From: an uncultured Porphyromonadaceae bacterium
GTDB taxonomy: Bacteria; Bacteroidota; Bacteroidia; Bacteroidales; Muribaculaceae
Direction: 5' to 3'
Assembly (NCBI GenBank): GCA_947174735.1
Contig: CAMWKC010000003.1
Location: forward strand, 1 to 29,365
Length of the DNA: 29,365 nt
This document shows, piece after piece, positions 1 through 29,365 of this stretch (position 1 is the first letter of the stretch; each line of letters begins with the position of its first letter). The notes beneath the pieces are model-generated. The model did no database searches, was not told where the DNA came from, and saw only the letters and a list, made by a program, of their open reading frames with translations. Position numbers and translations under genes: made by a program.

Positions 1-1
1 T

Positions 2-250
2 CATGAAGGTACAGTAGTAGTTTCACAGTGGCCCGAATGGAACTAAGACTATCTGAAAGAAGATGTTAAGAAATATCCTGTCAGCTTCAACGTAAAGACC
101 CGCTACACTATCGAAGCTCCGGCCGATGCACCGCGTGAGGAAGTTGAACGGATTGCACTCGCTGATGCTAATGCCGCCAAATGGCTCGATGGCAAGACAC
201 CGCGCAAAGTCATTGTTGTGCCCGGTAAAATAGTCAACATCGTACTGTAA
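2..250 (+). pseudogene. leuS: 3' end of leucyl-tRNA synthetase gene, interrupted by an in-frame stop
   Basis: The frame starting at base 2 reads HEGTVVVSQWPEWN, then a TAA stop at 44-46, then 67 more residues ending TPRKVIVVPGKIVNIVL and a TAA at 248-250. The tail is the typical C-terminal domain of bacterial LeuS (anticodon-binding region, then the 'GKT.RKVI.VPGK..N' end that contacts leucine tRNA). Family members normally carry Glu where the stop lies (WP..[DN]E), so GAA to TAA is the simplest change. A second oddity is Val at codon 92-94, where the family has the Gly of the 'NGK.R' motif, again a G-to-T change. Two hits in a conserved domain of an essential gene suggest sequence or assembly error, or a decaying extra copy. 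The 5' part lies outside the window, so these cannot be separated here. The identity as leuS is secure; functional status is not. Confidence 0.85.
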
Positions 251-270
251 CCGGTAGTATCTTTGTAATA

Positions 271-324
271 ATATAAGACTGCGTGTAGCCTGCAACAAAT
301 GTCAGGCTACACGCAGTCTTATAT
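271..324. terminator. Perfect 22-bp stem hairpin after leuS
   Basis: Bases 271-292 and 303-324 are exact reverse complements (22 bp) around a 10-base loop. The hairpin starts 20 bases after the leuS stop, and each arm ends in AT-rich sequence (atataagact / agtcttatat), so it could form a run of U after the stem in either direction. This is a strong intrinsic terminator candidate separating leuS from rdgB. No Bacteroides-type -7 box was found in the 45 bases between the hairpin and rdgB. Confidence 0.75.
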
Positions 325-369
325 ATAAGCTGTTTACAATATAGGGGGGTAGTGAAGCGTTAGAGAAAT

Positions 370-957
370 ATGGAAAAAGTGAGAGAATTAGTATTCGCCA
401 CCAACAATGCCCATAAGCTTGCTGAAGCGCGGGCTATGGCAGGCGACCGCTTCCGCATAGTGAGCCTTGCTGAGATAGGCTGCCACGACGATATACCCGA
501 GACATCAGATACCCTTACCGGCAATGCTCTACAGAAAGCACGCTGGGTCCGTGATCATTATGGATGTGACTGTTTTGCCGATGACACCGGCCTTATGGTC
601 GATGCTCTTAACGGTGCACCCGGAGTGATGAGTGCCCGTTATGCCGGTCCGGGGCATGATTCATCTGCCAATATGGCACGTCTGTTGCGCGAACTTGAAG
701 GCGCTGACAACCGTCGTGCCCATTTTACTACAGTCATAGCTCTATGTCTTAACGGCGAAGAACATCTCTTCGAAGGCCGTGTCGACGGCACCATAGCCCA
801 GACTCCGAGCGGTAACGCCGGTTTCGGCTATGACCCTGTTTTTGTCGCTGACGAAACAGGGCTGAGTTTCGCTGATATGACTCCGGAAGCAAAAAACAGT
901 ATCTCGCACAGAGGCCGTGCTATGGCTGCTCTCGGCAAATATCTGTGTGGCGAATAA
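370..957 (+). CDS. rdgB: Non-canonical purine NTP pyrophosphatase (RdgB/HAM1 family)
   Basis: This 195-residue cytosolic enzyme is expected to hydrolyse dITP, ITP and XTP to monophosphate and pyrophosphate, keeping deaminated purines out of DNA and RNA. Family landmarks are all present in order: the N-terminal substrate loop TNNAHK (11-16), the metal/catalytic segment FADDTGL (69-75, with the acidic pair D71/D72), GAPGVMSARYAG (82-93), GFGYDPVF (151-158) and SHRGRA (179-184). Length is normal for the family. The ATG at 370 is the first in frame and gives the standard N-terminus with a short lead before the TNN motif. It lies downstream of the leuS hairpin and 37 bases ahead of porZ, so it probably begins the transcript that runs through porZ, the LRR gene and trmB. 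Assignment is very secure; only the exact substrate preference is taken from family knowledge. Confidence 0.96.
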   Translation: MEKVRELVFATNNAHKLAEARAMAGDRFRIVSLAEIGCHDDIPETSDTLTGNALQKARWVRDHYGCDCFADDTGLMVDALNGAPGVMSARYAGPGHDSSANMARLLRELEGADNRRAHFTTVIALCLNGEEHLFEGRVDGTIAQTPSGNAGFGYDPVFVADETGLSFADMTPEAKNSISHRGRAMAALGKYLCGE

Positions 958-994
958 AAAGGCCTGAGGGCAAACGAAAAACATATTTACATCT

Positions 995-3484
995 ATGAAA
1001 CGCATATATACCCTGCTATTTCTATTATGCAGTCTGAGCTGTGCTCTTCACGCCGCCATGAGCGGTGATTGGCTGCTACATCCTACATACGACAGCAATA
1101 CTTTCAAAATAGTAGACACCCCGACACGTGTCTACACACTGGGCTATGCCCAGCCATATATCCCTACCGAAACCGAGTATTCGACGCCTATGGCATTTCT
1201 TTATTACTATGATAAAGAAACTGATGAACTTATAAGTCATACCAAACGTACCGGACTCTCTGACAATATTGTTGCTCTTGCCGAGTATAATCCTGAGAAA
1301 CGCTATCTTCTCGTGGTGTACGATAACTGTAACATCGACCTTGTGTACGATAACGGTGAGATACGTAATATCCCGGGCCTTATGTCGGCCTCTCTGCCTA
1401 TATCCAAGCGTGTGAATGACATCACGTTCTGGCCCGAAGCCGGCCAGGCCTGGCTTGCTACTGATTTCGGTTATATCTGTATAGACGATAACAAAGCTGA
1501 GATAGCGGAATCTCGTAATTACAGCCGTGTACTTGAATCTGTGGCCCGTATGGGCGACCGTCTGTTTATAGCATACGACGGTGATGTATATGAGTCAAAA
1601 GTATCACAGCCTAATTTCAATCTTACTGATTTTGTAAAATCCGGTACTTTCAGCAGTCCCGCCCGTCTGCTGCCGCTTGATAGCAACGCTATCGCTGTCT
1701 TCGCTAAACCTGCTGATCAGTATGAAGTAACGGTTATGCGGCCTAAGGCTGACGGTTCATACGACAATAAAATTGTAGCCAGAACTTACCGTACCTATCT
1801 GACTCCTAACCGTGACGGCTATATGATAGCAAGTGGTGACAACATCCAGCAGCTGACCCGTGACGGTAATAATCAGGTTTTGGGACGTTATGCTGATGAT
1901 CGTAATAATTGTGTCGGCACATGGGATTTTAAAGAATTCTGGTATGTGGCCGAGCGTCAGGGACTTTATAGTCGCAGTTATGACGATAATAGCAAAGTCT
2001 GGACTCTTACACGCGGTGAGATGATGCCTAATGCTCCGGCTGTGTTCCGTTGTGACGAGATAGAGTATCACCCGCGTTACGGTATGCTGGCTTCGAATCA
2101 TGGCACAAATCTTAACTTTACAGCTGCTTCCGTGCGTAATCCTATAGTACTCAGTGGTCTGAATCAGGGAGAATGGACTAAGTACGGACCGGCTTATCAG
2201 AATTCGGCACAAGAGAATATAATCAGAAATCCTAACGGTCTGGCTATTGACCCAGACAACAATGATTACATCTATTTCGGTTCGATGCTTCAAGGTATGG
2301 CCCGTATAAATCTGAGCGATCCCGAAGATATACTTCACATGTCGCATGCTTCAGACGCTACCGGTTCACTACCCGGGTTCGTAGCAGTCGTGCCTGATAA
2401 GCAGAACCGTAAGAATGTGTATAAGTTCACAGCCCCTCAGTTTGATGCTGACGGTAATCTCTGGACCGCTTATCAGAATCATGATTCCGATACTCCCTAC
2501 GAGCTATGGTGCTGGCTACCCGAAGACCGTCGGGCTACTACCGGTGCTGATAATTTCCGTCCCTGGAAGGTACTGCCTATCAAATATAATAAAGATGATT
2601 ATACGAGCTACGACATTCTGTTGCCTCTGAAGGCTCAGGCAAACCGAGGTCTGCTTTTAGCCTGCGGCAATGGTTATGACGCACCTATAATGATAATCGA
2701 CACTAACGGTACACCTGCTGACCAGGGTGACGACCAGGTGGTATATATGAATACTATTTATGACCGTGATGGTGGTGTAGTCGATCATCATGGCATAAAG
2801 TGTATGTACGAAGACCCGTCGACCGGTTTGGTATGGGTAGGTACTACTACAGGTATTTTCACTATGCAACCCCGTTCGGCTATGACCAATCCTGAGCGCG
2901 TAGACCGTATTAAGGTTTCACGTAATGATGGCACCGACCTTGCCGACTATCTTCTGGAAGGTGTCGAGCTCTGTGACATTATTGACGACGGTCAGGGGCG
3001 TAAGTGGTTTGCCACAAAAGGTGCAGGTCTCGTATGCACCTCTTCCGATGGCCGTACTATTCTCGGTGAATTCACTACCGATAATTCATGGCTGCCTGAC
3101 AATATAGTCTACAGTGTAGGCTATGACCCTGTCACACGTTCGATACTGATTTCTACCTTACACGGTATGGCACAGTATTTCCCTTCGGGTACTGGTAGCG
3201 CCGGAGACATGGAAGCTGTACGTGCTTATCCTAATCCCGTACGTCCGGATTACTTCGGATACGTCACTATAGACGGTCTTGGAGAAGGAGCTCTGGTCAA
3301 GATATGTGATGCGGCAGGTAATCTGGTCAAAGAGCTTGGCCCTGCACAGGGTGGCGAAGTCAAGTGGGATATAACCAACCATAATCATGTTCGTGTCAAG
3401 ACAGGTGTGTACTTTGTACTTGCTTCCTCAGGTGCCGGTGATACGAACCTTGCCAATGTTACCAAAATAATGGTGGTCAATTAA
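995..3484 (+). CDS. porZ: PorZ-like type IX secretion protein with two-component-regulator-type propellers
   Basis: 829 residues with a clear signal peptide (MKRIYTLLFLLCSLSCALHA). The N-terminal region contains the run LYYYDKETDELISHTK (about 69-84), followed by SDNIVALAEYNPEKRYLLVVY and NIDLVYDNGEI. This resembles the first beta-propeller of PorZ. Later repeats such as YEDPSTGLVWVGTTTGIF (about 610-630) and DDGQGRKWFATKGAG are propeller blades of the two-component-regulator type. The last 85 residues (AYPNPVRPDYFGYV, then GVYFVLAS and TKIMVVN) form a T9SS sorting-type domain. In Porphyromonas gingivalis, PorZ is a surface component of the PorU/V/Q/Z attachment complex that anchors T9SS cargo to A-LPS; the same role here is inferred. 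It lies 9 bases before the LRR gene, in an otherwise housekeeping operon. The alternative is a generic propeller surface protein with a sorting domain. Confidence 0.82.
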   Translation: MKRIYTLLFLLCSLSCALHAAMSGDWLLHPTYDSNTFKIVDTPTRVYTLGYAQPYIPTETEYSTPMAFLYYYDKETDELISHTKRTGLSDNIVALAEYNPEKRYLLVVYDNCNIDLVYDNGEIRNIPGLMSASLPISKRVNDITFWPEAGQAWLATDFGYICIDDNKAEIAESRNYSRVLESVARMGDRLFIAYDGDVYESKVSQPNFNLTDFVKSGTFSSPARLLPLDSNAIAVFAKPADQYEVTVMRPKADGSYDNKIVARTYRTYLTPNRDGYMIASGDNIQQLTRDGNNQVLGRYADDRNNCVGTWDFKEFWYVAERQGLYSRSYDDNSKVWTLTRGEMMPNAPAVFRCDEIEYHPRYGMLASNHGTNLNFTAASVRNPIVLSGLNQGEWTKYGPAYQNSAQENIIRNPNGLAIDPDNNDYIYFGSMLQGMARINLSDPEDILHMSHASDATGSLPGFVAVVPDKQNRKNVYKFTAPQFDADGNLWTAYQNHDSDTPYELWCWLPEDRRATTGADNFRPWKVLPIKYNKDDYTSYDILLPLKAQANRGLLLACGNGYDAPIMIIDTNGTPADQGDDQVVYMNTIYDRDGGVVDHHGIKCMYEDPSTGLVWVGTTTGIFTMQPRSAMTNPERVDRIKVSRNDGTDLADYLLEGVELCDIIDDGQGRKWFATKGAGLVCTSSDGRTILGEFTTDNSWLPDNIVYSVGYDPVTRSILISTLHGMAQYFPSGTGSAGDMEAVRAYPNPVRPDYFGYVTIDGLGEGALVKICDAAGNLVKELGPAQGGEVKWDITNHNHVRVKTGVYFVLASSGAGDTNLANVTKIMVVN

Positions 3485-3493
3485 GCTGATGTT

Positions 3494-4834
3494 ATGAACA
3501 GTATTATCAGATATATTGCCGCCGGAGTTATAATGTGTGTGCCGACACTCGCATCGGCTCTTGACCTGAAAGTTTCTCCGGGTACACTTGCCGGTACACT
3601 TGCCGGAAATACAGATACCGAATTACGTCTTACCGGCAGTATAGATGTGCGTGATCTTATGACTCTGGCTGAAAATCCGGGTCCTGTCACCACACTTGAC
3701 CTGAGCGGTGTAAGTATCGAGGCTTACACTTATCATCGTCCCTTATGGCAGGGACACACATGGTTTCCTGCCGGTGAGATGCCTGAATATATCTTCATGG
3801 GTACTCCTTTTGTAGAGGTAAAACTCCCTGGCACGCTTACTGTTTTAGGCGAAGGGGCTCTGGCGACAAGTGCACTTGAGACTCTTACCTTGCCGGCTTC
3901 TCTTACACACATAGGGGAGTACGCTATGTACGGCTGTACGGCTTTGCGTAGTGTTGATATGTCTGCAAGCCATATAAGTGAATTGCCGACTGCTATTTTT
4001 AAAGGCTGCGGAGTTTTAAGTGAGGTATCTTTGCCTTCCGGACTGCATAGTTTAGGCAGTGAAGTTTTTACCGGTACTGCCCTGCGCCAGCTTGAACTTG
4101 GCAGTATCAGTCAGTTTTCTGATTTCGCTCTGAGCGGTATGGAACATCTGGAAAGTGTTGTGTTCAACAGTCAGGCTGTTTTCGGACGCGGTGTGCTGAT
4201 GGGCGCTGTGCGTCTCGAACGTCTTGAAGGCGCTCCTGCCGATGTCCCTGATCTGTTCGCAGCTCATTGTAATGCCCTTGATGCTGATGCCGTAGTTGCC
4301 GGCGCTGCTGTTTTAGGTGCATGTTGTGTGGCTTCGGCCGACGGTGTGAGACTACATTTGGCTGACGGTCTTTCAGAAGTCGGAGTGCATGTATTCGATG
4401 GTATGAGGCATCTGAAGGATATTGACGCTACGGCTCTTGGAGCCCGCATACCTGCGGCTGTATCAGAAGCTTTCGACGGTATAGACTGTGCCTCGGTATC
4501 ACTTATTGTGGGCGATGATTATCAGGATTTATGGCGTGCTGATGAACAGTGGGGACGTTTTAATATCTGTACTGTTTCAGGTGTTGACCGGATTACGGAT
4601 AATAAGAGTGGTATACGTCTTTCTATGCAGGCTGACCGTCTGACGGTATACTGTGCCGAAGGTATAGATGAAGTGACAGTATATTCAGCTGAAGGTCTCT
4701 GTCTGTATAAAGCTTCTCCCGGCGGTATCGCTGAAGTCACGGTTGACTGCGGCGCTTTTGACAGCCATATACTTGTGGCCGGCGCACGTGGCGGCGAACA
4801 GTATATGAGCCGTAAATTTTTGGTACAGAAATAG
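3494..4834 (+). CDS. BspA-like leucine-rich repeat surface protein
   Basis: 446 residues with a signal peptide (cleavage probably after PTLASA, residue 22). The middle region, about 100-280, contains repeats of the BspA/LRR_5 type: VEVKLPGTLTVLGEGALA, LETLTLPASLTHIGEYAMYGC, LRSVDMSASHISELPTAIFKGC and LSEVSLPSGLHSLGSEVF. The C-terminus (about 375-446, with DEVTVYSAEGLCLYK and SRKFLVQK) looks like a weak T9SS sorting domain, so the protein is probably exported and surface-attached. BspA-type proteins often mediate adhesion to host or other bacteria, but ligand and role are not visible here. The gene starts 9 bases after porZ and ends 2 bases before trmB, so it is almost certainly co-transcribed with both. 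A 12-base tandem duplication near the mature N-terminus encodes the GTLA GTLA repeat. The family is secure and the function is unknown. Confidence 0.8.
   Translation: MNSIIRYIAAGVIMCVPTLASALDLKVSPGTLAGTLAGNTDTELRLTGSIDVRDLMTLAENPGPVTTLDLSGVSIEAYTYHRPLWQGHTWFPAGEMPEYIFMGTPFVEVKLPGTLTVLGEGALATSALETLTLPASLTHIGEYAMYGCTALRSVDMSASHISELPTAIFKGCGVLSEVSLPSGLHSLGSEVFTGTALRQLELGSISQFSDFALSGMEHLESVVFNSQAVFGRGVLMGAVRLERLEGAPADVPDLFAAHCNALDADAVVAGAAVLGACCVASADGVRLHLADGLSEVGVHVFDGMRHLKDIDATALGARIPAAVSEAFDGIDCASVSLIVGDDYQDLWRADEQWGRFNICTVSGVDRITDNKSGIRLSMQADRLTVYCAEGIDEVTVYSAEGLCLYKASPGGIAEVTVDCGAFDSHILVAGARGGEQYMSRKFLVQK
3581..3604 (+). repeat. Two tandem 12-base units inside the LRR gene
   Basis: The 12-mer ggtacacttgcc occurs twice in a row (3581-3592 and 3593-3604), keeping the frame and encoding two copies of Gly-Thr-Leu-Ala just after the signal peptide. 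It is the kind of short in-frame duplication made by replication slippage and could vary in copy number between strains. Confidence 0.8.
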
Positions 4835-4836
4835 TA

Positions 4837-5595
4837 ATGGGAAAGAACAAACTGAAGAAATTTGCAGATATGAAGGGATTTAAATGTACCCTTCAGTATC
4901 CGCGTGAACAGCTTATAGCTACCGGTTTCCCTTATAAAGGACAGTGGAACGGCGGAGTATTTGCTGTCAGCAGACCGATAGTCCTTGAACTTGGCTGTGG
5001 TAAAGGTGAATATACCGTAGGCTTAGCCCGGGCTCATGCCGACCATAACCATATCGGTGTGGACATTAAGGGGGCCCGCTTGTGGAGCGGTGCCAAATGT
5101 GTGGAGGAGGAAGGTCTGGATAATGCAGCTTTTCTACGTACCGAAATAGAGAATATATCAGCTTTTTTTGATGGTGGTGAGGTTGATGAGGTCTGGATTA
5201 CTTTCCCTGACCCTCAGATGCAGAAGACACGCAAACGACTTACTTCGACACGTTTCCTCACTCTATATGCCGGTTTTTTACGCCCCGGTGGTATTATCCA
5301 TCTCAAGACAGATTCACCTTTTCTGTATGAATATACACGCCGATTGGTGGAACTAAACGGTTTTGAGGTACTTGAACAGACCGATGATCTTTACGGTAGC
5401 GGTATGGCTGACCCGGTACGCAGTATCAAGACTTATTATGAAACTCAGTGGCTCGCTCGGGGTAAGACAATAAAGTTGCTCAGTTTCCGCCTGCATGACC
5501 GTTTTCCTTATCTGGAACCGGCGACTGAAGACATAGAACGTGATGACTACCGCAGTATGCCCCGCCATTCGCAGCTTCCCGCTGCCGACCGGTGA
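4837..5595 (+). CDS. trmB: tRNA (guanine-N7-)-methyltransferase
   Basis: 252 residues, cytosolic. TrmB transfers a methyl group from S-adenosylmethionine to N7 of G46 in the tRNA variable loop. The SAM-binding motif LELGCGKGEYTVGLA (50-64) is followed by the acidic loop motif GVDIKGARLW (74-83), the family signature WITFPDPQMQKTRKRL (120-135) and HLKTDS (155-160), the conserved substrate loop of TrmB. An N-terminal extension of about 45 residues before the SAM motif and a C-terminal tail (ETQWLARGKTIKLLSF) fit the Bacteroidetes form. The ATG at 4837 is 2 bases after the LRR stop codon, so translation is probably coupled. The following 49 bases before the Mrp gene hold only an AT-rich short inverted repeat (aactttaaaaagtt). 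Confidence 0.94.
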   Translation: MGKNKLKKFADMKGFKCTLQYPREQLIATGFPYKGQWNGGVFAVSRPIVLELGCGKGEYTVGLARAHADHNHIGVDIKGARLWSGAKCVEEEGLDNAAFLRTEIENISAFFDGGEVDEVWITFPDPQMQKTRKRLTSTRFLTLYAGFLRPGGIIHLKTDSPFLYEYTRRLVELNGFEVLEQTDDLYGSGMADPVRSIKTYYETQWLARGKTIKLLSFRLHDRFPYLEPATEDIERDDYRSMPRHSQLPAADR

Positions 5596-5644
5596 ACAGG
5601 ATAAATACCGGAATGTTAAACTTTAAAAAGTTAATACTAAACAA

Positions 5645-6784
5645 ATGGTGACATTGTACCCGGCCCTGATAACCGAGGCCCTTAAAAATGTGAAATATCC
5701 CGGCAACGGCAAGGACCTTGTCGAGAACGGTATGGTAGAGGATGATATACGTATTGATGGTAACAAGGTATCATTCTCACTGATATTTGATAAACCTACC
5801 GACCCTTTTATACGTAGTGTGGTGCGTGCGGCTGAGACCGCAATCAATACCTACATCTCGCCTGAGGTAGAGATAAAGGGTAATATAGCTGTAAAGACAC
5901 GTAAACCTGTAGCCGATAAACCGGCTACTCCTCTTCCGGGTGTTAAGAATATAATCGGTGTGGCTTCAGGTAAGGGTGGTGTCGGTAAATCGACTGTAGC
6001 CACAAATCTTGCCATAGCCTTAGCTGCGCGAGGACATAAGGTAGGTTTGCTTGACGCCGACATTTTCGGCCCGTCAGCTCCTAAGATGTTCGGAGTTGAA
6101 GACGAGCAGCTTTATATGGTTAATAAAGACGGTCGTGACTGGATAGAACCTATAGAGAAATATGGTGTCAAGATGCTTTCGATAGGTTTTCTTGTAGATA
6201 AGGATAAGCCTGTGCTTTGGCGTGGTGGTATGGCGAGCAACGCTCTGAAACAGCTTATCACTGATGCCTGGTGGGGTGATCTTGACTATTTTATTATAGA
6301 TACACCTCCCGGTACAAGCGATATACATCTGACTCTTGTTCAGACTCTTCCTATAACAGGTGTGGTAGTTGTCACTACTCCGCAGGAAGTAGCTCTTGCC
6401 GATGCGCGTAAGGGTATAGCTATGTTCCAGGGACCGGCTATCAATGTACCTGTACTCGGCATAGTAGAAAACATGGCATGGTTCACCCCGGCTGCTCATC
6501 CTGAGGAGCGTTACTATCTGTTCGGCAACGGCGGCGGTGTACGCTTAGCTGAAGCACTTGATGTACCCCTGTTAGCTCAGATACCTCTGGTGGCTTCGAT
6601 AGGTGAGCATGTAGACCGTGGCGAGCCGACTACTTTAGCTCTTGCTACAGCTGAGGAAATGGGCGGTGTTGGCAGCGGTAATGCCGAGGCAGCTGCTTTT
6701 GCCCGTCTGGCCGCTAAAGTCGTTGAAGCCGTTGATGAACGCAATCGTACCCAAGCGCCTACACAGGTAGTTCAAACCCACTGA
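5645..6784 (+). CDS. apbC: Mrp/ApbC (NBP35 family) iron-sulfur cluster carrier ATPase
   Basis: 379 residues. Residues 1-90 form a MIP18/DUF59-like domain, followed by a P-loop ATPase with the deviant Walker A GKGGVGKST (109-117), LLDADIFGPSAPKMFG (135-150), WRGGMASNALKQL and the Walker B-like FIIDTPPGTSD. Proteins of this family bind and transfer Fe-S clusters to apoproteins in the cytosol. The Cys-x-x-Cys cluster ligand pair found in the enterobacterial protein after 'ENM' is absent: the sequence reads ENMAWFTPAAHPEERYY. As far as I recall, this is usual in Bacteroidetes, but it leaves the cluster ligands unclear. It lies 49 bases after trmB and 23 bases before the regulator gene. The start at 5645 gives the normal N-terminal domain. 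Confidence 0.92.
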   Translation: MVTLYPALITEALKNVKYPGNGKDLVENGMVEDDIRIDGNKVSFSLIFDKPTDPFIRSVVRAAETAINTYISPEVEIKGNIAVKTRKPVADKPATPLPGVKNIIGVASGKGGVGKSTVATNLAIALAARGHKVGLLDADIFGPSAPKMFGVEDEQLYMVNKDGRDWIEPIEKYGVKMLSIGFLVDKDKPVLWRGGMASNALKQLITDAWWGDLDYFIIDTPPGTSDIHLTLVQTLPITGVVVVTTPQEVALADARKGIAMFQGPAINVPVLGIVENMAWFTPAAHPEERYYLFGNGGGVRLAEALDVPLLAQIPLVASIGEHVDRGEPTTLALATAEEMGGVGSGNAEAAAFARLAAKVVEAVDERNRTQAPTQVVQTH

Positions 6785-6807
6785 AATAGTCACCGAATAC
6801 AGATTAA

Positions 6808-8355
6808 ATGGCCCTATCTGTAAACAGGATTCATATATTTAGAAAGTGCAATACTCTTATGTTAGTTCATAAAGTATTGCACTCTTTATTGTCGTCTGCT
6901 GCTATATTGACTGTCGTAACCGTTATCTGTTTTATTATAGTTTCCTGTAATAATAGTAGAGATAATTCGTCGCATGACACACATACAACTGTTCAGAACG
7001 GCAGACAGCAGTATCTTAACGGTGATTATACCTCGGCTCTTACTACCCTGCAGAGTGCATTGCCGGATACAGCTTTCATGGATACAGATGATTATATTAA
7101 TACATATTACTATATAGGAAATATACATTTTGCCTATGGTGATTTCATGAGCGCTGCACGGCATTATGAGAAAGCCTATCGTCGTGCCGTGAGTGCCCAG
7201 CGGGAAAAGGCAGAGATTCGGATGCTTATAAATCTTGCCTTGTCATCCTGTCATACCGGCAATCGTGATAAGGCTCTTTACTATGGGCGCCTGCTTACCG
7301 ATATGAAAGCTAAAGACAGAGACAGCCAGCGTTACTTTACTCTGCTTCTGAAGGGCTATATCGGTCTGATGTTTGACAATCCCTCTCAAGGAGTGGCGGA
7401 TATGATGAAGACAATACAATTTGTAGACTCAGCCGGCATGGAGCAGCGTCTCAAACTTTCGCCTGCTTCAGCACTTTGTGAGCATTATGAAAATATAGGT
7501 ATGCTTGATTCCGCTCTGTCTTATTTAGCTGTTTATGACAGTCTGGCTGTGCTTCACAATCTGTCGAATCTTGTAGTTGACACACGTAGAGCCTATATGC
7601 GTCTCTATACAAAGGCGGGTAATATGGAACATGCTCTGAAGTATCAGGAGGAATATTTTCATCTTCAGGATTCGCTTATGAATCCTGAAGGTTATATGAG
7701 TATAAGAAGTTCGTTTCAGCAGGAGCAGCAGCGTGAGTCTGAGGAACGTATAGCTTCTCTCCGTCTTACGGTTACTACACAGCAGGTATTGATTGTGACT
7801 ATCGTGATAGCGTTGCTGGCGATAGGTGGCTTTATATTTATCCGTAACAAATATCTTATAGCTAACAGGCAGCTCTTCAGACGCAACAGAGAAATAGTAA
7901 GACTTGAACAGAGTACACGCTCTGAAGTAACTGTATCGCCTAAGAGCACTGCTGTGCCGGAAACAGAAACTACCGCAAGTGTCATTACTGCCGATCGGGA
8001 ACTCTATCAGCGTATCCTTGACTATATGGATTCCGGTCAGCCTTATTGTAATCCTGATTTCTCACTCTCTGTTCTGGCCGGAGCCGTAGAGTCAAATACA
8101 AAATATGTATCTCAGGCTATAAATGAATTCAGTGGAGGTAATTTCAGAAATTTCCTTAACGGATACCGTGTACGGGAAGCACGACGGCGACTTATAGACG
8201 TAGCTGCTTACGGACATCTTACCATACAGTCTGTAGCCGAAAGCGTAGGCTTCACATCAGCTTCTGTCTTTAATACAGCATTCAGAAAATTTACAGGTAT
8301 GACTCCTTCCCTATATCAGAAAATGGCACGTCAGGAAGGTAAAAAAGAATGTTAA
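6808..8355 (+). CDS. Membrane-spanning TPR / AraC-type HTH regulator
   Basis: 515 residues. After a hydrophobic N-terminus ending in a lipobox-like IVSC (Cys47), residues about 60-320 are TPR-like helical repeats (QYLNGDYTSALTTLQSAL, GDFMSAARHYEKAYRRA). A transmembrane segment follows (about 328-346, IVTIVIALLAIGGFIFI), then a linker and a C-terminal AraC-type DNA-binding domain (about 400-510, with GYRVREARRRLIDVA, TIQSVAESVGFTSASVFNTAF and TGMTPSLYQKM). This layout places the TPR sensor in the periplasm and the HTH in the cytosol, a common one-component design in Bacteroidetes; the signal is unknown. Two starts are possible: ATG 6808, or ATG 6859 (Met18), which gives a cleaner signal sequence. 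A hairpin (6845-6883) surrounds the second start. The gene is followed by a palindromic terminator. It may control the adhesin/Omp28 genes next door; that is inference from position only. Confidence 0.87.
   Translation: MALSVNRIHIFRKCNTLMLVHKVLHSLLSSAAILTVVTVICFIIVSCNNSRDNSSHDTHTTVQNGRQQYLNGDYTSALTTLQSALPDTAFMDTDDYINTYYYIGNIHFAYGDFMSAARHYEKAYRRAVSAQREKAEIRMLINLALSSCHTGNRDKALYYGRLLTDMKAKDRDSQRYFTLLLKGYIGLMFDNPSQGVADMMKTIQFVDSAGMEQRLKLSPASALCEHYENIGMLDSALSYLAVYDSLAVLHNLSNLVVDTRRAYMRLYTKAGNMEHALKYQEEYFHLQDSLMNPEGYMSIRSSFQQEQQRESEERIASLRLTVTTQQVLIVTIVIALLAIGGFIFIRNKYLIANRQLFRRNREIVRLEQSTRSEVTVSPKSTAVPETETTASVITADRELYQRILDYMDSGQPYCNPDFSLSVLAGAVESNTKYVSQAINEFSGGNFRNFLNGYRVREARRRLIDVAAYGHLTIQSVAESVGFTSASVFNTAFRKFTGMTPSLYQKMARQEGKKEC
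6845..6883 (+). other. 11-bp inverted repeat around an alternative start codon
   Basis: agtgcaatact (6845-6855) pairs exactly with agtattgcact (6873-6883), leaving a 17-base loop that contains the second candidate ATG (6859-6861) of the TPR-AraC regulator. The stem is followed by ctttatt. It could be a terminator of the upstream Mrp transcript, an RNA element that hides the start codon, or a protein-binding inverted repeat. The sequence does not decide between these. Confidence 0.45.
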
Positions 8356-8371
8356 GATACTGTTTTTATGC

Positions 8372-8409
8372 TCTTTTTTCTTCTGATTCATGAATCAGAA
8401 GAAAAAAGA
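8372..8409. terminator. 38-base perfect palindrome, bidirectional terminator
   Basis: Bases 8372-8390 and 8391-8409 are exact reverse complements with no spacer (centre ...gattca|tgaatc...). The arms end in T-rich and A-rich tracts (tcttttttcttct and its complement). It begins 16 bases after the regulator stop codon and ends 106 bases before the adhesin gene. It is a good intrinsic terminator candidate for the rdgB-to-regulator run. In the 8410-8515 gap I saw only an imperfect -7 box (taatttcg), which I do not call. Confidence 0.7.
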
Positions 8410-8515
8410 AAGTTCTATATTGTACTCGTTCTGCTTATATTTAATAATTTCGCAACGTTCTTGACACAATTGTCCGGAACCATAAATTATACATAAATTT
8501 TCCAACTGACCTTCT

Positions 8516-11500
8516 ATGAGAAAATCAAGACTCATGCCAGCACTCGCAGGATTTTCACTGTGTGCCTTTGTTCCTCTGACAGTATCGGCATACACATCCG
8601 GCAGTGCAAACAGTCCGTTATTGTACGGCTATCATAAGACCGATTATTACGGTCTTGTTTCACCTCTGCCTGCGGGTATGTGTTCATTTCAGGCTGTCAC
8701 CGGCGGTGAGGCAATACATATCGACGGTACTTCCGAGATGCGTGTTCCATCCCTGGGAACATACGCTGACGGCCGTTATTATACCGTAGTACATGAATAT
8801 GACTGGTTCAGCGGAGATGCTATATATCTTGATATATATGACGTCTCTGACTGGCATCTGATTTCAGAACGCCGTATGGATAATGTCTATCCTCAGTACG
8901 GTATGGCTATCGACCCCTCCGGAAAGTTTATATACACCATAAGTCAGGTAGATTATGAACCATGGATTGTCGCTATAGATATAGATAGTCTTGAGACATC
9001 GAATATAGCACAGTTACCCGGTTATCTGTACTACATGGGTATGTGTCTGGACCATGATGGCAATGTCCTTACTCTTAACGGTACGGATATGGGCATATAC
9101 AGAACTGATATCGGTAGTGGTGAGACAGTTATGGTAAGCCAGATAGAGACTCTTGAATCTCCGTTAGGTCTTACAGCCGACCCCCGCTCAGGTCTTATTT
9201 ACATGGTATGTGCTGCCGAAGACTGGTTTACACACGTCTACTCCATTGATGCCGAGACAGGCAATCAGACTGATCTCGGTCCGACTCCTAACGGAGAGTA
9301 CATCACAGGGCTTTATATGCCGGCTTGTGATAATAATGCTCCTGATGCGCTGAGTGATATAAGCTTCGCTTACTCAGCTCCCGGCAGCTCGGAAGCTGAG
9401 ATTAGTTTCACTATGCCTTCGCTTACCTACAGCGGCGGTTCACTCGGAGAGGTATCGGCTCTGTTAATACTGGATGGTGTTGAGGAGACTATCTCTGCTT
9501 CTCCTTCAGAGACAGTAAAACTCAGTAAGTCTCTTGAAGCCGGTAATCATACAGTGCAGCTTTTTGCAGTTAATGAAGCAGGCCGTTCGCCTGAGCGCCG
9601 TTTTACTACTTTTACTGGTCTCGATACTCCCGCCGCAGTCGGTAATCTGACTTTCACAATCAGTGACAGCGGTGTGGCCTCCCTTTCATGGGATGCACCT
9701 CAGAAGTCGCAGAACGGCGGTGATTTCGATCGTGATGCTTTGGCTTATACAGTAATACGCGAACCTAATTCGGTCACTGTCGCCGACCATATAAAGACTA
9801 CGGAATTTTCCGAGACTCTCAGTGATGCTTTTGCCTACTATTCGTATCGTGTTATAGCGTACACAGGTGAAAATGCCGGCGGCGAAGCACAGACAGAGCA
9901 GATAAGATGGGGTGAAATCGATGTTCCTCCCTTCACTGAGGATTTTGAAAACTGGGAAAGTTTCGATCGCTTTACTACCTTTACCTCACTTGATGACGGT
10001 TACGGCTGGAATGGCAGCAACGGTAATGCTCTCTGTATGCCTAATTCTGCTACTGATGCCGATTACTATCTTTTCACTCCTCAGATACGTCTTGAGGGAG
10101 GTCATGCCTACACGCTGTCTTTCGATACCTATATTTATCCATACGACCGTCAGAGCGGTATTATGGAGGTTGAGCTTGTGACAGCTCCGGAACCGGGTAA
10201 CGCAAACGGTATACTGTCTGAGAAAATTGTGGTACCGGCTGGCAACGGTGCGTTCTATTATGATTTTCTGATACCTTCTGACGGAGTTTACTACATCTCT
10301 TTCCGTAATGTGACTCCGGCCGGTGGTCCGCAGATACAGCTTGACAATATCTCTATGCGTTCTTGCGGCACGCCTTCAGCTCCGGCAGCTGCTGAATCTG
10401 TGACAGTATTGGCAGGCACACAGGGTGCACCTTCTGTTACTGTGTCAGGTGTGGCTCCTGTGACTACTCTTGACGGTACTCCGCTTATAGGTATTGACCG
10501 TATCGAAATACGTCGTGAAGGTTCCGATGTAACTGAACAGTTGACCGGCATCGCTCCCGGACAGACATTTGAATGGTCTGACAGTGAAGTGCCTTCAGGT
10601 ATAATGACCTACGCTGTGACTGTCTATAGCAATAGCCTTGAAGGTATGTGCTGTCATTCTTCAGCTTATGTCGGTATTGATACTCCGGCTTCGGTAGAGT
10701 CTCTTAAAGTACGTCAGTATGAACCTTGCAAGGCTCGTATAGAATGGACTGCTCCGGGTACCGAAGGTATTAACGGCGGTTATGTAGACCTGTCGGACGT
10801 TACTTATACTGTCAGCCGTCAGGATGAGCTTGATGGTTATTATATCCCGGTGCTTACAAGTGAACTCGGTGAGTGTGTGTTCAGTGACGACAGCTATGAA
10901 TTACCGGAAGGTGAGACTCAGCACGTGGTACGCTATCTGGTGAAGGCTGTTAATTCAACAGGTGAAAGTGCGTCAGCCTCTGTGGTTGTGACTCTCGGTA
11001 CACCTTATGAGATGCCGTTACGTGAAAGTATGACTGAAGGCGGCTTTACTTCCGACGGCTGGTGTGTGACTTCTACGACCGGTCACGGTTCATGGCAGCC
11101 TGTCACCGGTGATAATATGGCTGTACAGGCTAATGACGGTGACGAAGGTATGCTTATGTTTACCAATAACGGCTGGACTCCCGGTTCGGCTGTGATACGT
11201 TCGCCAAGAATATCTGTCAGCGGTCTTGATAATGCCGGAGTGGCTTTCTTTATGTGGCATGGTAACGATGCTGAACCTGAAGATGCAATTGTGACACTTA
11301 AAGTCATGATTGATGATAATGAACCGGTTGAAATCGGCACAGTATCATATAATGATGGTTCTAAAGGCTGGCAGCGCCATTCATTCGGTATTGACGGTCT
11401 TGACAGTGCATCGGATATAATAATATTATTTGAAGCGTGGGCAGCTGATGGCAGCGCACCTGTCTTTATTGACAATATCCGTGTGGCACCTGTATTTGAC

Positions 11501-12916
11501 AATGATGTCGAATTGGCTAATATTCTGTTGCCGGCTTCTGTAACTATCGGTGAGAAAGCCGAGGCTTCTGTAACAGTTGCTAATACCGGACGTCGTGAAG
11601 CTTCAGTAAATGTAATACTTTATAAAGACGGCAATCCTGTATCCGAACAGACGGTTGAATCGCTTGCCGCCGGTACATCTGCAGAGATAGCTATGGATAT
11701 GGGTATAGCCGTGAGCGATGCATATACTACAGTTAAGTATGATGCTGTGGCTGTATTCAGTGCTGATGAATTTGAGGCCAACAATAGCTGCGAACCGGCT
11801 TATGTATTTGTCAAAGGTAATACTATGCCTGTGGTTGAGATTGAAGGTGAGGTAGATGATAACGGTACTGTTTCACTGAGCTGGAACCGTCCGGAAGGTA
11901 TTATGCCTGTACCAGTCACCGACAGTTTCGAGGATTATTCTCCATACGCCTTATCTGATTTCGGTCCGTGGACTACATACGACGCTGACGGTGCTACCAC
12001 CGACTTCTCTAAATTCTGGCCGGCTCTGACCAATGCCAAGGCTCCTATGGCTTGGGAGGTATGGAATAATGAACAAGTTGAGGCTGATGGATTCTATGAG
12101 GGTATACCGCAGCGCGAGTCTTTCGAGGCTCACTCCGGTAACAGCTGTCTTATCAGTTTCACAGCTATTGAATTCTCTTTCTTCGGTGAGACGCCTTCAA
12201 TCAATGATAACTGGCTTATCTCGCCCGAAGTTATAGGCGCTACCGATGTTGAATTCTGGGTACGTTCACTTCAGACTGTAAACGATGAGATTATCGAGGT
12301 GCTTTATTCAACAGAAGACGCGCTTGATGCCGTTGAGCCTGACCTGAGTGCTTTTGAGGTGCTTAAAACTGTGAATGTGCCCGGTAATGACTGGCGTAAG
12401 GTATCGGTTACTCTTCCCGTAGAAGCCCGTCGATTCGCTATCAGACAGACTACACAGTATAACGGCCATATTCTTATGCTTGATGATATAACTTATGTGC
12501 CGGCTGAGGGTTCGGTACGTAATATAAATCTCACTGGCTATAAAGTGTACCGCAACAATGCAGAGATAGCTGTGGTAGACACAGAGTCTTTCAGCGAGAT
12601 CTTAACTGAGGGAGGTCTCTATACATACTATGTCACCACTCTCTGGGATGCTGGCGAATCATGTGTATCAAATGTATTCTATGCTGATATTGAGACTGGT
12701 GTAGCTCAGATGGAAGGTGATGTTCTTCTGACAGTTGTTTCCGGACAGGGCACTCTGACACTTAAGTCTGTGGCTCCTGTAGAAGTCCGCATTGTCGGTA
12801 CTGACGGTATTACCTATCTTGATACTGTTGTTGACGGTGTCACGGGTCTGACATTACCGGAAGGTATATATATGGTGACAACCGGCAATCAGACTATTAA
12901 GGTTATTGTAAAATAA
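8516..12916 (+). CDS. Very large secreted adhesin-like protein (choice-of-anchor J, Fn3-like, CARDB-like, T9SS sorting domain)
   Basis: 1466 residues with a signal peptide (LMPALAGFSLCAFVPLTVSA). Residues about 60-270 look like a beta-propeller (YGMAIDPSGKFIYTISQ, LGLTADPRSGLIYMV). Fn3-like domains follow (GNLTFTISDSGVASLSWDAP; VESLKVRQYEPCKARIEWTA). Three jelly-roll modules of the cleaved-adhesin/choice-of-anchor J type begin at about 470 (PFTEDFENWESFD, ending IQLDNISM), 832 (PLRESMTEGGFTSDGW, ending VFIDNIRVAP) and 1135 (DSFEDYSPY, ending LMLDDITYV). A CARDB-like domain lies at about 995-1100. The last 70 residues resemble a T9SS sorting domain (LPEGIYMVTTGNQTIKVIVK). Cleaved-adhesin modules occur in the gingipain/HagA hemagglutinins of Porphyromonas, so binding to host or matrix glycoproteins is plausible but unproven. 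No catalytic motif was seen. The Omp28-like gene follows after 9 bases, so the two are probably one operon. Confidence 0.8.
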   Translation: MRKSRLMPALAGFSLCAFVPLTVSAYTSGSANSPLLYGYHKTDYYGLVSPLPAGMCSFQAVTGGEAIHIDGTSEMRVPSLGTYADGRYYTVVHEYDWFSGDAIYLDIYDVSDWHLISERRMDNVYPQYGMAIDPSGKFIYTISQVDYEPWIVAIDIDSLETSNIAQLPGYLYYMGMCLDHDGNVLTLNGTDMGIYRTDIGSGETVMVSQIETLESPLGLTADPRSGLIYMVCAAEDWFTHVYSIDAETGNQTDLGPTPNGEYITGLYMPACDNNAPDALSDISFAYSAPGSSEAEISFTMPSLTYSGGSLGEVSALLILDGVEETISASPSETVKLSKSLEAGNHTVQLFAVNEAGRSPERRFTTFTGLDTPAAVGNLTFTISDSGVASLSWDAPQKSQNGGDFDRDALAYTVIREPNSVTVADHIKTTEFSETLSDAFAYYSYRVIAYTGENAGGEAQTEQIRWGEIDVPPFTEDFENWESFDRFTTFTSLDDGYGWNGSNGNALCMPNSATDADYYLFTPQIRLEGGHAYTLSFDTYIYPYDRQSGIMEVELVTAPEPGNANGILSEKIVVPAGNGAFYYDFLIPSDGVYYISFRNVTPAGGPQIQLDNISMRSCGTPSAPAAAESVTVLAGTQGAPSVTVSGVAPVTTLDGTPLIGIDRIEIRREGSDVTEQLTGIAPGQTFEWSDSEVPSGIMTYAVTVYSNSLEGMCCHSSAYVGIDTPASVESLKVRQYEPCKARIEWTAPGTEGINGGYVDLSDVTYTVSRQDELDGYYIPVLTSELGECVFSDDSYELPEGETQHVVRYLVKAVNSTGESASASVVVTLGTPYEMPLRESMTEGGFTSDGWCVTSTTGHGSWQPVTGDNMAVQANDGDEGMLMFTNNGWTPGSAVIRSPRISVSGLDNAGVAFFMWHGNDAEPEDAIVTLKVMIDDNEPVEIGTVSYNDGSKGWQRHSFGIDGLDSASDIIILFEAWAADGSAPVFIDNIRVAPVFDNDVELANILLPASVTIGEKAEASVTVANTGRREASVNVILYKDGNPVSEQTVESLAAGTSAEIAMDMGIAVSDAYTTVKYDAVAVFSADEFEANNSCEPAYVFVKGNTMPVVEIEGEVDDNGTVSLSWNRPEGIMPVPVTDSFEDYSPYALSDFGPWTTYDADGATTDFSKFWPALTNAKAPMAWEVWNNEQVEADGFYEGIPQRESFEAHSGNSCLISFTAIEFSFFGETPSINDNWLISPEVIGATDVEFWVRSLQTVNDEIIEVLYSTEDALDAVEPDLSAFEVLKTVNVPGNDWRKVSVTLPVEARRFAIRQTTQYNGHILMLDDITYVPAEGSVRNINLTGYKVYRNNAEIAVVDTESFSEILTEGGLYTYYVTTLWDAGESCVSNVFYADIETGVAQMEGDVLLTVVSGQGTLTLKSVAPVEVRIVGTDGITYLDTVVDGVTGLTLPEGIYMVTTGNQTIKVIVK

Positions 12917-12925
12917 ACAGACACT

Positions 12926-14632
12926 ATGAGAAGAATCAGCATGTTGCTGATGTTCCTCACTGCCATGACGGGTATATGGGCTCAGAGCCCTGCCCGTCTT
13001 GGTTGGTGTGGGGATATCGACAATGGTTACGGTGACGCGGGTGGTGCGATAACCCCTTGGATTACTCTTACTCCAGTGCAGACAGGCGTATACGCCGGAA
13101 ATGAGATAACAAGTGTCAGAATAGGTCTTAATGCTAAGGCTAATAATGTTTATATCTATCTGTCAGACAGTATGGAGGATGATGAGTACGCTATACGCCA
13201 GAAAGTCGGAACTCTTGAGGCCGGCTGGCATACTGTGACTCTTGATACTCCGTGGCATATAGAACCTGACAGTCAGATAGCGGTAGGCTATAAAGCTACA
13301 TTTACCAAAGCTGGAGGTGCAGGTTACACCAAAGGTAAGATACCCGAAGCCTGTAATGCCTATTACAATACTAAGGCTACCTGGGTAGAAATAAATGGAG
13401 CTTTCTGTATCGAGGCTCTTGTCGAAGGTGAGTCTATGCCGCGTAATGAGCTTGGTATATCATCGTTTGCTGACAGTTTCGTAACCTCAGGCGACGGTAC
13501 TGTTATAATGCCTGTTACAGTAAGAAACTATGGTGTAAATGACGTGGAGAATTTTACTCTTTCTTGTACTGTAGATGGTATGCTGAAGGATGAACAGAGT
13601 TTTGTCTGTGCTGTACCTGCGGGTGAGGAAACATCTGTTGAACTTTCTGTCCCTATGACCGGAATAGGTGTACATGAGATTGAGGTAGAGGTGCTGACTG
13701 TCAATGGTGAGGCTGATGCATATACAGCCAATAATAAAGCTACCGCTATCCTTACAGAGCGCGATCCGGCGTTTGTACGCCGTGTTGTTATTGAAGAGGG
13801 TACAGGTGACTGGTGTGGTTGGTGCCCTCGCGGTATTGTCGGTCTGGAGATGATGAAGGAAATGTATGGAGACAGAGTTATCGCTATTGCTGTCCATGCT
13901 GATGATATTTATACTACAGATGATTATCAGCCTTTCCTGAGTACAATGACAAGTCTGCCAGGTTGTAAGGTTAACCGTCATCTTGACGGCGATCCTTATT
14001 TCAATATCAAGCGTATGGTAGCGGCAGAGATTGATGAGCCTGTTCCGGTAGGTTACACCGTTAAGGCAACTGTTTTCGACAATAATGAGGTAAAAGTAAA
14101 TTCGGATGTTATTGTGGATACCGAACTTGACGCTTCAAGTCTTCATTTTGCTTTTACTGTGGTTGAAGACGGCTTGAAAGGTAATCAACATAATTCCTAC
14201 TCAGGCGGAAGCACTGAGATGGGCGGCTGGGAATCTTTACCTCCGGTTATTGTGGATTATGAGTATAAGGATGTAGCTCGAGGTATATATCCTGAATACG
14301 ACGGTGCTGCTTTTATCGATGGTACTCTTATTCCGGATGAGAAGTATAGTTTTGAATATACTTTTACTTTACCAGACTGTATACAGAATCCGGATAACAT
14401 AAAGATAATAGGTCAGGTTATCGATGCTTCAAACGGTTTTATACTCAATGCCTGTGAGGTAACACCCTTGCATGAATCCGGCGTCGGTGCGATAGATACT
14501 GATTCTGACAGGATAGTTCGTACGGAAGTATTCGACCTTATGGGCCACCGACTGTCCTCACAGACTACCGAGCCGGTGATTGTAGTCATTACCTATGCTT
14601 CCGGCAGAGTGAAAACTGTAAAAAAGTTGTAA
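12926..14632 (+). CDS. Omp28-like secreted protein with thioredoxin-type CxxC and sorting domain
   Basis: 568 residues with a signal peptide (MLLMFLTAMTGIWAQ). Residues about 20-170 form a jelly-roll-like domain (GLNAKANNVYIYLSDSMEDD); about 175-280 is a CARDB-like region (VPAGEETSVELSVPM); from about 287 comes the Omp28 core with VVIEEGTGDWCGWCPRG, the CGWC pair near residue 296, which is the thioredoxin-fold active-site form. The C-terminus (TEVFDLMGHRLSSQTTEP, then SGRVKTVKKL) is a T9SS sorting domain of the short Prevotella/Porphyromonas kind, though the usual 'GVYIV' is replaced by EPVIVVITYASG. The CxxC suggests disulfide chemistry or metal binding at the cell surface, but Omp28 proteins have no firmly established reaction. 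It ends the + strand gene run, before the 14.66-kb inverted repeat. Confidence 0.82.
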   Translation: MRRISMLLMFLTAMTGIWAQSPARLGWCGDIDNGYGDAGGAITPWITLTPVQTGVYAGNEITSVRIGLNAKANNVYIYLSDSMEDDEYAIRQKVGTLEAGWHTVTLDTPWHIEPDSQIAVGYKATFTKAGGAGYTKGKIPEACNAYYNTKATWVEINGAFCIEALVEGESMPRNELGISSFADSFVTSGDGTVIMPVTVRNYGVNDVENFTLSCTVDGMLKDEQSFVCAVPAGEETSVELSVPMTGIGVHEIEVEVLTVNGEADAYTANNKATAILTERDPAFVRRVVIEEGTGDWCGWCPRGIVGLEMMKEMYGDRVIAIAVHADDIYTTDDYQPFLSTMTSLPGCKVNRHLDGDPYFNIKRMVAAEIDEPVPVGYTVKATVFDNNEVKVNSDVIVDTELDASSLHFAFTVVEDGLKGNQHNSYSGGSTEMGGWESLPPVIVDYEYKDVARGIYPEYDGAAFIDGTLIPDEKYSFEYTFTLPDCIQNPDNIKIIGQVIDASNGFILNACEVTPLHESGVGAIDTDSDRIVRTEVFDLMGHRLSSQTTEPVIVVITYASGRVKTVKKL

Positions 14633-14656
14633 ATAGTATATCCTATAAGAATAAAA

Positions 14657-14738
14657 AAGAGGCTGTGTCAAAATAAATTGCACTTCAAAAGTTTTATGTT
14701 CAACTTTTGAAGTGCAATTTATTTTGACACAGCCTCTT
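14657..14738. repeat. Perfect 37-bp inverted repeat between convergent genes (terminator or MITE-like)
   Basis: Bases 14657-14693 and 14702-14738 are exact reverse complements over 37 bp with an 8-base loop. The outer ends carry aagaggctgtgtcaaaataa, similar to a motif I recall at terminators and at some insertion-sequence ends in Bacteroidales (aagaggctgtctcaaaa). It sits 25 bases after the Omp28 stop codon and 29 bases before the WG gene stop codon, so it can end transcription from both sides. The stem is much longer than needed for termination and contains internal symmetry (cacttcaaaagtt / aacttttgaagtg), which suggests a small mobile or repeated element. I saw no convincing target-site duplication in the flanks. 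Confidence 0.85.
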
Positions 14739-14767
14739 ACGTATTTTTCAGTATGGTCCGGTCATTA

Positions 14768-16900
14768 TCAGAAACCGGCTATTTGGGCCGGAGTAAAGCC
14801 TTCGGCTGCATCGTCTATCCGGCTAAAGATGTAGGGAGCCGCCATAGTGCCGTCAGGACGTAGCAAGGCGATTTTTTCGTCTTGCTTTACTTTGGTGAGT
14901 GGGCCAAAGAGGTAGATTTGTTCGTTATAGACAGGGCCATACCGGCCTTCGCGGTCGACGAATGTCCATACGGGCTGTTTATCAACCTTGAAACTTACCT
15001 GTGCCCAACCTTGCGAAAAGTTATCGGCTTCATCGAATGTCGGTTTGATAGCTACTTTGCAGTCGTCAGTCAGATAGCCGTACTTACGCCCGACTTTAAT
15101 AAGTCTCATACCTTCATGCACATCGTACAGCTTTACGGTAGAAGCTGGTTTTGTGAGTGCTTTGCCGGTACGGTCAATTATTACGGATTTACCGTTGTCA
15201 TCTTTTACTATCGCAACTCCGTTTATAAATCCGTCAGTTTGTACAAGGTCCCATACAGGCTCAATCACCCACTCTCCATCCTGATTGACAAAGCCCCATT
15301 TATTATCCTTACGTGCTGCTGTCAGACCTTCGGAGGGCAACTCTATAGCTTCGAACTCCGGTCTGATGATCCATTCACCTTTGTTGGATAAGATACCGTA
15401 CTTACCATCTTTCTTTGCCTGAACCATATTACTTTTAAACGAGCCTATATATTCAAGACTGCACGGCAGGATTTCGCGGCCTTCCATATCCATAAGTCCT
15501 TCCAGTCCGTCTTTCTTAACAGTAACGACTCCAGAGTTTCCATATACAGAACAGTTGGAATATACAGGTGGTATTATCCATTCTCCGTCAGCATTGACAG
15601 CTCCATTATTTGCGTCCCATTCTTCACGTACCACAGCTAACGGACATTCTTCATGTACAATATCAAGATACCTATATTTAACAGGTAATATTTCTTTACC
15701 GTTTTTATCTGTTAGACCATATTTATCGTCTTTCATTACTTTTATAAGCTGTGTGGCACCCCAGCGATCTATATCATCAAATTCGACTGGTAGCAGTTCT
15801 TCTAAGCGGCCGTCGAAGAGACCGTATTTGCCGTTTCTCTCTATGACATAACGATCAGGAATAATATCTTCGGTAACAAGTTTTAACCACTTCAGACGTT
15901 TAAAATTATCTCCAACTTCCTTACCTTCCCTATTGATTACATAACGACGGTCTTTAGTTCTTACCCTTGCCAAATCTCCTTTGAACTCAGAGATGGCGTC
16001 GTATTGCGGAGCTATGGCCCATTCCCCTCCTGGATTTATGTAGCCACATTTCCCGGAAGCATCAACAGCAGCGGCAAGTCCGTCGCTGAATTTATTAAGT
16101 TTTTTTAATTCAGGCTGTACCACTATTCTGCCATTCTGTGAAATCAGTCCGTTTCCGCCGGGTGTGGTCTCAAGGTCAATCAGTACTTCCCCGTCAACCT
16201 CCTGACGTGCTGACGCCATGTCGGAGAAAAGTTTTATGTCGGCATATTTCGGCGGCAGTACCCATCGTCCTGTGACATCAATGAGGCCCATTGCACCGCC
16301 GGAAGTGGCTATTGCTACATTGCCTCGCCATACTCCTCCCCACAATTTTGATTTGACGGCTTCAAGTTCAGGAGGTATAACCATTTCGCCACGTGCATTG
16401 ACAAAGCCGTATTTACCATTAAGCCTGACCATACCCAGACCGTTATTAAAGTTTGCCGCACGTCCATATATAGGTTCTATAACAACTTTTCCTGTCAGGT
16501 CTATGTAACCCCATTTGTTATTTTTGCTGACTGCAGCCAGACCTTCGGAGAAATGAAACTCTTCATCGTACTGAGGCGTTATGATAGCCTTACCGCTCTT
16601 GTCGATAACACCCCATTTCCCTTCTGCTTTGACAGATGCCAATCCATCGCGGAAACTCCATGCGGATTCATATAAAGGTTCTACAAGAATACTGCCGTCG
16701 GTATATATGTAACCGCATTTACCGTCTTTCTTTACCATGCATATACCGTCGACGGGAGATGTTATAAAATCATAGACAGGTGGTACCACCATGTTGCCGT
16801 CTGTGTCGAGCAAGGTATACTTGCCACCATGACCGCTTGCTATTTCCCGCATCTTCTCCAGTCTTGGATCTTCAGGAAGAACATTTGTTTTTTTTGCCAT
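14768..16900 (-). CDS. WG-repeat (KWG) protein, about 19 repeats
   Basis: 710 residues made almost wholly of WG beta-repeats of about 30-40 residues. I count about 19, some degenerate; clear units include DGKCGYIYTDGSILVEPLY, EGKWGVIDKSGKAIITPQYD, NNKWGYIDLTGKVVIEPIY, NGKYGFVNARGEMVIPP and DNKWGFVNQDGEWVIEPVW. The N-terminus (MAKKTNVLPEDPRLEKM) has no signal peptide, lipobox or membrane segment, so the protein should be cytosolic. Many WG-repeat proteins are exported, which makes this notable. WG repeats are a binding scaffold without a known catalytic role; the ligand is unknown. ATG at 16900 is the natural start. The neighbouring SDR gene lies 86 bases upstream on the same strand, with a hairpin between, so the two are probably separately transcribed. 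Confidence 0.9.
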   Translation of the reverse strand: MAKKTNVLPEDPRLEKMREIASGHGGKYTLLDTDGNMVVPPVYDFITSPVDGICMVKKDGKCGYIYTDGSILVEPLYESAWSFRDGLASVKAEGKWGVIDKSGKAIITPQYDEEFHFSEGLAAVSKNNKWGYIDLTGKVVIEPIYGRAANFNNGLGMVRLNGKYGFVNARGEMVIPPELEAVKSKLWGGVWRGNVAIATSGGAMGLIDVTGRWVLPPKYADIKLFSDMASARQEVDGEVLIDLETTPGGNGLISQNGRIVVQPELKKLNKFSDGLAAAVDASGKCGYINPGGEWAIAPQYDAISEFKGDLARVRTKDRRYVINREGKEVGDNFKRLKWLKLVTEDIIPDRYVIERNGKYGLFDGRLEELLPVEFDDIDRWGATQLIKVMKDDKYGLTDKNGKEILPVKYRYLDIVHEECPLAVVREEWDANNGAVNADGEWIIPPVYSNCSVYGNSGVVTVKKDGLEGLMDMEGREILPCSLEYIGSFKSNMVQAKKDGKYGILSNKGEWIIRPEFEAIELPSEGLTAARKDNKWGFVNQDGEWVIEPVWDLVQTDGFINGVAIVKDDNGKSVIIDRTGKALTKPASTVKLYDVHEGMRLIKVGRKYGYLTDDCKVAIKPTFDEADNFSQGWAQVSFKVDKQPVWTFVDREGRYGPVYNEQIYLFGPLTKVKQDEKIALLRPDGTMAAPYIFSRIDDAAEGFTPAQIAGF

Positions 16901-16934
16901 ATAATCAGATATAGTATATAGTTAGGTTAGAAAC

Positions 16935-16976
16935 CGGTTCCTGTCATATCATCATGATTATATCTGACAGAAACCG
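16935..16976 (-). terminator. Hairpin between SDR and WG genes
   Basis: An 11-bp stem with one mismatch (ggttcctgtca at 16936-16946 with tgacagaaacc at 16965-16975) plus a closing C-G pair surrounds an 18-base loop. It begins 10 bases after the SDR stop codon in the minus direction. The sequence after it lacks a strong T run, so it is a moderate candidate for a terminator or attenuator. Confidence 0.4.
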
Positions 16977-16986
16977 ATGTCATATT

Positions 16987-17766
16987 TCAGTCGAGTGTCT
17001 GAACGCCACCGCCATTCACCATGAGAGTCTGACCGCTTACCCATGCTGAAACGGGAGCTGCGAAGTAAAGTACTGCACCGGCAATGTCTGAAACTTCGCC
17101 GAGACGGTGAATCGGAGTATGAGCTAACATTTTCGCTTCGATCTCATGAGTGAGAACGGTAGCGAGAGCGTGTGTACGTGTAGCACCGGGACCAACGTTG
17201 TTGATACGTATACCCATCGGACCATAATCAAAAGCCAGATTGGAAGCCAGATGATTAAGCGCCGCTTTCGATGACCCGTAGATAGCCATATCAGGACTGT
17301 TGTTGATACTACTCATTGAAGTAATATTGACAACACTGCCATATCCTGACTTCTGCATGTGAGGCGCAGCAAGTTTACATAGTTGCCATGGCGCGAAGAC
17401 ATTAATAGCGTAAATACGTTCTACGTATGCACGGTCAATCTTAAAAGGATTCTCGCGTCCGCCACCTCCGAGACCGGCGTTATTGACAAGGATATTCACC
17501 GTACCGAAAGTCTCTACGGTGAAATCTATCAGATGAGTAAGATCATCGCTGTTGAGCACATTACATACTACGGCAGCACTTTTACCGCCTGCTGCCACAA
17601 TACCGTCGGCCACACTCTGTGCTTTTTCAAGCGAAATATCACTTACTACAACGGCTGCGCCTGCCGCTGCGAGAATTTCACACGAAGCCTTACCGATACC
17701 GTCTCCTCCGCCTGTAACGACAGCGACCTTACCTGTAAGATCAAATAATGATTCAGTATTATACAT
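16987..17766 (-). CDS. Short-chain dehydrogenase, probable 7-alpha-hydroxysteroid dehydrogenase
   Basis: 259 residues, a classical cytosolic SDR. The cofactor motif TGGGDGIG (18-25), an acidic residue after beta-2 (VVVSDI, Asp43, favouring NAD over NADP), NNAG (95-98), and the catalytic Ser150, Tyr163 and Lys167 are all present. Compared from memory with Escherichia coli HdhA (255 residues), similarity is far beyond the generic fold: shared runs include VVVSDI, ILVNNAG, SSKAA and AWVSGQ, plus near matches around 'EIEAKMLAHTPIHRLG' and 'GGGVQ.L', with identical Ser-Tyr-Lys spacing. HdhA oxidises the 7-alpha hydroxyl of bile acids, so a bile-acid role would suit a gut organism. Other SDR substrates are possible and must be tested. 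It is probably monocistronic, with its own upstream gap and hairpin. Confidence 0.8.
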   Translation of the reverse strand: MYNTESLFDLTGKVAVVTGGGDGIGKASCEILAAAGAAVVVSDISLEKAQSVADGIVAAGGKSAAVVCNVLNSDDLTHLIDFTVETFGTVNILVNNAGLGGGGRENPFKIDRAYVERIYAINVFAPWQLCKLAAPHMQKSGYGSVVNITSMSSINNSPDMAIYGSSKAALNHLASNLAFDYGPMGIRINNVGPGATRTHALATVLTHEIEAKMLAHTPIHRLGEVSDIAGAVLYFAAPVSAWVSGQTLMVNGGGVQTLD

Positions 17767-17841
17767 AATAAAAGATTTTCATTTCTATAGTTAGAACGTC
17801 CTTTTTTTCTGTAGGTTCACCTTTCTAACCTCGATTAAAAC

Positions 17842-17878
17842 ATCGGAGGTCAGACAGTCTAACCGTCTGACCTCCGAT
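17842..17878 (-). terminator. Intrinsic terminator of the C10 protease gene
   Basis: A perfect 14-bp GC-rich stem (17842-17855 with 17865-17878) and a 9-base loop lie 28 bases after the stop codon of the C10 protease on the minus strand. On that strand the stem is followed by TTTTAATC, giving the classical hairpin plus T-run form. Confidence 0.8.
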
Positions 17879-17906
17879 AAATCAACATGATAGAAATATT
17901 ATATCT

Positions 17907-20690
17907 TTACTTTATCACTTTGTAAGTCTTACCGTTGACATGAATGATATAAGTACCTTTAGGCAGGTTGGATAAGAAGAGGGCGTCCGCATTCTTCTTA
18001 ACAACATAGCCGTTTAATGAATATACATCAGCTGTGTCAGATTCTCTGATAAGAGATTCGATTCCCGACATACCTACTTTACATTCCGCTTTCAGGTCAG
18101 TTCCATCGGTAGTCGATACTGTAATAATAGCATAACCGAAACTTAGAATAGTTACGTTACCGAAGTCGTCTACCGTAGCGATATTTTCGTCTGACGAAGT
18201 CCATGCTACAGTCTTATCAGTTGTGTCTTCGGGCAATACAGTAGCAATCAAAGTAAAGGTAGTACCCGGTTCGGCTTCGACTGATGTCTGATCAATAGTA
18301 ATTGAAGTAGCATAGATAATTTCCGGTTCTTTCTTAACAACTTCTATTAGACAGGCAGCCGTTAGTCCGTTTGCAGTTTCAGCAGTGATAACCGCTGTTC
18401 CGGGAAGCAGAGCGGTTACTACACCGTTCTCTACGGCAGCCACCTCGGGAGCTGATGAAGTCCATGTGACTGTTCTGTCGGTTGCGTCCTCAGGCTCGAC
18501 GGTAGCTGTCAGGGTCAGTGTGTCGCCTTCAGTGAGGGTTGCTTCGGTTACGTTAAGAGAGATGCTTTGTGCCTCAATAACCTTGGGTGTTACAGTAATC
18601 ACACAGTTAGCAGATACATTTTCTACTGCCTGTGACTTAGCAGTGATTATTACCTCACCGGCGAAGAACGCTGTAACCAAACCATCCTGATTAACATTAG
18701 CTATCTCAGGATTAGAAGAGGTCCAGATAACAGTTTTATCAGCGGCATCTTCCGGTAGAACAGTAGCCGTAAGCTGTAATTTTGAATCGACTTCCATACT
18801 TGCCGTATTCTGACTGAGCACTATCTCAGTAGGCATAATAACAGAAGACACACCTATACATAGCGGGAAAATATCGCTGATCTGTTCGTTATACATGTCG
18901 TAGCATATCAAGTCATATAGTCCGTCCGGAAGGTTATAAGTCAGATTGAGATAACCGTCAAATATCTCACCGGGCGCTAATGAAACATTTATCCCGTAGC
19001 TTGAAAGCTGCTCATTAGTACCATGAGTAAAGACATTAGCATAAAATGGTCCGGCATATTCCACCTCACCGATATTCTCAAGAGTTACATCAAATCTTGT
19101 AGGTTGGCCACTGACAACAGTTGAAGCCGCCGAGAAGTTAGTGACACGGATTTCAGCATGTTCTTCCGGAGTTCCCTGTGTGAAAGTCAGATTACCTTCA
19201 GCATCAACATTCATGTTGAGATAAGCTGACATTGTCAGGGGCACATAAAGATCCTGCCAAGCACCTTCGGCTGTCTGGAATACAATATAAACCTTATAGT
19301 TGCCTGTAGCAAGCCCGAAAGGCAGATACATAGAGAAGCCATTGTAACCACTGAGTGACATATTCGCCGCACCTGTGAAACTCAACTCAGTACCCTGTTC
19401 AGCTAAGTATTCATTACCTGACTCATCAACGGCCTTCAGATAGAATGTAGCCTCAAGTGCTTCGGGTGAGTAATTGAAAATGCCACCGTTTAATATTGAG
19501 AGTGCTATACCATAGTTACCGTATACTTCGCTTACATTAAGGCTACCGGTAGCATAGATAGGATACCATATTTCAGAGTTGCCGACAGAAGGTTTTATAC
19601 CACATACCAGAGTCTGTTGGGAATTATAACCTCCGGCGAAACCGCCGATTCCTTCAATTCCCGGGTCAAGTGCTGAGAGTAAGAACCAACCGTTGCCATG
19701 TCCGCTCCAACCCCAGTTGATGTGATAATAGCCGTTATCATAACCATCACATACAAATTCATGACCACCTTCCGGAGCCTGGCCTCCGTAGATTACCGGT
19801 CGTCCTGCCTGCAGTTCTGAATAGACTATATCTTCCCAATCATTGGTGTTATAATACTCTCGTTTGAGATAACGTACACCGGCATCATAGTTGAAAAACT
19901 CCTTCAGGGCATAAGGCACATACAGATCCGAGGCACCGCTCTGGTCGGAAGTATAGTTCATATTGACGCTGACACCACAGGCATACATCAGCTGTGCCAC
20001 AGCTTTCTGCTGTACGTAGTCGGCGCTGCCGTCATATACAGGCAGCATGTTATCATAGTCAAAATTAGCACTGCCGTAGTCAAATCCCAATGTCGTACCG
20101 TTCCAGTAATAAGTATAAGTACCTTTACCGGTAACAGGATAATTATGATATTTTATCACTTGTGCCATAGCGGTCGCCACACATCCTGTGACACATTTTC
20201 CACCGTTATCCTCCGGACAGTCAAGGTTATAGGGAGAATTCTGGTCCCAGCGGGTTTCAAGCATTTCGGCTATGGGTGCACGTTCAGCACGTGGTGCAGG
20301 CGAGGTCGCCTGTAAAGTAGTATTCTGAAAACAGTAAGCAGCTTCCTCAGCATATTGTTCCAGCCACCATTTTAATTCAGGTGAAGCCGTGCTAAGATCA
20401 AATGTACAGTTGTCAGAATATCCGAGTATAGGCGGCATCCGGTCATCAGCCGAAGCAATAATAAATCCGTTATCACCTCTGTTAAAGATAAAAAGTGCAT
20501 CTTCTCCTTCTATACTCTCGGTATGGGTGAGAACTAAAGAAGCTTTATCCGGTAACTGTTTTCCGACAGCGGAAGTTTTTACCCGCTGTAATGCCTGTTC
20601 CGGAGTCAGAGGGGCGGCATCTATACTCAGGCAAGGAGCAAGAAGCAACAACGACCCGCCGACAGCTTTCATGATGTAATTAAAATTCAT
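17907..20690 (-). CDS. Secreted C10 (streptopain-like) cysteine protease with Spi propeptide, three Ig-like domains and T9SS sorting domain
   Basis: 927 residues. A signal peptide (KAVGGSLLLLAPCLSIDA) is followed by a Spi-type inhibitory propeptide (about 28-120, with GFIIASADDRMPPILGYSD). The C10 catalytic domain (about 140-370) carries the nucleophile in TGCVATAMAQVIKYH (Cys170) and the base in GGHEFVCDGYD (His310), then HINWGWSGHGNGWF, the family's Trp-rich motif. About 618-875 holds three Big2 Ig-like repeats, each with a version of 'TVLPEDA.DKTV.WTSS'. The last 40 residues (VYSLNGYVV, then PKGTYIIHVNGKTYKVIK) are a T9SS sorting domain. It should be secreted as an inactive zymogen and work at the cell surface on host or dietary protein. 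Relatives include streptopain, interpain and periodontain. Two starts are possible, 20690 or Met7 at 20672; a promoter-like box close upstream favours the latter or a nearly leaderless mRNA. Confidence 0.93.
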   Translation of the reverse strand: MNFNYIMKAVGGSLLLLAPCLSIDAAPLTPEQALQRVKTSAVGKQLPDKASLVLTHTESIEGEDALFIFNRGDNGFIIASADDRMPPILGYSDNCTFDLSTASPELKWWLEQYAEEAAYCFQNTTLQATSPAPRAERAPIAEMLETRWDQNSPYNLDCPEDNGGKCVTGCVATAMAQVIKYHNYPVTGKGTYTYYWNGTTLGFDYGSANFDYDNMLPVYDGSADYVQQKAVAQLMYACGVSVNMNYTSDQSGASDLYVPYALKEFFNYDAGVRYLKREYYNTNDWEDIVYSELQAGRPVIYGGQAPEGGHEFVCDGYDNGYYHINWGWSGHGNGWFLLSALDPGIEGIGGFAGGYNSQQTLVCGIKPSVGNSEIWYPIYATGSLNVSEVYGNYGIALSILNGGIFNYSPEALEATFYLKAVDESGNEYLAEQGTELSFTGAANMSLSGYNGFSMYLPFGLATGNYKVYIVFQTAEGAWQDLYVPLTMSAYLNMNVDAEGNLTFTQGTPEEHAEIRVTNFSAASTVVSGQPTRFDVTLENIGEVEYAGPFYANVFTHGTNEQLSSYGINVSLAPGEIFDGYLNLTYNLPDGLYDLICYDMYNEQISDIFPLCIGVSSVIMPTEIVLSQNTASMEVDSKLQLTATVLPEDAADKTVIWTSSNPEIANVNQDGLVTAFFAGEVIITAKSQAVENVSANCVITVTPKVIEAQSISLNVTEATLTEGDTLTLTATVEPEDATDRTVTWTSSAPEVAAVENGVVTALLPGTAVITAETANGLTAACLIEVVKKEPEIIYATSITIDQTSVEAEPGTTFTLIATVLPEDTTDKTVAWTSSDENIATVDDFGNVTILSFGYAIITVSTTDGTDLKAECKVGMSGIESLIRESDTADVYSLNGYVVKKNADALFLSNLPKGTYIIHVNGKTYKVIK

Positions 20691-20697
20691 AATATGG

Positions 20698-20705
20698 CAA
20701 ATCTA
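20698..20705 (-). promoter_or_regulatory. Bacteroides-type -7 box ahead of the C10 protease
   Basis: On the minus strand the sequence reads TAGATTTG, an exact match to the Bacteroides -7 consensus TAnnTTTG, with a TTATTG element about 20 bases upstream as a possible -33 box. It ends only 7 bases before the ATG at 20690, so transcription would start at about that codon. This suggests Met7 (20672) is the working start, or that the message is leaderless. The call rests on motif matching alone. Confidence 0.45.
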
Positions 20706-20821
20706 AAGTTAATAATAAGATAACACAATAAAATGTAAACGTAGATAGAAATATTTTATTATATTTTAACTTTAAACTTGTTAAAACTGATTAACTGTCT
20801 TATGGGATATTATAACCTGCT

Positions 20822-21328
20822 TCAGACCAAAGCTGTTAATAATGTTTCTGTAATACTGCCTTTGAAGGGCATACCGTCGGTCGAGCTGTCAACATAATCA
20901 GCGTATAAGTCTACTATTGTTTTTGTTACGCGAGGATAGATATTCCGGATTTCGGCCTCATCGAATCCGGCTGCTTTAAGAAGAAGACTGAAGCAATCGA
21001 TATATATTAGCAAATCTCCGAAGAATATCCGTTTGTTTCGGCTTAGGTGCTCCATTACTACGGCCATAAGACCTCCGATATGTCTGTCAAGTTCCGTATC
21101 TGTTTCCGGAATCTTCGACATAGCTATTAACTGATGTCTGCAATCGGCCATAAATCTGTCGAGAGTTTCACCACGAATAGCAGCCATAAGGTCAATTGTG
21201 CCTGAAAGAAGTTCCGTAGGACAAAATTCACTGGTTGCCACCACTCCGTTCTGATATGGTACTTCAATTACGAATGTTCTTGGCACACCGAGTATTTCTG
21301 TATCGAAATTTAGTCTGAGTGATTCCAT
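20822..21328 (-). CDS. Uncharacterised 168-residue protein at the end of the protease/sigma operon
   Basis: I do not recognise this protein. It has no signal peptide, lipobox or membrane segment, so it should be cytosolic. Residues 1-35 look like beta strands (LRLNFDTEILG, RTFVIEVPYQNGVVATSEF). The rest is predicted mostly helical, with EHLSRNKRIFFGDLLIYID and AAGFDEAEIRNIYPRVTK. No catalytic motif is visible; the four Cys/His sites are too scattered to suggest zinc binding. It begins 65 bases after the caspase-like gene on the same strand with no obvious terminator between, so it is likely the last gene of that operon. It is separated from the C10 protease by 131 AT-rich bases with a promoter-like box. 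A substrate, adaptor or inhibitor of the proteases is possible but is a guess from position. Confidence 0.7.
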   Translation of the reverse strand: MESLRLNFDTEILGVPRTFVIEVPYQNGVVATSEFCPTELLSGTIDLMAAIRGETLDRFMADCRHQLIAMSKIPETDTELDRHIGGLMAVVMEHLSRNKRIFFGDLLIYIDCFSLLLKAAGFDEAEIRNIYPRVTKTIVDLYADYVDSSTDGMPFKGSITETLLTALV

Positions 21329-21393
21329 CGTTATATAATTTTAATCTTATCTGTATTCACAAATACCTGTAGAAGGCAGGAAGTAAACGGGAC

Positions 21394-22269
21394 TCAGGGA
21401 AAAACTTCAATAGATGGATGCTGAACACTTTGGAATATACCTCGGTTACGATATGATTTTTCAGCGAAACACTGACGCCAACGGTTGAAGTCTGCATCAG
21501 TTTTCAGAAGGAGATAGATATAATATGATAAAGAACCATACATCTTCCCACTCGGTGCTTTATATTCGATGTTACGTTCGGTTTCCTTACAGGCTGTGAC
21601 TACGGTGAGTTTCGCACCGGGTGTAAACTGTTTCGGCTTTTTTACAGTGATTCTTCCCGGTGGAGTGAAAGCGTAATCTGTACCACGTATGTAACGTAAC
21701 AGCTCGGGGTCAATATCGCTTATCTCATCTTTCTGTATTCCCCTGCTGAAACAGGCATCGACTGCAACAAATAATTCTCCGTCAGGACTTACTTTATTCT
21801 TTATAGCATCAAGTAAAGGACACAGTTCATCATCTATAAGATGATACTGCCCGGTATATGTACCGTTTATCTTACGGCTATCCCGGCAGGCATTATACGG
21901 AATAATCGATTCGTCATATTTCTTTGTCTTCTCTTCATCATGGTTATCGTCACGTACAGGTTGTCCATGACCTGAGAAATGAAAATATACTCTGTCTCCC
22001 GCTACGCATCGCCGTGCAAGTGCGGTCAGTGCTTCCACAATCATTGCTTTTGTAGCCTGCTCGTTAGTAAGGGTAACTATGTCTTTGAAACCTCGCTTTT
22101 CCAACAATGGCTGAAGTAAAGCCACATCATTATCGCCATGAATTGTACTCCATCCGGTTTTCATCCTGTCGTACTGACCGATGCCTACAAGTAAGGCCCG
22201 GTCTGTGGCCAGTCCGGTTAGAACAATGACTGACAAAAGCAACAATAAAAATACTTTGCGTAACATCAT
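21394..22269 (-). CDS. Exported caspase-family (clan CD, C14-like) protease
   Basis: 291 residues from the chosen start. The N-terminus (MMLRKVFLLLLLSVIVLTGLA) is a signal peptide or anchor, and the caspase fold begins at once with DRALLVGIGQYD (23-34). HGDNDVALLQPLLEKRGF (44-61) is the usual next helix. The catalytic dyad is visible: His101 in VYFHFSGHGQ and Cys173 in FVAVDACFSRG. Metacaspases and bacterial caspase homologues cut after Arg/Lys or Asp; specificity cannot be told here. A longer frame begins at a GTG (22296), but the ATG at 22269 overlaps the TGA of the anti-sigma gene as ATGA and gives a proper signal peptide, so it is preferred. Most bacterial caspase homologues I know of are cytosolic; this one should act in the periplasm or be anchored to the inner membrane facing it. 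It is translationally coupled to the anti-sigma gene. Confidence 0.87.
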   Translation of the reverse strand: MMLRKVFLLLLLSVIVLTGLATDRALLVGIGQYDRMKTGWSTIHGDNDVALLQPLLEKRGFKDIVTLTNEQATKAMIVEALTALARRCVAGDRVYFHFSGHGQPVRDDNHDEEKTKKYDESIIPYNACRDSRKINGTYTGQYHLIDDELCPLLDAIKNKVSPDGELFVAVDACFSRGIQKDEISDIDPELLRYIRGTDYAFTPPGRITVKKPKQFTPGAKLTVVTACKETERNIEYKAPSGKMYGSLSYYIYLLLKTDADFNRWRQCFAEKSYRNRGIFQSVQHPSIEVFP

Positions 22270-22910
22270 TTCAACTGATTGAGGATTCTCTGACACTGAG
22301 CAACGAAGTCCTCGTCGTCTGCAAAGCGGGTAGAAAGCTCTGTCAGAATCTCTTTTGTTTTCTTACGGTCATGGATTTTCAGATATGCCATAGCTAAACG
22401 CAAACCAGCTTCCTGTTTTGCCTGAACGTCATCTTCAGGAGCATTGTGATACTGCTCTTCAAGTGACGGTATATCCCTTACGGAAAGACTCTCCCAGCTG
22501 CTACGGTTGGATTCCGGAATATAATTATAGGCTACAATCGTATTGTCAAGTCTATCCATATCAGACTGATGTACTCTGAGTACAGAGAAGAATCCGATTG
22601 CGAGTACAGCTGCTATAGATACCGGCCATAATATACGTTCACGTAAATAACCGGACCGGAGCATACCGGAAGTACGTTTGCGTCCGATTATCCTGAGGAG
22701 TTCCTCTTCGCTAATATTCTTCATGGCAAGGCCGAACTCGGCATTATTCTGTTCGGCTTCCCTGTAAATACCGTTGAGCGTGAAAAGATAGATACGGAAT
22801 TCGCTCAGAAATTTCTTATCAGTCTTCAGACGTTGCTTGAAAGCTATCTTTTCATCGGCGGTAAGCTGATCATTGATGTATCGTTCGAATAATTCTATGT
22901 TATTTTCCAT
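22266..22910 (-). CDS. Single-pass membrane protein, probable anti-sigma factor
   Basis: 214 residues. The N-terminal 60 residues (NNIELFERYINDQLTADEKI, then FKQRLKTDKKFLSEF) match the usual start of Bacteroidetes anti-sigma proteins, which bind the sigma factor in the cytosol. No zinc-binding HxxxCxxC motif is present. One membrane segment is clear (about 94-112, LWPVSIAAVLAIGFFSVL). The C-terminal 100 residues would lie in the periplasm and look helical, TPR-like (AKQEAGLRLAMAYLKIHDRK). The ATG at 22910 overlaps the 3' end of the sigma gene by 11 bases and its stop overlaps the caspase start by 4. Upstream in-frame starts (ATG 22937, TTG 22940) would add a KNRKRRN stretch and are less likely. 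Release of the sigma factor by cleavage of the periplasmic domain is the expected mode; which protease does it is unknown. Confidence 0.78.
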   Translation of the reverse strand: MENNIELFERYINDQLTADEKIAFKQRLKTDKKFLSEFRIYLFTLNGIYREAEQNNAEFGLAMKNISEEELLRIIGRKRTSGMLRSGYLRERILWPVSIAAVLAIGFFSVLRVHQSDMDRLDNTIVAYNYIPESNRSSWESLSVRDIPSLEEQYHNAPEDDVQAKQEAGLRLAMAYLKIHDRKKTKEILTELSTRFADDEDFVAQCQRILNQLK

Positions 22911-23559
22911 TTCGTTTCTTCTTTTGCGGTTTTTCATCAATTATACCGGCATGATAAAGCGCCAGTTTTACACGGTATATCAGGTCACGCATACAAAGCC
23001 ACCGACGAGCCTTGACAGCCTTGGCATTATTAGCGACAGATTTACCGTTATTACGATACGGAGCCACTAACTTAGAAATCTCAGCATCAGTCATATCGTC
23101 GTAATATGTCATACGGATAATCGAGGCACAAGGTTCCGGAGTATGTATCAATTCATCACCGAGGAGAGCTTGTGCTTCCGGATCATTATACAGTTCAGAG
23201 TCTCCTTCCTGTACGGGTAGCTCTTTTAACATATCGGTGATTTTCTGTGCTCTTGCCGAAAGCCTGTCGGTCTCTTCCGTATCAGGCTCATCAATGGATT
23301 CGGTCTTACCTATTTTGCGATATTTTTTACTCGCCATATTCAGACCTACGGTAAGGATATACCTATCCCAGTCATTATTCTCTCTCATGCGTCCTTCACG
23401 TATATTCTTATGGATTGCGATAAAAATATCCTGATAGATATTTTCGGCGTCAGCTAAACGCATATTGGTTTTCCTGTATTTATCCATAATAATGTCTGTG
23501 AAGTCATTTCGCAATCTCATGTACCACTTCTGTACGATTTCTTCGTATGTTTCCGCCAT
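22900..23559 (-). CDS. Divergent ECF-like sigma-70 factor
   Basis: 219 residues. Residues about 35-85 fit sigma region 2 (ADAENIYQDIFIAIHKNIRE, then DWDRYILTVGLNMASKKYRK), and 140-190 fit region 4 with its HTH (SIIRMTYYDDMTDAEISKL, then GKSVANNAKAVKARRWL). The linker is acidic and the tail is basic (KPQKKKRNGK). Similarity to standard ECF factors is weak, and region 4 has extra residues (VAPYRNNGK) in the HTH, so it probably belongs to a minor group. The open frame extends 87 codons upstream into the 3' end of the CHAT gene in another frame; that part has no sigma features. The ATG at 23559, 16 bases after the CHAT stop, is the natural start. It overlaps the anti-sigma gene by 11 bases. Target promoters are unknown; autoregulation of this operon would be usual for the class. 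Confidence 0.82.
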   Translation of the reverse strand: MAETYEEIVQKWYMRLRNDFTDIIMDKYRKTNMRLADAENIYQDIFIAIHKNIREGRMRENNDWDRYILTVGLNMASKKYRKIGKTESIDEPDTEETDRLSARAQKITDMLKELPVQEGDSELYNDPEAQALLGDELIHTPEPCASIIRMTYYDDMTDAEISKLVAPYRNNGKSVANNAKAVKARRWLCMRDLIYRVKLALYHAGIIDEKPQKKKRNGK

Positions 23560-23575
23560 ATCTGATGTATGTTTC

Positions 23576-26500
23576 TTATTCGATAAGTATGAATGATGAC
23601 CATATTTCCGGATTGTCAGGCAGTTCTTTACAGAGCCACTGCTGTGCCGCATGGAATGAATCGTATATTGTCTTGCCTTGCGCTGCCTGTTCATAGAAGA
23701 CAGCCATGAACTGGGCTGTCCAGTAGTCATCGACTTTAGTAAGCGTACATATAATGTTCCGACTTCCGGCGATACGGAATGCTCGTTGCAGTCCCCATAC
23801 ACCTTCGCCGTCAATCTCACCTAACCCGGTGTCACAGGCCGACAACACTGTCAGTCTTAGTTCCGGAAAATTCAGAAGTTCGATTTCTTCGGCTGTCAGG
23901 AGGTCGTCTTCATCGTCAGCAATATGTTCTGCATTCCATGAAAGGTTTCCTCTGCGGAGAACAATACCGGAAATCTGCTCTTTACCCGACGACAGAATAC
24001 GCAGAGCCATATTATGGTCGTTATTTGTAGGGCCCTGTACGGCTGTATTCAGCATTTCCGAATCTCTGTAAAAACCGTGAGCTGATATGTGCAGCGTTGT
24101 CAGATTACTGTCTGACCATTCTTTTACTGCTGTCTCTGTGCCATCATCATTAAATAAGATTTTGGGTTTGTGACTGCCTAACGCCTGTTCTATAAGCTGA
24201 ATTTCATATTTTACGTTCGGAAGGTCCGTCCATGAACCGCGATCAAGACTTTCTCCTTCTCCGATAGGTGAATTGTAATCAGAGATACCGATAATTCCTA
24301 CTTTATCTCCTATGCCGACAGATGGCCGGATATCGCATAGACTGAATACTCTGTGCAAACGATATCTTCGGGAATAAGGAATTTTATCCCTATCTCTTGT
24401 ATACTCCAACGGCGTTTCGGCAAGCTCAGCGTCCGGACAGAAATACACGTCAGTGCTTCCTGCCAGTAACGAGTCAAGTGTATGCCATACGTATGCCGGC
24501 ATGTCGGTTACTTTAAATGAATGGCCTATAGGTATAAAGCTGATTTCTTTTGAATTTCCGTTAAGAATAAAAGCTCCGTAATAAGATTTATGGTCCTTAT
24601 TGAATTTAACCAAATCAACGTAAGTCGTACCAGATTGAATACTATCTTTCAGACCTGAAGTAGAGTTGATAAGGAATTCTTTTTTGAATCTGCCGGAATC
24701 AACAAAATCACTGATTATATACCGTTCACGCGAGCCTATTTCACCACGGAGTTGCCGACACAGTGAGTCGTTACCCTGTATCTCAGCACGGTTAAGTTCT
24801 TTACGCAGATTTTTAATAATATCATAATCTCGCCGAGCTTCTGCTTTTTCAGACAGATACCCGGAAATGCTATTCTGTGTCTTGAAAAGCAGTCCTTTAA
24901 TAAGTAGTGAGTAATCCATTGCTACTTCCGCCATGTCAGGTGTGACTGCTATAAGGTCTATTGCTTCGTCTCGGCGTCGGATAAGTTCGTCATTCAGATT
25001 ACGTCTTTCCCATGAATTCATAAACAGGAGTTGGGCAAGCAGCTCGCTTCTGTATTCTTCAAAAAGACGTCTGGCATAAACGGCTACATCCGGATGCTTC
25101 ATCTGTTTATACAGTTCGGTCCAGAGAGCATTAGTAGAAGTAGTATAGCTTTGTTCGTGTGAATCAAGTTGAGTCAGTAGGTCTTTAGCATTATTGTAAT
25201 CACCATTCTTTATAGCTAATCTTATTTGGAAACAATGAGTGTCGAAATCGTCAGGACGATAGACTCGGTATTCATTCAGCAAGTCTTCGGCATGTTGCAG
25301 ATTGCCTGTGGTAAGCTCATAGTCCAGTGCTGCGGAGATAGCGTTCAGACGTCTGTATGAATTTTCTTCCAGCATTGAGGTGTGTCGCAGCATGGCTTCT
25401 ACTGTGACTCCCCATAATTCATCATACCCTTGTTCTTTATACATTCTGATCAGATCACGATGTATTCTGTCAGTGAAAGGATCGGAGTCAGAGTATTCGA
25501 AAGCGTTGCTATAGGCACCTACAAGAAATTCCTGAGCTTTTTTATAATCACGGATTTTCAGATTATAATGCCCCATGAGATAAAGTATTTCTGTCAGAAG
25601 ACGAGGAGCGTCCTTAACAAAATAATTATAACATAGCTCTACCCTGTCAAGAGCTGATATTAACATAAAAGAGTTATCATCTTGAGGATAAATCTGTGAA
25701 TTTATAATATGCCGTATCAATTCGTCTTTGCCGACATAATCTATATATTTTTCCGCCTCACGGAAGGCAGATGCAGATTTTTCCGCATCGACAAATGTTG
25801 CTGCTACACCGAGATTTTCATAATAGTAAAATTTGTCTTCTTCAGTGAGTTCGAGTTCATCTAAATACTTTGATAATTCATCTAAAAAGGCTACCGCATC
25901 GTTCTGGTATCCGGTAATTCTCATTAATTCGGCAAAGTTGTAGGCAGTAGCGAGATAATCAGCCAGACTCGGACTGTTTAAGCCTGCGGCATTAAGATAG
26001 TCTATAGCCTTTTCATAATTTCCGGCGGCTGTAGCCAGTTCGCCTGATAATCTGTTAGCTTTGAACATTTCCGTACGGCTTTCCGCACGACTCAAAGCCT
26101 CGGCGGCGTACCGTACGGCTTGCTTGTGTCTGCCTGCCCGTTGATTTTTCTGTGCGTAAGATAGTAGAAAATCAAAAGCTGTGGAAGAAGATACCCTATC
26201 GGAGTACAAAGCGGCTTCAAGAGCCGGGGCCATGACTTCAAGAGCTTTAGAGTAATTCTTAAACTGGTGAGAGATTCCGGCAGCAGCCTGGTTAGTCCAG
26301 AAAACAAATTCTTCTGAATCCGGTCCGAAATCCTGTCGTATATCTTTAACTATATCTATATATGTAGAGTCTGCCGCTTCAAACTTTAACGCCTTTTCGT
26401 ATGCATTCGCAAGATAAAACTTGACGGGTATCATACCCATGTCTTTGGTGTTAATATAAAGTAAGGGCCGGATATTAAGATTTTCAATATAACTTATTCC

Positions 26501-26851
26501 CTCTTCAATTCTACTGACTCCTTCTTTGACCGAAAGAAAGCCTATAACATCCTCTAAAATTGATTCTTTGACATTGCTCTGAAAGGCAAACCCTATTATA
26601 ATAGGCATCACAATCTGCTCCTGTTTAGAAAGGCTAATCTCTATGAGTGACATATCATCTTCTTCTCTTGCCTTGGCGTAGACAGCGATAATGTGTGAGG
26701 TGTCAATATCAGGTATATCATCACGATTAAATCTGTATGTTGCCCCTAAGTTGAAAGATTCTATTGAATAACCGTTACCGCAATACCCTATAAGGAGTAT
26801 TGCGGTAACTAATATTCTACGAAGAACTGCTACCATAGGTAAAGACTTCAT
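23576..26851 (-). CDS. Exported TPR-CHAT protease (caspase-like, clan CD)
   Basis: 1091 residues. The N-terminus (VAVLRRILVTAILLIGYCG) is a signal peptide, with likely cleavage near residue 29 (NGYS). About 120-650 is a long array of TPR-like helical repeats (for example AYEKALKFEAADSTYIDIVK, GRHKQAVRYAAEALSRAES, GNYEKAIDYLNAAG). A linker with EARRDYDIIKNLRKELNRAE leads into a C-terminal CHAT domain (about 760-1091). The catalytic pair is present: His925 in LHISAHGFY and Cys1006 in LTVLSACDTGLGEIDGEG, followed by the typical GVWGLQRAFRIAGSRNIICT. CHAT proteases include separase-like enzymes, the TPR-CHAT partner of type III-E CRISPR effectors and proteases that activate bacterial gasdermins, but those are cytosolic. 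Here export is predicted. Neighbours are a 51-residue basic ORF 59 bases upstream and the sigma gene 16 bases downstream. The first ATG was kept; Met6 (26836) is equally possible. Confidence 0.93.
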   Translation of the reverse strand: MKSLPMVAVLRRILVTAILLIGYCGNGYSIESFNLGATYRFNRDDIPDIDTSHIIAVYAKAREEDDMSLIEISLSKQEQIVMPIIIGFAFQSNVKESILEDVIGFLSVKEGVSRIEEGISYIENLNIRPLLYINTKDMGMIPVKFYLANAYEKALKFEAADSTYIDIVKDIRQDFGPDSEEFVFWTNQAAAGISHQFKNYSKALEVMAPALEAALYSDRVSSSTAFDFLLSYAQKNQRAGRHKQAVRYAAEALSRAESRTEMFKANRLSGELATAAGNYEKAIDYLNAAGLNSPSLADYLATAYNFAELMRITGYQNDAVAFLDELSKYLDELELTEEDKFYYYENLGVAATFVDAEKSASAFREAEKYIDYVGKDELIRHIINSQIYPQDDNSFMLISALDRVELCYNYFVKDAPRLLTEILYLMGHYNLKIRDYKKAQEFLVGAYSNAFEYSDSDPFTDRIHRDLIRMYKEQGYDELWGVTVEAMLRHTSMLEENSYRRLNAISAALDYELTTGNLQHAEDLLNEYRVYRPDDFDTHCFQIRLAIKNGDYNNAKDLLTQLDSHEQSYTTSTNALWTELYKQMKHPDVAVYARRLFEEYRSELLAQLLFMNSWERRNLNDELIRRRDEAIDLIAVTPDMAEVAMDYSLLIKGLLFKTQNSISGYLSEKAEARRDYDIIKNLRKELNRAEIQGNDSLCRQLRGEIGSRERYIISDFVDSGRFKKEFLINSTSGLKDSIQSGTTYVDLVKFNKDHKSYYGAFILNGNSKEISFIPIGHSFKVTDMPAYVWHTLDSLLAGSTDVYFCPDAELAETPLEYTRDRDKIPYSRRYRLHRVFSLCDIRPSVGIGDKVGIIGISDYNSPIGEGESLDRGSWTDLPNVKYEIQLIEQALGSHKPKILFNDDGTETAVKEWSDSNLTTLHISAHGFYRDSEMLNTAVQGPTNNDHNMALRILSSGKEQISGIVLRRGNLSWNAEHIADDEDDLLTAEEIELLNFPELRLTVLSACDTGLGEIDGEGVWGLQRAFRIAGSRNIICTLTKVDDYWTAQFMAVFYEQAAQGKTIYDSFHAAQQWLCKELPDNPEIWSSFILIE

Positions 26852-26910
26852 TATTTTATAAGATAAGTCGTAATTTTAAAGGTAAATCAGACTGTAAAGA
26901 GTTTAATAGG

Positions 26911-27066
26911 TTATTTGCCGAATATTGATTTGATGATTATACTGCCGATTTTGCGTTCAAGACCGGCTTTTGAAGTCGGAATACCTGTCTTACGGGCAAT
27001 TTGCTGTTTTGCTTGGGTCACACCCAAAGCACGTTTCCATGAGAATGAAAGTCCCGGTATTTTCAT
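26911..27066 (-). CDS. Small basic protein, 51 residues, between the retropepsin and CHAT genes
   Basis: An ATG at 27066 opens a 51-codon frame ending in TAA at 26911-26913. The protein begins MKIPGLSFSWKRALGVTQAK, continues with IARKTGIPTSKAGLERKIG and ends SIIIKSIFGK. It has 11 Lys/Arg against one Glu, so it is strongly basic. The pattern 'SFSWKRALG...KIARKTGIP..K.G..RKIG' looks like a real protein rather than chance reading, and I have an impression of similar small hypothetical proteins in Bacteroidetes, which I cannot verify. Only 8 bases separate it from the retropepsin gene stop, so translation is probably coupled. It has no signal peptide. Possible roles are nucleic-acid binding, a protease substrate or an amphipathic membrane-active peptide (the last 13 residues could form a cationic helix). 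None is shown. Confidence 0.7.
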   Translation of the reverse strand: MKIPGLSFSWKRALGVTQAKQQIARKTGIPTSKAGLERKIGSIIIKSIFGK

Positions 27067-27074
27067 GGCTGAGG

Positions 27075-29150
27075 TTATTTTTTTATTTTGTGAGTGATTA
27101 TGAGTTTCATTTCAGGATTGTCGATTTCGATTTTACCCAGACGTCCGAGCACAGACTGTCCGAGAAGGAGCGGTGCACGCTGATTGCGGACTACCGAAGC
27201 ACGTACATTGTCAAGCTCCAGACCGCCGAAGTTTACCTGCCGCAGATTAATTACTGTTCCTTCGCTTATGTCTCCGTTGGCATCGACATATCGGGCCGAG
27301 CCTAAGATGTCCTCCGGCTTGATGTAATCGTTTTTCAACATGAAGTTTGCTTCGACCATTGAGATTGTAACATCTGAAGCTCCTGTATCAAAAACGAAAT
27401 GAAGTGGCAGATTATTGATTGAGCACTTCACCTTAGTTACACCGCCCTCTTTAGTAAAAGGTATCTCGACAGTCTCATATACTCCTTCAATCTCCTCGTC
27501 CGGGTTTTCTGTATATGAAGGAGCAGCCATTTCCATAGATTCTATGAGGTTCTGAAAAGCTGGCATATCGTGCAGACCGTCAAGATCATAGTCCGACTTC
27601 AGATGCCCTACATTTTTATATCCTTTGGAAACAGCCTGTTCAAGTGTGCGGACTGCATCATCGTTTCGTCCGGCACGGGCATAGATACAAACCATGTTAT
27701 AAAGATTACCTTTCAAATCCGTTGTATCGTTATCGACTATATACTGCATAGTCTCAATTGCCTTATCATGATTACCGAGACCTGAATATGCAAATGGTGT
27801 CCATGACTTACTTGAGAGTACAGAATCCTTTTCTAAGCTTAACACCTGGTTATAGTCAGCGGCAGCCTCTGTGTTCTTTCCGGTCAAACGATAAGCATCA
27901 CCCCTTTTTATAAACGGATAGGAAAATTCATTCATAAGAGGGAGTAATACCATAGCTGTATTGTAATCCTCGATAGCCTTTTCAAATTCGCGGGCATTCA
28001 TAAGGTCATCAGCACGGGAAAAATATGCCAACGGGTATTCGGGATAACGGGCCACGTATCTGCTTCTCTCGGCAATACACTCCTCAAAACGTCCTAACCG
28101 GGCCAGAATGTCAGCACGTAAATCTATTACATCGTAATCATCGGGACTCATAGCCAATGCCCGGTCGGCATATTCCAGAGCATTGTTACAATCGTTCAGA
28201 TTCAGATAACACCGCGAGATTTTTTCAAGGAAAACCGAATTGGCATCAATCGCATTAGCCTGATTAAAGTAAGAGATAGCCTCGTTATAATCCTCATTTG
28301 TCATTGCGAGTACAGCGAGGCAGTAAGGCCAGTATCGATTCGTCGGCTGTTTCGTCATCTGGACCTTCAGTTTAGGCTTCATTATCGCCACCGCCTCTGC
28401 GGGAAGATCCTGCATCATATAGAAAGCCTTGTCATCGCCATCTATATCAAGAGCTTTGACAATATCGGTAGTAGCTTCATTCCATTTGTTCTGAGCGACA
28501 TAACTTTCTGCGCGGAACGAATATCCGGAAGAATACTCCGGAGCAATCTTTATAACGTAATCGAACTGTTCTATGGCATCGTCCCAGCGTTGCTCGGCAT
28601 TGGCATTACGTCCTATACCCATATAACCCATTACATCTCCGGGGTCAAGTTCATTCATTCGTCTGTAGTCAGCCTCTGCCAAGGGATACTTCTTCTGTTC
28701 GTAATAAATCTGCCCACGGATACTATAAAGTTTTCTGTCAGACGGATTAATTTTTATTGCCTGTGCAAGGTCATTTAAAGCACTGACAGTATCTTCCATC
28801 GCGGCATAAATATTGCTACGGTGAACTAAGGCTGTCGAACTCCACATTTTGTCCTTTTTAGGCAGATGTTTTATGGCTTTATTTATCGCAGATAAAGCTA
28901 TGCCAAGCTCTTTATTATCATAATGTATAGATGAGATATAGACATACGCATACCCGTTGTCCGGGTGCTCTGAAACCTCACGGTTGAACCAGTCCAGTGC
29001 ATCCTGAGGCTTTTCCTCATTATACGCCTCTATCCCACGTGTATAGGCGTATGTATCGGGTTGCTGAACCTTTTTCTCAGTTTTTGCAGTTCCCGTAAAC
29101 GGCATAAGTACCGCTGTCAAAAGCACTATTTTCCAGATATAATTTCTCAT
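27075..29150 (-). CDS. Exported TPR protein with C-terminal retropepsin-like aspartic protease domain
   Basis: 691 residues from the chosen start. A signal peptide (MRNYIWKIVLLTAVLMPFTG) precedes about 13 TPR-type units filling residues 30-540 (for example AYTRGIEAYNEEKPQDALDW, WDDAIEQFDYVIKIAPEYSSG, NALEYADRALAMSPDDYDV, EKAIEDYNTAMVLLP). The last 130 residues are a clan AA retropepsin-like domain with the catalytic motif FDTGAS (Asp588), a flap region (VDANGDISEGTVINL) and LLLGQSVLGRLGKIEID, the usual second hallmark. Such single-domain proteases work as dimers. The open frame could start at 29204, but a promoter-like box inside that extension and the clean signal peptide favour the ATG at 29150. 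It appears to be the first gene of the operon with the 51-residue ORF and the CHAT/sigma/caspase genes. Role unknown; periplasmic sensing or processing is inferred. Confidence 0.88.
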   Translation of the reverse strand: MRNYIWKIVLLTAVLMPFTGTAKTEKKVQQPDTYAYTRGIEAYNEEKPQDALDWFNREVSEHPDNGYAYVYISSIHYDNKELGIALSAINKAIKHLPKKDKMWSSTALVHRSNIYAAMEDTVSALNDLAQAIKINPSDRKLYSIRGQIYYEQKKYPLAEADYRRMNELDPGDVMGYMGIGRNANAEQRWDDAIEQFDYVIKIAPEYSSGYSFRAESYVAQNKWNEATTDIVKALDIDGDDKAFYMMQDLPAEAVAIMKPKLKVQMTKQPTNRYWPYCLAVLAMTNEDYNEAISYFNQANAIDANSVFLEKISRCYLNLNDCNNALEYADRALAMSPDDYDVIDLRADILARLGRFEECIAERSRYVARYPEYPLAYFSRADDLMNAREFEKAIEDYNTAMVLLPLMNEFSYPFIKRGDAYRLTGKNTEAAADYNQVLSLEKDSVLSSKSWTPFAYSGLGNHDKAIETMQYIVDNDTTDLKGNLYNMVCIYARAGRNDDAVRTLEQAVSKGYKNVGHLKSDYDLDGLHDMPAFQNLIESMEMAAPSYTENPDEEIEGVYETVEIPFTKEGGVTKVKCSINNLPLHFVFDTGASDVTISMVEANFMLKNDYIKPEDILGSARYVDANGDISEGTVINLRQVNFGGLELDNVRASVVRNQRAPLLLGQSVLGRLGKIEIDNPEMKLIITHKIKK

Positions 29151-29173
29151 ATTATAACGAATCTGTTGATTAT

Positions 29174-29181
29174 CAAAAGTA
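29174..29181 (-). promoter_or_regulatory. Bacteroides-type -7 box ahead of the TPR-retropepsin gene
   Basis: The minus strand reads TACTTTTG, an exact match to TAnnTTTG, ending 23 bases before the ATG at 29150. No clear -33 TTTG lies at the expected distance upstream, so support is partial. If used, transcription would begin downstream of the in-frame ATG at 29204, leaving 29150 as the first usable start. The rest of the upstream gap to the window end (29205-29365) is very AT-rich and holds no gene that I can see. Confidence 0.4.
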
Positions 29182-29365
29182 TTTAATTCGACTTCTTCTA
29201 TCATTATACTTCAGACTATTCCTATATACCAAAATGCGTTCATAAGTAAACGAATAAATTTATCAATAATAATTATATTTTGATTTACATAAATAAATTT
29301 TTAATTATTAATAACTTAACCTTTTACGGATTACGAATGGGGATACAGCCGTCTTCCTTCTATAT

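Follow-up and report, generated by a model that had tools for sequence, protein, structure and literature searches.

What would a caspase and a CHAT protease, both apparently exported, do beside a sigma factor and a membrane-bound anti-sigma? This question is raised by the window analysed here, a stretch of 29,365 nucleotides from an uncultured Porphyromonadaceae bacterium (GCA_947174735.1, contig CAMWKC010000003.1), whose ORF list contains a contiguous set of seven ORFs, all on the minus strand, at 20822..29181 (G1 to G7). An earlier note on this DNA had read these genes as one system, and all of its layout figures were reproduced: gaps of 8 bases (G1-G2), 59 bases (G2-G3), 16 bases (G3-G4) and 65 bases (G6-G7), with overlaps of 11 bases between G4 and G5 (taking G5 from the ATG at 22910) and of 4 bases between G5 and G6. 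The catalytic residues that it had named in the CHAT protease and the caspase were likewise found in place, and its aspartic protease was recovered by Pfam as a gag-asp protease domain (4e-15) accompanied by TPRs in G1; the start of G1 is, however, better placed at 29150 than at 29181, giving 691 aa as in the L032 relative. The features are as follows.

20822..21328, minus strand: G7, a 168-aa protein (occurrence, alignment)
21394..22269, minus strand: G6, exported caspase with catalytic H101 and C173 (Peptidase_C14, PF00656, 2e-13)
21682..21687, minus strand: R195-G196, candidate self-processing site in the caspase activation loop (conservation, loop disorder)
22266..22910, minus strand: G5, predicted one-pass membrane anti-sigma with a periplasmic TPR-like domain (topology, AlphaFold2 model)
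22500..22505, minus strand: candidate scissile bond of G5 between R145 and S146, in the 223-aa numbering from 22937 (alignment)
22572..22622, minus strand: core of the G5 transmembrane helix (hydropathy scan)
22900..23559, minus strand: G4, divergent ECF sigma factor (TIGR02985, 9e-8, under the model cut-off)
23576..26851, minus strand: G3, exported TPR-CHAT protease with catalytic H925 and C1006 (PF12770, 4e-48)
26911..27066, minus strand: G2, a 51-aa basic peptide (tblastn relatives)
27075..29150, minus strand: G1, exported-looking TPR protein with a C-terminal retropepsin-like domain, FDTGAS (Pfam)

A single seven-gene system was rejected on the patchy occurrence of G1, G2 and G7, which come and go among loci. 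Relatives of G1 were found in L032, L033 (as a 154-aa ORF only), L034, L035, L070, L077 and L083, and the TPR-retropepsin gave 24 matches in 21 of 198 host-family genomes; of these matches, three are no more than 10 kb from a strong caspase match and a fourth is near a sigma match (among those listed), and the gene is an optional accessory. For G2, tblastn matches were obtained in L032, L033, L035, L070 and L092, and 10 of the 61 relative genomes carry the peptide, among them G050, in which neither CHAT nor caspase gave a match. Among the 86 mapped loci, G7 accompanies the module in the window, its close relatives (L032-L039) and L059 alone; it gave no Pfam match above cut-off and no NCBIfam match, and no signal peptide was seen by eye.

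The core module consists of four genes, encoding the exported TPR-CHAT protease, the ECF sigma factor, the one-pass membrane anti-sigma and the exported caspase. All four are found together in 26 of the 86 mapped loci, in five arrangements, and sigma and anti-sigma are adjacent in every one of these 26 (orders and adjacency judged by eye). The 198 host-family genomes gave 22 strong caspase matches, 21 of which have a sigma match no more than 6 kb away, compared with one of 49 weak caspase-like matches, itself a fragment beside a strong match (both counted among the 150 sigma matches listed, down to about E 1e-10), and the co-location of caspase and sigma is therefore beyond chance. Six of the 22 strong-caspase loci had contributed rows to the caspase and sigma profiles alike, and one further locus to the sigma profile; in the profile-independent loci, sigma is near a strong caspase in 14 of 15 (among the sigma matches listed). 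The CHAT list used for the co-location count omitted four rows that were second pieces of genes already listed. The absence of neighbourhood conservation across genomes, which the earlier note had named as grounds for giving up the idea of an envelope protease-sigma set, is thus not what was found; the neighbourhood is conserved.

The sigma half of the sigma/anti-sigma pair claimed earlier holds by its ECF profiles. G4 is weak in Pfam (0.034), but its profile matches and aligns along solved ECF sigmas (SigW 5e-7, SigH 6e-7, RpoE 4e-5), and it has sigma2 and sigma4 without sigma3. The anti-sigma role of G5 is assigned from position and topology, since no family match above cut-off was obtained (best NF052375, E 0.019): it has one transmembrane helix, an N-terminus placed inside and an adjoining sigma gene, and positive-inside charges place the N-terminus inside in 34 of 38 anti-sigmas (simple hydropathy). 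The AlphaFold2 model of G5 is of low confidence (pLDDT 63, and <50 for residues 54-131, which limits what it can say of an anti-sigma fold in the cytoplasmic part). A fold look-up with residues 143-223 returned TPR-like, 14-3-3 and other helical chains, matches of a kind on which helical repeats score high generally; no known anti-sigma was among the matches listed, which is no evidence of absence.

Both proteases appear to leave the cytoplasm. Signal-like N-termini were seen in 24 of 26 sigma- and caspase-linked CHATs and in 29 of 31 linked caspases (simple hydropathy), and both CHAT dyad motifs were matched in 22 of the 26. TPR-like repeats are weak in the window CHAT and clear in some relatives, L078 and L085 among them (Pfam). 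The caspase dyad is invariant in an alignment of eight diverse caspases (8/8), and a fold look-up placed the G6 model closest to the bacterial caspase GSU0716 and to metacaspases.

Bacterial caspases and CHAT proteases have mostly been discussed as cytoplasmic executioners in defence, a role that fits badly here because both proteases carry signal-like N-termini. We accordingly consider it quite improbable that the set serves anti-phage defence or cell death, with CHAT and caspase destroying components of the infected cell, even though its patchy presence (any CHAT match in 36 of the 198 family genomes) would suit such a role and bacterial caspases are described in several defence systems (PMC12799240, PMC8195603). 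Among six core and accessory proteins scanned with PADLOC, the caspase alone gave a match, and as a set they matched no catalogued anti-phage defence system. The defence-island idea of the earlier note gained no support from 134 neighbours of 23 loci, in which 63 PADLOC families were matched and each of the 25 of them listed was matched by at most two neighbours, a count with no background rate to compare.

A link between the proteases and the anti-sigma is suggested by an Arg-Gly pair located 22-35 residues beyond the core of the membrane helix. The pair is present in 117 of 121 anti-sigma sequences and its Arg in 120 of 121, though preceding and flanking residues vary; the window's own site reads R-S instead. 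The first anti-sigma count excluded 7 of 46 hits for length or helix score, and a wider helix search kept 42 anti-sigmas, equal to 33 representatives at 60% identity. In loci not used to spot the motif, Arg-Gly follows the helix core within 55 aa in 14 of 20, a span set after the sequences had been inspected; shuffling gave a mean of 2.8 and reached 14 in none of 10,000 shuffles, a test that overstates independence, since the loci share ancestry. The pair occurs in 2 of 145 windows taken from other parts of these proteins, and FecR anti-sigmas (25 of 30 loci kept, 5 lost) carry it in 4 of 25 cases vs 16 of 22 module anti-sigmas (Fisher 1.1e-4). It is missing in 7 of 25 caspase- and sigma-linked representatives, the non-Arg-Gly sites being RS in the window, KG in L070, RD in L081, RA in L059 and L087, and none in L092 and L112. 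It is also absent in all three relatives whose genomes gave no caspase match (L072-L074), so that its presence with and without a caspase stands at 20/30 vs 0/3 (p 0.052, with three caspase-less cases only).

The caspase has an Arg-Gly pair of its own. R195-G196 is invariant in eight of eight diverse caspases, R195 is conserved at 90% or more in 31 close caspases, and residues 179-187 and 189-195 of the caspase model have pLDDT <50; Arg-Gly is thereby common to the anti-sigma site and the caspase's disordered loop. Orthocaspases are described as cleaving after basic residues (PMC6426788). As proof of a sigma link the loop motif was rejected: it is family-wide, occurring in 28 of 36 caspases that are long or lack a sigma link, and is therefore not specific. 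This count excluded 13 hits that did not fit the Cys pattern. A recheck of seven short hits among these gave four with Arg-Gly, whereas L112, which lacks the pair in its anti-sigma also, does not have it; L058 and L061 yielded no loop call, as the pattern met a later Cys.

The anti-sigma motif could instead be a structural turn that opens the periplasmic domain, given that it stands between membrane helix and helical domain in the model and that a conserved Gly could cap a helix. We regard this as unlikely, since such a turn would not account for an Arg kept while its flanks vary, for the loss of the motif in all three caspase-less relatives or for its recurrence in the caspase loop.

On balance, and with moderate confidence, we favour the reading that the exported caspase, paired with the exported TPR-CHAT, is a site-1 protease that switches on the ECF sigma. 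At rest, the anti-sigma would hold the sigma at the inner membrane with its TPR-like domain in the periplasm. An envelope signal, which the TPR regions might detect, would activate the CHAT/caspase pair, with CHAT as partner or trigger; the caspase would process its own linker after Arg and make the first cut in the anti-sigma, after the Arg that lies some 27 residues beyond the helix core. A resident site-2 protease of the M50 family would then clear the stub left in the membrane, freeing the sigma. M50 proteases were found in 13 of 13 host genomes tested, and the window's own genome (72% complete) gave no M50 match. What was observed is the gene linkage, the predicted topology, the shared Arg-Gly motifs and the M50 proteases of host genomes; all cleavage steps, whether CHAT or caspase acts first, and the nature of signal and regulon are inferred. 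What stands of the protease cascade proposed earlier to free the sigma is that the proteases most likely act on the anti-sigma, as linkage and Arg-Gly indicate, the cleavage itself being a prediction.

Unlikely, though the least so of the alternatives, is that CHAT makes the first anti-sigma cut while the caspase activates CHAT or acts downstream. CHAT is described in this role as Csx29 of Craspase (PMC10028731), and the widely matched dyad motifs of the linked CHATs would agree with it. However, Arg-Gly is kept in L097 and in L100, where a long caspase is present but no CHAT was found in the stretch (that of L100 starts just 631 bases ahead of its sigma gene), and in none of the 86 mapped loci do sigma, anti-sigma and CHAT occur together with the caspase missing. 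Moreover, divergence among loci is closely matched between sigma, anti-sigma and caspase (Mantel r 0.90-0.93 over 22 loci), whereas that of CHAT follows the other three more loosely (0.32-0.35).

The proteases might also be outputs of the sigma regulon, with the sigma released otherwise, and the single strand and close spacing here are as expected of a self-regulated operon. This we hold to be improbable, as it leaves unexplained both the near-fixed distance of Arg-Gly from the membrane and its absence in caspase-less relatives; in a limited look at upstream alignments, by eye, nothing clear in the way of a conserved promoter was seen upstream of CHAT, G7 or G1.

If exported proteases cut a membrane-anchored inhibitor and free a sigma, as the favoured site-1 reading has it, the caspase cascade may serve as an outside-to-inside alarm. 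A wider version, which we put forward tentatively as having somewhat less than an even chance, is a periplasmic caspase cascade of gut Bacteroidales in which the caspase, with CHAT as its exported partner, would be the site-1 protease of a transmembrane signalling pathway and cut membrane-held substrates after an Arg near the membrane. The protease pair would then be a general outside-to-inside switch, because sigma/anti-sigma, the commonest read-out, can be absent: L078 has a transmembrane segment, a TPR part and Arg-Gly together with caspase and CHAT, yet no sigma was found.

Were the favoured reading true, gut bacteria would use caspase and CHAT as exported signalling proteases coupled to transcription, clan CD proteases would join the short list of site-1 proteases, the CRISPR protease/anti-sigma/sigma triads would be placed in a wider family, and bacterial caspases would have a physiological, non-lethal role. 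The predicted cut site makes the model testable by a single mutation.

PrsW is a site-1 protease in regulated intramembrane proteolysis. RseA/RpoE and RsiW/SigW resemble the proposal in having a membrane anti-sigma, a first cut outside, a site-2 protease and an ECF sigma, but their site-1 proteases are not clan CD enzymes. DegS is likewise described as a site-1 protease (PMC10028731), and the site-1 cut of RsiP is attributed to signal peptidase (PMC8844934). A caspase gene beside a sigma gene has been described before, in caspase and sigma-70 operons of Myxococcus and others (Asplund-Samuelsson 2012, PMC3501461) and as an EACC2-caspase with ECF and DUF1822 (Kaur 2021, PMC8195603); these belong to other groups or architectures, and the accessible parts of both sources describe neither CHAT with a membrane anti-sigma nor export.

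The earlier statement that the gene set matches no known system was too strong in view of CRISPR-linked protease/anti-sigma/ECF triads (PMC10028731, PMC11417357) and the SAVED-CHAT cascade (PMC11229360). Type III-E Craspase (Csx29 TPR-CHAT/Csx30/CASP-sigma) likewise links a TPR-CHAT, a protease type to which G3 conforms, to an ECF sigma and an inhibitor, whose cleavage is held to free the sigma (PMC10028731). It is RNA-guided via Cas7-11, and the accessible part of that source mentions neither a membrane anti-sigma nor a separate gene for a caspase, whereas exported proteases, a membrane anti-sigma and a caspase are present here; no Cas-type domain was among the Pfam matches listed for 18 window proteins, and the signal-like N-termini of the linked CHATs set them apart from a protease without an export signal. 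CalpL/CalpT/CalpS is also a triad of dedicated protease, anti-sigma and ECF sigma (PMC11417357), but CalpL is a Lon-type protease with a SAVED domain, activated by cyclic nucleotide. The type III-B SAVED-CHAT system shares with the window a CHAT protease in a proteolytic cascade (PMC11229360). There a SAVED domain senses cyclic nucleotide, whereas the proteases here carry export signals; SAVED is absent from the Pfam matches of the window CHAT and seven relatives, and a genome search for SAVED (type III CRISPR link) carries no information, its controls being silent. According to Steens et al., in Science in 2024, a caspase, a sigma factor and an inhibitor reportedly take part in that cascade, in which CHAT is said to cleave and activate the caspase. 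Searches of open-access papers brought up no exported version of such systems. Craspase, CalpL/T/S and SAVED-CHAT operate inside the cell, whereas the proteases of the window are predicted to be exported.

The seven genes of the window are co-directional on the minus strand, and the gene spacings given for them in the earlier note were reproduced.

Genes of the window, all on the minus strand
G1, TPR protein whose C-terminal domain is retropepsin-like
G2, basic peptide of 51 aa
G3, TPR-CHAT protease
G4, sigma factor
G5, one-pass membrane protein (the anti-sigma)
G6, caspase
G7, unknown protein

The sigma profile, compared with solved ECF factors, matched SigW at 5e-7, and a database anti-sigma 97% identical to that of the window carries a Muribaculaceae name, which points to a Muribaculaceae host; the genome assembly is 72% complete. 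Directly downstream of G7 (17907-20690, minus strand) lies a C10-family (streptopain-like) protease that has bacterial Ig repeats and a prodomain of the Spi inhibitor type. It recurs in locus L032, which is near-identical to the window, and was not seen in the other relatives whose genes were mapped for this comparison.

CHAT, caspase and sigma searches covered 198 genomes of the host's family; the caspase search was widened to 393 order-level and 395 phylum-level genomes, and stretches were taken round many matches. Scanning named genome contigs supplied five loci, among them L034, which duplicates the contig of genome G058. The 86 profile-mapped loci (the window and L032-L116) were picked for a CHAT, caspase or sigma match and are hence a non-random sample. 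Caspase matches with E under 1e-40 were called strong (22 in the family).

All four core genes (CHAT, sigma, anti-sigma and caspase) occur together in 26 of the 86 mapped loci, which upholds the proposed conserved co-occurrence but not a single fixed order. Read by eye, the order is CHAT-sigma-anti-sigma-caspase in nine loci, caspase-sigma-anti-sigma-CHAT in ten, sigma-anti-sigma-caspase-CHAT in three and CHAT-caspase-sigma-anti-sigma in two, with mixed strands in two; anti-sigma follows sigma in all 26. Within the family, 21 of the 22 strong caspases have a sigma match within 6 kb (among the 150 sigma matches listed), the sole one lacking it lying 86 bases from a contig end, and 16/22 have a CHAT within 10 kb. 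Six of these 22 loci fed both profiles and a seventh the sigma profile only; among the 15 outside profile-building, sigma is present in 14. Only one of 49 weak caspase-like matches lies near sigma, and it is a fragment beside a strong match. Only 16 of the family's 53 CHAT matches are near a strong caspase, so CHAT also has other contexts; several loci stop at contig ends (e.g., L058 and L059), and an absent CHAT there therefore means little. Across 22 loci, sigma, anti-sigma and caspase distances agree closely (Mantel r 0.90-0.93), and CHAT distances agree less with the other three (r 0.32-0.35). Given these linkage counts and distances, the core is sigma, anti-sigma and caspase, with CHAT a frequent, more exchangeable partner.

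Several other loci deserve mention. A close sigma relative (L071:9309-10152) adjoins an anti-sigma match that is only a 75-aa ORF and lacks a membrane helix; neither caspase nor CHAT was matched in that stretch. Serine/threonine kinase genes lie near the module at L034:282-3907, apparently a tandem pair, and at L092:3871-5136; the first L034 gene and the L092 gene were scanned, and the second L034 gene was assigned by eye. Long caspases of other Bacteroidota (L088, L090, L091, L094, L098-L110, L113-L115) form a separate group of about 500-710 aa, one reaching 848, sometimes beside a second caspase-like protein of 1,000-1,400 aa.

The suggestion that all seven genes form one system was not borne out, as G1, G2 and G7 occur away from the module or are missing from it. 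G1 relatives adjoin the module in L032-L035, L070, L077 and L083 (in L033 just a 154-aa ORF); the family search gave 24 G1 matches, spread over 21 of the 198 genomes, and three of them have a strong caspase within 10 kb while a fourth has a sigma match nearby. Among the 86 mapped loci, G7 was detected only in the window, L032-L039 and L059. G2 was found in 10 of 61 relatives with differing neighbour genes, and this 51-aa basic peptide (SFSWKRA...GIPT...ERK) is well conserved among very different neighbours in different genomes.

Copies of G2
Window 26911-27066, minus strand
L035:13635-13787
L070:15687-15848
L092:5486-5626

Simple hydropathy, rather than a trained predictor, gave a signal-like N-terminus for 29/31 linked caspases and 24/26 linked CHATs; the four exceptions seem due to wrongly assigned starts or, for L067, to an N-terminus of lipoprotein type that lies far from the caspase domain. 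The anti-sigma N-terminus is predicted inside by charge bias in 34/38. Both CHAT dyad motifs were matched in 22 of the 26 linked CHATs, the Cys pattern being unmatched in L035 and L061 and the His pattern in L046 and L064. The anti-sigma model, of low overall confidence (pLDDT 63), shows residues 97-139 as a long membrane-crossing helix and residues 143-223 as a helical part, for which the top fold matches are TPR repeats. For the caspase the model is good (pLDDT 83), with Geobacter GSU0716 and metacaspases as its nearest matches.

A candidate scissile bond, Arg-Gly (R-G), was first spotted soon after the helix on inspection of alignment A3, which holds nine anti-sigmas. The span was put at about 45 residues at that point; the 55 residues used in the counts were chosen only after the whole anti-sigma list had been viewed. 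Within 55 residues, R-G is present in 16 of 22 non-redundant anti-sigmas linked to caspase and sigma (shuffle mean 3.0, maximum 10 in 2,000), compared with 3/22 in a cytoplasmic stretch and 1/22 in the following stretch. It persists in 14 of the 20 loci left after removing those used for spotting, and the narrow +18 to +38 span also holds it in 14/20 (shuffle mean 1.8, 14 reached by 0/10,000), as against 2/145 for twenty-residue segments elsewhere in these proteins; as the loci share descent, the shuffle figures overstate independence. Unrelated FecR anti-sigmas carry R-G in 4/25 (p 1.1e-4 against 16/22; p 5e-4 against 14/20). When the window protein is counted with the 120 relatives listed out of 211 in the database, the site reads R-G in 117, R-S in three (including the window, R145|S146) and K-G in one, and the four preceding residues vary. 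R-G is absent from 7 of 25 caspase- and sigma-linked representatives.

From sequence comparison, the caspase is the likely cutter at this candidate site. Bacterial caspases cleave after basic residues, according to PMC6426788. R-G lies within 50 residues after the catalytic Cys in all 17 linked representatives with a located Cys (shuffle mean 5.2), and R195-G196 is invariant in the caspase alignment A2, in a loop modelled at very low confidence. Caspases that are unlinked or long often have the loop R-G too (28/36), so it bears on what the enzyme prefers to cut rather than on the sigma link. The anti-sigma R-G, as far as the aligned loci indicate, tracks the caspase rather than CHAT. It is present in L097 and L100, where long caspases are nearby and no CHAT was found in the stretch, that of L100 beginning just 631 bases before its sigma gene. 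It is absent from L072, L073 and L074, in whose genomes no caspase was matched (completeness 98, 95 and 79%), whereas 20/30 with a caspase carry it (p 0.052). L072 aligns throughout with L068 (37% identical) and L070 (45% identical) and lacks their RGG or KGG at the site. L112 has no R-G in either caspase or anti-sigma.

Other substrates may exist. Membrane-anchored TPR-like proteins at L078:5847-6332 and L079:12924-13394 have CHAT and caspase as neighbours, and neither a sigma nor an anti-sigma domain turned up there. In L078 the helix, TPR part and R-G are kept, R-G being reported in this copy of the two, and no sigma or cytoplasmic anti-sigma domain was found; such proteins are a possible non-transcriptional substrate. 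A lipoprotein-like protein with a TRGST stretch (L086:8324-9049), directly downstream of a caspase/CHAT pair without sigma, is a possible alternative substrate. For the anti-sigma, the caspase would make the first cut and an M50 site-2 protease would complete the pathway. An M50 family site-2 protease is present in 13/13 host genomes tested, but the 72%-complete genome of the window itself yielded no match.

SAVED-CHAT works through a proteolytic cascade (PMC11229360). Steens et al. (2024) are reported to include a caspase, a sigma factor and an inhibitor in that cascade. Proteases that cleave an ECF-sigma inhibitor also appear in the Craspase (PMC10028731) and CalpL/T/S (PMC11417357) papers, and two further papers describe caspase/sigma-70 operons in Myxococcus and others (PMC3501461) and EACC2-caspase loci carrying ECF sigma (PMC8195603). 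No report of an exported CHAT/caspase/sigma/membrane anti-sigma set was found in searches of open-licence PMC papers. Given the Craspase, Calp and SAVED-CHAT precedents, the view that the genes match no known system needs narrowing: the protease-inhibitor-sigma logic is already known, whereas the compartment, the membrane substrate and the lineage look new.
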